Part shown: one piece after another, positions 1 to 64,000 of the stretch
How the letters are laid out: each line of letters starts with the position of its first letter
How positions within the stretch are numbered: the first letter of the stretch is position 1
From: Bordetella parapertussis
Lineage (GTDB): Bacteria; Pseudomonadota; Gammaproteobacteria; Burkholderiales; Burkholderiaceae_A
Direction: 5' to 3'
Length of the DNA: 64,000 bases
Assembly (NCBI GenBank): GCA_945901825.1
Contig: CAMDMC010000002.1
Coordinates: forward strand, 61,862 to 125,861
Notes under the pieces: generated by a model
The model's database searches: none
What the model was told of the DNA's origin: nothing
The model's input: only the letters and a program-made list of their open reading frames with translations
Position numbers and translations under genes: made by a program

Positions 1-5
1 TTCTC

Positions 6-1619
6 ATGAACAGCCCCTTACCCCTTAGGGCATTGTCGTTCGGATTTGTTGTGGCCATTGCGCTGCCGCTGCTCGCAGTTGGCCTCTTCGGGCTGCTTGC
101 ACTAAAAGATCTATCTGCACTTGCCTGGCTTGGTCAGACTGTGCTGCCCCTGTATGCCTGGAATAGCCTACTTCTGTGCCTTGGCGCCTTGGCTGTTGCC
201 CTTTTGCTTGGGCTACCTCCGGCCTGGTTCTGCACGCAGTACGAGTTCGCTCTTCGCCGCTGGGCGCAATGGACCATGATTCTGCCATTAGCAATGCCTG
301 CCTATGTCGTTGCCTTTGCCTATACCGACGCGTTGGATTATTCGGGCTGGCTCTCCAGCCTTATTCGAGAGGCCCTTTTGGGGACAGGTTTCTTTTCGGT
401 GGAGTTTCTGCGCTTGGCCTGGCCGGAGATTCGATCACTTCCAGGAGCCTGCCTTGTGCTTGGCGCAGCGCTAAGCCCTTACGTTAGCCTGCTTGCCAAG
501 TCAGCCTTTGAGGACAGTCCAACCTCGCTTGCCGAGGTCTCTCGCTCGCTTGGACTTACCGCCTCACAGGCCTATTTTCGAGTGGTTTTACCTGTCGCTC
601 GCCCAGCCATTGTTGCAGGCAGCGCGCTTGTGGTGATGGAGTGTCTGGCCGACTATGGAACCGTCGCATTCTTTTCTGTGCAGACACTTTCAACGGGGCT
701 CTTTAAAACCTGGTTTGGCTATGGGGATCAGAATTCGGCGGCCCTCATGGGCCTTTTCATGTTACTTCTTGCGATTGGCATCTTGGGCTGGGAGCGTTCG
801 GCCCGTGGTCGAGCGCGCTACGAGGCACAAGGCCAATCAAACACCAGCCGACGAGCGCTTCAAGGCCGCAGTCGGATCTGGGTGCCGCTAATAAGCCTTG
901 CCGGAGGCGTTATTGGCTTTTTCATTCCTCTGGCGCTTCTGGTGCATGCAGCGCTAACCGCCGACGAACTTGCAGGTATTGACAAGCTTCTTTTACAGGC
1001 ATGGCATACGTCGGTCTATGGGGTCTACGCCCTGCTTACGATTATTCCTATTGCCCTGCTTATCGCCTACGGCCAAAGACTAAGCCGCTCGCAAGTCTTT
1101 CGCTACACGGTGCGCATGGCCTCATCAGGCTATGCCGTTCCAGGTATGGTCGTCGCCATTGGCTTACTCGCCTGCTCTAGCCAGTTCACCCACATGCTCT
1201 ATACAAACTTCGACCTGCGTTTTACTCTGACGGCAACCAGCCTTCTCGTGGTGGGGGGCTACCTCACTAGGTTTTTCACCGTAGGTTTTTCAACGATCGA
1301 AGTTGGCCTTGCCCGTATTACCCCAAGCCTTGACCAGTCAGCCCGCAGCCTTGGGCTCTCATCAAGAGGCGTGCTTTTGCATGTCCACCTTCCTATCTTG
1401 CGCAGGGCAGCCTTTGTTGCCTCGTTGCTTGTTTTTGTGGATGTTGTGAAGGAACTGCCGCTCACCCTCGTACTACGTCCGGTAAACGTGGAAACCCTTG
1501 CAGTGGCTGCTTACCAGTTTGCTGCCGACGAACGACTCGCAGATGCAGCGCTGCCCTCCATTGCGATTGCCGTTGTTGGCCTTATTCCCCTCCTGCTCCT
1601 TGGACCCCGCCTGCGATAA
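6..1619 (+). CDS. Ferric-iron ABC transporter permease (FbpB/FutB type)
   Basis: Inner-membrane permease of an iron(III) ABC importer. The 537-residue protein is almost wholly hydrophobic, with about 12 membrane spans arranged as two homologous halves. Each half carries the cytoplasmic EAA-type loop that contacts the ATPase: EVSRSLG near residue 175 and QSARSLG near residue 443. This duplicated single-chain form is typical of the FbpB/FutB family. The ATG lies 6 bases into the window, so a slightly upstream start cannot be excluded. The binding protein follows 128 bases downstream. The ATPase is not seen and may lie to the left. Family is clear; iron is inferred from the neighbouring binding protein and Fur-like box. 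Confidence 0.88.
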   Translation: MNSPLPLRALSFGFVVAIALPLLAVGLFGLLALKDLSALAWLGQTVLPLYAWNSLLLCLGALAVALLLGLPPAWFCTQYEFALRRWAQWTMILPLAMPAYVVAFAYTDALDYSGWLSSLIREALLGTGFFSVEFLRLAWPEIRSLPGACLVLGAALSPYVSLLAKSAFEDSPTSLAEVSRSLGLTASQAYFRVVLPVARPAIVAGSALVVMECLADYGTVAFFSVQTLSTGLFKTWFGYGDQNSAALMGLFMLLLAIGILGWERSARGRARYEAQGQSNTSRRALQGRSRIWVPLISLAGGVIGFFIPLALLVHAALTADELAGIDKLLLQAWHTSVYGVYALLTIIPIALLIAYGQRLSRSQVFRYTVRMASSGYAVPGMVVAIGLLACSSQFTHMLYTNFDLRFTLTATSLLVVGGYLTRFFTVGFSTIEVGLARITPSLDQSARSLGLSSRGVLLHVHLPILRRAAFVASLLVFVDVVKELPLTLVLRPVNVETLAVAAYQFAADERLADAALPSIAIAVVGLIPLLLLGPRLR

Positions 1620-1684
1620 AGCCCCTCTTGGCCTGGGCCTTCTGGCCTGACCAAGGCCGAATCAGAGACGATGATGTTGCGTAT

Positions 1685-1703
1685 GATAACAATTCTCATT
1701 AAA
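1685..1703 (+). promoter_or_regulatory. Putative Fur box upstream of the iron-binding protein gene
   Basis: The 19 bases starting gataacaattctcatta match the classical Fur consensus GATAATGATAATCATTATC at 13 of 19 positions by eye. They lie 45 bases before the start of the ferric-binding protein, in the only sizeable gap of the iron locus. Iron-dependent Fur repression is therefore likely but inferred. Confidence 0.55.
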
Positions 1704-1747
1704 ATCTCCATTGGGTTCTTTACCTCATCTCTTCAAGGAGTCTTTCT

Positions 1748-2821
1748 ATGGCAAAGCACAAGCTCTACAGCACAGGCATACTGCGGCTTTTTCTAGCGGG
1801 CCTTACGAGTCTAGGGCTGCTCGGTAGCCTTGCTGGTTTAGGTCTTTCAAGCCCTTTGACTGCCGCCCAGGCTAAGGAACTTACGCTTTACACTGCGCGT
1901 CACTACAGCAGTGATGACGCACTTTATGCCGCCTTCACCAGGCAAACCGGCATTAAAGTCAATGTCATTAGTGCAGGCGATCAACCCTTAATTGAACGAC
2001 TGAAGTCGGAGGGACCAGCCAGCCCAGCTGACGTCTTGTTACTGGCCGATGCGGCAAGGCTATGGGCTGCGGAACAAGATGGGCTCTTTCAGGCCCATGG
2101 CTCCAGGCAGCTTGAACAAGCCATTCCAGCCGACTTGCGCACACAGAACTGGGTTGGACTCACGACACGGGCCCGAGTACTCATTATTGACCCCAAGCGC
2201 GTGAAGGCAAGTGAGGTTTTAAGCTACAGCGATCTCGCCAAGCCCGAAATGAAGGGCCTTATTTGCACACGATCTGGCTCTCACCCTTATATGCTTTCAC
2301 TTTTTGGCTCCATGCTTGTCTTAGACGGCTCGGCTAAAACTGAGGCATGGATGAGGGCCGTCGTAGCTAATCTTGCCCGGCCCCCCAAAGGCGGTGATAC
2401 CGACCAGATTCGTGCGGTCGCCTCAGGGGAATGCGCGGTTGCCATAAGTAATAGCTATTACTACGCCCGACTCATGCGCAGTAACAAGCCCGCTGACCAG
2501 GAGGTGGTCGCGAAAACAAAGATGGTCTGGCCAAATCAACTTAAGGCAGGGGCTCATGTGAATGTCTCGGGAGGAGGCATTGTAAAAACGGCCCCCAATG
2601 CAAGCCATGCACGAGCCTTTCTTGAGTTCCTTGCAGGCCAAGCGACTCAGGCCGCATTTGCAGAGGGCAACAACGAGTGGCCTGTGGTCAAAGGTGTTGC
2701 AGCCAATAACCCTGCTCTAGAGAAACTAGGTGGTTTCAAAGCCGACCCCATGCCCGTTGCAAAGTTTGCGGCTCAACAACGCCTTGCCCAGCAGCTGGTC
2801 GATAAAACAGGCTGGAAGTAG
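1748..2821 (+). CDS. Iron(III) ABC transporter periplasmic substrate-binding protein
   Basis: Periplasmic ferric-iron receptor of the FbpA/FutA family, 357 residues. A hydrophobic signal peptide (residues about 11-42, ending AAQA) precedes a mature start like KELTLYTARHYSSD, the usual first strand of FutA-type proteins. Near residues 236-239 is the Tyr-rich motif SYYYAR, where family members place the tyrosines that hold Fe(III). It follows the permease gene in the same direction. A Fur-like site precedes it, and a good ribosome site (aaggag) lies at about 1735. Specificity for iron rather than another metal rests on family resemblance. Confidence 0.88.
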   Translation: MAKHKLYSTGILRLFLAGLTSLGLLGSLAGLGLSSPLTAAQAKELTLYTARHYSSDDALYAAFTRQTGIKVNVISAGDQPLIERLKSEGPASPADVLLLADAARLWAAEQDGLFQAHGSRQLEQAIPADLRTQNWVGLTTRARVLIIDPKRVKASEVLSYSDLAKPEMKGLICTRSGSHPYMLSLFGSMLVLDGSAKTEAWMRAVVANLARPPKGGDTDQIRAVASGECAVAISNSYYYARLMRSNKPADQEVVAKTKMVWPNQLKAGAHVNVSGGGIVKTAPNASHARAFLEFLAGQATQAAFAEGNNEWPVVKGVAANNPALEKLGGFKADPMPVAKFAAQQRLAQQLVDKTGWK

Positions 2822-2864
2822 ATGTACCCAAAGACCCAGAATTAACGAGCAACCACCAAGCTGC

Positions 2865-4844
2865 TCAGACCCTTTCGTCTCCGGGGCTAGAGGCGCTGGC
2901 AGGCTCCAGCGGCGTTGTTCTTTTACGAATCTTTTGAAAGAGAAGAATGGCAACTGCAAGACCCAACCCAGCCAAGTCGGTGACTAGCCCCCCTGAAACC
3001 AACAACAGGGCTGCAACAAAAAGCAGCGCACGCGGCAGACCTTCAATGGGGCCGAGAAACCAGCGTTGCAAGGAGGCTGCTAATAGGTAGACCCCAACAA
3101 TGGCAGTAACAGCGTAATGCACGATCTTCACCCAGTCATCACCCTGCAGAAGCAGAGACGGGCTGTAGAAGAACATAAAGGGCACCAGGAAGGCCGCCAT
3201 GCCGTATACAAACGAGGTCACCGAGGTTTTCATGGGATCACTGCCCGAGATCGCAGCGCCCGCATAGGCGGCTAATGCCACCGGTGGGGTAATGGCAGAA
3301 ATAACGGCGTAGTAAAAGACAAACATATGAGCAACCAAGGGCTCAATCCCAAGCTTAATAAGGCCCGGCGCCACCACAGAAGCGGCCACGGCGTAGGCCG
3401 CGGTGGTGGGCATTCCCATGCCGAGCAGAATGGCAATGGCCATGGCAAAGACCAGTGCAAAGAACTGGCTATCACCCGCAATCGATAGGATGAGTGACGA
3501 GAACCTGAGCCCAACGCCTGTAAGGCCAATGACCCCAACGATAATGCCCGCGCAGGCACAGACTGCCATAAGTTGAATGGTGCCCTTACCTCCCAGGTGA
3601 AGAGCATCAAGGATTTTCTTCGGGCCCATTCGTGTCTCTGCATGCAACCAACTCACAAGAAGCGCCGAGATGAGTCCTAAGGTGCCAGAACGAATAACAG
3701 AATAACCCGAGACAAGACCGCCAATCAGAACGATAAGAGGGGCAAACATATAGATGCGACGAACCATGAGACCCACATCGGGCAGTTCGTCGGGTGTCAT
3801 GCCCCGCATGTTTAAACGCTTAGACTCGTTATCAACCATGAAGTAAACGGCCAAGAAATAAAGCAACGACGGAAGGACCGCCGCCACCATGATGTCGGCG
3901 TACTTAATGCCTGTAATTTCAGCCATGATGAAGGCGCCCGCGCCCATAACAGGCGGCATAAGCTGGCCCCCTGTAGAGGCGGCGGCCTCAATGGCACCTG
4001 CACTGCGCGGCGGGTAACCCACTTTCTTCATGAGTGGAATGGTGAAGGTGCCGGTGGCTGCAACGTTACCGGCAGACGTTCCGTTTATGGTTCCCATAAG
4101 TGCACTCGATAGCACCGCCACCTTCGCGGGTCCTCCACGCGACCGCCCGGCAAGGGCAAAAGCAAAGTTAATAAAGTAGTCGCCAACCTTCGATACCTGC
4201 AGAAAGGCCGCAAAGACAATGAACAAAATTATGTACGTGGACGACACAGAGGTGGTGGGACCAAAAACCCCCTCCATGGAATAGACAAAAGAAAAGAGCA
4301 TTTCAAAATCAATGCCCTTGTGATGCAAGACACCTGGCATCCAGGGGCCGACAAAGCAGTAAAGCATGAATACGATCGAAATAATAGGTAGAGCAAGACC
4401 CGCGCAGCGACGCGTTAGCTCCAAGACCAGAAAGGTTCCGATAAAACCTATAACAACGTCCATGGTCTGTGGTGCACCACCCGTTCTGAAAAGCAGCCCG
4501 TCGAGCTCAATTAAGAGATAGACGAAACAAAGCACCGAGAGAATGCCAAACAACCAGTCGTACCATGGCACACCAACACGCTGTTCTGACTTGCTTACCC
4601 GGTACATCATGAAGCCAATTGCACTGCCGAAAGAGACGTGCATTGAGCGGTAGATCCACGGGTCGATAGGATAAAAATTAAGCGACCAGATATGAAAGCT
4701 GGTGTAAGCAATGCATAGCCAGAAGAAAAAATGCTTCTCCCAGGGGCGCAGACTGCGCTGATTGCCACCAATCTCAGCATCCTCCGCTGCCTTTGCAGCC
4801 TGAATGCTTAACTTGGGATCATCAATAGAGTCGCGCTCAGCCAT
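2865..4844 (-). CDS. TAXI-type TRAP transporter fused permease (DctQM-like)
   Basis: Membrane component of a tripartite ATP-independent periplasmic (TRAP) transporter. At 659 residues it is a fusion of the small 4-helix subunit (about the first 200 residues) with the large 12-helix transport subunit, as is usual for TAXI-type systems. The conserved glycine-rich segments of the large subunit are visible, for example the stretch starting GTINGTSAGNVAATG and the MGMPTTAAYAVAA region. Its TAXI binding protein lies upstream on the same strand, with a hairpin between them. Such systems use an ion gradient to import organic acids such as C4-dicarboxylates or glutamate. The substrate here is unknown; the neighbouring dehydrogenase suggests a hydroxy-dicarboxylate. 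Confidence 0.9.
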   Translation of the reverse strand: MAERDSIDDPKLSIQAAKAAEDAEIGGNQRSLRPWEKHFFFWLCIAYTSFHIWSLNFYPIDPWIYRSMHVSFGSAIGFMMYRVSKSEQRVGVPWYDWLFGILSVLCFVYLLIELDGLLFRTGGAPQTMDVVIGFIGTFLVLELTRRCAGLALPIISIVFMLYCFVGPWMPGVLHHKGIDFEMLFSFVYSMEGVFGPTTSVSSTYIILFIVFAAFLQVSKVGDYFINFAFALAGRSRGGPAKVAVLSSALMGTINGTSAGNVAATGTFTIPLMKKVGYPPRSAGAIEAAASTGGQLMPPVMGAGAFIMAEITGIKYADIMVAAVLPSLLYFLAVYFMVDNESKRLNMRGMTPDELPDVGLMVRRIYMFAPLIVLIGGLVSGYSVIRSGTLGLISALLVSWLHAETRMGPKKILDALHLGGKGTIQLMAVCACAGIIVGVIGLTGVGLRFSSLILSIAGDSQFFALVFAMAIAILLGMGMPTTAAYAVAASVVAPGLIKLGIEPLVAHMFVFYYAVISAITPPVALAAYAGAAISGSDPMKTSVTSFVYGMAAFLVPFMFFYSPSLLLQGDDWVKIVHYAVTAIVGVYLLAASLQRWFLGPIEGLPRALLFVAALLLVSGGLVTDLAGLGLAVAILLFQKIRKRTTPLEPASASSPGDERV

Positions 4845-4891
4845 TGCCTTTTCCTAGTACAAAAAAGATAAAAATCGAAACCCTCGAATGG

Positions 4892-4925
4892 AAAACCCCC
4901 GCGAGCCAGCGAGCTCATCGGGGGT
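4892..4925 (-). terminator. Hairpin between TRAP binding-protein and permease genes (attenuator-like)
   Basis: On the minus strand a 7-bp GC-rich stem (ACCCCCG pairing with CGGGGGT, 4895-4901 with 4919-4925) is followed by a short run of four T. It lies 35 bases after the binding-protein gene and 48 bases before the permease gene. Such partial terminators commonly make the binding protein more abundant than the permease. The T run is short, so full termination is doubtful. Confidence 0.5.
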
Positions 4926-4959
4926 CTTAACGACTGAACTTAAAAACAAAACGGCTGGT

Positions 4960-5943
4960 TTAGAGCGCACCAGGGTTCAGCTTGACGCCTTTTTCTTTGA
5001 AGTACTTTACCGCGCCCGGATGAAAGGTAAGAAAGCCATTTGCAACCGCATTAGCAGGAACCGTCTCTACAGCAGCACTGTGGCCCTGCACCATACGTGC
5101 GTTGTTTTCCATGACAACCTTGGTGATTTCATAGACAAGGTCATCTGGCAGATCTTTGTGAACCATGAAGAAATTAAAGAGGCCAACAGTCTTGTGATCT
5201 TCGGCCTGCGACTTGTAGGTGCCCTTAGGAATTAAAGAATCGGAAAGCTCAGGCATTGCTTTTTTAAGCTTGGCGATTTCGTCGGCTGAATAAGTAATGA
5301 ACTGGGCTGGCTTGGTTGCGTCTATTGCGGAGAAGGCGGATATAGGTACGCCAGCACAGAACGCAAAGACATCAAGAAGGCCGTCACCAAGTTGGCTGCC
5401 CATGTCAGAGGCACCACCGTTACGGATGGTAACTTTCATGCCCAGGGCATCAAACATCATGGGGAAGTAGGTTCCACAGGTTCCGGCTTTAGGACCGACA
5501 CCAATGGTCTTTCCGTTCATGTCAGCCACTGATTTAATACCACTGGACTTCAAAGTTACGAAGTGAAAAGGCGTGTCGTACATGGGAAACGCTGCCCGCA
5601 TATTACGCATCTGACCATTGTCTTTCGCCCAGGCCACTCCATTCCAAGCCTGAAGGGCCGGCCCTAGAGTGGTCATGCCCAGCTCGATTTTCTTCGAGTT
5701 AACGAGCATTAAGTTGGACACGGGCCCCTGAGTCTGCTGGGTTGAAACCTGAATTCCGAGCTTTTCGGTAAGCAGCGTTGCAACGACACCACCATAGATA
5801 AAGTACGTTCCACCAACCGATGCTGTGCCAAGCGTTATGCTCTTAGGCCACTTGGATTTGTCGGCAGCCATGGCACCCGATGCAGCCGTGAATGCGACAG
5901 CAGCAGCAATAACGACCTTTGAAAAGAGACGATTTCCGATCAT
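4960..5943 (-). CDS. TAXI family TRAP transporter solute-binding protein
   Basis: Periplasmic receptor of the TRAP system, 327 residues. A signal peptide (residues 1 to about 26, ending GAMA) precedes a mature start DKSKWPKSITLGTASVGGTY. That GTASVGGTY segment is characteristic of TAXI (TRAP-associated extracytoplasmic immunogenic) proteins. Further along, GKTIGVGPKAGTCGTYF marks the second lobe of the ligand-binding fold. It precedes the fused permease on the same strand, with an intervening hairpin that probably favours higher expression of this receptor. The ligand cannot be read from sequence. The 163-base gap upstream should hold its promoter, but no clear hexamers were recognised. Confidence 0.9.
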   Translation of the reverse strand: MIGNRLFSKVVIAAAVAFTAASGAMAADKSKWPKSITLGTASVGGTYFIYGGVVATLLTEKLGIQVSTQQTQGPVSNLMLVNSKKIELGMTTLGPALQAWNGVAWAKDNGQMRNMRAAFPMYDTPFHFVTLKSSGIKSVADMNGKTIGVGPKAGTCGTYFPMMFDALGMKVTIRNGGASDMGSQLGDGLLDVFAFCAGVPISAFSAIDATKPAQFITYSADEIAKLKKAMPELSDSLIPKGTYKSQAEDHKTVGLFNFFMVHKDLPDDLVYEITKVVMENNARMVQGHSAAVETVPANAVANGFLTFHPGAVKYFKEKGVKLNPGAL

Positions 5944-6106
5944 TCAAACACTCCTCATATTAAGAAAAAACCACAGTGCAAAACGCTAACAGATAATGGT
6001 CCAATCCCTGCTAGGGCAAACCCGAATTTCGATGCTTTGCTGACCCTTCTGCCGCTAAGAAAAGTGCGTTAAGGGATTAATCCGAGAATAAGTGGGCATA
6101 CGAGCC

Positions 6107-7174
6107 TTAGCTCACCGCTAGGCAGGCTGCCTGAGTGACCTCAGCCGTGGTGGCTTTACCACCGAGGTCGCGGGTATGCAGAGCAGGGTTTGCCGTAATG
6201 CTCTCAATGGCTGTCATGGCGCTACGAGCAGCGTTGGATTCGCCAAGGTGCTCAAGCAGCATAACCGCGGACCAGAAGGTGCCAATGGGGTTCGCAAGCC
6301 CTTTCCCCATAATGTCGAAGGCCGAGCCGTGAATAGGCTCGAACATCGAAGGGTAACGACGCTCGGGATCAATATTTGCCGTGGGCGCAATGCCAAGGCT
6401 GCCCGCCAGTGCTGCAGCCAAGTCACTAAGAATATCCGCATGAAGGTTAGTAGCCACAATGGTGTCCAGAGAGGCCGGCCGATTCACCATACGGGCTGTC
6501 GCTGCATCCACCAGCTCTTTGTCCCACTGAACGGCGGGAAACTCCAACGCAACCTCTCGGGCAATCTCATCCCACATCACCATGGCATGGCGCTGGGCAT
6601 TCGATTTCGTTATTACGGTAAGCAGCTTTCGAGGCCGGGATGCAGCAACTGCAAAGGCATAACGCAGGATACGCGTGACACCGGTACGGGTCATAAGAGA
6701 CAAATCGGTGGCGACTTCGATAGGATGACCCTGATGGGCTCGGCCGCCCACACCGGAATACTCGCCTTCGGAATTTTCGCGAACAATAACCCAGTCAAAA
6801 CTACCCGGCTCGCAGGCTCGCAATGGGCTTTGTATGCCTGGCAGAATACGCGTCGGTCGCACATTGGCGTACTGATCGAAGCCCTGGCAGATCTTAAGGC
6901 GAAGGCCCCATAGGGTGATGTGATCAGCAATATCGGGATCGCCTGCCGAGCCAAACAAAATGGCATCGAAATTGCGAAGGCTGGTTAGCCCATCGTCGGG
7001 CATCATGACCCCGTGCTGACGGTAGTAGTCACCCCCCCAATCAAATGACGTAAATTGGAACTGAAATGTTCCGCTTGCCTTTGCTACCGCCTGCAAAAAC
7101 GCTTGACCAGCAGGTACAACCTCTTTGCCAATGCCGTCGCCAGGAATACAGGCTACACGATAGGTCTTACTCAA
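6107..7174 (-). CDS. Tartrate dehydrogenase/decarboxylase-like (isopropylmalate/isocitrate dehydrogenase family)
   Basis: NAD-dependent beta-decarboxylating dehydrogenase of the IPMDH/ICDH/TDH family, 355 residues. The N-terminus shows IPGDGIGKEVV, the usual nucleotide-fold entry. The substrate-helix region reads ILPGIQSPLR, unlike the canonical LeuB motif. NSEGEYSGVGGR and the C-terminal FEPIHGSAFDIMGKG complete the fold. The combination resembles TtuC-type tartrate dehydrogenase, which oxidises and can decarboxylate D-malate or tartrate. Location next to a TAXI TRAP importer supports uptake and oxidation of a hydroxy-dicarboxylic acid. The ParA-like gene lies 6 bases upstream. Substrate assignment is inferred; family assignment is firm. 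Confidence 0.8.
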   Translation of the reverse strand: MSKTYRVACIPGDGIGKEVVPAGQAFLQAVAKASGTFQFQFTSFDWGGDYYRQHGVMMPDDGLTSLRNFDAILFGSAGDPDIADHITLWGLRLKICQGFDQYANVRPTRILPGIQSPLRACEPGSFDWVIVRENSEGEYSGVGGRAHQGHPIEVATDLSLMTRTGVTRILRYAFAVAASRPRKLLTVITKSNAQRHAMVMWDEIAREVALEFPAVQWDKELVDAATARMVNRPASLDTIVATNLHADILSDLAAALAGSLGIAPTANIDPERRYPSMFEPIHGSAFDIMGKGLANPIGTFWSAVMLLEHLGESNAARSAMTAIESITANPALHTRDLGGKATTAEVTQAACLAVS

Positions 7175-7180
7175 TTCGCG

Positions 7181-8173
7181 CTATTGCTTTTTATCGAAGC
7201 CGCCGAGCAACTTAAGAAAAGCTGGGGTTCGGGGGGGAGGACGTCGATCGCCACCCATGGACTTGGCATCGGATTTGGGCCTGGCAGTGGGTGTATCGCC
7301 CATCTCACCATTAACAATTCGTTGGGCTGGATTTGCATTGGGCATCGGGTTGTCCGACTCAGGGGTGGCCACCTTACCCAGAAAGGCGGGCGAACTGGGA
7401 AGACCGCCCACACCGCGACTGCGCTGGGCCATATGCCGGGTTAAGAGGGTGTTGTGGTTGTCAAGGGCACGCCGACCTTCCATGGTTGTCGGAAGGTCCT
7501 TGTAATTCGACATGTGAATATGGGCTGCCTGCAGAATGGCCTCAGCAAACTGTCGAAAGTTGTGTCCAACCGGTCCGGGCCTAGAGATGAGGTAGTCTTT
7601 TCGGAATAGGGTACGGATGTTGGGGTCGTCGTAGACCGGCGGCGACAAGACAAAACGAACCGGAAAATTTTTGCCATTAAACGCATGATCGAGCATCTGA
7701 TCTTGGCGAACACGCGAGGGGCAGATCACGAGGGTAGGAGGCACAGTGCGCAGAGACTCGAAGACCCAGCGGTTTTTCTCGATGAAATCCATGGAGGCCT
7801 GGACTTCAATTTCACTAATGCCTGAAGGAACAAGCACCAGATCGAAGCCCAAAAGAAACTCCGAATCCATGCTTATTGTCCAAGTCAGGTCGACAACAAC
7901 CACATCGTAGTGCTCGGTGGCTCGCCGTAAATGAGCTCGGGCCGACAATAACCAACGGCGGGCACCAACCTCTTCAACCGGTTGGTGAATTGCGTCCACA
8001 CCAATGGGGCGAGCGTCGCGAATCCAAGTGCTTGACGAGCCATGAGGGTCGAGGTCGAGAACCACGGTTGAACGTCCCGCCTCCGCCCGAAACCAAGCCG
8101 CTAGGTTGGCTGAGATAGTGCTTTTTCCGACGCCACCCTTTTGACTTACAACAATAATTTTAAGTGCCGACAT
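7181..8173 (-). CDS. ParA-family P-loop ATPase with disordered C-terminal tail
   Basis: A deviant Walker A ATPase (ParA/MinD superfamily). The N-terminus MSALKIIVVSQKGGVGKST contains the KGGxGKST loop, and VVVDLTW corresponds to Walker B. Residues to about 220 form the ATPase. The last 110 or so are Pro-, Arg- and Asn-rich and probably disordered (for example RRPPPRTPAFLK). ATG 8173 is preferred; an in-frame GTG four codons upstream (8185) is possible. No ParB or parS is nearby, so chromosome or plasmid partition is not implied. Solitary members often position protein complexes in the cell. It lies 6 bases upstream of the dehydrogenase gene, probably co-transcribed. Confidence 0.8.
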   Translation of the reverse strand: MSALKIIVVSQKGGVGKSTISANLAAWFRAEAGRSTVVLDLDPHGSSSTWIRDARPIGVDAIHQPVEEVGARRWLLSARAHLRRATEHYDVVVVDLTWTISMDSEFLLGFDLVLVPSGISEIEVQASMDFIEKNRWVFESLRTVPPTLVICPSRVRQDQMLDHAFNGKNFPVRFVLSPPVYDDPNIRTLFRKDYLISRPGPVGHNFRQFAEAILQAAHIHMSNYKDLPTTMEGRRALDNHNTLLTRHMAQRSRGVGGLPSSPAFLGKVATPESDNPMPNANPAQRIVNGEMGDTPTARPKSDAKSMGGDRRPPPRTPAFLKLLGGFDKKQ

Positions 8174-8276
8174 GACGCTGCCCACGCTTTCTTCGAAATC
8201 AAAACCCGACCAAGCCCTAAAGCGACAAGACCAACAGAAACTAACTAAACAATCACATAAAAAAGCGACAATGCGG

Positions 8277-8297
8277 TAAGTTACATAGAATAACTTA
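8277..8297. promoter_or_regulatory. Perfect inverted repeat between divergent genes (possible operator)
   Basis: TAAGTTA (8277-8283), 7 bases, then TAACTTA (8291-8297) form a perfect palindrome. It lies in the gap between the minus-strand ParA-like gene and the plus-strand L,D-transpeptidase cluster. Size and position suit a dimeric repressor or activator site. No cognate regulator was identified. Confidence 0.35.
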
Positions 8298-8420
8298 ACA
8301 GATCACTTTAACTATTTGTCCCAAGTCGATAATATCAGGCTTTGTGAGAAAAATTCGAAAGAATCAGTGACCAACCCAACGCCTCCTCGCCCTAACCTGC
8401 CTAAAGGCACGGACAGCACG

Positions 8421-9431
8421 ATGGGTGCTGGTATTTGCACCCATGCGTCGCTCGCGCGCGCGCTTGCAATTGCGCTGTCGTTTGGCTTTTTGATAGGCGG
8501 GGCTGCAGCGCCGGCGTCGGCTACTGGTTCGGTCGCACCGCAGAACTCGGGCCCGTCTTCAAGTACACCTGACAATCTCTCCATCATGCTTATGGCTCGC
8601 GAGGGACAGCTTGAACGGGCAGCCGAGCAGCTAAAGGCTGAGTTCAACAACGACCGCGCCAACCTGGCTTTGGCAAATCGGCTCGCCATAACCTATGCAG
8701 CGCTTGGTCGAATCGAAGACTCTCGAGAGGTTCTTGAGACAGCACTCGCCTCCAATGCGGCATCGGCGAAGACCTTTGAAAACCTTAAGGTGCTCGCCGG
8801 CATTCAGTTCGCGCGCTCATATGCACAGGCACTTGGCCAGCCCACGCCGCCTAACCCCCAAGGTCTCGACGCACTCGATGGCGATGGCCTTCAGGTTGGT
8901 GCATTGAAGCAACAGCTTGCAGCCTATGAGCAGGCAAAAGTTGAGGCAGAGCGCCTGGCGGCTCAGAGGCTTGCTGCCCAGCAGATGGCTGCGGAAAAAC
9001 TCGCTACCGAGAGGCTTGCCGCCCGGCAGCAGGCTGCTGAAAGGTCTTCCGCTGAAGGTGCAGCAAGGGCTAAGGAGGAGGTCACTGCGCGCGCGGTCGA
9101 AACGATGCTTATGCAGTGGGCAAAAGCCTGGTCATCGGTGGACTTCGAGCGTTATGCCGGCTTTTACGACGTAAGCTTTTCCAACGACCGCTTCACAACC
9201 AGGGCTGACTGGCTTGCATTCAGAAAACCCCGCATTGTCGGTAAGTCTTCAATTCGAGTGGAGCTTTCCGAAGTGGATGTGCAGCTAAAGAAGTCGAGTC
9301 AAGGGCTGACCCGGGCCAAGGCGCGTTTTTCACAACGTTATGAATCCGGTAGGCTTCGACTGAACGCCCGTAAAGAAATGGATCTGGTTTACCGTGGTAA
9401 CCAGTGGTTTATTCAATCGGAAGGCAACTAA
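8421..9431 (+). CDS. Exported protein with TPR-like and Cds6/NTF2-like C-terminal domain
   Basis: Unnamed periplasmic or envelope protein. A signal-like segment (about residues 9-33, hydrophobic, ending APASA) is followed by a helical tetratricopeptide-like stretch. Next comes a strongly Ala/Gln/Glu/Arg-rich region (AAQRLAAQQMAAEKLATERL style), predicted coiled coil. The C-terminal 110 residues (WAKAWSSVDFERYAGFY... to GNQWFIQSEGN) resemble the NTF2-fold domain found beside L,D-transpeptidases. It sits 9 bases before a YkuD transpeptidase gene. ATG 8421 is chosen; GTG 8367 (preceded by gaaag) or TTG 8316 would only lengthen the N-terminus. A role in peptidoglycan crosslinking or its regulation is inferred from context. 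Confidence 0.65.
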   Translation: MGAGICTHASLARALAIALSFGFLIGGAAAPASATGSVAPQNSGPSSSTPDNLSIMLMAREGQLERAAEQLKAEFNNDRANLALANRLAITYAALGRIEDSREVLETALASNAASAKTFENLKVLAGIQFARSYAQALGQPTPPNPQGLDALDGDGLQVGALKQQLAAYEQAKVEAERLAAQRLAAQQMAAEKLATERLAARQQAAERSSAEGAARAKEEVTARAVETMLMQWAKAWSSVDFERYAGFYDVSFSNDRFTTRADWLAFRKPRIVGKSSIRVELSEVDVQLKKSSQGLTRAKARFSQRYESGRLRLNARKEMDLVYRGNQWFIQSEGN

Positions 9432-9440
9432 AGACGTTGT

Positions 9441-10475
9441 ATGGTTAGCATGATTCGTATCTTCAAACTTCCCTCTTTACATTCGCTTTTATCCACCCTG
9501 ACTCTTGTTTTTACAGCAGGGCTTTGGGGCCAAGTAGGCCAGGCCGCGCTCAACCCAACCGACGCCCTTTTACAAAAGGCCATCGAAAACAGTCTCTCGA
9601 CCCGTGGCCACGAGGCCTTACCAACTGCTCGGGCAGTGCGCGATATCGAGCCCCGGTCTCGTCTCGCCCATTGGCTTGAGGCGCAAAACGTGCTCGCGGC
9701 CTCGGGTCTTGCAACCCAGGTTAAAAAAAGTGATCTCGATCTTGTTCATGAGTCAGAGGCGCGCCTTCACCGGGTGCCTGAGGGCTTCCTTCCGGCCAAC
9801 ATCATTGCGTTAGCTGAAAACCTCAATATCGGGCGCTACCTTCTGCTCTCCGATCTCTCTATCTCAAGAATCTACATCTTCGATCTGGCCCAGAAGAAGC
9901 CTTCGCTGGTACGAGAAATTTACTCCTCGATCGGACTTGCGGGCGCAGTCAAGCAGCGCGAAGGTGACCGCAAAACCCCCATTGGCGTCTATCGTCTAAT
10001 GAAAGAAATACGCAATCCAAGGCCCGATGGCTTTCTTGGTGATCTGGCTATCACCCTAGACTACCCGAATGCCGAAGATCGACTCGCCCAGCGAACCGGC
10101 AGTGGCATATGGATTCACGGTGTACCGCAGGAGGTCCATGTGCGCCCCCCACGTTCTTCCGATGGCTGCCTGGCTGTCGCAAATGCCGATATGGAAATGA
10201 TTCGAAGCTACGTGGAGTTCGGCAAAACCCACATTGTCATTGCACCCAGTATTCAGTGGCTCAGTCCCTCCAACTGGAGGTTGCATCAGCAAGAGCGTCT
10301 TTCGCGCATGGGCATGACCCAGCAGTCGGTCCAGTTGACGAATCAGGCTGTGTTTTTCGTCTCCGATTCGCGTCCCATTGTTGCTATACAGCGTGACCCC
10401 CAGGGCCTTCGTCGCACGTATTGGGCCCAGCAGCAGCGTCAGGCCTCCGGTCCCATGCTGGTTGAGGACCTCTAA
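9441..10475 (+). CDS. L,D-transpeptidase (YkuD domain), periplasmic
   Basis: Peptidoglycan L,D-transpeptidase of 344 residues. An N-terminal signal sequence (about residues 1-33, ending QAA) is followed by a 90-residue lead region and then the YkuD domain. The catalytic motif is present with His226 in GIWIHGVP and the nucleophile Cys243 in RSSDGCLAVAN. The common SHGC is replaced by SDGC, a frequent variant. The enzyme makes 3-3 crosslinks or attaches proteins to peptidoglycan. It is the middle gene of three with tight spacing (9 bases on each side). ATG 9441 is used; ATG 9450 is an equally plausible start. Confidence 0.88.
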   Translation: MVSMIRIFKLPSLHSLLSTLTLVFTAGLWGQVGQAALNPTDALLQKAIENSLSTRGHEALPTARAVRDIEPRSRLAHWLEAQNVLAASGLATQVKKSDLDLVHESEARLHRVPEGFLPANIIALAENLNIGRYLLLSDLSISRIYIFDLAQKKPSLVREIYSSIGLAGAVKQREGDRKTPIGVYRLMKEIRNPRPDGFLGDLAITLDYPNAEDRLAQRTGSGIWIHGVPQEVHVRPPRSSDGCLAVANADMEMIRSYVEFGKTHIVIAPSIQWLSPSNWRLHQQERLSRMGMTQQSVQLTNQAVFFVSDSRPIVAIQRDPQGLRRTYWAQQQRQASGPMLVEDL

Positions 10476-10484
10476 GGCTAGGCT

Positions 10485-11222
10485 ATGGCTACCAACTCAA
10501 AGCGCCCCGGCAGTCGGCTGACCATTTTTTTGATTGTCTTACTGGCTGTCTCGGCGGCTGTTATTGCCATGTGGAGGGTCAGCACGACCTCTATGGTTCA
10601 AGAGGCGCCCTATTTCCCCCCTGGTCACATTCAAATTGCAGGCAGCCAAAAACCGGAGAGCCCCTCTGAGGAAAGCAACGCCCCAGCATCCCAGGCTGGG
10701 GAAAACACAAGCGGTGCCGGGCAAGTCCCAGAAACAGTAAACCCCTCGGGCCCGGCTGCCGCCATTTCACAGCCCGCCCCAGCGGTTGCCTTGGCTGACC
10801 CAGCCGCCCAAGTTACCCCAGCCTCCCCCGCTTCACTGGCCAAACCGAACCCTCAAGCCGCTGAGAAGCAGGCGTTCGGTTCAGAGCCTAGCCTCTCCGA
10901 TATTCGCGAAAGCATTGAGCAATGGCGAAAAAGCTGGGAGTCAAAGCAGGCCGCTGCCTACATTGAGTTCTACCACCCTAAGTTTCCGAACCTGACTGCC
11001 TTTGCAAGACAGAAGAACAGTGTAATGGGCCGTGCTGAGGTTATTGAAGTCAAGGTATCCGAAATAAAGTTAAGCCTTGAACCTGGTTTCACGAAGGCTG
11101 AATTTCGTCAGCATTACAAATCGAATAGCTATGAAAGCGTTGACATCAAAACCCAACATTGGGTAATGACCAATTCGGGCCCGCGCATTATTGAGGAAAC
11201 GATCCAGACCTTACGTCGGTAG
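10485..11222 (+). CDS. Membrane-anchored Pro/Ala-rich protein with Cds6-like C-terminal domain
   Basis: Unnamed 245-residue protein. A short basic N-terminus and one membrane helix (about residues 12-30, TIFLIVLLAVSAAVIAMW) anchor it with the rest in the periplasm. Residues about 45-125 are low-complexity Pro/Ala/Ser/Gln, probably an extended linker through the cell wall. The last 110 residues (SDIRESIEQWRKSWESKQ onward) resemble the C-terminal domain of the first gene of this cluster: W-x-K-x-W-x-S-x near its start and a repeated FY-x-x-x-F pattern. It probably works with the intervening L,D-transpeptidase. Its 3' end overlaps the convergent membrane-protein gene by 35 bases. Confidence 0.65.
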   Translation: MATNSKRPGSRLTIFLIVLLAVSAAVIAMWRVSTTSMVQEAPYFPPGHIQIAGSQKPESPSEESNAPASQAGENTSGAGQVPETVNPSGPAAAISQPAPAVALADPAAQVTPASPASLAKPNPQAAEKQAFGSEPSLSDIRESIEQWRKSWESKQAAAYIEFYHPKFPNLTAFARQKNSVMGRAEVIEVKVSEIKLSLEPGFTKAEFRQHYKSNSYESVDIKTQHWVMTNSGPRIIEETIQTLRR

Positions 11223-11811
11223 TTTTTTGCGGCCTGACAACCGCGACGAGCCTTATCAAAAGCGCAAAGCAACCGAACCCCAAGACAGCTCCCGCGAGAT
11301 CACCGACAAGCATCTGCCAGAAGGTCATAAGGGTAACGGGCTCAGCCAGGGGGTAAACATCCCAGAACACGTGGTGAAGGAATGAGTTGAAGATTGAGGC
11401 AAATAAGGCCACGATAAGAAAAAGGCCAAGCGTTATAGCCATGGGCCTTCCCGCGAGTGCAAAGCGAACAACAATCACCGCAAGGCAGGGCGCCAAGGCT
11501 GTAAAAAAGGCCTGACTCAAGTTGGGTAGGGGAGCAAGTTCTTGCATAAAACCAAGTACCATCGCCCCTGCAAATAAGCCCATAGCACCCGCCAGTCCAG
11601 CCACTAGAATGGCCGCCACGCGAACGAAGGCAGGCAAAAAAATCATTGACACTTTCGATTCGATCACTGAAAAAAGAGGATCGAAAAAGCGATTAAGCTG
11701 AAACGCAATAACGTAAATAACAGCGAAAGCAAGAGCCCATAGAAGGCCTCGTGAGGGCCATCCAATCCCTTCGGGTTTGCCAGACCCTATCGGGCTTGTT
11801 TGTTCGCCCAT
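11188..11811 (-). CDS. Hypothetical integral membrane protein
   Basis: 207 residues with about five to six predicted membrane helices between residues 25 and 195. The N-terminal 20 and C-terminal 15 residues are hydrophilic. I do not recognise a family with confidence; the arrangement is loosely like MASE1-type or ECF S-component-like sensory membrane domains, but no diagnostic motif is visible. It overlaps the upstream winged-helix gene by 25 bases, which implies translational coupling, and its end overlaps the convergent gene by 35 bases. The coupling to a small DNA-binding protein suggests a sensing or signalling pair, but this is inference only. Confidence 0.6.
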   Translation of the reverse strand: MGEQTSPIGSGKPEGIGWPSRGLLWALAFAVIYVIAFQLNRFFDPLFSVIESKVSMIFLPAFVRVAAILVAGLAGAMGLFAGAMVLGFMQELAPLPNLSQAFFTALAPCLAVIVVRFALAGRPMAITLGLFLIVALFASIFNSFLHHVFWDVYPLAEPVTLMTFWQMLVGDLAGAVLGFGCFALLIRLVAVVRPQKTTDVRSGSFPQ

Positions 11812-12131
11812 TCGGAGACTCGCCGACTTAAAACCCCAAAGGTTTTGGTAGCCTTAGAGGTGGGCGATACGATTCGCCGACGTGAGTCTGCGGGATCCAC
11901 CTGAAAACTAAGAAAGCCCGCTCGATCGAGCACCGCTAGGCACTTGTGAATGGTTGCCGGCGACGCCACCCTTGAGTCAAGCACGATCGCCTGAACAAAC
12001 AAAGGATCTTTCGGATTGTAACGATGCATCACCCACTCAAGAACTCTTTGGGAGCGGTCGTCGAGCCGACCAAAGTCAGTCTCGTTGGCGGCAATATCGA
12101 TAAGTCGGCGAAGATTTAACCAGGCATCCAT
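11787..12131 (-). CDS. Small winged-helix (MarR-like) DNA-binding protein
   Basis: 114-residue predicted transcription factor. The segment VASPATIHKCLAVLDRAGFLSFQVDPADSRRRIVSPT (residues about 53-90) fits a helix-turn-helix recognition helix followed by a beta wing, as in MarR/PadR-type regulators. In these, D-x-x-D-x-R-x-x-x-x-x-T is the typical wing signature. It lacks an obvious ligand-binding extension. Downstream and overlapping by 25 bases is a membrane protein of unknown role. Regulatory function is likely; targets are unknown. Confidence 0.6.
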   Translation of the reverse strand: MDAWLNLRRLIDIAANETDFGRLDDRSQRVLEWVMHRYNPKDPLFVQAIVLDSRVASPATIHKCLAVLDRAGFLSFQVDPADSRRRIVSPTSKATKTFGVLSRRVSEWANKQAR

Positions 12132-12144
12132 AGCATGACGATCG

Positions 12145-12182
12145 TAAAATTAGAAAGCCTAGAGGCGCATGCCTCTAGGCTT
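12145..12182 (-). terminator. Rho-independent terminator downstream of hupB
   Basis: A perfect 12-bp stem (AAGCCTAGAGGC with GCCTCTAGGCTT) and a 4-base loop are followed, on the minus strand, by the T-rich TCTAATTTTA. It lies 74 bases after the HU gene stop. The plus-strand side has no T run, so it serves the minus strand. Confidence 0.8.
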
Positions 12183-12255
12183 GGGAAATTGCAGGTGTTT
12201 ATGACGACGCAGTGAACCAAGAGCGACGCCTTAACTGCACAATCTTACGTGCAAC

Positions 12256-12537
12256 TTAACGCTTTTTATTCACTGCTTCTTTAAAGGCTTTGCCTGCCGT
12301 GAATTTCACGGTTTTTGCAGCGGCAATTTTGATGCTCTCACCCGTGCGAGGGTTGCGTCCGGTGCGAGCAGCACGCTTGCCCGATCCAAAGGTTCCGAAG
12401 CCAACCAACTGCACGGAGTCTCCCTTGGCAACTGCTTTGATAATAGTAGCGACCATGGCACCAACAACTTCGTCCGTTTTAGACTTGGAAAGGTCGGTGG
12501 CATTGGCAATGGCTTCAACGAGATCTGCTTTATTCAT
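12256..12537 (-). CDS. hupB: HU family nucleoid DNA-binding protein
   Basis: Histone-like protein of 93 residues that bends and compacts DNA as a dimer. The sequence begins [19 protein letters not shown] and contains the conserved [22 protein letters not shown] arm region (about residues 46-67) that wraps the minor groove. The C-terminal GKAFKEAVN closes the fold. Length and motif are typical of HupA/HupB rather than IHF. A purine-rich ribosome site (agaggga) precedes the ATG. It is a single-gene unit with a strong terminator. The 213-base gap upstream, shared with divergent trmB, should hold both promoters; a TATATA run is visible but no clear -35. Confidence 0.95.
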
Positions 12538-12750
12538 AGTCCCTCTTTTTCGAAAAAAAATATATAAGAGTTGTGTGGAGTTCGCAGTGTACCAATGGTT
12601 GAGGTCATTTTCGCAACCCCGGGGCTTCCCTTAGATAAAAAATTTACGATTGAGCGTTGTAATGCACCATCTGGGTACGGAAACCACACGAAACACACAC
12701 AAAACACAACGCTTTATAACAATTCACCCCTCTACTTTTAGCCACTTGCC

Positions 12751-13521
12751 ATGTCCATACCAAGCAGGCCCCCTGAGTTCCACTCGGGCAACCCTCGACC
12801 CGAGGCTTGTCAGACGTGCGGGGCAGAGACTCCGCCAATAAGAAGTTACGTTCGCCGTCAAGGGAAAATGACAACAGGCCAACGTCGCGCGCTGGCCGAA
12901 GAGGCACACCGCTGGATTATTCCTTTTGAGGGTAAGCCTTTAAGCCTTTCTACACTCTTTGAAAACAGCCACCCTGTGGTGCTAGAAATTGGATTCGGCA
13001 TGGGCGAGACCACGCAGGCCATTGCACAAGATCAGCCCGAGGTGAACTTTCTGGGCATTGAGGTTTACACCGCGGGCATTGGGAGCCTGCTGAACCGCAT
13101 CACCCAAGCCAACCTAGGCAACATTCGAATTATTCAACACGATGCCGTGGAGGTCCTGGAGCAGGCGATTGAACGAAGCAGCCTTGATGCCGTTCATATT
13201 TTCTTCCCCGACCCCTGGCATAAAAAAAGGCATCACAAGCGCCGGCTTATCCAGTCGGGCTTTGCGGCCTTGGTGGCTTCTCGCCTGAAGCCTGGCGGTA
13301 TTTTGCACTGCGCGACAGACTGGGAGCCCTATGCCCAGCAGATGCTTGACGTGCTCTCAGACTGTCCTTTGCTTTGCAATACAAGCGAGGGCTACAGCCC
13401 ACGACCGAGCTACCGCCCGCTTACCAAATTTGAGTCGCGTGGGCTTCGGTTAGGCCACACGGTTGCTGACCTTGTGTTTAGCCGGCGCTTGACCAGTCCA
13501 CCCAGCCAAACTGCCAGCTAA
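12751..13521 (+). CDS. trmB: tRNA (guanine-N7)-methyltransferase
   Basis: Cytoplasmic SAM-dependent enzyme that methylates G46 in the tRNA variable loop. The 256-residue protein shows the usual lead [15 protein letters not shown] (about residues 29-43), the SAM-binding [11 protein letters not shown] near residue 78, FLGIEVY for the adenosine-binding acidic residue, and the TrmB hallmark [15 protein letters not shown] (about residues 150-164) holding the catalytic Asp and tRNA-binding basic residues. The ATG at 12751 gives a 30-residue N-terminal extension common in betaproteobacteria. The gene end overlaps convergent uppP by 44 bases. Confidence 0.95.
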
Positions 13522-14389
13522 TTAAAACCAGAACCCCAAAACCAATTCGATAATAGGCAAAGCCATTAAGGCTATGGGTTGAAACAAACCGTAGCAGCCA
13601 ACGAACGACCAACAAGGCAACAACAAACGACGAGGCTGTGCCAATGAGGAAGAGTCCAAAGTCCTCAACATGCAAGGCATCCCACTGCCGAGCGACACTA
13701 TAGGCCGCCGCGGCAAAAAGAGTAGGTACCGCAAGGAAAAAAGAGAACTCGGTTGCCGCCTGCCGGGAGAACCCAAAGAGCATCCCACCAATAATGGTGG
13801 CGCCCGACCGGCTTGTCCCCGGAATGAGTGCAAAGGCTTGAGCAAACCCAATTTTTAAGGCGTCCATTGGGCCAACATCGTCCACCGAGGCGATACGAAT
13901 TTTTTCGGGGGCCCGGGCCTGGGCGCGCTCCACCCAAAGAATAATGAAGCCGCCAAGCACAAGGGCGAAGGCAACCCAGATGGGGTTGAACAGTTGGGCT
14001 TTAATGAAGCCCCCAAACAGAAGGCCTAGAAAGGCTGCGGGCAAGAAAGCAAGAAATAAATTAGGCAGAAAACGCTCGGCTGCGCTTAGCCTGGCGCGAT
14101 GTTGCGCGGACTGAAAAAAAGCCCGCCATACGTGAGGGCGCAGAGCGGGGCCAAGTGCTGCGGCAAAACGCTTGCGATAAAGCCATAAAATGGAGGAGAC
14201 GGCGCCAGTTTGGATAGCGATGTCAAAGACCTTTGCCCTCTCGTCATCGAACCCCAGGAAGGACCCAACAATAATAAGATGACCAGTGGATGAGACGGGC
14301 AAAAATTCGGTCAGACCCTCCACAACCCCAAGAATTAACGCCTTAAACTCAACAGGCAAGGCTCGAAGGGCCAACAGAATGTCATCCAT
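13478..14389 (-). CDS. uppP: Undecaprenyl-diphosphatase UppP/BacA
   Basis: Integral membrane enzyme that dephosphorylates undecaprenyl diphosphate, recycling the lipid carrier for peptidoglycan and other surface polymers; it also gives bacitracin resistance. The 303-residue protein has about eight membrane helices. The two family signatures are present: [20 protein letters not shown] (residues about 21-40) with the catalytic Glu and Ser, and [19 protein letters not shown] (about residue 185 on) with the essential Arg. It is transcribed divergently from pcm. Its end overlaps the end of trmB. Confidence 0.95.
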
Positions 14390-14423
14390 AACTGCGCATA
14401 ATAACGGCTAGGAGAAATTGACA

Positions 14424-15089
14424 ATGCAGACTCTTGATTTCGAGCAGGCCCGAGCCAACATGATCGCCCAGCAAATTCGCACCTGGGACGTTCTTGACGA
14501 TCGGGTGCTAAAGAGCCTTGAGCGGTTGCCGCGCGAAGCGTTCGTGCCGAAAGACCTTCGACACCTGGCCTTTGTTGATATGGAGCTACCCCTTGCTGAG
14601 GGCCAGATCATGCTCGCCCCGAAAGTCGAGGCCAGACTTCTGCAAGAACTAAGCCTGAAGGCAAATGACGAGGCGCTTGAAATAGGAACGGGGTCGGGCT
14701 ACATGGCGGGGCTCTTAAGCCTGCACTGCAGGACTGTCACAACGGTTGAGAAATATTCAAGCCTCGCGGCATTCGCACAAAACAATCTTCAGTTGGCTCA
14801 GCGAACCAATGTCACCGTGCTTGAGGGCAATGGCCTTTTGGAGGACCCGCGGTGGGCCCATCGTCAGTTCGATGTTATTGTTATCTCGGGCGGGCTTGCC
14901 GACATTCCTGAGATGATTCCTAAGCTCTTACGACCCCTTGGCCGTCTTGTTGCGATGGTTGGAAATGCCCCCATCATGCAGGCCGTGCTTATCGAACAGA
15001 CACGTTTTTCAAGCCGACGTTTTGGCTTGTTCGAAACCCTTACACAGCCCCTTGAAGATGTTCCACTTGCCCAGAGCTTCGATTTTTAA
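14424..15089 (+). CDS. pcm: Protein-L-isoaspartate O-methyltransferase family protein
   Basis: SAM-dependent methyltransferase of 221 residues that resembles the repair enzyme for damaged Asp/Asn residues. The SAM loop is ALEIGTGSGYMAGLLS (about residues 78-93), followed by TVEKYSSLAAFAQNNL. Post-motif regions DVIVISGG and LLRPLGRLVAMVG are also present. ATG 14424 is chosen because AGGAG at 14410-14414 is 9 bases upstream; TTG 14418 would be too close. Some betaproteobacterial members beside TolC genes have an atypical substrate pocket, so isoaspartyl specificity is assumed, not shown. tolC-like starts 36 bases downstream. Confidence 0.85.
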   Translation: MQTLDFEQARANMIAQQIRTWDVLDDRVLKSLERLPREAFVPKDLRHLAFVDMELPLAEGQIMLAPKVEARLLQELSLKANDEALEIGTGSGYMAGLLSLHCRTVTTVEKYSSLAAFAQNNLQLAQRTNVTVLEGNGLLEDPRWAHRQFDVIVISGGLADIPEMIPKLLRPLGRLVAMVGNAPIMQAVLIEQTRFSSRRFGLFETLTQPLEDVPLAQSFDF

Positions 15090-15125
15090 TCCATTCAAAA
15101 CAGCCTCCTTCAACGAACACTTAAC

Positions 15126-16520
15126 ATGCCCCCTCTCCTAACCTCGACACCTCTAGAACCAAACAGAAAGACGCCACGCCAGTGCTCACGAACGGTCTGG
15201 TTTCTTCTCGTCATTTCCGTCGCCCTTGGGGCTCACTCTCCGGCCAGGGCACTGAGCCTTCAACAGGCCGCAGAGCTTGCGCTTACGAACGACCCTCAAT
15301 ACCTTGCCTCGCAAAAGGCTGCGCGGAGTTCCGAAGAGGTTTTAAACCAGGCCAAGGGGGCGCAGCGCCCCTTTGTCGCGGCCACGGCCTCCGTAGGTCA
15401 GTCGGAGCTCGAGCTTATAAGTGGGTCGGGCGCCAACACCACCCTCAGTCCACGTAGCTACACACTTAGCCTTTCTCAGTCGCTACTCAACCCTGAGCTC
15501 AACGCGGGCGTTCGGCAGGCTCAGGCCGGGCTAAGTGCCTCCGAGGCGGCGCTTGAAAACGCCCGGCAACAGACCCTACTGCGGCTTGCCAAGGCCTACT
15601 TCGACATTCTTGCGGCCCAAGACAGCCTTTCAACCGTGCGCTCCGAGAAGGCCGCCATTGCAGAACAACTTGAGCTTGCTAAACGCAGTTTTGAGGTTGG
15701 CACAGCCACCATTACCGACCAGCAGGTGGCTCAGGCACGGTTTGATCTTGTCCAAGCCCGTGAAATTCAAGCCCAGAACACCCTAAGTATTCGCCGCAAT
15801 GGCCTCGCCGTGCTTATTCGCCAGCCTGCGCCGGAACGGCTCGAGGGCATTGGTCAGTCCATTGCCATTCCCTCACCCGAGCCCGCACGCATTGATGACT
15901 GGATTCAACAGGCTCTGCGCTCAAGCCCCGCCGTTATACAGGCACAGGCAGTCGCCAAAGCGGCGCAAGAGGCCGTTGAGAAGGCTCGGGGTGCTAACCT
16001 TCCGAGCCTGGGTCTTCAACTTAGCCACGGCCGAAGCTGGGAGTCCACGGCTCCTGGGCAAGACGTTCGTACCAATGCTATTGGCATCGAGCTCTCCGTG
16101 CCGCTCTGGCAGGCTGTAGCACCAGCGGCCATACGACAGGCTCAGGCCGATTCAGAACAGGCCGGGCACGAGGCTGAGTCTGCACAGCTCTCTGCGGAGC
16201 AGACGGCGCGGGCCGCCTTTCTCAATGTGACCGCAGGGCTTGCCCAGGTTGCCGCACTTGAGGCCGCCGAGACCTCAAGCAAGCTGGCACTTGCCTCGAA
16301 CCGGCTGGGCTATGAGGTGGGGGTGGGTACAAACATTGATGTCTTAAATGCCCAGCAACAGCTCTTTGCAGCCCAACGGGATCTCTTTCAAGCTCGTTAC
16401 GACACCCTTTTGGCAAGCCTAGAACTTCAGGCAGCCACCGGGCAGCTTCAGTTGACGAACCTGCAGGCCATGAGCAACCTTATTCTGAACTCGGCTGCAG
16501 CACCGAAGAAAACGCCTTAG
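15126..16520 (+). CDS. TolC family outer-membrane channel protein
   Basis: Outer-membrane efflux or type I secretion channel, 464 residues. A basic N-terminus and hydrophobic signal (about residues 20-43, ending PARA) precede ALSLQQAAELALTNDPQYLA, the standard first helix of TolC proteins. Long amphipathic helices with heptad character alternate with short beta segments in two repeats; the second includes YEVGVGTNIDVLNAQQQLFAA (about residue 395), a TolC hallmark. No partner membrane-fusion or inner-membrane pump gene is adjacent. In many betaproteobacteria it follows pcm and precedes waaA, as here. Specific cargo unknown. Confidence 0.9.
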   Translation: MPPLLTSTPLEPNRKTPRQCSRTVWFLLVISVALGAHSPARALSLQQAAELALTNDPQYLASQKAARSSEEVLNQAKGAQRPFVAATASVGQSELELISGSGANTTLSPRSYTLSLSQSLLNPELNAGVRQAQAGLSASEAALENARQQTLLRLAKAYFDILAAQDSLSTVRSEKAAIAEQLELAKRSFEVGTATITDQQVAQARFDLVQAREIQAQNTLSIRRNGLAVLIRQPAPERLEGIGQSIAIPSPEPARIDDWIQQALRSSPAVIQAQAVAKAAQEAVEKARGANLPSLGLQLSHGRSWESTAPGQDVRTNAIGIELSVPLWQAVAPAAIRQAQADSEQAGHEAESAQLSAEQTARAAFLNVTAGLAQVAALEAAETSSKLALASNRLGYEVGVGTNIDVLNAQQQLFAAQRDLFQARYDTLLASLELQAATGQLQLTNLQAMSNLILNSAAAPKKTP

Positions 16521-16532
16521 TGCCCTAGTGCC

Positions 16533-17900
16533 CTAGCGCATGACGGCTTCAAGGGCGTCGAGGGTTTTTCCCGTTGTGCCCTGTCGGGCCTCAACAAAGT
16601 CCCTGGCTGCCTGACTGCATACCCTTTGTCTGGGTAACGAACGACCAAGTTCATAGGCCTCACGAACAAACTCCTGCGCCGATGCAATACGAAACCCGGC
16701 ACCGCAGTCCAGTAATTCCTGGGCCAGGCTTTCAAAGTTAAACATGTATGGGCCAAAAAAAACGGGGCGACCCTGCGCACAGGCTTCGATTGGGTTCTGT
16801 CCACCAAGGGGCAAGAGGCTTCCACCAATAAGACAGAGATCGCTCGCGGCAACAAAGGCCTGCATCTCCCCAAGGCTGTCGCCCAAAAGAAGCTGCACAT
16901 CCTGATCGAGTGATTGGGGTAACTGGCTTCTGCGGCAGCGACTTAAGTTGTGGCCCGCAGCAATCTTCTCGACCCGGTCAAACCGCTCGGGATGGCGTGG
17001 CACAACAATAAGCAAGACACCCGGCGGACGCTGCTCGGCAAAGGCCTGAAAGAGGGCCTCTTCTTCATCGTCGCGGGTGCTTGCCGCCAGCCAGACCTGG
17101 CGGTGTGCCCAACGACTGCGCCAGACTCGGCCGACCTCCATTTGGTAGGAATCAAGCTGCACATCAAACTTAAGGCTACCTGCCGCCGGCAACACCTGGT
17201 TCGCCCCTGCGGCCTGAAACCTTTGGGCATCGACCTGCGACTGAGGTATCACCGCAGCAAGCCCGCCTAGAGCAGGCGCAGAAAGCCAAGCCAGCCTGCG
17301 AAAGCGTTGATATGACCTCTCCGATAGGCGCGCATTCACAAGGGCCACGGGCACCTGATGGGTATGGCAGGATGCAAGAAGATTCGGCCAGAGCTCGGTC
17401 TCCATAAGCACCAGTGCATCGGGTCGCAGCTCACTGAGAAACCGATGCACAGCCCAAGGAAAGTCGAGCGGGCAATAGGCAAGAAAAACACGTGAGCCAA
17501 GCAGGTCTTCAAAAAGTGTCTGCGCGGTCTGACGCCCCGTGGGGGTGGTCTGGGTGAGCATCACTCTGCCATGTGGATGTCGGGTGAGCCATGCCCGAAT
17601 AAGGGGCGCCACCGCGCGGGTCTCACCCACGGAGACAGCATGCAGCCAGAGCCTTGGGCCGATGCCCTCGGAGGGGTCGGCCTGATCAACGTCCGTCGCT
17701 AAAAGACGTGCAGGCACCTTGCCCAGAAAACGTTGTGACCATGACTTGCGGTAGGCGGGCTGCAAAAGGCTTCGATAAAGAAGGCGCAGCGCGATAAGCG
17801 GAAGTAGCCCAATGAAAAGTAGGCTGTAGCCGGCCCTTGCAAGCCTTTCAAACCAACGCTCACGCTGCCTTGCAGGAGGGCTTTTGAGCGACTGAACCAA
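16533..17900 (-). CDS. waaA: 3-deoxy-D-manno-octulosonic acid (Kdo) transferase
   Basis: Inner-membrane-associated GT-B glycosyltransferase that adds Kdo to lipid IVA in lipopolysaccharide synthesis. At 455 residues it has an N-terminal membrane helix (about residues 25-45), the family segment LWLHAVSVGETRAVAPLI with the catalytic Glu (near residue 98), LMETELWPNL, and the C-terminal nucleotide-sugar site GGSLLPLGGQNPIEA. The start is TTG 17900; no ATG or GTG lies nearby upstream of the membrane helix. It follows the phosphomannomutase gene on the same strand by 26 bases. Confidence 0.93.
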   Translation of the reverse strand: MVQSLKSPPARQRERWFERLARAGYSLLFIGLLPLIALRLLYRSLLQPAYRKSWSQRFLGKVPARLLATDVDQADPSEGIGPRLWLHAVSVGETRAVAPLIRAWLTRHPHGRVMLTQTTPTGRQTAQTLFEDLLGSRVFLAYCPLDFPWAVHRFLSELRPDALVLMETELWPNLLASCHTHQVPVALVNARLSERSYQRFRRLAWLSAPALGGLAAVIPQSQVDAQRFQAAGANQVLPAAGSLKFDVQLDSYQMEVGRVWRSRWAHRQVWLAASTRDDEEEALFQAFAEQRPPGVLLIVVPRHPERFDRVEKIAAGHNLSRCRRSQLPQSLDQDVQLLLGDSLGEMQAFVAASDLCLIGGSLLPLGGQNPIEACAQGRPVFFGPYMFNFESLAQELLDCGAGFRIASAQEFVREAYELGRSLPRQRVCSQAARDFVEARQGTTGKTLDALEAVMR

Positions 17901-17926
17901 GGGTGTACCTAGGAGCGCCAGGTTGG

Positions 17927-19378
17927 TTAAAAGGGAAGGCTCGCGCCCGGCATCACGCGGGCAAAGGCCTGACGGAACTCGGCCTGAATACGTTCAAGGG
18001 CCTGGCCGTTGTCTGCCTCAAACCGAAGCACCACCACAGGGGTGGTGTTAGAGGCTCGCGCAAGGCCAAAACCATCGGCATACTCCACCCGAATGCCGTC
18101 GATAAAGATCTTGTCGATGGCCGAGTCAAAGACCCCATGCCTGGCGATCTGCTCGACCATCTTATGGTTTTCACCCTCCGCGGTTTGAACCTGAAGCTCA
18201 GGCGTGCTGCTGGAATTGGGAAGGCTTTCAAGCACCTGACTGGGATGTTCATTACGGGATGAGAGAATTTCAAGCAGCCTTGCTGCGGTGTAAAGGCCAT
18301 CATCAAAGCCATACCAGCGGTCGTTAAAGAAACAATGGCCACTCATCTCGCCGGCCAGAGGGGCGCCGGTCTCTTTGAGCTTGGCCTTTATTAAGGAATG
18401 CCCCGTCTTCCACATGGTGGGCCTTCCCCCATGCTGAGATATGAAACGACCAAGGAGCCTGCTGCATTTCACATCGAAGATAATCTCACTGCCTGGTCGC
18501 GCCTTAAGCACATCCTGGGCATAAAGCATAAGCTGCCTGTCGGGCCATATAACCTCTCCCTTGCGGGTTACAACCCCCAGGCGGTCGCCATCGCCGTCAA
18601 AGGCAAGGCCGAGGTCAAGGTCTTTCTCGGCCACCGCACGAATGAGGTCTTGAAGGTTATGCGGGTCAGCCGGGTCGGGATGGTGGTTGGGAAAACTGCC
18701 ATCAATCTCACAGAAAAGCTCGGTCACCTCGCAGCCAAGCCGCCGAATAAGCTCCGGGCCAAGTTCGCCCGCCACACCATTGCCGGCATCTATGGCAACC
18801 CTTAATGGCCGGGTTAACTTCACATCGGAAAGAATGCGATTGAGGTAGTCGGCACGGCAGTCACGACTCTGGTCGGTGGGTGGCTCTTGGCCCGAGGCCG
18901 AGGCGGCCTGCGCAGCCCGCACAGAATGCGCGGCCTGAAGGGCCTCGCCCGAGGCGATGGACCGGTATAGGCCTTGAATGGCCTCTCCCGAAAGGGTTGT
19001 GCCGGCCACCATCATTTTTAGGCCGTTGTAGTCGGGCGGGTTATGGCTTCCTGTAATGGCAACACCCGTGCCGGTCTCAAGCAAGTGGGTTGCAAAATAG
19101 ACCACAGGCGTTGGCACCTGACCGATGCGAATAACCGAAACGCCAGCCGATAAAAGGCCATCGCTGAGGGCCTGCTCAAGGACTGGCCCCGACAGGCGTC
19201 CATCACGGCCAACCACACAACGCTGCAGGCCCTTTTGACGAATAAGCAGGCCAAGCGCCTGGCCAATGGCGTAGACCACAGGCTCGGTAAGGCTCTGGCC
19301 CACCACGCCACGGATGTCATAGGCCTTGAAGATAGAGCTCGGCAGGTCAGCGGAAGAAATAGGAGCGTAGCGGGTCAT
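17927..19378 (-). CDS. Phosphomannomutase/phosphoglucomutase (AlgC type)
   Basis: Cytoplasmic alpha-D-phosphohexomutase, 483 residues, interconverting mannose- or glucose-6-phosphate and the 1-phosphates for surface polysaccharide. Visible motifs in order: FKAYDIRG (residues 17-24); the phosphoserine loop TGSHNP with Ser111; the metal loop DGDGDR (about residue 262); the sugar-binding GEMSGH (about residue 345); and the C-terminal phosphate-binding RASNTTP. All catalytic residues appear intact. The gene is upstream of waaA on the same strand, consistent with shared supply of LPS core synthesis. Confidence 0.93.
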   Translation of the reverse strand: MTRYAPISSADLPSSIFKAYDIRGVVGQSLTEPVVYAIGQALGLLIRQKGLQRCVVGRDGRLSGPVLEQALSDGLLSAGVSVIRIGQVPTPVVYFATHLLETGTGVAITGSHNPPDYNGLKMMVAGTTLSGEAIQGLYRSIASGEALQAAHSVRAAQAASASGQEPPTDQSRDCRADYLNRILSDVKLTRPLRVAIDAGNGVAGELGPELIRRLGCEVTELFCEIDGSFPNHHPDPADPHNLQDLIRAVAEKDLDLGLAFDGDGDRLGVVTRKGEVIWPDRQLMLYAQDVLKARPGSEIIFDVKCSRLLGRFISQHGGRPTMWKTGHSLIKAKLKETGAPLAGEMSGHCFFNDRWYGFDDGLYTAARLLEILSSRNEHPSQVLESLPNSSSTPELQVQTAEGENHKMVEQIARHGVFDSAIDKIFIDGIRVEYADGFGLARASNTTPVVVLRFEADNGQALERIQAEFRQAFARVMPGASLPF

Positions 19379-19468
19379 AGTGGGCTTTCAGTAGCAGACA
19401 CGGCCTGGGGGAAAGGCATGAAACGCCTTGAGATGCGTAAGACGAGTTTCTATTTTACGATGGACCGC

Positions 19469-20305
19469 ATGGCTACCTATGCAATTGGTGATGTACAGGG
19501 CTGCGCCGACAGCCTCGCGGCCCTGGTGCAGCGACTCTCCTTTCGCCCCCAGCGAGATCGGCTCTGGTTTGTGGGCGACCTGGTAAACCGCGGGCCGAAG
19601 TCGGCCGAGGTTCTGCGAATGATTCGCGCGGCGGGACCCTCGGCCCAGGTTGTGCTGGGCAACCACGACTTTCATCTTCTGGCCATGGCCTCGGGTGCAC
19701 GGCCTGTACAGGCCTCCGACACCGTCTCGGCCCTGTTGGATGAGCCCGATGCCCAAGAGCTGATCGACTGGCTTCGTCAGCAGCCGCTTTGCATAGCCGA
19801 TGGCCCAACCCTAATGGTTCATGCAGGACTGCTTCCCGAGTGGAGCAGTCGGCAGGCCCTTGGGTTCTCCGAGGAGGTCTCGAAACGGCTGCGATCGGGT
19901 CAATGGAAGGCTTTTATGCAGTCCATCTATGGCAACAGCGAGGGCCGGTGGCGCGAGAGCCTGCGAGGCTCTGCGCGTTATCGAATGATTGTGAACGTCA
20001 TGACCCGTATGCGTTACCTGCAGCCCGATGGGCAGCTTGAGTTTAAATGCAAGGTGGCACCAAGCATGGCGCCTAAAGAACTCGCACCCTGGTTTGAACG
20101 GCGCACGCGTCGAGGGTCCGCTGAGCGGCTTGTCTTTGGTCATTGGTCAACCCTGGGCCTCATGCGCCGGCCCGGCCTAATCGCCACCGACACCGGCTGC
20201 GGCTGGGGGGGCTACCTTTCGGCGGTAAGGCTCGAGGACGAGGCTATTTTTCAGCAGCCCGCCATCGACAATCTTTTTTCAAGCCCCTCGCGAACCGCCA
20301 CGTAG
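19469..20305 (+). CDS. apaH: Symmetrical bis(5'-nucleosyl)-tetraphosphatase
   Basis: Metallophosphatase that hydrolyses Ap4A to two ADP. The 278-residue protein has the phosphoesterase signature in order: YAIGDVQGC (residue 4 on; the usual GDVHG has Gln for His), FVGDLVNRGPKS and VLGNHDFHLLAMA, then MVHAGLLPEW and FGHWSTLG near the C-terminus. ATG 19469 matches the E. coli-type start MATY; an ATG three codons upstream (19460) is also open. The 3' end overlaps convergent plsC by 55 bases. GDVQG in place of GDVHG is the only departure seen. Confidence 0.92.
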   Translation: MATYAIGDVQGCADSLAALVQRLSFRPQRDRLWFVGDLVNRGPKSAEVLRMIRAAGPSAQVVLGNHDFHLLAMASGARPVQASDTVSALLDEPDAQELIDWLRQQPLCIADGPTLMVHAGLLPEWSSRQALGFSEEVSKRLRSGQWKAFMQSIYGNSEGRWRESLRGSARYRMIVNVMTRMRYLQPDGQLEFKCKVAPSMAPKELAPWFERRTRRGSAERLVFGHWSTLGLMRRPGLIATDTGCGWGGYLSAVRLEDEAIFQQPAIDNLFSSPSRTAT

Positions 20306-21069
20306 GAAAGCTCGGCAAGTTGTTGACGCGGCATGCCTTGTGGCTCGATAGCCTGATGAATAACGGCATCGGCCTGCAGTCCGGGCCGACCCATAATTTT
20401 GATCATTGAGCCCACAAGGCTCATGTCATCCACATAGGCCACCTGGTTCATGCCATCGGGCACCGAGACATTCGCCTGTGTTGTCCTATGCCCCGTCTGG
20501 CGATAGTAGAAAAGGGTCATAGGCACCACGGCAATGTCGGGGCGTTGCTCGGCAAGCCCAAAGAGGCTGGTGTGAAACTTCAATACCTCTTCGCCCCGGC
20601 TGGTCGTTCCTTCAGGGAAAAATATCACGCGCTCCCCCGAATCTAGACGTGCCATGGCCTCTTTGATAAGCGAACGCACCGCATGGCGATTGCCCCTTTC
20701 AACGAAAATCGTGCCGGAGGCCGCAACCAAAAGACCCGCTAAAGGCCAGGAGCGAATCTCGGACTTCGCAATGAAGGTTGCAGGCAGCACCGCATGAACC
20801 AGAAAAATATCAAGCCATGAAATGTGGTTGGCAACAACCAAGCAGGGCACCGGCATGCTGCTCGAGATCTGACCAGACAATGTCCGAAGGTTTGGCCCAA
20901 GACTGACGCCACAAAGCCACAAAACCCCACGGGCAAAGACACGAATAGAGAGTTGCCGACAGGGCCTTGATAAGAATCGAAAGCCCGTTGTCACCCAGAA
21001 AAGTCCAAACAAGGTCCAGGCGAGCAAGCCAGGAAGCCTTAGGCCAAGCTGGAGGGCTCGCGCAAACAC
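20251..21069 (-). CDS. plsC: 1-acyl-sn-glycerol-3-phosphate acyltransferase
   Basis: Membrane-bound acyltransferase that makes phosphatidic acid from lysophosphatidic acid. The 272-residue protein has an N-terminal membrane helix (about residues 8-32), the catalytic block NHISWLDIF (H-x4-D), the glycerol-phosphate-binding FVERGNRHAV and FFPEGTTSRGEEVL, and the block-IV region VVPMTLFYY. It is the last gene of the algH-ruvX-pyrB-pyrC'-plsC group and starts 3 bases after pyrC'. Its end overlaps apaH. Confidence 0.93.
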   Translation of the reverse strand: MFARALQLGLRLPGLLAWTLFGLFWVTTGFRFLSRPCRQLSIRVFARGVLWLCGVSLGPNLRTLSGQISSSMPVPCLVVANHISWLDIFLVHAVLPATFIAKSEIRSWPLAGLLVAASGTIFVERGNRHAVRSLIKEAMARLDSGERVIFFPEGTTSRGEEVLKFHTSLFGLAEQRPDIAVVPMTLFYYRQTGHRTTQANVSVPDGMNQVAYVDDMSLVGSMIKIMGRPGLQADAVIHQAIEPQGMPRQQLAELSYVAVREGLEKRLSMAGC

Positions 21070-21072
21070 TGC

Positions 21073-22383
21073 CTAGACGTTTAATCGAAAGACCGGTCGG
21101 CCTTCAACCAGCGTGGTTCGCGTGCGTCCCAATAGCTCGCGGCCAATAAAGGGGGTGTTGCGCCCCTGCGACTGAAGGGTGTCGATGGTGACCAGCCAAG
21201 GTTCGTCCGGCGCAAAGACACAGAGGTCGGCCTGCCCCCCTTCCTGAATACGCCCGGCATTACGGCCCAGAATGGCAGCGGGTTTGGCGGTGACACGGGT
21301 AAGGGCATCGCCCATTGAAAGCTTTTGTTCAGCAGCCCACTGCAGGGTCAGAGGAAGCAATAACTCAAGGCCTGTTACGCCAGGCTCGGCCTCGCCAAAG
21401 GGCAGTTGCTTGGCATCGTCATCCACCGGGGAGTGGTCGGAGCAGATGGCATCAATGGTGCCATCGGCCAGTGCATCGCGCAGAGCCTGCCGATCGCGCT
21501 GGCCCCGAAAAGGCGGATCAACGCGCAAGTTGGCGTCGTAGTCGCCAATGTCAACGTCGGTGAGATGCAGGTGATGAACGGCCACGTCTGCTGAAATAGG
21601 TAGGCCTTCGGCCTTGGCCTGGCGCAACAACTCAACACCGGCCGCCGAAGAAAGGCGGCAGATATGAAGCCGCACACCGGTGATGCGGCAGAGCTCAAAA
21701 AGGGTGTAGAGCCGCAGCGTCTCATTGGCCACTGGAATACCCGCTAGACCAAGACGTCCGGCCATCGCCCCGCTGTGGGCCACTCCCGAGGCGCCAAGCC
21801 AGGGGTCACGGGCATACATCCAGACCGAAAGGTTAAAACTGCTTGCGTATTGCATGGCTCGATACAGCACCTGGGTGTCCACCAGGGGGCAGACCGACTG
21901 AGAAAAACCAATGCAGCCCGCCTCGGTAAGCTCTGCCATCTCGGTAAGCTGCTCGCCTTTAAGGCCCACAGTAAGCGCACCCAAGGGATGCACATGCACC
22001 AGGCCAAGGTTACGGGCGCGGTGCTTCAACATTTCAACAAGTCCCGGCTCATCAAGCGGGGGGTCGGTGTCAGGCGGACAGGCAAGCCGGGTGACACCCC
22101 CGGCCGCTGCTGCCATCATCTCGGACTCCAGCGTGGCCTTGTACTCAAAGCCAGGCTCACGAAGTCGTGCGCTTAAATCAACAAGGCCAGGAACCACCGT
22201 AAGGCCAGCAAGCTCGAGCAACTCATCGGCCTGAAAACCCTCAAAGCTCTGGCCTGCAGGACGAATGGCCACGATGCTTCCATTGGCAAGATAGAGATCG
22301 GCAAGGCCATCAAGGCCCGAGGTGGCATCAATGACATGGCCACCTTTTAAAAGAAGACGTGGAACGGGCTGCGGCTTTGTCAT
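21073..22383 (-). CDS. pyrC: Dihydroorotase-like protein, probably non-catalytic (PyrC'/PyrX type)
   Basis: Type I dihydroorotase fold of 436 residues. In active enzymes the metal motif reads D-x-H-x-H-x-R-E-P-G. Here it is [10 protein letters not shown] (Asp69 to Gly78), with Ser71 and Arg73 in place of both histidines. The rest of the family pattern survives, including [19 protein letters not shown] and [13 protein letters not shown]. Such zinc-less homologues occur beside pyrB in pseudomonads and many betaproteobacteria, where they form the non-catalytic partner of aspartate transcarbamoylase. It overlaps pyrB by 4 bases, supporting that role. A separate active dihydroorotase is then expected elsewhere. 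Confidence 0.88.
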
Positions 22384-23360
22384 AGCAGTTCCCCTGCCTT
22401 GTTCAAGGTATCCATCACCGCCATACGCACGGCAATACCAAAAGTAACCTGCGAGAGAATAACGGACTGCGCGCCATCGGCCACAGCCGAGTCAATTTCA
22501 ATGCCACGGTTCATAGGGCCAGGGTGCATCACAATGGCCTGAGGGCTTGCATGACGAAGCTTGGCCTCGGTAAGGCCGTAGTGTTTGAAATACTCCTGAG
22601 GACTAGGCAGCAAGGCGCCGCGCATGCGCTCGTTCTGCAGTCGAAGCGCCATCACCACATCCACCCCTTCAAGCCCTTCCTCAAGCCTTGTAAAGGCATG
22701 CACGCCCATCTCCGCAAGGCCCGCTGGCAGCAAGGTTTTAGGCGCAATCACTCGAATCTCAGGCGCCCCAAGCGTTGTAAGCGCATGAATGGCCGAGCGG
22801 GCCACACGCGAATGCAACACGTCACCCACGATGGCCACACGCAACTGATGAAAGTCGCCCTTGTAATGCCGAATGGTGAACATGTCGAGAAGCGCCTGGG
22901 TGGGATGGGCATGCCGACCGTCGCCGGCGTTCATGATGTGAATCTGAGGTGCCACCTGGTTGATGTGTCGGGCAATTAGGTAAGGGGCACCGCTTTGACT
23001 GTGGCGCACCACGAACATGTCGGCCTGCATGGCTGCCAGATTGTCAATGGTGTCAAGCAACGACTCGCCCTTGGCCGTGCTTGAGGCATTCACATTGAGA
23101 TTCACAATGTCTGCCGAGAGCCTGCGGGCAGCAATCTCAAAGGTGGTGCGTGTGCGCGTGGAGTTTTCGAAAAAAATATTGAAAATGGTCTTGCCCGAGA
23201 GCACCGGGGCATTGACGACCTCAAAGCCGCCGAGCCCATCGGCGCGAAGAAAGTCTTTCGCCCGATCAAGAATGGCCACCAGAATTGCCCTCGGAACACC
23301 TTCAATTGAAAGAAGGTGAGTAAGCTGTCCTTTGGAATTAAGCTGAATCGATCGGGCCAT
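22380..23360 (-). CDS. pyrB: Aspartate carbamoyltransferase catalytic subunit
   Basis: Condenses carbamoyl phosphate and aspartate in the second step of pyrimidine synthesis. The 326-residue protein carries the phosphate-binding [11 protein letters not shown] with Ser67-Arg71, [12 protein letters not shown], and the aspartate-binding LRLQNERM and MHPGPMNRG regions. ATG 23360 ([10 protein letters not shown]) is chosen because the upstream in-frame ATG (23411) lies deep inside ruvX and adds 17 unconserved residues; the chosen start still overlaps ruvX by 23 bases. It overlaps the dihydroorotase-like gene by 4 bases, fitting a PyrB-PyrC' dodecamer. Confidence 0.95.
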
Positions 23361-23769
23361 AGAAATAACTCTGAAGAAGAATTGCGGCCGCCTCGGCGTC
23401 TTTGCCAACATCGCCCATAGCGCCCGGCGCTAGGGCTGAAGTGTAACGCTCATCGGCCAGGGTGACGGGCAGCCCAAAGCGCCCCTCGAGCTGACGTGCA
23501 AAACGCTCGCAACGCGGGGCAAACGGATGAGCCTGGCCATCGGGCATTACGGGTAGGCCCACCAAGAGCTGCTCGGGCTGCCACTCGGAAATAATGCCGG
23601 CAATTTTTTCAAAGCGAGCAGTCACGGGGTTTGCGGCAACGACGAGAAGAGGGCGAGCGCCTCCGGTAAGCCGGTTGCCAATGGCTAGGCCAATGCGTTG
23701 TTCCCCGAAATCAAAGGCAAGCCAGACAGCGTGGTCGGATGGCTTGCGGGCCGGCTCAGGCGTGCCCAA
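23338..23769 (-). CDS. ruvX: Putative Holliday junction resolvase / pre-16S rRNA nuclease YqgF
   Basis: RNase H-fold nuclease of 143 residues implicated in 16S rRNA 5' maturation and possibly Holliday junction processing. The first catalytic Asp is in [16 protein letters not shown] (about residue 19), [12 protein letters not shown] gives the central strand, and LADERYTS holds the later acidic residue. It overlaps algH by 14 bases and pyrB by about 23, so translation is probably coupled. In many betaproteobacteria pyrR lies between ruvX and pyrB; it is absent here. Confidence 0.9.
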
Positions 23770-24409
23770 CGGCTCCAGAGAGGTTTAGGGGGTCAACGCC
23801 CAACATCCGAAAGGCCGCGCCAAGCCGGTCTTCGGCAGGGGTGTCGAAAAGCAGGGCGGTCTGTGACATAGGTACCGTAAGCCATGCATTGGCCGCCAGT
23901 TCAGCATCAAGCTGACCCGCAGCCCAGCCCGAATAACCAAGCGAGACCAAGAAGCGCTCGGGGCCGCGCCCGTTGGCTGCAGCCTCGAGAATGTCGCGCG
24001 ACGATGTCAGGCCAAGGCCTGTGCTAACGGGCAGGGTCGAAGACCACTTGCCCAGGGGCTCATGCAGCACAAACCCACGGTCGGTCTGCACGGGACCGCC
24101 AACAAAGACGGGCCGATCGGATAAGGCTGAGCCCGAGAGGCTAAGGTCGATTCGAGAAAAGAGGCTACCCAGGTTCATATCAGCCGGGCGATTCACCACA
24201 ATACCCATGGCGCCCCTGGCGGTATGCTCGGCCACATAAATAACCGAACCGCCAAAATGGGGATCGACTAGTGACGGCATAGCCACTAGAAGCTGCCCGG
24301 CCACACTTGGGAATTCAGAGGCGGACTCTGTCATGTCAGGGTCGCTTTCTGAGGGCAAGGGCGAAGGCGAGTGAAGTTCATCAATCCAACGTTGGGCCAT
24401 TCGTGACAT
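23756..24409 (-). CDS. algH: YqgE/AlgH family protein
   Basis: Conserved protein of unknown biochemical role, 217 residues. Typical segments are GQLLVAMPSLVDPHFGGSVIY, GAMGIVVNRP (about residues 70-79) and LVSLGYSGWAAGQLDAEL (about residue 150). The family usually starts close to the QLLVAMP segment; an internal ATG (MTESASEF, 24334) would give a 192-residue protein of more usual length, so the first 25 residues are uncertain. It is the first gene of the ruvX-pyrB-pyrC'-plsC run and divergent from phrB, 35 bases away. Confidence 0.88.
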   Translation of the reverse strand: MSRMAQRWIDELHSPSPLPSESDPDMTESASEFPSVAGQLLVAMPSLVDPHFGGSVIYVAEHTARGAMGIVVNRPADMNLGSLFSRIDLSLSGSALSDRPVFVGGPVQTDRGFVLHEPLGKWSSTLPVSTGLGLTSSRDILEAAANGRGPERFLVSLGYSGWAAGQLDAELAANAWLTVPMSQTALLFDTPAEDRLGAAFRMLGVDPLNLSGAVGHA

Positions 24410-24444
24410 TCTAACCCTCTATTTCGAAGGAAAGGTAATCCCGC

Positions 24445-26046
24445 ATGCCCGGTCAGACGAAGTCACATATCGCCAAAGGGGTCTTGCCAGGCTCCGCCCC
24501 CCAGTTGATCTGGCTCAGAAGAGACCTGCGCCTGACCGACCATGCCGCCCTTCACGCGGCGCTTGCGCAGCCTCACCCCGTTGTGCTGGTTTTTGTCTTC
24601 GATACGACCATCCTTGAGCCGCTTCGGGCCGAGCTTGGCCTGGCGCAGCCGATTGATCGTCGGCTTGGTTTTATCCATGCAAGCCTTCAGGCCATCGACG
24701 ATGAGCTTAAATCCATGGGAAGCCGGCTTGTCTGCGGCTATGGGCCCGCCGACGAACGCGTGCCACAGCTTGCTCAAGCCCTCGGGGCCTGCCGAGTAAT
24801 CTCGGCCCAGGACTTTGAGCCTGCAGCCATTGCCCGTGACCTTCAGGTGGCCCAAAGCCTCAAGGCGCTTGGCGCAGACTTTATTCAGGTGAAAGACCAG
24901 ACTGTTTTTCAGGGCACCGAGCTTCTCACAGGCGCAGGGCGCCCTTTCTCAGTCTTCACCCCCTACAAGAAAGCATGGCTGCGCACCTTTGAACCTTCAA
25001 TGGCCGCAGAGCGGGCAACCCGCGATTTACCCACACGGGTTTTATCCATAGAAAGCCTGGCGGCTGCAGGCCTTCAGGCGCAGGCCATGCCGCAGGCGCA
25101 GAGCGCCAGGGCGGCCGACTGGGGCCTTGGGCTGCCCTCGCTTGGCTCCATGGGCTTTTCAGACGACAGCCTAAAGGCCGTTTCGCTCGAGCCCGCCGCA
25201 AAGGGCGCCCAGGCACTTTTGCGTGATTTTGAAACCCGCGCCCATCTGTACCAAGAGGCGCGTGACTTCCCGGCTGTAAAGGGGCCCTCTTACCTCTCGA
25301 CCCATCTGCGGTTTGGGACAATCAGCCTGCGCGAATGCGTGCGCAAGGCCATTGAGCTTGGGGCGGAGCTCTCTCCCGCATCCGATGGCTCGGGCAGTGC
25401 AGGGCCGAGCACCTGGCTCTCGGAATTAATATGGCGCGAGTTCTACATGCAGATTCTTGCGAACTTTCCGCACGTGGTGAATGCGAGCTTTAAGCCCGCC
25501 TACGATCAACTGGCCTGGAATGAAGGGCCCAAGGCCGACCAAGACTTTGCCGCCTGGTGCGAGGGACAGACGGGCTACCCCATTGTGGATGCGGGCATGC
25601 GGCAGCTAAACCAGACCGGCTACATGCACAACCGGCTGCGAATGATTGTGGCCAGCTTTCTAACCAAAGACTTAGGTATTCATTGGCTGCGCGGCGAACG
25701 GTATTTCGCGCTCAAGCTTAATGACTACGACCTGTCAGCAAACAATGGCGGCTGGCAATGGGCGGCCTCCACAGGCTGCGATGCCCAGCCCTACTTTCGA
25801 ATTTTTAACCCGACGAGCCAGAGCGAGAAGTTCGACCCCAAGGGCCAGTTTCTTGCCCGCTACGTACCCGAGCTTGCAGGCCTTCCTGAAAAAAAACGCC
25901 ATGCTCCCTGGCTTGCGGGGGATATGACGCTTGAGTCGGCGGGTGTTGAACTGGGCAGAGACTACCCCCTGCCCTTGGTGGATCACGACCAGGCGCGTAA
26001 AGCCACGCTGGCCCGATTTGCTGTGCTTAAGCAGGCCGCGAACTAG
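24445..26046 (+). CDS. phrB: Class I deoxyribodipyrimidine photolyase
   Basis: Light-driven DNA repair enzyme that reverses cyclobutane pyrimidine dimers with FADH- and an antenna chromophore. 533 residues. The N-terminal Rossmann-like antenna domain includes [13 protein letters not shown] (about residues 21-33). The C-terminal FAD domain shows [10 protein letters not shown] (about residue 329) and the FAD-binding block [18 protein letters not shown], then MHNRLRM and [21 protein letters not shown] good ribosome site (aaggaaagg) precedes ATG 24445. A photolyase is a sensible companion of a phototrophic life in lit surface water. Its stop codon overlaps the end of convergent rubA. Confidence 0.95.
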
Positions 26047-26207
26047 ACCTCAATCATTTCAAAGTCGGACTTCTGGGCGCCGCACTCGGGGCAGGTCCAG
26101 GTAATAGGGACATCCTCCCAGGCTGTTCCTGGGGCAATGCCTTCCTCGGGAAGGCCCGCGGCCTCGTCGTAGATCCAGCCACAAATTAAACACATGTAAG
26201 TCTTCAT
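26043..26207 (-). CDS. rubA: Rubredoxin
   Basis: Small one-iron electron carrier of 54 residues, found by reading the minus strand. The four Fe-binding cysteines are at positions 6, 9, 39 and 42: [11 protein letters not shown] (CxxC) and [14 protein letters not shown] (CPxCG). The hydrophobic core residues Trp and Tyr typical of rubredoxin are in place, and length is standard. Its stop shares bases with the phrB stop. It is divergent from hemL, with a 132-base gap that should contain both promoters. Its redox partner is not evident from the neighbourhood. Confidence 0.95.
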
Positions 26208-26339
26208 GCTTCGCCCAGGAAAATAAACAAAAGGGCCATTTCACAGTGGTCTGCCGATTAAAGTAGGTCCTTCATGGCGGCATGGCCCCTAAAATGGTGG
26301 TCAGCACGCATTCTAAACTTTTGGAGGAATCTTTCTGCC

Positions 26340-27653
26340 ATGCCCCGCCAGACCATCGACCGCAGTCAACAACTTTTTGATCATGCTCAAAAATTTATTC
26401 CCGGAGGCGTGAACTCCCCCGTGCGTGCCTTTCGTTCCGTGGGCGGCACCCCCAGGTTCTTCACCAAGGCCAAGGGTGCCTACCTCTGGGATGCCGATGA
26501 GAATCGCTACGTTGACACCATCTGCTCATGGGGCCCGGCCATTGTTGGTCATGCACGTAAAGAGGTGATTGATGCGGTGAAGAAGGCGGCCGAGGGCGGC
26601 CTATCCTTTGGCGCACCCACCGCCGGTGAGGGCGCGTTGGCCGAATGGGTTAGCAAGCACCTTCCTTCTATAGAGATGCTTCGGCTCACCTCAAGCGGCA
26701 CTGAGGCCACCATGTCGGCCATTCGCCTAGCCAGGGGATTCACCGGGCGATCGAAGATTCTTAAATTTGAAGGCTGTTACCACGGGCATGTCGATAGCCT
26801 TTTGGTGAAGGCCGGCTCGGGGCTCTTAACCTTTGGCAACCCCACCTCGGCCGGCGTGCCTGAAAGCTTTGCCGCCGAGACCCTGGTTCTCGACTACAAC
26901 GACATTGAGGCAGTAAAGACCTGTTTTGCGGAACACGGCGCGACGATTGCTGGCGTCATTGTTGAACCCATAGCCGGCAATATGAACCTGGTGAGGCCTT
27001 CACCCGGCTTTCTTGAAACCTTGCGCGAGCAGTGCACGGCGCATGGCGCTGTTCTTATTTTTGATGAGGTCATGACAGGGTTTCGTGTCGGGGCCCAAGG
27101 CGTTCAAGGCCTTTCAGGCATTACGCCCGACCTCACAACCCTGGGCAAGGTCATTGGCGGGGGCATGCCCATGGGAGCCTTCGGTGGGCGCGCAGACATC
27201 ATGCGTCAGGTGGCCCCCCTAGGCCCGGTCTACCAGGCGGGCACGCTCTCTGGGAACCCAGTGGCGGTGGCCGCGGGGGTTGCAACACTGACAATCGTCT
27301 CGCAGCCTGGCTTTTTTGAGACCCTTACGAAAATAACCGCCGACTGCATGGCAGGCCTGACGCAGGCGGCCCGTGAAGCGGGTATTGAACGGTTTTGTGC
27401 CGACAGCGTTGGAGGGATGTTTGGCATTTATTTTTCTCAGACATGCCCGAAATCCCTTACTGATGTCACCAACAGCAACCGCGAGGCCTTCAACCGGTTT
27501 TTCCACGCCATGCTTGAGCGTGGGGTCTATCTGGCACCTTCGGCCTACGAGGCAGGCTTTCTGTCCATTGAACATGAGGGCGAACCCATCGACATTATTC
27601 TTCAGACCGCTCGTGAGGCCTTTAAAGAAATTGCCTCCGTGGCGAATGCCTAG
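26340..27653 (+). CDS. hemL: Glutamate-1-semialdehyde 2,1-aminomutase
   Basis: PLP enzyme producing 5-aminolevulinate in the C5 pathway, the entry to heme and bacteriochlorophyll. 437 residues. Features: [13 protein letters not shown] near the N-terminus, [16 protein letters not shown] for PLP phosphate binding, [18 protein letters not shown], and the Schiff-base Lys270 in [20 protein letters not shown] 26340 ([10 protein letters not shown]) is chosen over the longer frame from 26274 because homology begins here and a ggagg lies about 12 bases upstream. The gluQ start follows within 6 bases. It feeds the pigment pathway encoded farther right. Confidence 0.95.
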
Positions 27654-27658
27654 AGGCC

Positions 27659-28525
27659 TTGGCGGGTCGTTTTGCCCCTTCACCCACAGGGCCCCTGCAC
27701 CAGGGGTCTCTTGTCACCGCCTTGGCAAGCTACCTGGATGCACGCGCACGGTCCATTGCATGGTTTGTTCGCATGGAAGATCTCGACCCTCCGCGCGAGG
27801 CGCCCGGCGCGGCCGAGCGAATTAAGCAGCAGTGCCAGGCCCATGGGCTGATATGGGACGCCTGGCCCGGCGAAAAAGGCGGGCGGGCAGACGGCATTCT
27901 CTATCAGAGTGACCGTGCAGGCGTCGCAGGGGCTTATGCCCAGGCCCTGCAGAAACTTATTGAAAAAGGCGTGGCCTTTCGGTGCCAGTGCAGTCGCTCT
28001 GTGTTACAGCAGGTCGTCACCCAGGCACAGGCGTTGCCTGGCTCAGATCGCTTCGATGGTGAACGACCCTACCCGGGGTTGTGCCGCAACAAGCAACTTG
28101 ATCAAGGTCGAGCCTGGCGCTTCAAAAGCCCCGAAGTCGCGGCAGGCCGCGGAGAGGACGACTTTATTCTCCAACGTGCGGATGGGCTCTGGGCCTACCA
28201 TCTGGCGGTGGTTGTGGACGATCGATGGCAGGGGATAAGCCGGGTTGTGCGCGGTGAAGATCTTTTGCCAATGCAGACCAGGCATGGCTGGCTGCAGGAT
28301 GGCCTTGAACTACCCCGGCCAAGCTACCAGCATGTGCCTTTGGTCGTGAATGGCCAAGGCCAAAAGCTCTCAAAGCAGACCAAGGCCAGGGCCCTGCTAA
28401 CCGATGAAAAAAGTGTAAGGCTTCAGCTTAAGCAAGCCACCGAGCATCTGGAGAAAACCATGCCCTCTGTCTGGCTTGATGCGGTAAGTCCTGCTGCGAA
28501 GGCTATGGGGCTAGGCTGGGGCTAG
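27659..28525 (+). CDS. gluQ: Glutamyl-Q tRNA(Asp) synthetase
   Basis: Truncated GluRS paralogue (288 residues) that glutamylates queuosine in tRNA-Asp rather than charging a tRNA end. It has the class I HIGH-like motif in FAPSPTGPLHQGSLVTAL (about residues 5-22), the MEDLDPPRE segment, the zinc-site cysteines in CQCSR and later YPGLCR, and the KLSKQTKA version of the KMSKS loop (about residue 239). It lacks the anticodon-binding domain, as expected. The start is TTG 27659; no ATG or GTG is in frame upstream. It is translated right after hemL. Confidence 0.9.
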   Translation: MAGRFAPSPTGPLHQGSLVTALASYLDARARSIAWFVRMEDLDPPREAPGAAERIKQQCQAHGLIWDAWPGEKGGRADGILYQSDRAGVAGAYAQALQKLIEKGVAFRCQCSRSVLQQVVTQAQALPGSDRFDGERPYPGLCRNKQLDQGRAWRFKSPEVAAGRGEDDFILQRADGLWAYHLAVVVDDRWQGISRVVRGEDLLPMQTRHGWLQDGLELPRPSYQHVPLVVNGQGQKLSKQTKARALLTDEKSVRLQLKQATEHLEKTMPSVWLDAVSPAAKAMGLGWG

Positions 28526-28581
28526 GGGCTGAACGAGGCCAGCAGGGGCTTAACTCGGGCAAGGTTGTTGGGGCCAGAGAC

Positions 28582-30096
28582 TTAGGAGTCGGCAGGTTTG
28601 ATGCTTGGCTTGGCACCGAGAAGCACTGACTTCGGGTTGGCCGCGCGGCGAATGCCAAAAAGCCCAGAAGAAGGTCTTGCCGCAGCCACGGAGGATGTGG
28701 CCGCAGCCTGCGCTCCACCACCGGTCGCAGTCGAGGCATTGGACTGCAAGGCATCGGCCGACACTGATGCACCGCCTGCCGCCGAAGCCTTTTGGGCGTG
28801 GGAGTCGTCGTAAGGCGCGTAAAAAATCGGATCGGCGGGCAGTGCAGACCTTTTGACGGGGCCCAGTGCGCGCGAAGACTGCGAGGCCAAACGCGGCGGG
28901 GCCGACCGTGGCGTGCGATCGCTTGTTGAACGCGATGATGACGCATGCACCGGTGACATAAGCGCCAACCGCTCGCGGCCCAGGCTTATGCCAAGAAGCG
29001 CCTCCACGTCGGCCACTCGCCGCTCTTCACTTGCAACCATGAGCGACAAGGCAAGCCCTGAGGCGCCCGCTCGGCCCGTGCGGCCAATGCGGTGAACATA
29101 GTCTTCGGGCGATTGCGGTACATCAAAGTTAATAACCGCGGGAAGCTCAGCAATGTCAAGGCCGCGGGCAGCTACGTCGGTAGCAACCAGGACAACAACC
29201 TCGTTGTTTTTGAATCGCTCCAGGGTTGCAAGCCGCTCGCCTTGCGACTTATCCCCGTGAATGGCATCGGCTGCGATGCCCTCGCGAATCAGCTCGCGGG
29301 CAAGTCGGCTTGCGCCAATTTTGGTATTGGTAAAGACGATAACTTGTGCGAGTTTTTCTTCCCGCACCAGGTGAATAACGGCCTGACGCTTCAGTTCGGG
29401 GCTATCGACGCGGTAGAGCCTCTGAGTAAGGTTTTCGGCCGTTGCATTGCGCCGTGCCACTTCAACCGTAACCGGCTTCTCGTCTAAAAAGGTTTTAGCC
29501 AGCTTACGAATTTCAGGTGAGAAGGTGGCCGAGAACAAAAGACTCTGCCGGCTTGCAGGCAGCAAGTTCACGATGCGCTGAAGGTCGGGCAGAAAGCCCA
29601 TGTCAAGCATACGGTCGGCCTCATCGAGAACCAGAATACTGACCTGAGAGAGGTTTAAGGTTTTTTGTTGGACGTGGTCAAGCAGTCGGCCTGGCGTAGC
29701 CACCAAGAGCTCCACACCCGCCCGAAGGGCCTGGGTCTGCGGATTCATATCCATACCACCAAAGACTACGGCTGAGCGCAGCGCGGTGTAGGTGGCGTAC
29801 TGCTGCAGGTTCTGGTAGATCTGGTCGGCAAGCTCGCGGGTTGGCGCAAGCACTAGGCCTCGCACCGGATGGCGCGCGGGCGAGGCACTGGTGTTGGCAT
29901 GGGCCATAAGCCTGTGAAGAATAGGCAGCGTGAAGGCGGCTGTCTTGCCCGTACCCGTCTGGGCAGCACCCATAACATCAAGCCCTGCCATGATGTGAGG
30001 GATGGCCTGCGCCTGAATGGGAGTGGGGGACTCGTAACCCGCTTCGGTAACGGCCTTTAGAATGGCTGGATCGAGGCCAAGCTCGGAAAAATGCAT
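28582..30096 (-). CDS. rhlE: DEAD-box RNA helicase, RhlE group
   Basis: ATP-dependent RNA helicase of 504 residues, likely in ribosome assembly or RNA turnover. Motifs in order: Q motif PTPIQAQAIP; Walker A AQTGTGKTAAF (about residue 45); PTRELADQ; TPGRLLDH; VLDEADRMLDMGF; SATF; then in the second domain VIFTNTK, TDVAARGLDI and HRIGRTGRAG. After about residue 385 the protein is Ser/Ala/Arg-rich and low complexity, a typical disordered RNA-binding tail. It is divergent from the EamA transporter gene, with starts 20 bases apart. Confidence 0.93.
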   Translation of the reverse strand: MHFSELGLDPAILKAVTEAGYESPTPIQAQAIPHIMAGLDVMGAAQTGTGKTAAFTLPILHRLMAHANTSASPARHPVRGLVLAPTRELADQIYQNLQQYATYTALRSAVVFGGMDMNPQTQALRAGVELLVATPGRLLDHVQQKTLNLSQVSILVLDEADRMLDMGFLPDLQRIVNLLPASRQSLLFSATFSPEIRKLAKTFLDEKPVTVEVARRNATAENLTQRLYRVDSPELKRQAVIHLVREEKLAQVIVFTNTKIGASRLARELIREGIAADAIHGDKSQGERLATLERFKNNEVVVLVATDVAARGLDIAELPAVINFDVPQSPEDYVHRIGRTGRAGASGLALSLMVASEERRVADVEALLGISLGRERLALMSPVHASSSRSTSDRTPRSAPPRLASQSSRALGPVKRSALPADPIFYAPYDDSHAQKASAAGGASVSADALQSNASTATGGGAQAAATSSVAAARPSSGLFGIRRAANPKSVLLGAKPSIKPADS

Positions 30097-30115
30097 TCAG
30101 GCATTATCCATCATT

Positions 30116-31024
30116 ATGTCGCCAAGGCTTCGAGCCGGCTTTCCGGTTTTTTTTGTGCTGCTCTGGAGCACAGGTTTTATCGTGGCGCGCTACGGCATGC
30201 CCTATGCCGAACCCATGACCTTTTTGTTGCTTCGGTTTCTTCTGGCGCTGGCTATTTTGCTGCCCTTAATTCTTATCATGCAGGCCCCCTGGCCAGAGCC
30301 GTACCTCGCTCTGCGCATTGCCCTTGCTGGCGCATTGTTACAGGCGGGTTACCTGGGCGGGGTTTGGGCTGCCGTACGCGAAGGCATGACCGCCGGGCTC
30401 GCCGCACTCATCGTTGGCCTTCAGCCAATTCTCACAGCCTGCCTAGCAAGCCTCATAAATGAACGATTACGCCCCTACCAGTGGCTAGGACTTGCCCTAG
30501 GGCTGCTTGGTGTCGGACTCGTGGTCTGGGCCAAACTTAGCCTTACCGGGCTCACCGCCCTTAGTCTTGGCCTTTCTGCGTTTGCCCTTGCAAGCATTAC
30601 CGCAGGAACGCTTTATCAGAAAAAATTCTGCCCACAGTTCGACCTGCGCACAGGTACGGCCATTCAATACCTGGCCGCCGCCCTCATTTGTCTGCCCTGG
30701 GTCTTTGGTGTTGAGACCCGCGAAATTGCCTGGACCGTCGAACTCATTGGTGCACTTGCCTGGTCTGTCTTAGCCATTTCCTTGGGCGCCATCTTTTTGC
30801 TTTTTGTTCTTATTCGGGAGGGTGCCGCCGTCCAGGTCACGAGCCTTCTATACCTCACGCCGCCCACCACTGCCCTTATGGCCTTTGTGCTTTTTAACGA
30901 GCCCATTACTGCACTTACCCTTCTTGGAACTCTCTCCACAGCCCTTGGCGTGTGGTTAGTCATGCGACCTTCCAAGAAACGCGCTACGCTAAATGCTCCA
31001 CCTTCAACAGGAGAAAAACAATGA
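30116..31024 (+). CDS. EamA (DMT superfamily) transporter
   Basis: Inner-membrane permease of the drug/metabolite transporter superfamily, 302 residues, with ten predicted helices in two EamA repeats of five. Typical segments are FVLLWSTGFIVARYGMPY at the start of the first repeat and LLYLTPPTTALMAFVLFNEPITALTLLG at the end of the second. ATG 30116 (MSPRLRAG) starts at the first helix; the longer frame from 30062 would run into the rhlE promoter region. Substrate unknown. It overlaps the cytochrome gene by ATGA, indicating coupling. Confidence 0.88.
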   Translation: MSPRLRAGFPVFFVLLWSTGFIVARYGMPYAEPMTFLLLRFLLALAILLPLILIMQAPWPEPYLALRIALAGALLQAGYLGGVWAAVREGMTAGLAALIVGLQPILTACLASLINERLRPYQWLGLALGLLGVGLVVWAKLSLTGLTALSLGLSAFALASITAGTLYQKKFCPQFDLRTGTAIQYLAAALICLPWVFGVETREIAWTVELIGALAWSVLAISLGAIFLLFVLIREGAAVQVTSLLYLTPPTTALMAFVLFNEPITALTLLGTLSTALGVWLVMRPSKKRATLNAPPSTGEKQ

Positions 31025-31479
31025 TCAATCGCAGCGCTTCTCGCCTTGTCTTGGGCCTTGGCCTTGCTGTTCTAAGTCTCTCGGCCGCTCAAGCCCTCGA
31101 ATTCAAAAAGCCTGAGGACGCAATTAAGTACCGACAGTCCGCCTTTGCTCTCATGGGCGCTCATTTCTCGAATGTGGGCGCGGTGGTCAAAGGTGATAAG
31201 GCGTTTAATGCCCAAGATGTCGCCAGCGATATTGCTGTCGTCGCAAGCCTTGCGGCGCTTCCATGGAAGGCCTTTGGACCGGGCACCGAGGGCGGTAAGG
31301 CCAAGCCCGAGATCTGGGCTGAAGGCGACAAGGTCAAAGCGGGCATTGAGAAATTTCAGACTTCCGTTGTGGCCTTAAACGAGGCTGGCAAGACGGGCAA
31401 TCTTGATGCCATTAAGAAGGCCTTTGGCAACACAGCCCAGAGCTGCAAAGGCTGTCACGACAACTATCGCAAGAAGTAA
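31021..31479 (+). CDS. Cytochrome c' / c556 family protein
   Basis: Periplasmic four-helix-bundle cytochrome of 152 residues. A signal peptide (about residues 1-25, ending AQA) precedes LEFKKPEDAIKYRQSAFALMG, the first helix with the typical Arg/Met region. The single heme site is at the extreme C-terminus: Cys142-Lys-Gly-Cys145-His146, as expected for class II cytochromes c. A Met in the first helix (ALMGAHF) could be the sixth ligand, which would make it c556-like. It may bind NO or carry electrons. Translation is coupled to the EamA gene. The left RAYT repeat begins 17 bases after its stop. Confidence 0.9.
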   Translation: MINRSASRLVLGLGLAVLSLSAAQALEFKKPEDAIKYRQSAFALMGAHFSNVGAVVKGDKAFNAQDVASDIAVVASLAALPWKAFGPGTEGGKAKPEIWAEGDKVKAGIEKFQTSVVALNEAGKTGNLDAIKKAFGNTAQSCKGCHDNYRKK

Positions 31480-31495
31480 ATGCTCCGTTCAATCT

Positions 31496-31549
31496 CGGTG
31501 ACAGTTTACTGAATACCGAGGAAAGCCTCTACTAAGTAAACTGTCACCG
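31496..31549. repeat. Left RAYT-associated palindromic repeat pair
   Basis: CGGTGACAGTTTACT (31496-31510) and its reverse complement AGTAAACTGTCACCG (31535-31549) form a perfect 15-bp inverted pair with a 24-base spacer. The right arm contains the stop codon of the RAYT. A stem-loop of this kind, after the cytochrome gene, could also stop transcription. Related copies lie on the other side of the RAYT. Confidence 0.85.
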
Positions 31550-32209
31550 GGGCTTTCGCTTCGGTCCGGGCTTGTGCGCCCTCACGGTCTTGCCCGTCAA
31601 AGATTCAAGAGTCTGGAGCCAGGCTTCATCTCCCAAGGGGCGGCCACTCGTTTCTGATTGCCTGAGCCGCTTAAACTCGTCTTCGTCGTGCGATGAGTCA
31701 CCTAAAAATGCGGCGAAATCACCGTAGCGATTCAAAACAGGACCAACCTTCACCAGTGAATCATCCTTACCCAACAGGTGAGCCTTAACGCTGGACCATC
31801 GCCAGTCCCACGCCTGTTGCACGAGCCGAGCGCGCACAGGGTTCAGAGACACATAGCGCACTGCATGGTAGAGGTGCCTCTGGTCCATGACGACAGAGCC
31901 AAAACGCCCCTGCCACAAATGGCCTGTTATTCCCAAACGTTCATTGATGCAGGTTGTGTAACGACGATGTGCATCCGCGAAGGTTTTCCGAAGTCCGTCT
32001 TTATCGGACGGCACGGCAATGAGGTGTACGTGATTCGGCATAAGGCAGTAGCACCAGATCTCTGTCTCCGCCTTGCGAGCCGCTTTACTAAGCAAGTCGA
32101 TATAGAGGGCGTAGTCGCTGTCTCGGAAAAAAACGCGCTCCTTGCGATTACCCCGTTGTGTGATGTGATGAGGATGGCCAGGGAAAACAATTCGAGGAAG
32201 GCGTGCCAT
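31544..32209 (-). CDS. REP-associated tyrosine transposase (RAYT, TnpA_REP)
   Basis: Single-domain Y1 (HUH) endonuclease, 221 residues, of the REP-associated family derived from IS200/IS605 transposases. Its start has the family signature IVFPGHPHHITQRGN, and the catalytic HUH pair lies in CYCLMPNHVHLIAV (about residues 52-65). Conserved HLWQGRFGSVVMD and YVSLNPVRARLV follow. Such enzymes cut and spread REP palindromes rather than moving themselves as an IS. Both flanks have copies of GTAAACTGTCACCG. The TGA stop and preceding CGG codon lie inside the left repeat. The gene looks intact. Confidence 0.93.
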   Translation of the reverse strand: MARLPRIVFPGHPHHITQRGNRKERVFFRDSDYALYIDLLSKAARKAETEIWCYCLMPNHVHLIAVPSDKDGLRKTFADAHRRYTTCINERLGITGHLWQGRFGSVVMDQRHLYHAVRYVSLNPVRARLVQQAWDWRWSSVKAHLLGKDDSLVKVGPVLNRYGDFAAFLGDSSHDEDEFKRLRQSETSGRPLGDEAWLQTLESLTGKTVRAHKPGPKRKPR

Positions 32210-32235
32210 CCCCGAATGATGCGCGGGAGAAGTTC

Positions 32236-32285
32236 AGTGAACTGTCACCGAAATGGCGGAGTTGAAATAAGTAAACTGTCACCGG
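32236..32285. repeat. Right RAYT-associated direct repeat pair
   Basis: AGTGAACTGTCACCG (32236-32250) and AGTAAACTGTCACCG (32270-32284) are two same-direction copies of the repeat found on the left of the RAYT, differing at one base. The second copy contains the stop codon of the neighbouring DedA-like gene. The block lies between the RAYT start (32209) and that gene. Confidence 0.8.
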
Positions 32286-32872
32286 GTTAGGGCCAGAAGG
32301 CCAATAACCACCAGGCCCACCAGAATCCATCCCAGTCGGTCGGCCCAGCGTGCCAGCCACTGCTCCATGGGTGCACCACCCCACTTCATTAGGGCGGCCA
32401 CCAGAAAGAACCGGCCACCACGGCCTAGTGTTGAAGCAATCACAAAAGGAAAGACGGCCATGGAGGCAGCGCCTGCCGCAATGGTGAAGACCTTGTAAGG
32501 AATGGGCGAGAAGCCAGCAAGCAGGACAGCCCAGACACCGTAGTCGGCAAACCACTGCTGGGCAAGGCCATAGGCCTGGGCATACTGGGACTCCAAAAGC
32601 CAAGGAAGGACCATTTCCATGGCCCAAAGGCCAATAAAATACCCAAAGAGGCCGCCGAGCACCGAACTGACGGTTGTGACAAAGGCCAGCCAGTAAGCCC
32701 GCTGAGGCTGCGCCAGGCACATGGGCGCGAGCATGACATCGGGTGGAATGGGGAAAAAGGACGACTCGGAAAAACTAAGCGCCGCCAGGTAGCCCGTTGC
32801 CCGGGGATGACGCGACCAGCCCATGACGCGCTGATAGAGGTTCGAAAAGAGTCTGCCCACGCCGTGCATCAT
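32279..32872 (-). CDS. DedA/YqaA-type inner-membrane protein
   Basis: Membrane protein of 197 residues in the SNARE-associated/DedA (VTT) superfamily, YqaA-like branch. About four to five helices are predicted. The VTT core is visible in SFSESSFFPIPPDVMLAP (about residues 28-45), GGLFGYFIGLWA and FSPIPYKVFTIAAGAA, where the FSPIPYKVFTIAAG motif is typical of the re-entrant loop. Start 32872 (MMHGVG) is preferred to 32965, which would run through the divergent azlC start. The last codons CGG-TGA fall inside a RAYT repeat copy, so its C-terminus may have been set by repeat insertion. Family proteins help move lipid carriers or phospholipids. Confidence 0.82.
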   Translation of the reverse strand: MMHGVGRLFSNLYQRVMGWSRHPRATGYLAALSFSESSFFPIPPDVMLAPMCLAQPQRAYWLAFVTTVSSVLGGLFGYFIGLWAMEMVLPWLLESQYAQAYGLAQQWFADYGVWAVLLAGFSPIPYKVFTIAAGAASMAVFPFVIASTLGRGGRFFLVAALMKWGGAPMEQWLARWADRLGWILVGLVVIGLLALTR

Positions 32873-32883
32873 ACAATCGCACG

Positions 32884-33612
32884 ATGTCAAAGCCTGCGTC
32901 CGAGCTGCAGTTTCAGTCCAAGCAAGAGGCCTTTCGTTGCGGCGTGCGGCTTGCCATCGGTGCACCCGCTGGCGTACTGTTTGCGGGCTACATTGGGTTT
33001 GGCGCCCTGTGTCACAGCCTTAATTTGTCAATATGGACCGCCGCAGGGTCGGCCTTTTTCGTCTACGCCCTGCCCGGCCAGATGGTCATGGCCGAGATGT
33101 TTGCCCTTGGTGCAACAACACTGCTCACCACCCTGGCCGTGGGTCTTACCGCCTCTCGGTTTCTTCCTATGACTCTCACGGTGCTTCCCCAGTTCGATGG
33201 CGAGCACCGAGGCTCAAAAAGTCTGTATGTCATGGTGCACCTTCTGGCCATGACCAGCTGGGCCGTGGCCATGCGCGACCTTCCCAGAATGGAGCCGCAG
33301 TATCGCCAGGCCTACTTCTGGGGCATTGGGCTTGTCTGCTGGGGTGTCTGTGCGCCGGGCTCAGTTATTGGTTACCTAATTGCAGACCAAGTCCCCATGC
33401 CGCTCACCATGGCCCTGGTGTTTCTCAACCCCTTGTTTTTTATGTTGAGCTTTACTGAGGTCAGACCAGCCGCCTATCGACTGGCCATTTTGCTTGGAAG
33501 CCTGCTAGGACCCCTTAGCCACAGCATCCTGCCCGACTACAGTCTGCTTATTTCTGGGCTTGTAGGTGGCAGCCTGGCCTATCTGGTTATTCATCGACGA
33601 CGCTCAGGCTAA
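32884..33612 (+). CDS. azlC: AzlC family branched-chain amino acid exporter, large subunit
   Basis: Inner-membrane protein of 242 residues with about seven to eight helices, matching the AzlC/YgaZ large subunit of branched-chain amino acid exporters. Typical segments are FRCGVRLAIGAPAGVLFAGYI near the N-terminus, SAFFVYALPGQMVMAEMFALG (about residue 57) and SRFLPMTLTVLPQF. The azlD partner starts 10 bases after it, as usual. It is divergent from the DedA-like gene, with start codons 11 bases apart, so their promoters must overlap the opposite coding regions. Confidence 0.9.
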   Translation: MSKPASELQFQSKQEAFRCGVRLAIGAPAGVLFAGYIGFGALCHSLNLSIWTAAGSAFFVYALPGQMVMAEMFALGATTLLTTLAVGLTASRFLPMTLTVLPQFDGEHRGSKSLYVMVHLLAMTSWAVAMRDLPRMEPQYRQAYFWGIGLVCWGVCAPGSVIGYLIADQVPMPLTMALVFLNPLFFMLSFTEVRPAAYRLAILLGSLLGPLSHSILPDYSLLISGLVGGSLAYLVIHRRRSG

Positions 33613-33622
33613 ACCGACAACC

Positions 33623-33961
33623 ATGAGCTACGAACTAAGCGTGTTGCTTGGAACTATTTTTGCGACCTACCTTTGGCGAGGTTTGGGTGTCTTGCTTTCC
33701 GGTCGTATTAATGTAGAGACCGAATTCTTCAAATGGGTAACGTGCGTTACCTACGCGATGGTGGCCGCCCTTGTGGTCCGCATCATTATTCTGCCTGTTG
33801 GCCTTCTGGAAGAAGTCCCCTTGGCTGTTCGGCTTGTCGCTCTTTTAGTTGCGGTGTTTGTCATGATGCGACTGCCACGGCCCTGGGGTGGCCTGGTTCC
33901 AGGACTACTGGTAGGCTCTGTCTTAGTTGCCCTAGGCTACAGCCTGAGTCAGCTCACCTAG
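33623..33961 (+). CDS. azlD: AzlD family branched-chain amino acid exporter, small subunit
   Basis: Small hydrophobic protein of 112 residues with about four helices, the AzlD/YgaH partner that completes the exporter with AzlC. FATYLWRGLGVLLSGRI and a later WVTCVTYAMVAALVVRI fit the family. ATG 33623 (MSYELSVLLG) is preferred over the in-frame upstream ATG at 33566, which lies inside azlC. The gene directly follows azlC and is followed by an AI-2E family transporter. Confidence 0.88.
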   Translation: MSYELSVLLGTIFATYLWRGLGVLLSGRINVETEFFKWVTCVTYAMVAALVVRIIILPVGLLEEVPLAVRLVALLVAVFVMMRLPRPWGGLVPGLLVGSVLVALGYSLSQLT

Positions 33962-34002
33962 GCCTAGAGACTCTTCACAATAAGGCTTGTCCGTTCCGAT
34001 CG

Positions 34003-34989
34003 ATGACCGAAATTCTCGCCCCCTTTATTGCCGCAGTTTTACTTGCCTACCTTCTTGAGCCTGCGGCCTCGCGTCTTACCCGAAAGGGCCTGCCGCGCAG
34101 CCTTTCAAGTCTGCTTGCCATTGCCATGGGCATGCTGCTTGGTATTGGCCTAGTTCTCGTTGCTGTTCCTGTAATAGAAAATGAGCTCAATAGCCTAAGG
34201 GAGCGCTTTCCCGATGCGGCCGTGCGGCTCTACGGTCTTGTCTACCCCTACCTGATTGAAGCCGGACTTCCTGTGGACGACAGCCAGGCCTTAAGGTCCA
34301 AGATTATTCAGCTGCTCCAAGGCCAGTCCTCGGCGGTTTCTCAAACGGTCTTTGCCACCCTGCAGTCAGGGCTTGGCCTGGTTGCAGCCCTCTTGGGCTG
34401 GATTGTCCTAGTGCCTGTGCTGCTCTTCTTCCTTATTAAAGACTGGTCAAGCATCTGGGCCAATGCCCTTGCTCTTGTTCCCAGCTCCAGGCGGGGCTAC
34501 CTTCGCGAGACAACGCTTGAGATTCACACAACACTCCAGAACTACCTCCGCGGCCAGGGCATGCTCATTGTGGCGATGGCCAGCTTCTATTGCCTGGGCT
34601 TATTAATTGCTGGTCTCTCAAGCTGGTTTTCCATTGGGCTCTTATCAGGGCTACTGGTCTTCGTGCCCTACATTGGTTTTGCCTTCTCCTTGGTGCTTGC
34701 CTTGGTCTCTGGGATTCTCGAGCTTGGTCTTGTTCATGGACTTATTGCCATTGGCGTTGTCTACAGCCTAGGGCAGTTCCTTGAAAGCTTTGTCCTAACG
34801 CCCAAGCTTGTTGGGGAACAAATCGGACTGCACCCATTGGCCGTGATTCTTGCCCTAATGGTTTTTGGTGGCCTGCTTGGCCTTGTGGGTGTCTTACTTG
34901 CTCTTCCCTTGGCGGCCTGCACAGTGGTTCTTGGGCGCCGGCTTATTCAGAAGCTGCATGACGACGACACAGCCAATGGACGCCCCTAA
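34003..34989 (+). CDS. AI-2E family transporter (PerM-like)
   Basis: Polytopic membrane protein, 328 residues, of the AI-2E exporter superfamily. The first recognisable helix is FIAAVLLAYLLEPAASRLTRKGLPRSL, the standard TM2 region followed by the P-R-S loop. Later FFLIKDW, the LRGQGMLIVAMASFYCLGLLI segment and LVFVPYIGFAFSLVLALV (about residue 220) are characteristic. With ATG 34003 the usual first transmembrane helix is missing or much shortened; no better start is in frame, because upstream codons overlap azlD and are not hydrophobic. Substrate unknown; members transport diverse solutes including Na+/H+ or signalling compounds. Confidence 0.82.
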   Translation: MTEILAPFIAAVLLAYLLEPAASRLTRKGLPRSLSSLLAIAMGMLLGIGLVLVAVPVIENELNSLRERFPDAAVRLYGLVYPYLIEAGLPVDDSQALRSKIIQLLQGQSSAVSQTVFATLQSGLGLVAALLGWIVLVPVLLFFLIKDWSSIWANALALVPSSRRGYLRETTLEIHTTLQNYLRGQGMLIVAMASFYCLGLLIAGLSSWFSIGLLSGLLVFVPYIGFAFSLVLALVSGILELGLVHGLIAIGVVYSLGQFLESFVLTPKLVGEQIGLHPLAVILALMVFGGLLGLVGVLLALPLAACTVVLGRRLIQKLHDDDTANGRP

Positions 34990-35004
34990 GAGCGACTAAC
35001 CACC

Positions 35005-35916
35005 CTAAGAGCCTGCCCGCTTGGACGTTGCATGGTCGGCGGAATTGGCAGGTAAGGTGTAGACGGTGCGATGGGGATAGGGAATTTCAATGCCAGCACG
35101 ATCGAAAGCGTTTTTCAGTCGGCCTAAAAAAGCCCGTCGAACGGCCCACTGCTCTTGCGCCATTGTTTTTAATCGGCACTTAATAACAACGGCCGAATCT
35201 GCCCACTGGTCAACGCCAGCAATCTCAAGGTCATCCAAGATCTTGTCGGCCCAGTCGGGCTCGGCGCGAAACGCAGTGGCGGTCTCTTTCATCACCTGGC
35301 TCACCCTCTCGATGTCTTCCTTGTAAGCCACACCGATATCCATGACGGCAAACGCAAAAAGACGGCTGCGATTGGTAACCGTAAGAATGGCTCCGTTGGG
35401 CACGTAATGCACAGCGCCCTCGTAGTCGCGCAGCCGCACATAACGCAAGGTGAGTTCTTCAACGGCACCCACCTTTCCCGCCACTTCTACCACGTCACCA
35501 ACACGAATCTGGTTTTCTATGAGCATTACAAAGCCCGTGAAGTAGTCCTTAACAAGGCTCTGGGCACCAAAGCCGATGGCAAGGCCTGCCACACCAGCTG
35601 TGGCCAAAATAGGGGCAATCGAAATGCCCAACTCGGAGAGCACGAGCATGAAGGCAACGACCGTCACCACAACCGAGGCAATGTAGCGAAAGACGCGCTC
35701 GAGCGTCTCGATGCGCTTGCGCTCCTCGGGGCCTTCTGCGCGGGCGGCAAGCCGCTTATGCGAGGCCATAATGAACCTACGCGCAAGAGCTGCGCTTAAA
35801 AAAGCAAGCAGAACGATGAGAAGGACGGTTACTCCAGACAAAACAGGCTTGGCCCAGCCTGCCGCCTGACCCAGCCCAAGATCGGACCAGATCGATTGCA
35901 CGAAAGTGTTCAGCAT
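35005..35916 (-). CDS. Mechanosensitive ion channel family protein (MscS type)
   Basis: Small-conductance mechanosensitive channel homologue of 303 residues. Three N-terminal helices precede the pore-lining glycine/alanine-rich TM3, AGVAGLAIGFGAQSLVKDYFTG (about residues 112-133), with its conserved GAQSLVKD turn. The cytoplasmic beta domain begins IRVGDVVEVAGKVGAVEELTLR. Such channels open during hypo-osmotic shock to release solutes. It is convergent with the AI-2E gene (15-base gap) and divergent from the LOG-family gene. Confidence 0.92.
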   Translation of the reverse strand: MLNTFVQSIWSDLGLGQAAGWAKPVLSGVTVLLIVLLAFLSAALARRFIMASHKRLAARAEGPEERKRIETLERVFRYIASVVVTVVAFMLVLSELGISIAPILATAGVAGLAIGFGAQSLVKDYFTGFVMLIENQIRVGDVVEVAGKVGAVEELTLRYVRLRDYEGAVHYVPNGAILTVTNRSRLFAFAVMDIGVAYKEDIERVSQVMKETATAFRAEPDWADKILDDLEIAGVDQWADSAVVIKCRLKTMAQEQWAVRRAFLGRLKNAFDRAGIEIPYPHRTVYTLPANSADHATSKRAGS

Positions 35917-35963
35917 GGGCTTAAGTGTATCGGCTCAGGCTCTCGAGCAACATACAATCCTTT

Positions 35964-36608
35964 ATGCCTTACGAAAAGCGCCCGACGACCCCCGTGGTCC
36001 CTCAGACCAATGACAGCCCATCTGACCCGCGCGCGCGACTTTTTGCGGTCTGTGTTTTTTGTGGGTCGCGCCTTGGGCATGACCCCGACTGGTCAGCCAT
36101 GGGCCATGAGACCGGACGGGCCATTGCCCAACGTCAGTGGCGGCTTGTGTATGGCGCTGGCCGTTGGGGTTTAATGGGCGCGGTGGCAAAGGCCGCCCTT
36201 GATGAAGGCGCCCATGTCACAGGGATCATTCCCGACTATCTCACTAAAATAGAGCCTGTCCTGCCAGGCCTTGATCGTCTGGAAGTTGTTCAGACCATGA
36301 TCGAACGCAAGGTTCGGATGATGGAGTTGTCCGATGCCTTCTTGGTTCTGCCTGGAGGCATCGGCACGCTAGAGGAGTTGTTTGAGGTCTGGACGGGGCT
36401 TCAAACCCATGCGCACGAAAAGCCCGTGGTGCTTGCCAACCTAAAGGGCTACTACGACCCCTTGCTGAACTTCATTAACAAAGCCACCCATGAGGGCTTC
36501 CTAACCCCTTCTCAAAAAAGTCGCCTGCTTGTCACACCGTCTATTCATGAGGCTCTTCAGGGGCTCGAGGCATTCGCCTTTGGTAATACGGGGGCGGCCG
36601 AGCGCTGA
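35964..36608 (+). CDS. LOG family protein (cytokinin riboside 5'-monophosphate phosphoribohydrolase type)
   Basis: Cytosolic Rossmann-like nucleotide hydrolase, 214 residues. VCVFCGSRLGHDPDW opens the domain, YGAGRWGLMGAVAKAAL supplies the phosphate-binding glycine loop, and the hallmark PGGIGTLEELFEVWT (about residue 128) contains the catalytic Glu and Arg-pairing region of TIGR00730 proteins. Members cleave AMP or cytokinin ribotides to base plus ribose-5-phosphate. ATG 35964 is preferred over 35925, which only adds unconserved residues. Its 3' end overlaps the convergent EamA gene by 52 bases. Confidence 0.9.
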   Translation: MPYEKRPTTPVVPQTNDSPSDPRARLFAVCVFCGSRLGHDPDWSAMGHETGRAIAQRQWRLVYGAGRWGLMGAVAKAALDEGAHVTGIIPDYLTKIEPVLPGLDRLEVVQTMIERKVRMMELSDAFLVLPGGIGTLEELFEVWTGLQTHAHEKPVVLANLKGYYDPLLNFINKATHEGFLTPSQKSRLLVTPSIHEALQGLEAFAFGNTGAAER

Positions 36609-37453
36609 ACCAGAAGGCTTGATAAGACAACCAGGCCCAGCCCGGCAAGAACCGTCAGGGTAATGACTTCATCGAGAAAGATGGCTCCCCAGATGAGTCC
36701 AAAGCCGGGAATAAGAAAGGTGACGCTACTGGCTCGCACAGCACCAAGCTCACGCAGAAGCCAGAAATACAAAAGATAGGCAAGACCCGAGCCCAGCATG
36801 CCGAGCATAAAAATAGAGAACCAGCCTGCCGCAGACGGTGTCGCCACTGCAATATCAGGAATTGAAAACGGCAGCAAGGCAAGCGTGGCGTAGCCAAGCG
36901 TGGATCGCGCGACATGCAAGGGGGAGGCTTCGGCAAACCATCGCCGAGTGCACTGCGCGGCCAAGGCGTAGCAGAAGGTTGCTCCGGCGCAGGCCACCCC
37001 CCCAAGCACTGTCTGTATATTGGCCTCGGCGGGGCCTAGGTTGACCAGCATGGTGATGCCTGTGGCTGCAATAAGAACGGCCATCACCAACGACCAACGA
37101 AAGGGCTGCCCAAGCCAGACGCTTGCAATGAGACCCCCCCAGAGGGGGACCAAGGCATTCAGAATGGCAAGGTAGCCCGCAGACAAATAAAGGGAGGCAG
37201 CCCCATAAAGCGCGAAAGGAATCGCACTGTTAATAAGGCCAAGTGCCAAAAGGCGTGGCTCAAATCGTGGGCGTTGAAAACACCGGCTGGGACCAAGCGT
37301 AAAAATGGAGATAAGCCAAAGGCAGGCCCATGCGATAGCCACCCGAAGCTCCGCAGAGAGAATGGCACCAAACTCGGGTGCTGCGATACGGATGAATAAA
37401 AACGAGGAGCCCCAGATCGCCGCCAGCGCAACAAAGGCAAGGCCGGTGATCAA
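36557..37453 (-). CDS. EamA (DMT superfamily) transporter
   Basis: 298-residue permease with ten predicted helices and two EamA repeats. LAAIWGSSFLFIRIAAPEFG at the N-terminus and SVTFLIPGFGLIWGAIFLDEVITL (about residue 245) in the second repeat are characteristic of the family. It begins within the RodZ-like gene stop (ATGA overlap), so it is translated as part of that unit. Substrate unknown. It is a different subgroup from the EamA protein at about 30-31 kb. Confidence 0.88.
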   Translation of the reverse strand: MITGLAFVALAAIWGSSFLFIRIAAPEFGAILSAELRVAIAWACLWLISIFTLGPSRCFQRPRFEPRLLALGLINSAIPFALYGAASLYLSAGYLAILNALVPLWGGLIASVWLGQPFRWSLVMAVLIAATGITMLVNLGPAEANIQTVLGGVACAGATFCYALAAQCTRRWFAEASPLHVARSTLGYATLALLPFSIPDIAVATPSAAGWFSIFMLGMLGSGLAYLLYFWLLRELGAVRASSVTFLIPGFGLIWGAIFLDEVITLTVLAGLGLVVLSSLLVQRSAAPVLPKANASSP

Positions 37454-38703
37454 GGGTTGTTAACCAGCCCTCTTAGCATCGAGCGCGAGTAGCGCGCATG
37501 ATTCTTTTCGTCGTCGTTTCGGCGCAATGTAACGGGCCTGTTGTTAACCGTCACCACTACTTGATCGGGGAAGGGGACAACAATAAAGATAGGTAGGTCG
37601 TTGAAACGAACAGTTTGCCCAGACTGAACCACAAATTCTTTAACCGTTTCGTCAAAATCACGCACCCAAATCCAGCCCTTCACATTGAATCGAATGGCCA
37701 GGGCAGAGGCATTGGTGAAGCTGGTAGGGGCATCGGGTGCGCTTATAAGGATGGACTCCGAGATGCGTTGTTCCTTTGGCGGTTCTGTAGGTAGCGCTGC
37801 GACGGGCTCTTGCTGCGCTTCAGGGGCTGTAGGTGATAAGGCAGCACTCATTGCGCCAGATGAGCCCGCTGAGCTCGCTGGGCCCACTGACGCGGAGGTT
37901 GGCTCTGTCGGCGCAGTTGGCTTTGCCTTGTCCTGTTGCTGAGCCAGTTCTTTCGATATTCCAACCGACGACGGCGTAGCCGACCCGGGACCGGACTCAA
38001 GGGTAAGAATAACAACCGCCAGCACCAGACCAATGGCAATCGCCCCCCAGAACCAGAGCGAGCCCAAGGACTGCGAGGTGTCTGGAGAGCGGGCCGGCAG
38101 TGGCTTAGAGTCTGAGGTGGGCTCCGGTCGATCGAGCTCTGGCGTCGATGCCGTCATCAAACCATCGGCAGACGAGGAAGGCTCGGGCGCGGGTTCCTGG
38201 CCCGACTGCGATGGCAATTGCGCTTCAGCCTCTTGGTTGGATGGCGGTGGTGATGGCGATGACGGCTCAGGTTCGTGGCCAGACTGGGATTGAGCCTCGA
38301 GCTTAAAGGCCTCTTCGGGGCCGGGTTCAAGTTCGGCGGCGGGCTCGGGGGTTGGCGCAGCGACGGGCTCGAGGGTTGGCTCGGGGGTTGGCTCAGTATC
38401 GGACGCTGCTTGCATAGGGGCAGGCTCTAAAAGGGGCCCCTCACCATGGAGGGCAAGTCGCATCGCCTTAGCCTGCTCTGCGGAAAAGCCCAGTTGCACG
38501 GCATAACGTGTAAACAGGTCGCAGAAAAAAGAGTCAGAGTAAAAAAGCCGCATCTGACCCTCTTCAATGGCCAGAAGATGTCGATGGGTCGTGCGCAGGT
38601 CGGTCTCAAGGTCACGTGGGTTAATGTCGCGAGCAAGCCGCGCGTCACGCAGTATTAGGCCCATGGCCCTTACCTGATCGAGAACGAGTTGCGAATGATT
38701 CAC
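37450..38703 (-). CDS. RodZ-like protein: cytoplasmic HTH, TM helix, periplasmic DUF4115 domain
   Basis: Bitopic membrane protein of 417 residues. An HTH_25 helix-turn-helix domain (about residues 10-80, LILRDARLARDINPRDLETD) is followed by a very Pro/Glu-rich low-complexity stretch (about 95-210). One membrane helix (about 215-235, FWGAIAIGLVLAVVILTL) leads into a periplasmic Ala/Pro/Ser linker and a C-terminal DUF4115-like domain (LAIRFNVKGWIWVRDFDE, about 332 on). RodZ links MreB to the cell-shape machinery. Betaproteobacterial homologues often lie by ispG; that is not seen here. Coupled to the EamA gene downstream by 4 bases. Confidence 0.82.
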   Translation of the reverse strand: MNHSQLVLDQVRAMGLILRDARLARDINPRDLETDLRTTHRHLLAIEEGQMRLFYSDSFFCDLFTRYAVQLGFSAEQAKAMRLALHGEGPLLEPAPMQAASDTEPTPEPTLEPVAAPTPEPAAELEPGPEEAFKLEAQSQSGHEPEPSSPSPPPSNQEAEAQLPSQSGQEPAPEPSSSADGLMTASTPELDRPEPTSDSKPLPARSPDTSQSLGSLWFWGAIAIGLVLAVVILTLESGPGSATPSSVGISKELAQQQDKAKPTAPTEPTSASVGPASSAGSSGAMSAALSPTAPEAQQEPVAALPTEPPKEQRISESILISAPDAPTSFTNASALAIRFNVKGWIWVRDFDETVKEFVVQSGQTVRFNDLPIFIVVPFPDQVVVTVNNRPVTLRRNDDEKNHARYSRSMLRGLVNNP

Positions 38704-38795
38704 GACTGACGCTCTACCTTGAAAAATACAAGAAACAAAACACGGCTTTGCTTAGCCAGGACTCTTGGTTGTGCCTGTTGACCCGACACCGGTCG

Positions 38796-38824
38796 AAAAA
38801 AAGCCCACCATAACCGAGGTGGGC
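38796..38824 (-). terminator. Rho-independent terminator of pal
   Basis: A 7-bp GC-rich stem (GCCCACC at 38803-38809 with GGTGGGC at 38818-38824) is followed on the minus strand by seven T (38796-38802). It lies 20 bases after the pal stop codon. The plus strand also has a T-rich run after the stem, so it could work both ways. Confidence 0.88.
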
Positions 38825-38844
38825 CTTATTTTTTACAACCAAAA

Positions 38845-39363
38845 CTAGCGAACGATTAAATCGGCGCGACGGTTCTCGGCGAAGGCCGCTTCAGACTTTG
38901 CCTTGTTGCGTGGCTTCTCTTCGCCATTACTGATGGCCTCAATGTTATTGGCGTTAGCACCAATGGCCTGAAGCGCAATACTTACGGACTCGGCCCGCTT
39001 TTGTCCCAGCGCTAGGTTGTACTCAACCGTTCCACGCTCATCGGCGTTGCCCTCAACCAGAATTTTGGACTCTTTCATGACCGCGAGGTAGTTACCATAG
39101 GCAGACACGGTATTGTGAAACTCTGGCTTGATATCGAACTTGTTGAAGTCGAAATAGACCGCAGGTTCAATGCTGCTGATGCGCTTACGGGCAAGGTCGC
39201 GTGCATTCGCATCGGCGGATTTTGGGGTCGCAACAGAGGCGCTACTGGCAGACGGAGCCGAGGATGGTGCAGATGCTGCGCCAGACGAACTCGCCTTTTG
39301 TTCAGGCTTTGTGGCACAACCGGCAAGAACGGCCAGAGAGATGGCAGCGACAAATAATTTCAT
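38845..39363 (-). CDS. pal: Peptidoglycan-associated lipoprotein Pal
   Basis: Outer-membrane lipoprotein of 172 residues that ties the outer membrane to peptidoglycan as part of Tol-Pal. The lipobox LAGC places the lipidated Cys at residue 16. A Ser/Ala-rich linker follows (to about residue 50), then the OmpA-like domain starting near AVYFDFNKFDIKPE. The peptidoglycan-binding residues are in VEGNADERGTVEYNLALGQKRAESV (about residues 98-122) and the terminal RRADLIVR. tolB is not beside it. Strong terminator downstream. The 164-base upstream gap separates it from puhE and should contain its promoter. Confidence 0.95.
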   Translation of the reverse strand: MKLFVAAISLAVLAGCATKPEQKASSSGAASAPSSAPSASSASVATPKSADANARDLARKRISSIEPAVYFDFNKFDIKPEFHNTVSAYGNYLAVMKESKILVEGNADERGTVEYNLALGQKRAESVSIALQAIGANANNIEAISNGEEKPRNKAKSEAAFAENRRADLIVR

Positions 39364-39461
39364 TCAAAAATCTCCCATAGTTTAAGTACAAGCAACGTCT
39401 ACTATAGCCCAGAATGCTGATAAAACAATCTCTTAGGCTACAAACCCGCGCGAAAGGTGCT

Positions 39462-39491
39462 TAAAAAAGAAAAAACCTGATCCAAAGATCA
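39462..39491 (-). terminator. Weak rho-independent terminator at the end of the bch-puh operon
   Basis: On the minus strand, 36 bases after the puhE stop, TGATC-TTTG-GATCA makes a 5-bp hairpin. It is followed by GG and the T-rich GGTTTTTTCTTTTTT. The stem is short, but the U-tract is strong and it sits where the long photosynthesis operon ends. Confidence 0.45.
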
Positions 39492-39527
39492 CCCTTTCGC
39501 GTCTTTCGCAGGAAGACTAAAGGCAGC

Positions 39528-40298
39528 TTAACGGGCCCAAGCCCAACGCCAAAGCCTCTCGGGGTGGATGGGCAGAACAAGAAGAAGGTGCTCCAGAATG
39601 GCAAGCGCCAACAAGCTTGCTACCAGGCTTGAGGCGGCAACCTCGTAGGCAGACTCCCCTAGTAAGACCTGCTCCCACAGCAATACGGCCACCAGGGTTG
39701 AAAGGCAGAGGCTGACAGGAAAGAACGGGTTGAACGACCGTCGCGAGAAATAGGTAAGAAGGTAATGCAAGGATGGGGGAAGAAAACTCTCGTAGAAATT
39801 CTTTACCCCCAGAAAAAGGTTGAGCTTGGCCGATAAGCGCATGGCCCAGAGCACCAAAAAGATCTGATAGGCAACAGGGTTTGCGGCATCCCAGGTTGGC
39901 ACAATCACGGCTGCCCCGAGGAGCACCAGAGCGGCTTCATGATGGGCAATGGTTCGAAAGGCGTGCCAGGCACGCGTCCAGCCCTTGACCTGTGGACAGG
40001 GCTGGCGATTGGGGCCAGTGACAATGCCTGCCAAGAAGGTGATCTCCTGCCATGACCAGACCAACAAGGCCGACGTAAATGCCAGGTAGGCGCCCAGAGG
40101 GGTTGTCATGTCGCGGGTCAGCACGACCCCGGCAAGACCCAATGCAAGGGCAAGGCTTGCAGCCAAAAGCGCACGCGTCTGCCGGCCTGGGCCATTGCCA
40201 TCGACCAGGCGAAGGATAAGTCCTGTTGAGAGCCACCAGACCGCGATGGAGAAGACCAAAGGCATCCATAGATGCAGGCTTGATGGCTCAGCGTTCAT
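39528..40298 (-). CDS. puhE: Photosynthetic complex assembly protein PuhE (DUF3623)
   Basis: Membrane protein of 256 residues with about seven to eight helices, the last gene of the puh end of the PGC. MPLVFSIAVWWLSTGLILRLV opens it, and WSWQEITFLAGIVTGP (about residue 81) and LNLFLGVKNFYESFLPPSLHYLL (about residue 158) are family-specific. In Rhodobacter, puhE loss alters reaction-centre and light-harvesting levels and bacteriochlorophyll production, so it is an assembly or pigment-flow factor. It begins immediately after the acsF stop with no gap. It is followed by a weak terminator. Confidence 0.92.
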   Translation of the reverse strand: MNAEPSSLHLWMPLVFSIAVWWLSTGLILRLVDGNGPGRQTRALLAASLALALGLAGVVLTRDMTTPLGAYLAFTSALLVWSWQEITFLAGIVTGPNRQPCPQVKGWTRAWHAFRTIAHHEAALVLLGAAVIVPTWDAANPVAYQIFLVLWAMRLSAKLNLFLGVKNFYESFLPPSLHYLLTYFSRRSFNPFFPVSLCLSTLVAVLLWEQVLLGESAYEVAASSLVASLLALAILEHLLLVLPIHPERLWRWAWAR

Positions 40299-41447
40299 CT
40301 ACCAGCTCGGTGCAAGGCGCATGTCATCGGGCAGGGCTCGGCGATTCACAGGCAAGAAATAAAGGCGCGTAAGCCTGACCGCGGCCTCGGCCCCAAGCAG
40401 ACCGCGACGCGCCCAACTAAGTGGCCCACCCTGGGCCTTGGCCTGGTTCACGGCGTCTTGAATCTCGCAAAGCCTCTTCATGGAACGAAGAAAAATAGGA
40501 TGGTTGTACTGCAGGGTGACCGGGAAGACCTGCTTGCAGATTTCAGAGGTAATCTCAAAGACACGCATGTCGTAGTCTGTGGGATTGAGCCCCAGTGCCT
40601 TGTGCATCTCGGGCCGGGCATGATCGCGCACGAACATAGTGGCAAAGACGGCGAGCTGGAAGAAGCGAATCCAGTAGACATTTACCCCTGTTAATAAGCC
40701 TGGGTTCGCGCGCATGATGAGGGCAAAAGCCTCGCCATGACGAAACTCGTCGTTGCACCATTTTTCGAACCAGAGAAAAATGGGATGAAAGCGCAGTTCG
40801 GGATGTTTCTCAACCTGCCTGTAAATCGCAATGTAACGGGCGTAGCCAATTTTTTCTGACAAGTACGTGGCGTAGTAAATGTACTTGGGCTTGAAGTAGG
40901 TGACCTTCTTTGCCTTGGTAAGAAAGCCAAGGTCAACGCCAATGCCAAAGTCTTTCAGCCACTGGTTAATGAAGCCTGCATGGCGCGATTCATCGCGCGC
41001 CATATAACCAAACAAGGCCCGCATATCGGGGTTCTTTACCCGCTTTTTAATTTCTGCATAAAGCACACAACCGGAAAACTCGGAGGTGCATGAGCTAATA
41101 AGAAATTCACTGAACTCTTTGTATAGCCCCTCGGGCAGACTCGAGGAATAGTCCTTGCCCTTCATCTCCTCGGGCCGCTGAAAGTGATCGGTATTGATGT
41201 CGGCCTCAAACTCCGCCATGAGGGCATCCCACTCTTTGCGAATTGGTCCGACATCAACCTTGTCAAGGGCATCAAAGTCGGTGGTGTAGAACCGCGGTGT
41301 CAGCAGGCCGTCCTCGAGGGCTATCTCGGTGGCCGAGTTAGGGGCCTGACCTTTGAAGGCCTCATGCAGCTCGGCATAGCCTGCGGGCTGGCTGTCAGCA
41401 AGCGCAGCGCGCGCAGCCTCGCGTGTCTGTTCATCGGGCGGGTTCAT
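40299..41447 (-). CDS. acsF: Mg-protoporphyrin IX monomethyl ester oxidative cyclase, AcsF
   Basis: O2-dependent diiron enzyme that forms the isocyclic E ring, giving divinyl protochlorophyllide. 382 residues. Two ExxH motifs are visible: DESRHAGF and [11 protein letters not shown], spaced as in AcsF/CHL27 proteins, with further Glu ligands upstream near [20 protein letters not shown] 41447 is chosen because it follows a good ribosome site (aaggagaacc); the frame from 41546 overlaps puhC. It is 16 bases after puhC and abuts puhE. The O2-independent BchE is not in the window. Acting before BchNBL, it suits aerobic pigment synthesis. Confidence 0.95.
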
Positions 41448-41463
41448 GGTGAGGTTCTCCTTC

Positions 41464-41979
41464 TTACCTTGGTGTTGGCTCTTGGCCGATTGCCTCATGG
41501 GCACTGGACTTGGCAACGGGCTCGCGTCGCTCAAGGTAGCTTGCAAAGACTGCTAGGTTTGAGGGCCCAAAACTTGTAAGTTCAATTTGGCGGCCTGAGA
41601 CAGGGTCGGCAAGCGTCAGTCCACCCTGAGTGTTGACTGACAGCCAGAACGGCTCGGCTGGCGAGCCACCCGCACGCATGCGCGCCTGGGCAAGGCTTCT
41701 TAAGACACCGCGGGCAAAGCCTGCCTCCCCCTCAATGGAGGCCAGTCTCTGGCCCGATTGAGCATCGGTGACCCAGACGCTGCCATCGGAGCCATCGGAG
41801 AACAGCAGGGCACGCCGCTCGAGCTGCCCCACTACCTGTGTTTCGGGCTGTTGCGCCTTTTGCCACTGCGCGTAGCCCGCAAGCAGAAGGCTTCCGAGAA
41901 TAAGAATGGCAAGCCCAATAAGGGGAAGCCCCTCGACCTTGGGCCGCGAGACCAGACGGTCTGAAATCTCATGGGCCAT
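41464..41979 (-). CDS. puhC: Photosynthetic complex assembly protein PuhC
   Basis: 171-residue single-pass membrane protein. A cytoplasmic N-terminus is followed by one helix (about residues 20-38, [20 protein letters not shown]) and a periplasmic domain with family segments [21 protein letters not shown] and [18 protein letters not shown]. It ends with [12 protein letters not shown]. PuhC supports reaction-centre/LH1 assembly in Rhodobacter. It starts on the last base of puhB (1-base overlap) and is followed by acsF. Confidence 0.92.
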
Positions 41980-42716
41980 TAGGCGGGCTCCATTTCATTG
42001 ATACCAGCCCGCTCTGCGCTTGCACCCGTTAGGGGCTGATGGCCGCGGGCAGGAGCCGTTTCAATGGCTGGACGACCTGCCTGCTCTGCAGTAAGACCGG
42101 GCGACTGGTTGGCCTGCCAGGCCTGGGTTAAGAGCTGGCCAAGGCCCTTTACGGCAGGCAAGGCGCGAAGCATGGGCTGGGGCTGGGCGAAATGCCAGGG
42201 ACGTGCATGCGGCCAGAGGTGGGGGTAGGCCACCTTGTCGTCCGAATGCAAGATCAGAGCAATTTCACCAGGTCCCTCCTCATCAGCAGGCCTCTGTGAC
42301 AACGGTCGAACCTGTGCTGCCTGCATGCGTGACAAGGGCAGGTTAAGCGTGAGATTAAGAACAATGCCAATACGCATGGCCACGCGCCGACTGGTAAGCG
42401 TGTAGACCGTGGTCTTAGCCACAAGGTAGGCCATTGCCCAAAAAAGCAGCAGTCCCAGCGCAAAAACTGGCACAAGCCATAAGGCTGCAGCCACTGCCTG
42501 AGCAGCGCTACCTGATTCGGAATACTGCTGCCCAGCACGCGCTATAAGGATGAGCACAAAATAAATGGCAAGCCCACGGGCATGAAAGACATGCCGAAAG
42601 ACAAGCCCTGTCTCGGGGCTGCCTTGCCACAGAATGCGCTCATCCTGTGGCAACTTTTCTGGCAGCCCGTATTCGGGCTCAAACTCGTGCTCGTGGCCGT
42701 TGTGATGCGCCTTCAA
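41979..42716 (-). CDS. puhB: Photosynthetic complex assembly protein PuhB
   Basis: 245-residue membrane protein with about three helices and a PH-like cytoplasmic part. The start HEFEPEYGLPEKLPQDERILWQGSP is the classic PuhB signature. Next come helices with VKTTVYTLTSRRVAMRIGIVLNL, then GEIALILHSDDKVAYPHLWPHARPW in the C-terminal half. PuhB is a dimeric assembly factor for the reaction centre. The extra C-terminal 30 or so residues are Ala/Gly-rich and unconserved. Translationally coupled to puhA (4-base overlap) and puhC. Confidence 0.93.
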   Translation of the reverse strand: MKAHHNGHEHEFEPEYGLPEKLPQDERILWQGSPETGLVFRHVFHARGLAIYFVLILIARAGQQYSESGSAAQAVAAALWLVPVFALGLLLFWAMAYLVAKTTVYTLTSRRVAMRIGIVLNLTLNLPLSRMQAAQVRPLSQRPADEEGPGEIALILHSDDKVAYPHLWPHARPWHFAQPQPMLRALPAVKGLGQLLTQAWQANQSPGLTAEQAGRPAIETAPARGHQPLTGASAERAGINEMEPA

Positions 42717-43507
42717 AACAGGGGCTCCCTCCGTTGGGCTTCCGCAAACAAGGTGCCCGCGCCGTAATAGGCCATCACCTTTTCTTCCTCAAGTAAGGTG
42801 ATCTTTTCGGAACTGGCAATGGCTGGAACACCCTCGAACTGTCCACCCAGAATGGACTCCACCGTCACACGATTGCCGCGAATACGGTCGCGTCGCACAC
42901 GCGAGAAGTTCATGGGTAAAAGCACCTGACGGCCGCCATGGGTCTTAATTTCCAGGTAACGAATTAGATGCTCTGATCGGTCCACCCAGACTTCGGTGAC
43001 CGTGCCACAGGCCTGATTGTCGGCACCAAAGACGGTAAGGCCCCTGGGGTCGAGGTCTTGCTTGGCCATCTCAAAGCCATGGGCAACACGCAGAGGAACA
43101 ATCTTGTCTTCGCCCTCCCAGGTTTTGTCGGTGACATCCGCTCGGCGAGTGTAAGCCCCTGGCCCGATGCCAATGCCACCCGCTTTCATTGGGTCGCCGG
43201 TTGGCTCCAAGGGCATGCCTGGGAACGGACCAATGGCTGCACCCGGAGGCCTTGGATCTTCAAAATCACGCTCGTGAGGCGCAGCAAAGTCTCCGTGAAA
43301 CTTGGTCTTATAGACCTTAACATCGGGCATAGGCAGTAAGCCCGTCTCACGTCTAACCGAGCCATCCCGCCGGTCAGTTTCAACTGGAAAGCCCTCTCGC
43401 TTACCCTCAAGCGTGAGGTAAATCACCAACCCTGCAAAGAAAATCCAGAATAAATACAAGACCAGCTGAGCTACGTCAACGTAGCCGGTAATTGCTCCTG
43501 TTCCCAT
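42713..43507 (-). CDS. puhA: Photosynthetic reaction centre H subunit
   Basis: 264-residue H subunit that caps the cytoplasmic face of the L/M reaction centre and helps proton delivery to QB. One N-terminal membrane helix (about residues 11-31, LVLYLFWIFFAGLVIYLTLE) leads into the PRC-barrel-like cytoplasmic domain. YTRRADVTDKTWEGEDKIVPLRVA and GTVTEVWVDRSEHLIRYLEI are recognisable. Upstream of ATG 43507 is a strong ribosome site (aaaggag). It lies 23 bases after lhaA and overlaps puhB by 4. The L and M genes (puf) are not in the window. Confidence 0.95.
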   Translation of the reverse strand: MGTGAITGYVDVAQLVLYLFWIFFAGLVIYLTLEGKREGFPVETDRRDGSVRRETGLLPMPDVKVYKTKFHGDFAAPHERDFEDPRPPGAAIGPFPGMPLEPTGDPMKAGGIGIGPGAYTRRADVTDKTWEGEDKIVPLRVAHGFEMAKQDLDPRGLTVFGADNQACGTVTEVWVDRSEHLIRYLEIKTHGGRQVLLPMNFSRVRRDRIRGNRVTVESILGGQFEGVPAIASSEKITLLEEEKVMAYYGAGTLFAEAQRREPLF

Positions 43508-43530
43508 TTTCGTTCTCCTTTAAAAAAGGC

Positions 43531-44978
43531 CTAGCCGGGGAATTCGGCCAGACCAAATTTCTGCGATGAAGGGGCCTTAATCCTTGAGAGTCGAACAAGC
43601 GGACCGACGGCCACCAGGGTTGCAAACAAAAGAATGAGCTCGAGGTGATAAACCAGGCTGTAGCCCACACCCGCAAAGTTCAGAACTTCGCCCAGCTGAC
43701 CGTGCACGGCCAAAGCACTAAAGACATCGCGAAGGGCGCCACCTGCAAAAACAGCCAGGCCTGCTGCGGTGGCCTGCACGGCACCCCAGGCCCCAAGCGC
43801 AAGGCCTGTGAAGCCCTGGCTATCAAGGCCCATCGCGGCAGTAAGCGTGGCCACCGAAAAGAGCCCACCACCAAATCCAATTAAGAAGGTGCCCGCACGA
43901 AAGACGTTGGCAGAGCCCAGGGGCTCGGCAAAAATAACCAGCGAAAAGGCCAGCGCGCCCACCAAGGCGCCTGCCGCGGCAAGCCGGTGCGGGTTGATAC
44001 CCCTTTGCAGCCATCGAGCCGAAAGGCCAAAGGCCAGAAGTGCGCCAACTGCCATGATGGCCGTCAAGAGGCTTGTGGCAGAGACCGAAAGCCCAAGAAT
44101 CTCGCCACCGTAGGGCTCAAGAATAATGTCCTGCATGCTAAAGGCGGCGGTGCCCATGAAAAGCGCAACAAGAAAACGTTTGTTGCCTGGTTGCTGCAAG
44201 AACACGTTCCATGTGGCTCGAAAACTTGGCCGTTGCAGCTTGGGCGCGGTCAACGCCGGGTTTCGTACCTCTTGCTTCCAGAGGGCAACAACATTAAGAA
44301 AGAAGGCCACAAAGGCGCAGCCCTGGACCACCTGAATAAGCCGGAACTTGGAGAAGTCGGCAAGCAAAAAACTAAAGACCAGACCCGAGACCAACATGCC
44401 CACCAAGAGCATGGTGTACATCAAGGCAACCACGCGAGGACGGTTCTCGTGCGAGGCGAGATCGGTTGCAAGCGCAAGGCCTGTGGTCTGTACGGTTTGA
44501 ATACCTGCCCCAACCATTAGGAAGGCAAGGCCTGCGCTAAGAGGCCCAATGGCCGGATGCCAGTGGGTGTCACCCGAGAGCAGGATGAGCGAAAACGGCA
44601 TGATGGCCAGGCCGCCGAACTGCAGCATGGTGCCCATCCATATATACGGCACTCGACGCCAGCCCAGCACCGACTTATGCGTGTCGGAGCGAAAACCAAC
44701 AAGGGCGCGAAACGGGGCAATGAGCAGAGGCAATGCGACCATCATGGCCACAAGCCAGGCTGCTACGCCAAGCTCAACAATGAGCACGCGGTTAAGGGTG
44801 CCCACCAGCAGGGCTGTGGCCATGCCCACCGAGACCTGAAAGAGCGAAAGCCGGAAGAGTCGCGAGAGCGGAAGGTCTGCTGTTGCGAGATCTGCAAAGG
44901 GCAAAAGCCGTGGGTCGATCTGCGACCAGCGCCGCGGATTTAATAGCGTGAGAAGCCCGAAAGGCCCAAGCCCGCTCT

Positions 44979-44982
<4 letters not shown>
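43531..44982 (-). CDS. lhaA: Light-harvesting 1 assembly protein LhaA (PucC/BCD family)
   Basis: 483-residue member of the BCD subfamily of major facilitators, with twelve predicted helices. It assists insertion or pigment delivery into LH1. LLPFADLATADLPLSRLFRLSLFQVS (residues about 26-51) and the GFRSDTHKSVLGWRRVPYIWMG loop (about 97-118) are characteristic of PucC/LhaA. Position between bchM and puhA is diagnostic of LhaA rather than PucC. It overlaps bchM by 4 bases. Confidence 0.92.
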
Positions 44983-54413
<9,431 letters not shown>

Positions 54414-54451
54414 TGCGCAGCGTCACTCCCATATGACTTTTTCGTTTTCTT

Positions 54452-54480
54452 ACTCTAGGCTCGGGGCCTTGGAATGTCAA
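54452..54480 (-). promoter_or_regulatory. Predicted bchF promoter (sigma-70 type)
   Basis: On the minus strand, a perfect -35 box TTGACA (54475-54480) is followed after 17 bases by TAGAGT (54452-54457, 4 of 6 to TATAAT). It lies 38 bases upstream of the bchF start. The -35 box is the left half of the PpsR palindrome, so PpsR binding would block RNA polymerase directly. Promoter call is from hexamers only. Confidence 0.6.
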
Positions 54481-54492
54481 CCAAACGAGACA
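54475..54492. promoter_or_regulatory. PpsR/CrtJ binding palindrome TGT-N12-ACA
   Basis: TGTC, ten bases, then GACA (TGTCAACCAAACGAGACA) is a perfect match to the known PpsR/CrtJ target TGTN12ACA with the extended TGTC/GACA arms. It lies between divergent bchF and aerR-ppsR, overlapping the bchF -35 box. This suggests aerobic/light repression of the bch operon and autoregulation of aerR-ppsR. PpsR itself is encoded 1.1 kb to the right. Confidence 0.8.
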
Positions 54493-54502
54493 TCAAATTT
54501 AA

Positions 54503-54531
54503 TTGACATCTCTGACAATGTCACGGATAGT
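54503..54531 (+). promoter_or_regulatory. Predicted aerR-ppsR promoter
   Basis: On the plus strand TTGACA (54503-54508), 17 bases, then GATAGT (54526-54531; 4 of 6 to TATAAT). It lies 54 bases before the aerR start codon. A second inverted repeat, TGACAT-N8-ATGTCA (54504-54523), overlaps it and could be another regulator site. The PpsR palindrome ends 11 bases upstream of the -35. Confidence 0.55.
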
Positions 54532-54584
54532 CCTAGACAAAACCTCGATAAAACTTCTCGACAAAGGCGATGGTCAGGAGGATC

Positions 54585-55619
54585 ATGGATTCACAAACAA
54601 AAGCAGCCATCAACAAGCAGGGAAGCGAACCACCCGCATCGGGCCAGGCTGCTTACCGTGCAAATGCTGCAGGGAGCGTCGCCATGAACGAGCCGTACTT
54701 ACGTCGGTCGTACCTCCGTGGTCAGGAGACAGCGACCATTGAACTCGAAGCCAATGCGGTACTAGAGGTGCTGACCCATCAGGTCATTCCGCAATTGGTC
54801 TTATCGGAAACCCCTACCCAGGCGACATCTGCCCGAGTAAAGCCCAGACAAGGCTGCAGTCTTGGTGCCCAAGCCCCCGAGGCTGACGCACGTTTTCCTG
54901 ACCTGCAGACTGCGGCCAAGGCCTTGGCTGAGATGGCTATGGACAACAATGCTGGCGGCTGTTGGCAGCTCATTCACGACCTACGGCGCGAAGAAGACCT
55001 TTCACCGGAGGCCGTGATGCTTGGCCTCATTCAGCCCGCAGCGCGATGCATGGGCGAGGGGTGGATGGCCGATCGCTGCGATTTTGCAGGTGTCACCATT
55101 GGGCTGTGGCGGCTTCAGCAAATTCTGAACGACCTACGGCTTGAGGTTCAGCAAACTGCACCACAGAATGCGTCCCGCGTTTTTGAGCCCGGCCAGCCCA
55201 TTCCAAGCATTGCGTTAGCCACCCTGCCCGGCTCCCAGCATCGACTTGGACTGCAAATGGTGAACAGTTTTTTTGCACGGGGCGGCTGGGACTGCTTCAT
55301 GCTCGAATCGAAATCGGAGATCGACCTGCTTGGCGAGATTCACCGGCTTTCACCCGATGTCGTAGGGCTCTCGGTTGCCAGCGAGGCAGACATCAAGCAG
55401 GTGGCACGCTTCATACAAAGGGTACGAGCCATCAAACTCAAACAAGCCCCTCTCGTCATGCTCGGCGGCCCGGCCCTTGTTGCTTTCCCAGAGCTCGCCG
55501 ATCAGGCCAAGGCCGACCTACTTGTCGGTGACGCTGATCTCGCCGTTGAAAAAGCCGTCTCAATGCTTCGTAGCCGTTTAAACCCAAACGGCCCCTCCAA
55601 AACAATTACCAACTCCTAG
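54585..55619 (+). CDS. aerR: AerR/PpaA-type cobalamin-binding regulator of photosynthesis genes
   Basis: Antirepressor partner of PpsR. The 344-residue protein has a variable N-terminal third, a helical domain (about residues 115-190, including EGWMADRCDFAGVTIGLWRLQQ) and a C-terminal B12-binding Rossmann domain. There SQHRLGLQMVNSFF carries His219 in an altered D-x-H-x-x-G motif (Ser for Asp), then VVGLSVASE and VMLGGPALVAFPELA. ATG 54585 is set by aggagg at 54576-54581. It ends in TAG, and the same frame continues into ppsR 15 bases later. In Rhodobacter, light converts the B12-bound AerR so that it modulates CrtJ/PpsR. Confidence 0.9.
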   Translation: MDSQTKAAINKQGSEPPASGQAAYRANAAGSVAMNEPYLRRSYLRGQETATIELEANAVLEVLTHQVIPQLVLSETPTQATSARVKPRQGCSLGAQAPEADARFPDLQTAAKALAEMAMDNNAGGCWQLIHDLRREEDLSPEAVMLGLIQPAARCMGEGWMADRCDFAGVTIGLWRLQQILNDLRLEVQQTAPQNASRVFEPGQPIPSIALATLPGSQHRLGLQMVNSFFARGGWDCFMLESKSEIDLLGEIHRLSPDVVGLSVASEADIKQVARFIQRVRAIKLKQAPLVMLGGPALVAFPELADQAKADLLVGDADLAVEKAVSMLRSRLNPNGPSKTITNS

Positions 55620-55634
55620 CAAAGACAACAAGCC

Positions 55635-57035
55635 TTGGGCTACAACGAACAATCTAAAGGCAAGGGACTTGCGGGTCTTGATGCTGACGAGAGTGCTGCA
55701 CTTGTTACAGCCGCGGCCGACATTACCTTGGTCATCGACGCCCAAGGCGTGATTCGCCAGGCCATTACAGGCAGCACCGACTGGCAGCCCAGTCGCGCGC
55801 AAGGCTGGGTAGGCAAGGCCTGGGCGAATGTCGTTACCTCGGAGAGCCGCCCCAAAATTGAAGAAATGCTGCGCGAAGCACAGGCTGGAAAGCCTGATGC
55901 CCGCTGGCGGCACATTAACCAACTCAGCGAACAAGACGAAGAAATACCTATCCTCTTTTCCCTTGTTCGCATCGGCAAAGAGGGGCAGATGGTGGCCATT
56001 GGTCGCGATCTTCGGCCTGTTGCCTCGCTGCAGGCAAGGCTGGTGGAAGCTCAGCAGCTTATGGAGCGCGACTACCTGCGACTTCGCGGTGTGGAGGGGC
56101 AGTTTCGAATGCTCTTCGATCTCGTCCACGATCCGGTGTTGCTTATTAGCGCGCGTTCTCATCAAATTATCGAAGCCAACCGTGCCGGCGGACAGTACCT
56201 TCAGAAAGACCGTCAGTCCATTATTGGCGAGGCCATTGAGGCCTTCTTGTCCGACCGCGCAACCTCGGCCTTGCACAGCACCCTTCAACAGGTAGCAAGT
56301 TCAGGCAGACCCGCCGAGGTCAGCCTGCGGTTTGTTAAGCACGAGGGCTCGGCCAGGGTTCTCGTAAGCTACCTTCGGCAAGAGTCCGACACGGTCTTCA
56401 TGGTGCGCATCGATTCCGAAAAGCCGCATCCCGGAGAGGACACAGCACTGCTTGAGGCCGTGCGTCAGTTTAGTGATGGACTGGTCTTAACCGACACCAA
56501 AGGCATTATTCGAAGTGCTAACCCAGCCTTTGTTGAAATGATTCAAATGGTCCATGCGGGCCAGGTTATTGGCGAGCCTCTGAACCACTGGCTAGGACGC
56601 GCCAACACCGACCTTCTTGTCATGACCAACAGCCTCTCACAGGGTGGTCCTGTAAGGCTTTTCTCAACCCAGCTCATCGGCCATGCCGGGCTTGTGGTGC
56701 CGGTTGAAATTTCAGGCATCTCTGTTGAAAGCGACGACCAGCCCTTTCTTGCCTTTGTCATTCGCGACGTGGGCCGACGGCTTGAGGGCAGGCTCGATCA
56801 GGCCTCCCGGCCACGCTCGAACCAGGACCTCACCGGCCTTGTGGGCCGTATGCCGCTGCGCGAAATTGTGGGCGAAACGGTCGACCTCATTGAAAAACTC
56901 TGCATCGAAGCCGCATTGAAAATCACCAAAAACAACCGAGCCTCGGCTGCTGACATGCTTGGTCTTTCTCGACAGAGCCTCTACGTCAAGCTGCGTCGTT
57001 ACGGCATCGAGGGGCCCGACTCCGACGAGGATTAA
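55635..57035 (+). CDS. ppsR: PpsR/CrtJ-type transcriptional repressor of photosynthesis genes
   Basis: PAS-domain DNA-binding regulator of 466 residues. An N-terminal domain and two PAS domains (about residues 155-260 and 275-385, the latter with LTDTKGIIRSANPAF) precede a FIS-type helix-turn-helix. The helix-turn-helix (residues about 425-455, RASAADMLGLSRQSLYVKLRR) binds TGTN12ACA. The only candidate start near the N-terminus is TTG 55635, with no ribosome site; no ATG or GTG precedes residue 75. It is in frame with aerR, one TAG apart. The single cysteine (about residue 424, in the HTH) means the two-cysteine disulfide described for CrtJ cannot form within one chain. crtA starts 5 bases after it. 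Confidence 0.9.
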   Translation: MGYNEQSKGKGLAGLDADESAALVTAAADITLVIDAQGVIRQAITGSTDWQPSRAQGWVGKAWANVVTSESRPKIEEMLREAQAGKPDARWRHINQLSEQDEEIPILFSLVRIGKEGQMVAIGRDLRPVASLQARLVEAQQLMERDYLRLRGVEGQFRMLFDLVHDPVLLISARSHQIIEANRAGGQYLQKDRQSIIGEAIEAFLSDRATSALHSTLQQVASSGRPAEVSLRFVKHEGSARVLVSYLRQESDTVFMVRIDSEKPHPGEDTALLEAVRQFSDGLVLTDTKGIIRSANPAFVEMIQMVHAGQVIGEPLNHWLGRANTDLLVMTNSLSQGGPVRLFSTQLIGHAGLVVPVEISGISVESDDQPFLAFVIRDVGRRLEGRLDQASRPRSNQDLTGLVGRMPLREIVGETVDLIEKLCIEAALKITKNNRASAADMLGLSRQSLYVKLRRYGIEGPDSDED

Positions 57036-57040
57036 GCCCC

Positions 57041-57838
57041 GTGCACACGGTGGTGGTTGTCCTGTCGCGCCTTCGGCCCTCTGCCGTTGGCTGGGCAGTC
57101 TCTCGACTGGTTATGTCTGCCTTTGGGCCCGCCGCCTGGCCTGGCCTTGTCTTTCAGAAAGTCTTGGGAAGCGGCGAGCACGGGGGCTTTGGGCTCAAGC
57201 CCGGTCTTGACCATCAAGGCCTCTTTACCGCTTTCAATAATCCTGAGGCGGCCAATAACTTTTTAGAAAATGCGCCGCAGGTCAAGGCTTATCAGGATCG
57301 CTCCGAGGAGTTCTTCGCTGCTCTGCTCAGTCCAGTCTCCTGCCGCGGCCAGTGGTCGGGCTTTCAGCTCGAGCCGCCCGAGCAGGCCAAGGCTGTCGAT
57401 ACCGTTGAGCAGTCGCAGACATTGGAAAAAGCACCACAACTTCCTTCAAAGCCAGGCCTTGAATGCTCGGTTGCGTCCCTTACCCGAGCAAGTATTCGAC
57501 CCCTGAAAGCGCGCAGGTTCTGGGCCCAATCCCCCGATGCCGAAGACGACCTCGCCAAGGCTCAGGGCTGCCTTCTTGCTGTAGGTCTTGGCGAGGCCCC
57601 GCTTTTACGGCAGGCCACATTCAGCCTTTGGAAAGACCAGGCCGCCATGGACGCCTATGCCCACAGTGGCGCCCATCAGCGCGCCATTCAGGCGGCCTAT
57701 GGCCAGAAGTTTTTCTCCGAGTCTATGTTCGTTCGATTTCATCCTCTGCGGCTCGAAGGCCAGTGGCAGGGTCAGCGCTTTCTCAGGCAGCCTGGCCTGG
57801 GTCAGGCCTACCTTCAGCAGGCGCCCCACAGTGGCTGA
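57041..57838 (+). CDS. crtA: Spheroidene monooxygenase
   Basis: O2-dependent enzyme that oxidises spheroidene to spheroidenone, giving red colour and photoprotection. 265 residues. MSAFGPAAWPGLVFQKVLGSGEHGGFGLKPGLDHQGLF (about residues 26-63, quoted in part) and the C-terminal ATFSLWKDQAAMDAYAH and FFSESMFVRFHP are typical of CrtA. The middle (about 110-175) is variable. Start is GTG 57041, 5 bases after ppsR. It overlaps crtD by 8 bases, so translation is linked. Presence of crtA with crtC and crtD indicates the spheroidene branch. Confidence 0.9.
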   Translation: MHTVVVVLSRLRPSAVGWAVSRLVMSAFGPAAWPGLVFQKVLGSGEHGGFGLKPGLDHQGLFTAFNNPEAANNFLENAPQVKAYQDRSEEFFAALLSPVSCRGQWSGFQLEPPEQAKAVDTVEQSQTLEKAPQLPSKPGLECSVASLTRASIRPLKARRFWAQSPDAEDDLAKAQGCLLAVGLGEAPLLRQATFSLWKDQAAMDAYAHSGAHQRAIQAAYGQKFFSESMFVRFHPLRLEGQWQGQRFLRQPGLGQAYLQQAPHSG

Positions 57839-59432
57839 ACGCCGGGTTGTTATTGTGGGGGCAGGCATGGCTGGCCTTGCCGCTGCCATCGACCTCGCCG
57901 GCCAAGGGGTGCGCGTCACCCTGCTTGAGAAAGATGCGCAGGTGGGCGGTAAAAACCATCAGAAAATTGTTGCTGGCCAGGCCATGGACTCCGGCCCCAC
58001 CGTCATCACGATGCGCTGGGTCTTTGAAGACCTGCTTGGCGGCGTAGGCTTAAAACTTGAGGATTTTGTTGAACTCAAGCCCCTGCCCATCATCGCCCGC
58101 CATGCCTGGTCAGGCGAGGAGCGGCTCGACCTTTTTGCCGACGAGGCCGCATCGGCCGATGCCATTGCGGAGTTTTCAGGGCCCGCAGAGGCCGTTCGTT
58201 TTCGGGCTTTTAGCCAAGAGGCCCGGCGTGTCTACCATGCCCTTGAGGCGGCCTACATTCGCGCCGAGCGCCCCACCATGAGCTCCATGAGCCAGGACAT
58301 TGGTCTTCGCGGCCTAAGCCTCTTGGCGGGGCTTGGGCCTTTTGCAAGCCTTTGGAAAAGTCTGGGCCGATACTTCCACGACCCGCGGCTTCGACAACTC
58401 TTTGCCCGCTATGCCACCTACTGCGGGGGTTCACCATGGCAGGCACCGGCCACGCTTATGCTTATTGCCTATGTCGAGCAGCGCGGGGTCTGGGCCGCGC
58501 GCGGCGGCATCAAGGCCCTGGCCCTGGGGCTTGCGCGGGCTGCGCAAAAGCTTGGTGTGGACATTCAATGCAATGCACAGGTAAACGAAATTCTTATCGA
58601 GCAAGGACGTGCGAAAGGCGTGGAGCTTAGCAACGGCCAAAGGCTCTTGGCCGATGCCGTGATTTTTAACGGCGAGGCGGCCGCCTTGCATCAGGGTTTA
58701 CTGGGAAGTCCAGCGAAGGCGGCCGTGCCAAGCACCGAAGGGCTTTACCCAAGGTCCTTGTCCGCCCTTACCTTTTCCATGGTGGCCCGCACCCAGGGCA
58801 TGGCCTTGGACTTCCACAATGTTGTCTTTCAGAAGACGCCCTACGAAGACGAGTTCCAGTCTGTCTTTTCCGAAGGCAGGCTACCGGCCCGACCCACGGT
58901 CTACATCTGCGCCCACGACCGCGGGCCTTTTGGTCCAACCCGCTCCAGCGCGGCCGAACAGCCACAGACACAACACCATGAAGACAGGCCTGTGCATGGG
59001 GCGAAGCCCGAGGCGGAGCGGCTCTTTATGCTTATTAACGCGCCCGCACGCGCAGACCGTCAGACCCTTCTCGAAGAGGAAATCAGCGTATGTCAGAAAC
59101 GCGTCTTGGCCCAGCTGCAACAGGTGGGTCTTACGGTGGAGCCCCAGGCCGTGCAGGTTGGCCGGCCGCAAGACTTTCACCAGATGTTTCCTGCCTCCGC
59201 GGGGGCTCTTTATGGAATGGCCCCCCACGGATGGATGTCCTCCTTTCAGAGGCCCACGAACCGAACACCGGTGCCGGGGCTCTTCCTGGCGGGGGGCAGC
59301 GTGCACCCGGGAGCGGGGGTTCCCATGGCCAGCCTCTCGGGCCGACTGGCGGCCGCAGCCCTGATGGCACACCTCGATTCGACCAGAAAGTCCCAGCGGG
59401 TGGTTATCTCTGGTGGTATGTCGATGGGCTAA
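57831..59432 (+). CDS. crtD: Hydroxyneurosporene / methoxyneurosporene desaturase CrtD
   Basis: FAD-dependent C3,4-desaturase of the spheroidene pathway. 533 residues from GTG 57831 (the longer frame from 57588 overlaps crtA). The dinucleotide fold is VVIVGAGMAGLAAAIDLAG (about residues 6-24), followed by GGKNHQ and MDSGPTVITMRWVFEDLL. The CrtI-family C-terminus LFLAGGSVHPGAGVPMASLSGRLAAAALMAH ends near residue 515. The final 20 or so residues read across the crtC N-terminus and are not conserved. The central loop (about 365-395) has a His/Ala/Gln-rich insert. Stop is 54 bases inside conserved crtC coding. Confidence 0.88.
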   Translation: MAERRVVIVGAGMAGLAAAIDLAGQGVRVTLLEKDAQVGGKNHQKIVAGQAMDSGPTVITMRWVFEDLLGGVGLKLEDFVELKPLPIIARHAWSGEERLDLFADEAASADAIAEFSGPAEAVRFRAFSQEARRVYHALEAAYIRAERPTMSSMSQDIGLRGLSLLAGLGPFASLWKSLGRYFHDPRLRQLFARYATYCGGSPWQAPATLMLIAYVEQRGVWAARGGIKALALGLARAAQKLGVDIQCNAQVNEILIEQGRAKGVELSNGQRLLADAVIFNGEAAALHQGLLGSPAKAAVPSTEGLYPRSLSALTFSMVARTQGMALDFHNVVFQKTPYEDEFQSVFSEGRLPARPTVYICAHDRGPFGPTRSSAAEQPQTQHHEDRPVHGAKPEAERLFMLINAPARADRQTLLEEEISVCQKRVLAQLQQVGLTVEPQAVQVGRPQDFHQMFPASAGALYGMAPHGWMSSFQRPTNRTPVPGLFLAGGSVHPGAGVPMASLSGRLAAAALMAHLDSTRKSQRVVISGGMSMG

Positions 59433-60373
59433 GCGACGACGGTGAACATGGCATCACCATGATTGCCTTTGTAGGCAGTGTCTTTTCAAGCTACTACCAC
59501 TGGGCAAGGGCGCAGCCTCAGACCAGTGACCCCGAAAACCATGTCTGCATTAACCTGGCGCTTTATTCCAAAGGAAAAAAACGCTGGACGATGACCGAGC
59601 GCGGCCGGCGTTTTCTGCACCGCTCAAGCACCGAGTTCACCGTGGGCCCAAGCCAGTTGCGCTGGACGGGTGATGAACTGGTCATTGACATTAACGAATG
59701 GTCGGTACCCGTGCCTATGAAGGTCAAGGGCCAGATGCGTATTCGCGCCGATCAGTTCTTTCATTACCAGCAGGTCATCGATGCCCAAGGCAGGCACCGC
59801 TGGGGGCCGCTTGCGCCCTCGGCCCGCATCGAGGTGGACTTCCCCCTACCGGGTCTTAAATGGTCGGGCCATGCCTATCTGGACTCCAACGAGGGCGATG
59901 AGCCCATCGAGGCGCCCTTTCACGAATGGGACTGGTCGCGTGCGCTTTTGCGCGATGGCAGTACAGCCGTTATTTACGATGTCCGCGATCGACAGGCCAC
60001 GCCCTCGGCGCGAGCCGCCGAGTTCAACCAGTCGCACGACCGTACCGTGCACTATTCCAACGACCAAAGCTCCCGGCTCATTACTGCAAGGTTCAAAACA
60101 AATGGGGAGGTTGAGCCCTTTGAGCTTGGCCCGCGCCAGCCCTTAACAAAGGGAATCTGGGGAGTTGGCCGTTCAATACGGTCGGACCCGAAGGCCCCGG
60201 CGGCAGGACTTGTACAGACCCTTGAGGACACACCGTTTTACATGCGCTCGGTGGTGCGTCAGACGCTTTTAGGGCAAGAGGTAAATGCCATGCACGAAAC
60301 ACTTTTCTTGCCACGGGTTCGATCAAAACTTGTTCGGCTGATGCTTCCCTGGCGTATGCCCCGACGAACCTAA
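59231..60373 (+). CDS. crtC: Hydroxyneurosporene synthase (carotenoid 1,2-hydratase) CrtC
   Basis: Adds water to the 1,2 double bond of neurosporene or lycopene. Conserved sequence begins at FDQKVPAGGYLWWYVDGLSD (59378) and continues through IAFVGSVFSSYYHWAR, AYLDSNEGDEPIEAPFHEWDWSRA and FYMRSVVRQTLLGQEVNAMHE. The nearest in-frame ATG/GTG/TTG is ATG 59231, 49 codons upstream and inside crtD. That gives 380 residues with an unconserved Gly/Pro-rich lead. The true start is therefore doubtful: a non-standard codon, frameshifting from crtD, or a sequence error are alternatives. Ends 2 bases from the convergent small gene. Confidence 0.8.
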   Translation: MDVLLSEAHEPNTGAGALPGGGQRAPGSGGSHGQPLGPTGGRSPDGTPRFDQKVPAGGYLWWYVDGLSDDGEHGITMIAFVGSVFSSYYHWARAQPQTSDPENHVCINLALYSKGKKRWTMTERGRRFLHRSSTEFTVGPSQLRWTGDELVIDINEWSVPVPMKVKGQMRIRADQFFHYQQVIDAQGRHRWGPLAPSARIEVDFPLPGLKWSGHAYLDSNEGDEPIEAPFHEWDWSRALLRDGSTAVIYDVRDRQATPSARAAEFNQSHDRTVHYSNDQSSRLITARFKTNGEVEPFELGPRQPLTKGIWGVGRSIRSDPKAPAAGLVQTLEDTPFYMRSVVRQTLLGQEVNAMHETLFLPRVRSKLVRLMLPWRMPRRT

Positions 60374-60375
60374 GG

Positions 60376-60765
60376 TCACCACTTGCGCGAGAGTTCCTTG
60401 CACTGGGTCATAAGAACCTGGTCAATCACCGGGTAGTCGGTGTCGTAGACCGCCATCTTGCAGTGCGAGGCTCCGCGACTTGCCTGCGACCAGCAGTTTG
60501 CCTTGAGGTTTTCATCTTCAATGGCCGAACAAAAGAAGCCGCTCTTTGTGGCCAAGGCCTTGCAAAGGGCCCGCTGGTCATCTTCTTCAATGGCGTTGCA
60601 GTGGGCTGCCTTTGGACCTGCAAGGGCACTGCCCGCAAGAGCCAGGCCAACAAAAAAGCCCAAGGACGTGATGATGCGCCTTAACTCAGGCTGTGGCCTG
60701 CAGAGTAAATTTAAAAACTCAGGACCCATTCTTGCGGGGGAAAAAATAAGAAGCGTTTTCATCAT
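60376..60765 (-). CDS. Unrecognised small exported protein with CX11C repeats, coupled to crtIB
   Basis: 129-residue protein that I do not recognise. A signal-like hydrophobic segment (about residues 31-49, ITSLGFFVGLALAGSALAG) suggests export. The mature part has six cysteines in the pattern CX11C-X10-CX11C-X10-CX19C. The first two units are clearly related: HCNAIEEDDQRALCKAL and FCSAIEDENLKANCWSQ. The start 60765 (or ATG 60762) overlaps the crtIB stop as ATGA, so it is translated with the carotenoid fusion gene. Its end is 2 bases from crtC. A role with carotenoids or envelope redox is possible only by location. Confidence 0.65.
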   Translation of the reverse strand: MMKTLLIFSPARMGPEFLNLLCRPQPELRRIITSLGFFVGLALAGSALAGPKAAHCNAIEEDDQRALCKALATKSGFFCSAIEDENLKANCWSQASRGASHCKMAVYDTDYPVIDQVLMTQCKELSRKW

Positions 60766-63365
60766 CGTCCTCCAGTAAGTGGTTGACTGCCTTCGTGTCG
60801 CCCTTGGCGTTCGCGCTCGGCAAGGGTAAGGAATAAATCCACCATCCAGCCTGCCTTCTCGGCCACCGTTCGTGGCGGTCGGCTGCGCATCGAAATGCCC
60901 GAGGCCTCGACAAGAAAGGCAATTGCAGCAAGAGGCTTATGACCGCGCGGCATGCGTGGCGCCATAAGGGCCGCGGGAAGGCAGTGAAAGAGGTGTTGAA
61001 TTTTTCTTGAGGAACTGACAACGGCACGCTGATCGATGGAATTAAAACGGGCCTTGCCAATTTCGCGGCCTATGTCGGAATAAATATGGCGGGCAGCCAT
61101 AATGGCGGGCCTGCATGCCCGGGGCAAAAAGCCCACGCCCTCTTCAGCGCGCTCATACAAGCCATCGGCCTCTTGCAAAAGCCTTTCGACCACGCGGGCT
61201 AGTGCCGGGTTAAAGGAAGGCGCAGCCAGCCAGTCCTGCGGATCCATACCCTCTTCGCGCATCCATTGACGCGGAAGATAGAGCCGACCCATGCGTGCAT
61301 CTTCGCCAACATCGCGTGCAATGTTGGTGAGTTGCATGGCCACACCCAGCTCGCAGGCTCGGGCCATTGGGCGCGCCTCACGCACGCCCATAACAAGGGC
61401 CATCATGGCGCCCACCGTGCCTGCCACCCGCGCGCTGTAGTCAAAGACATCCTCAAGGGTCTCGTAGACGCGGCCCTGGGCGTCCCATTCAAAGCCCTCA
61501 AGCAGTGCCAGAGGAACAGCCTTGGGAATTTTGTAGCAACTCACCACACGCCAGAAGGCCTTGTCCACCATAGGCAGACCTGCTGGCGATTGGGCTGTGT
61601 AAATGGTGTTTAGCCGGCTATGCAGTTCTTGCATAACCTGCGTACTTGCCATGGATTCATCCACCCGATCGTCGGCCACGCGGCAGTAGGCATAGAGATC
61701 GACCGCGGCATTGCGAACTGTTTTGGGCAAAAGCCTTGAGGCCGCAAAGAAAGACTTTGACCCGCCACGCATTAGTTCCTCTTCCGATACCCTTGCGTGG
61801 TGCGCCTGGCCCTGAGGCTGCGCCGCCGCAGTGGGAGTGGTCGTGGGAGTGGGCAAGACCCAGGGCGTTGAATGACGCCTGCCGTTGCTGGGCCGACCCA
61901 CGGGCTTAATGAGGCTGTCAAAGGCCTTGGCCGAGCTAAGAACGCCCGGCACACCTGCGCCTGGATGGGTGCCTGCCCCGACCATGTACAGAGCCTCAAT
62001 GTCTTCATTCTGGTTGTGCGGCCGAAACCAGGCGCTTTGCGTCAGCCTTGGCTCCATTCCAAAGGCCGCACCTTTATAGGCCCAGAGCCTTGACTCAAAA
62101 TCGAGTGGGGTCATGATCTTTGAACTGCAGACCTCGGCCGAAAGCCCCGGCAACACCGACTGCTCAAGGTAGGCGGCAATGGCCTGCCTGTAGGGCTCGG
62201 CGGTCTGCACCCAGTCGACATCGGCATCAAGATGCGGCACGGGCGACAATACATAAAAGGTGTCACAGCCCTCGGGCGCGAGCGCAGGGTCGGTGGCCGT
62301 TGGCCGATGCAGATACAGGCTGAAGTCTTTACTGAGCACCTTTCGCTTGAAGATATCTTGCAGAAGCCCCTTGTAGCGAGGCCCTAGAAGAATCATGTGA
62401 TGCGGTATATCTTCGTAACGACGCCGCGTGCCGAAGTACCAGACAAAAAGACCCATGGAATAGGCGGCTCGCTCTACCTTGGCATCTGTCCAGACACGAC
62501 GCGCGGCATTGGGTAGAAGCTTGCGGTAGGTGTTGGCCGCATCGGCATTCGAGACCACAATGTCGGCGCGAATCTGCTCGCCATCGGCCAATTCCACACC
62601 CACAGCACGCCGGCCTTCTAAAAGAATGCGACTCACCTCGGCCTGATAGCGAATGGCCGCGCCCTGGTCTTCAACCAGGCGGGCAAGGGCCTGCACAATG
62701 GCGCCCGTACCGCCCATGGCCGAATGCACCCCGTACTCCCGCTCAAGGGCTGGGATGAGGCTGTAGACCTGAGTGACCGCAAACGGATTGCCACCAATAA
62801 GAAGCGGATGAAAGCTAAAAACCTGGCGCAGTTTGTCGTTCTTAAAATGACGCTGAGCCATGCTGTAGATGGTGTTCCAGGCCTGCATGCGCACCATAGA
62901 AGGCATGGCTGCAATAAGGTCCACCAGGCTTACAAAGGACGTTGTACCGAGTTCTTCATAGCCAAGCTTTAGACAGACCATGGCCTCGCGCATGAAGGCG
63001 TCGTAGCCTGCCACTTCCGAGGCCCCGGCAAGCCTTGTAATTTCCCGGCGCATGGCTTCGGTCTCGCCAAAGTAGTCAAAGTGGCTGCCGTCATCGAACC
63101 GAATGCGGTAAAACGGCCACATAGGCCGAAGGTCAACGTCGTCTGAGAACCGCCTTCCACAAAGGGCCCAGAGTTCTTCAAACAGAAAGGGGGCCGTAAT
63201 AATGGTGGGCCCCGCGTCATAGGTGAAGCCGTCCTGTTTATAAACAAAGGCCCTGCCCCCTGGGCCCTCAAGCCGCTCGAGCACGGTTACACGGTAGCCC
63301 TTGCAACAAAGACGAAGGGCAGCCGCCAGGCCTCCAAAGCCCGATCCAATCACTACGGCGTGCAT
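60762..63365 (-). CDS. crtIB: Fused phytoene desaturase - phytoene synthase (CrtI-CrtB)
   Basis: One uninterrupted ORF of 867 residues joins two enzymes. Residues 1 to about 485 are CrtI: FAD fold VVIGSGFGGLAAALRL, PGGRAFVYKQDGFTYDAGPTIIT, and C-terminal VGAGTHPGAGVPGVLSSAKA. A 40-residue Pro/Thr/Ala/Gln-rich linker follows (about 488-525). Residues 527-867 are CrtB: KSFFAASRLLP, first Asp-rich motif DLYAYCRVADDRVDE (about 563) and second LTNIARDVGEDARMGRLYLP (about 685). All catalytic motifs look intact. CrtB condenses two GGPP to phytoene, and CrtI desaturates it. The genes are normally separate and adjacent in purple bacteria. Ribosome site aaagga precedes ATG 63365. Confidence 0.92.
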   Translation of the reverse strand: MHAVVIGSGFGGLAAALRLCCKGYRVTVLERLEGPGGRAFVYKQDGFTYDAGPTIITAPFLFEELWALCGRRFSDDVDLRPMWPFYRIRFDDGSHFDYFGETEAMRREITRLAGASEVAGYDAFMREAMVCLKLGYEELGTTSFVSLVDLIAAMPSMVRMQAWNTIYSMAQRHFKNDKLRQVFSFHPLLIGGNPFAVTQVYSLIPALEREYGVHSAMGGTGAIVQALARLVEDQGAAIRYQAEVSRILLEGRRAVGVELADGEQIRADIVVSNADAANTYRKLLPNAARRVWTDAKVERAAYSMGLFVWYFGTRRRYEDIPHHMILLGPRYKGLLQDIFKRKVLSKDFSLYLHRPTATDPALAPEGCDTFYVLSPVPHLDADVDWVQTAEPYRQAIAAYLEQSVLPGLSAEVCSSKIMTPLDFESRLWAYKGAAFGMEPRLTQSAWFRPHNQNEDIEALYMVGAGTHPGAGVPGVLSSAKAFDSLIKPVGRPSNGRRHSTPWVLPTPTTTPTAAAQPQGQAHHARVSEEELMRGGSKSFFAASRLLPKTVRNAAVDLYAYCRVADDRVDESMASTQVMQELHSRLNTIYTAQSPAGLPMVDKAFWRVVSCYKIPKAVPLALLEGFEWDAQGRVYETLEDVFDYSARVAGTVGAMMALVMGVREARPMARACELGVAMQLTNIARDVGEDARMGRLYLPRQWMREEGMDPQDWLAAPSFNPALARVVERLLQEADGLYERAEEGVGFLPRACRPAIMAARHIYSDIGREIGKARFNSIDQRAVVSSSRKIQHLFHCLPAALMAPRMPRGHKPLAAIAFLVEASGISMRSRPPRTVAEKAGWMVDLFLTLAERERQGRHEGSQPLTGGR

Positions 63366-63389
63366 AAGCGTTTTCCTTTAGTCAGAAAC

Positions 63390-63407
63390 TGTAAATTGCA
63401 ATTGACG
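63390..63407. promoter_or_regulatory. Near-consensus PpsR site between crtIB and bchG
   Basis: TGT, twelve bases, ACG (63390-63407) matches TGTN12ACA at five of six defined positions. It lies in the 63-base divergent gap between crtIB (minus) and bchG (plus). A minus-strand TTGACA (63416-63421) and a plus-strand TTGACG (63402-63407) in the same gap are candidate -35 boxes. Control by PpsR is plausible but the site is imperfect. Confidence 0.45.
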
Positions 63408-63428
63408 GTTCTATTTGTCAAGTACAAA

Positions 63429-64000
63429 ATGAAGTTTATGGGAATTATTCATCCGACCAGCTCGGCAGACCTCGGCCAGCCCTCTTTTTCTGCCGTTCTC
63501 GAGCTCTTTAAGCCCATTACCTGGTTTCCACCCATGTGGGCCTTTGCCTGCGGCGTGGTGGCCTCAGGGGTTAGCGTCTCCGATCACTGGCTTCTTGCGG
63601 TAATTGGTATTGCCCTTGCGGGGCCAATGGTCTGTGCCACCAGCCAGGCCGTAAACGACTGGTTCGATCGGCATGTTGATGCCATCAACGAGCCCAACCG
63701 GCCCATCCCCTCGGGTCGAATTCCTGGCAGGTGGGGGCTTTACATAGCCCTTGGCTGGACCCTTGTCTCGTTGCTTGTGGCCACAGCCCTTGGCCCCTGG
63801 GGCTTTGGTGCCGCCGCCTTGGGGCTTCTACTAGCCTGGGCCTACAGCATGCCGCCTATTCGGCTCAAGCAAAACGGCTGGCTAGGAAACGCCGCCTGCG
63901 GCCTGTCCTACGAAGGCCTTGCATGGATAACCGGTGCGGCTGTCATGGCGGGCGGCGCCTTCCCCGAGACCCGCTCGGTGGTGCTTGCCCTGCTCTACAG
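63429..64000 (+). CDS. bchG: Bacteriochlorophyll synthase (geranylgeranyl/phytyl transferase) BchG, partial
   Basis: UbiA-family membrane prenyltransferase that esterifies bacteriochlorophyllide a with geranylgeranyl or phytyl diphosphate. 190 codons are visible before the window ends. The first helix starts FKPITWFPPMWAFACGV. The metal/diphosphate motif NDWFDRHVDAINEPNRPIPSGR (about residues 77-98) is complete, and LLLAWAYSMPPIRLKQNGWLGN (about 135-156) is typical of BchG. ATG 63429 is used; ATG 63438 (MGIIHP) is also possible. Neither has a strong ribosome site. Truncated only by the window edge. Confidence 0.93.
   Translation, partial: MKFMGIIHPTSSADLGQPSFSAVLELFKPITWFPPMWAFACGVVASGVSVSDHWLLAVIGIALAGPMVCATSQAVNDWFDRHVDAINEPNRPIPSGRIPGRWGLYIALGWTLVSLLVATALGPWGFGAAALGLLLAWAYSMPPIRLKQNGWLGNAACGLSYEGLAWITGAAVMAGGAFPETRSVVLALLY

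Follow-up and report, generated by a model that had tools for sequence, protein, structure and literature searches.

The closest described counterparts of the locus analysed here are the aerR-crtJ and ppaA-ppsR pairs of purple bacteria. AerR is known to interact with PpsR/CrtJ in Rhodobacter capsulatus, where long and short AerR forms arise from two starts and have opposite effects on photosynthesis genes (PMC6199135). TGT-N12-ACA is given as the PpsR consensus in PMC4452267, and a review describes translational coupling as most efficient at short distance and influenced by the Shine-Dalgarno (SD) sequence (PMC12548453). In the 64,000-nt stretch of Bordetella parapertussis-labelled DNA studied here, which we call the window, the aerR-ppsR pair differs from those of purple bacteria by a 15-nt gap between the genes, a TTG-started ppsR and a coincidental shared frame. 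We read the junction as that of an unexceptional operon whose second gene begins with a rare codon; translational readthrough from one gene into the other is unsupported, whereas coupling is plausible.

The window holds part of a photosynthesis gene cluster. bchH, bchB, bchN and bchF lie on the minus strand and, divergent from bchF, aerR and ppsR are followed by genes matching crtA, crtD and crtC, the crtA and crtC matches falling under the curated cutoffs. PpsR contains PAS domains and a Fis-type HTH (HTH_8) and belongs to the PpsR/CrtJ family, scoring 449.7 bits against the equivalog model TIGR02040 (cutoff 275.4), with residues 23-458 covering model positions 1-442. AerR scores 49.2 bits against the B12-binding domain PF02310 (cutoff 32.1) and adjoins ppsR, a combination that points to the AerR/PpaA family of B12-binding antirepressors and photoreceptors; in the comparison with NCBIfam, no AerR-specific model matched, and only CarH was hit, far under its cutoff (22.6 against 400). 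The downstream genes at 57041 and 57588-59432 match crtA (below cutoff) and crtD; a GTG at 57041 lies 5 nt past the ppsR stop, so that the operon may continue.

Coordinates of the features discussed in the text, numbered from the first nucleotide of the window.
Feature	Position	Strand	Basis
aerR, long form, 344 aa	54585..55619	+	Pfam B12-binding above cutoff; AGGAGG SD directly upstream
Candidate short AerR, 311 aa	54684..55619	+	internal in-frame ATG; SD AGGGAG 54671-54676
Stop codon TAG of aerR	55617..55619	+	read from sequence
Spacer aerR-ppsR, 15 nt, without Shine-Dalgarno	55620..55634	+	
ppsR start codon TTG	55635..55637	+	relatives: TTG/GTG/ATG 54-63 nt before same motif
ppsR (PpsR/CrtJ repressor), 466 aa	55635..57035	+	TIGR02040
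TGT-N12-ACA, predicted PpsR/CrtJ-type operator between bchF and aerR	54475..54492	+	pattern match
Sigma-70-like promoter TTGACA-17-GATAGT before aerR-ppsR	54503..54531	+	10/12, consensus match only

A sequence-only reading of the window had described aerR and ppsR as one open frame interrupted by a single TAG, and this description holds: past the TAG the same frame reads CAA AGA CAA CAA GCC TTG and meets no further stop until the TAA of ppsR (57033-57035), giving 471 codons from stop to stop. It had also noted that neither an ATG or GTG before the PAS region nor a ribosome site before the TTG is present, and both observations were borne out by a codon scan and by anti-SD energies. From the aerR stop to a conserved motif with which the PAS region opens, TTG 55635 is the sole ATG, GTG or TTG. 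The next in-frame candidates, TTG and GTG at open-frame codons 37 and 44, are already inside the first PAS match, which starts at PpsR residue 26. The anti-SD duplex energy upstream of TTG 55635 is only −0.9 kcal/mol, reached or beaten by 77% of 3000 random window positions, and we therefore assign no ribosome site to this start. The single-stop, shared-frame pattern is real, yet not improbable. By arithmetic, two tandem genes share a frame in 1 case out of 3 and five codons are stop-free in ∼79%, and about one closely spaced tandem pair in four is expected to look like aerR-ppsR here by chance.

The nearest genome compared, G001, has 34% of the window 31-mers in common, and PpsR was detected in 10 of the 11 genomes of its genus. 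As the ppsR start of these ten we took the ATG, GTG or TTG located 54-63 nt before the conserved PAS-head motif, so that a start codon in 10/10 is partly the result of choice, the start having been picked within this band. The codon is TTG in G001, G006 and G011, GTG in G002-G005 and G007, and ATG in G009 and G010. It is followed by GG, as in the window, in seven of the ten, whereas G003, G004 and G005 agree with it by position alone. In G002, an additional ATG precedes the banded start in frame by three codons.

Beyond the genus, we drew on a contig search, of which the best 80 of 202 places were kept, and on a start-codon table of 112 sequences (111 loci plus the window). We omitted 15 of these, namely 12 PpsR loci whose motif was missed or misplaced by the search pattern (L032, L037, L045, L051, L071, L097, L103-L108) and three without a PpsR match (L109-L111), and dereplicated the remaining 97 rows to 75 loci. 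A start codon lies 54-63 nt before the motif in 52 of the 75, the distance in the window being 63 nt (GTG 32, ATG 11, TTG 7, TTG plus ATG 2). The remaining 23 have no start codon in this band, so the position is not universal. In 36 of the 75 loci, no ATG occurs in frame anywhere from the preceding stop to the PAS motif, and non-ATG starts are, as judged from these loci, common in the PpsR family. Loci L007-L011, from metagenome bins, also have a TTG start, with aerR ending in TGA and overlapping ppsR by 14 nt. Two ppsR-containing bins, L009 and L055, are titled Bordetella parapertussis and Klebsiella pneumoniae, titles that are probably wrong.

Codon substitutions in the six pairs formed by the window, G006, G011 and G007 bear on the start from the coding side. 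In each pair, 2-9 of codons 2-21 of ppsR differ synonymously and 0-3 non-synonymously; they thus change mainly synonymously, as do codons 22-120, and the five best protein matches are 466 aa long, which is the length counted from TTG 55635. We consider it very probable that aerR and ppsR are separate genes with ppsR starting at this TTG. PpsR might instead begin at a non-standard codon such as ATT or CTG, or at a downstream codon, leaving TTG 55635 unused; odd starts do exist in the AerR/PpsR system, as PMC6199135 documents with the internal CTG start of R. capsulatus AerR. Against this stand the start codon at the position of TTG 55635 in all ten genus genomes with ppsR and the mainly synonymous variation of the codons directly following it, and we regard such a start as very unlikely. 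In the one literature collection searched we found no paper on a ppsR with a TTG start codon and, by title, none on aerR-ppsR coupling among the 15 listed of 26 matches.

Among the genus relatives the start stays in place and the frame relation drifts. ppsR shares the frame of aerR in only three of the ten genomes (G001, G006, G011; gap of 15 or 18 nt). The other seven have a different frame, with a 16-nt gap in G007 and overlaps of 8-17 nt in G002, G003, G004, G005, G009 and G010. The aerR stop varies as well, being TAG in G001, G005 and G006, TAA in G003, G004, G007 and G011, and TGA in G002, G009 and G010. In LSUCC0115 (L014), probably a cultured strain, ppsR starts with GTG and also lies in a frame other than that of aerR. 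For six of the 75 dereplicated loci, no stop of aerR lay 0-250 nt from the motif. The other 69 junctions comprise 26 with a shared frame and 27 and 16 in the two remaining classes, a count that serves as a rough guide only because related loci cluster in it; the same-frame share is about at chance level. For L089 the aerR stop was taken as TAG (52), the frame class being the same either way, and for L012/L088 it was taken at 46, read through in the sequence. The aerR frame of L012/L088 seems broken by a frameshift ahead of an intact C-terminus, which may be an assembly error. In 17 of the 26 same-frame junctions the open frame of ppsR begins immediately behind the stop of aerR. Genus g2 has a same-frame single stop in four of seven genomes, but an ATG follows six bases later, so readthrough is not called for there. 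The frame shared by aerR and ppsR in the window thus appears to be a coincidence of where aerR stops in a small clade.

These comparisons bear directly on the proposal that programmed readthrough of the TAG yields an AerR-PpsR fusion. The sequence-only reading had named relatives with an ATG-started ppsR in a different frame as the observation that would speak against it, and G009 and G010 are of this kind. It had also suggested a leaky stop context, an argument that turned out weak: the leaky context from a plant virus is CAR-YYA, which UAG CAA AGA does not match. What speaks for readthrough is that the frame is open across one TAG in the window, G001 and G006, and across a TAA in G011. Readthrough in E. 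coli follows the order TGA > TAG > TAA, TAG falling behind TGA in reporters; certain contexts allow it to reach 80% when cells are stressed, and it is favoured by low T and by high G downstream (PMC11126739); with 0 T and 2 G in 15, the spacer gives a mixed signal. The same text reports no TAG gene among 15 readthrough genes detected by mass spectrometry in E. coli, which its authors blame on the rarity of TAG.

Against a fusion, apart from the differing frames and the TAA of G011, stands the spacer itself, which varies in length and codons, with one extra codon in G011 and another frame in G007. In the same six pairs as above, synonymous differences are absent from the five codons preceding the TTG, where each pair has 1-3 non-synonymous ones; on these small counts, the codons behave as a non-coding spacer. 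We further searched 5.8 billion proteins with the window read across the TAG (7996 candidates scored, 796 matches) and found no fusion among the 120 matches listed, which are 449-519 aa long and cover ≤78% of the query region. Nor does any open frame among the clear PpsR matches in 61 genomes exceed 556 aa (codons). The RNA of the junction folds no better than shuffled sequences (z 0.14) and Rfam at gathering scores gave no match in 54000-57500, and an RNA element at this site was rejected on these two measures. A hairpin seen by eye, AGCC-TTG-GGCT with the TTG in its loop, is intact in the window, G001 and G006 and absent as such from G011 and G007, and was dropped. Stop reassignment or suppression was likewise rejected: TAG looks like an ordinary stop in the window, ending 10 of 33 long ORFs, aerR included (the 33 were hand-picked from 57, without homology checks), and the window contains no tRNA gene.

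In sum, we found neither conservation of the stop, the frame and downstream coding nor a leaky context or stimulatory structure. A conserved and used AerR-PpsR fusion can be set aside, while trace readthrough is possible on the sequence; programmed readthrough strikes us as extremely improbable. This makes the PpsR start in the lineage clear and removes the false lead of a fused antirepressor and repressor.

The other proposal of the sequence-only reading, a TTG start coupled to AerR termination, fared better. The TTG start stood, with the codon kept at its position, and coupling is plausible given the short stop-start distance. In the mechanism that we propose, aerR and ppsR would be co-directed, presumably co-transcribed genes of one photosynthesis-cluster operon, with PpsR initiating at TTG 55635, 15 nt past the aerR stop. 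Given the rare start and the missing SD, PpsR would probably come largely from ribosomes leaving AerR, by termination-reinitiation, which would tie the repressor PpsR to the antirepressor AerR at a lower level. So worded, as an operon in which ribosomes just finishing AerR probably supply most of the TTG-started PpsR, we find the statement likely; coupling of PpsR to AerR termination, taken by itself, we favour by a modest degree.

Like known termination-reinitiation pairs, aerR and ppsR have stop and start less than 20 nt apart, an SD-less downstream start and products of a kind that interacts in R. capsulatus. In all 17 genomes of the genera g1 and g2 the start lies between −17 and +18 nt from the stop, a short and conserved distance as expected of coupled pairs; in the genus g3 loci L102-L104 the gap is 76 nt or more. 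Unlike the usual coupled pairs, which overlap by −4/−1, the window has its start at +15 nt, and where aerR and ppsR of relatives overlap by 14 nt, a modest SD is present (anti-SD −5.4 to −6.6, reached by 5-16% of random positions). Anti-SD energies at the start are weak in G006 (−0.9), G007 (−1.0) and G011 (−2.9), as they are in the window, and they are also weak in the overlapping G003 (−1.9), G004 (−3.3) and G005 (−3.9). In the clade of the window, a short gap lacking a ribosome site may thus have taken the place of an overlap that had a modest one.

Reporter measurements in E. coli found reinitiation down by 40-80% at +14 nt and nearly gone at +38 nt (PMC10666635), so that coupling across 15 nt would be expected to be weak. 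Coupling by RNA unfolding is unsupported because of the unremarkable folding score of the junction. A weak coupling that holds the repressor below the antirepressor is, we infer, the likeliest reading. PpsR could also start at TTG 55635 weakly and without dependence on AerR translation, from a shared or a separate mRNA, since the gap is within the range where the reporters show coupling to drop. Also in favour of this uncoupled start, SD-less translation initiation is known; it is opposed by the missing SD at this TTG, by the short distance in all 17 genomes of g1 and g2, and by a scan between aerR and ppsR that returned no promoter-like site (and no terminator-like site on the + strand). We hold it to be rather unlikely.

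AerR itself may be made in two forms. As with LAerR/SAerR of R. capsulatus, aerR in the window offers two start codons in one frame, and a separate ribosome site precedes the internal one; unlike there, where the internal start is a CTG after 40 codons, it is an ATG after 33, and the two forms are predicted here from the gene. The SD of ATG 54585 is strong (anti-SD −9.7) and merely 3 nt from the ATG; that of ATG 54684 has an anti-SD energy of −8.0, equalled by 2.2% of random positions, at a spacing of 7 nt. Both ATGs are kept in the window and in all four closest genomes, as is the AGGGAG before 54684, and GCTGCAGGGAG ahead of the second ATG is identical in all five. The ribosome site before ATG 54585 is variable, and weaker in G006. 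Constraint on the 33 extra codons is no more than loose (between the window and G007, for instance, dN is 0.32 and dS 0.45), which disfavours strong selection on the long form. Among other genus loci, L008, L011, L090 and L091 have two SD-backed aerR starts, and L007, L086, L088 and L089 have one. A second in-frame start with a ribosome site, at a distance within the 30-45 N-terminal codons expected of a dual-isoform gene, is thus predicted for the window. A further promoter-like site, the weaker TCGACA-17-GATCAT at 54558-54586 (9/12), would begin its transcript past ATG 54585 and serve only short AerR.

Upstream of aerR, the predicted operator sits between divergent promoter-like sites. The form TGT-N12-ACA is rarer than chance in the 64 kb (2 seen, 9 expected) and occurs upstream of aerR in the window and in each of the ten ppsR-bearing genomes of the genus, against a chance expectation of 0.09-0.18 per region. 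It was not found upstream of aerR in L007, L008 and L011, in a comparison that left out L009 and covered L010 by just 48 bases. Both hexamers of the TTGACA-17-GATAGT promoter are unchanged in the four closest genomes, and together operator and promoter suggest a possible autoregulation.

In these phototrophic Burkholderiales, the balance of repressor and antirepressor could depend on which start aerR uses, together with the weak start of ppsR. More tentatively, and with the odds in our view against it, the operon of this Burkholderiales clade might hard-wire a three-way ratio: long and short AerR by the choice between starts 54585 and 54684, PpsR through an SD-less TTG dependent on ribosomes leaving the aerR stop, and an upstream PpsR-type operator closing an autoregulatory loop. 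Just upstream of aerR, at 54531-54569, TCCTAGACAAAA...CTCGACAAAGGCG is nearly invariant in the four closest genomes, and TCCTAGACAAAA is also present in L090 and L091.
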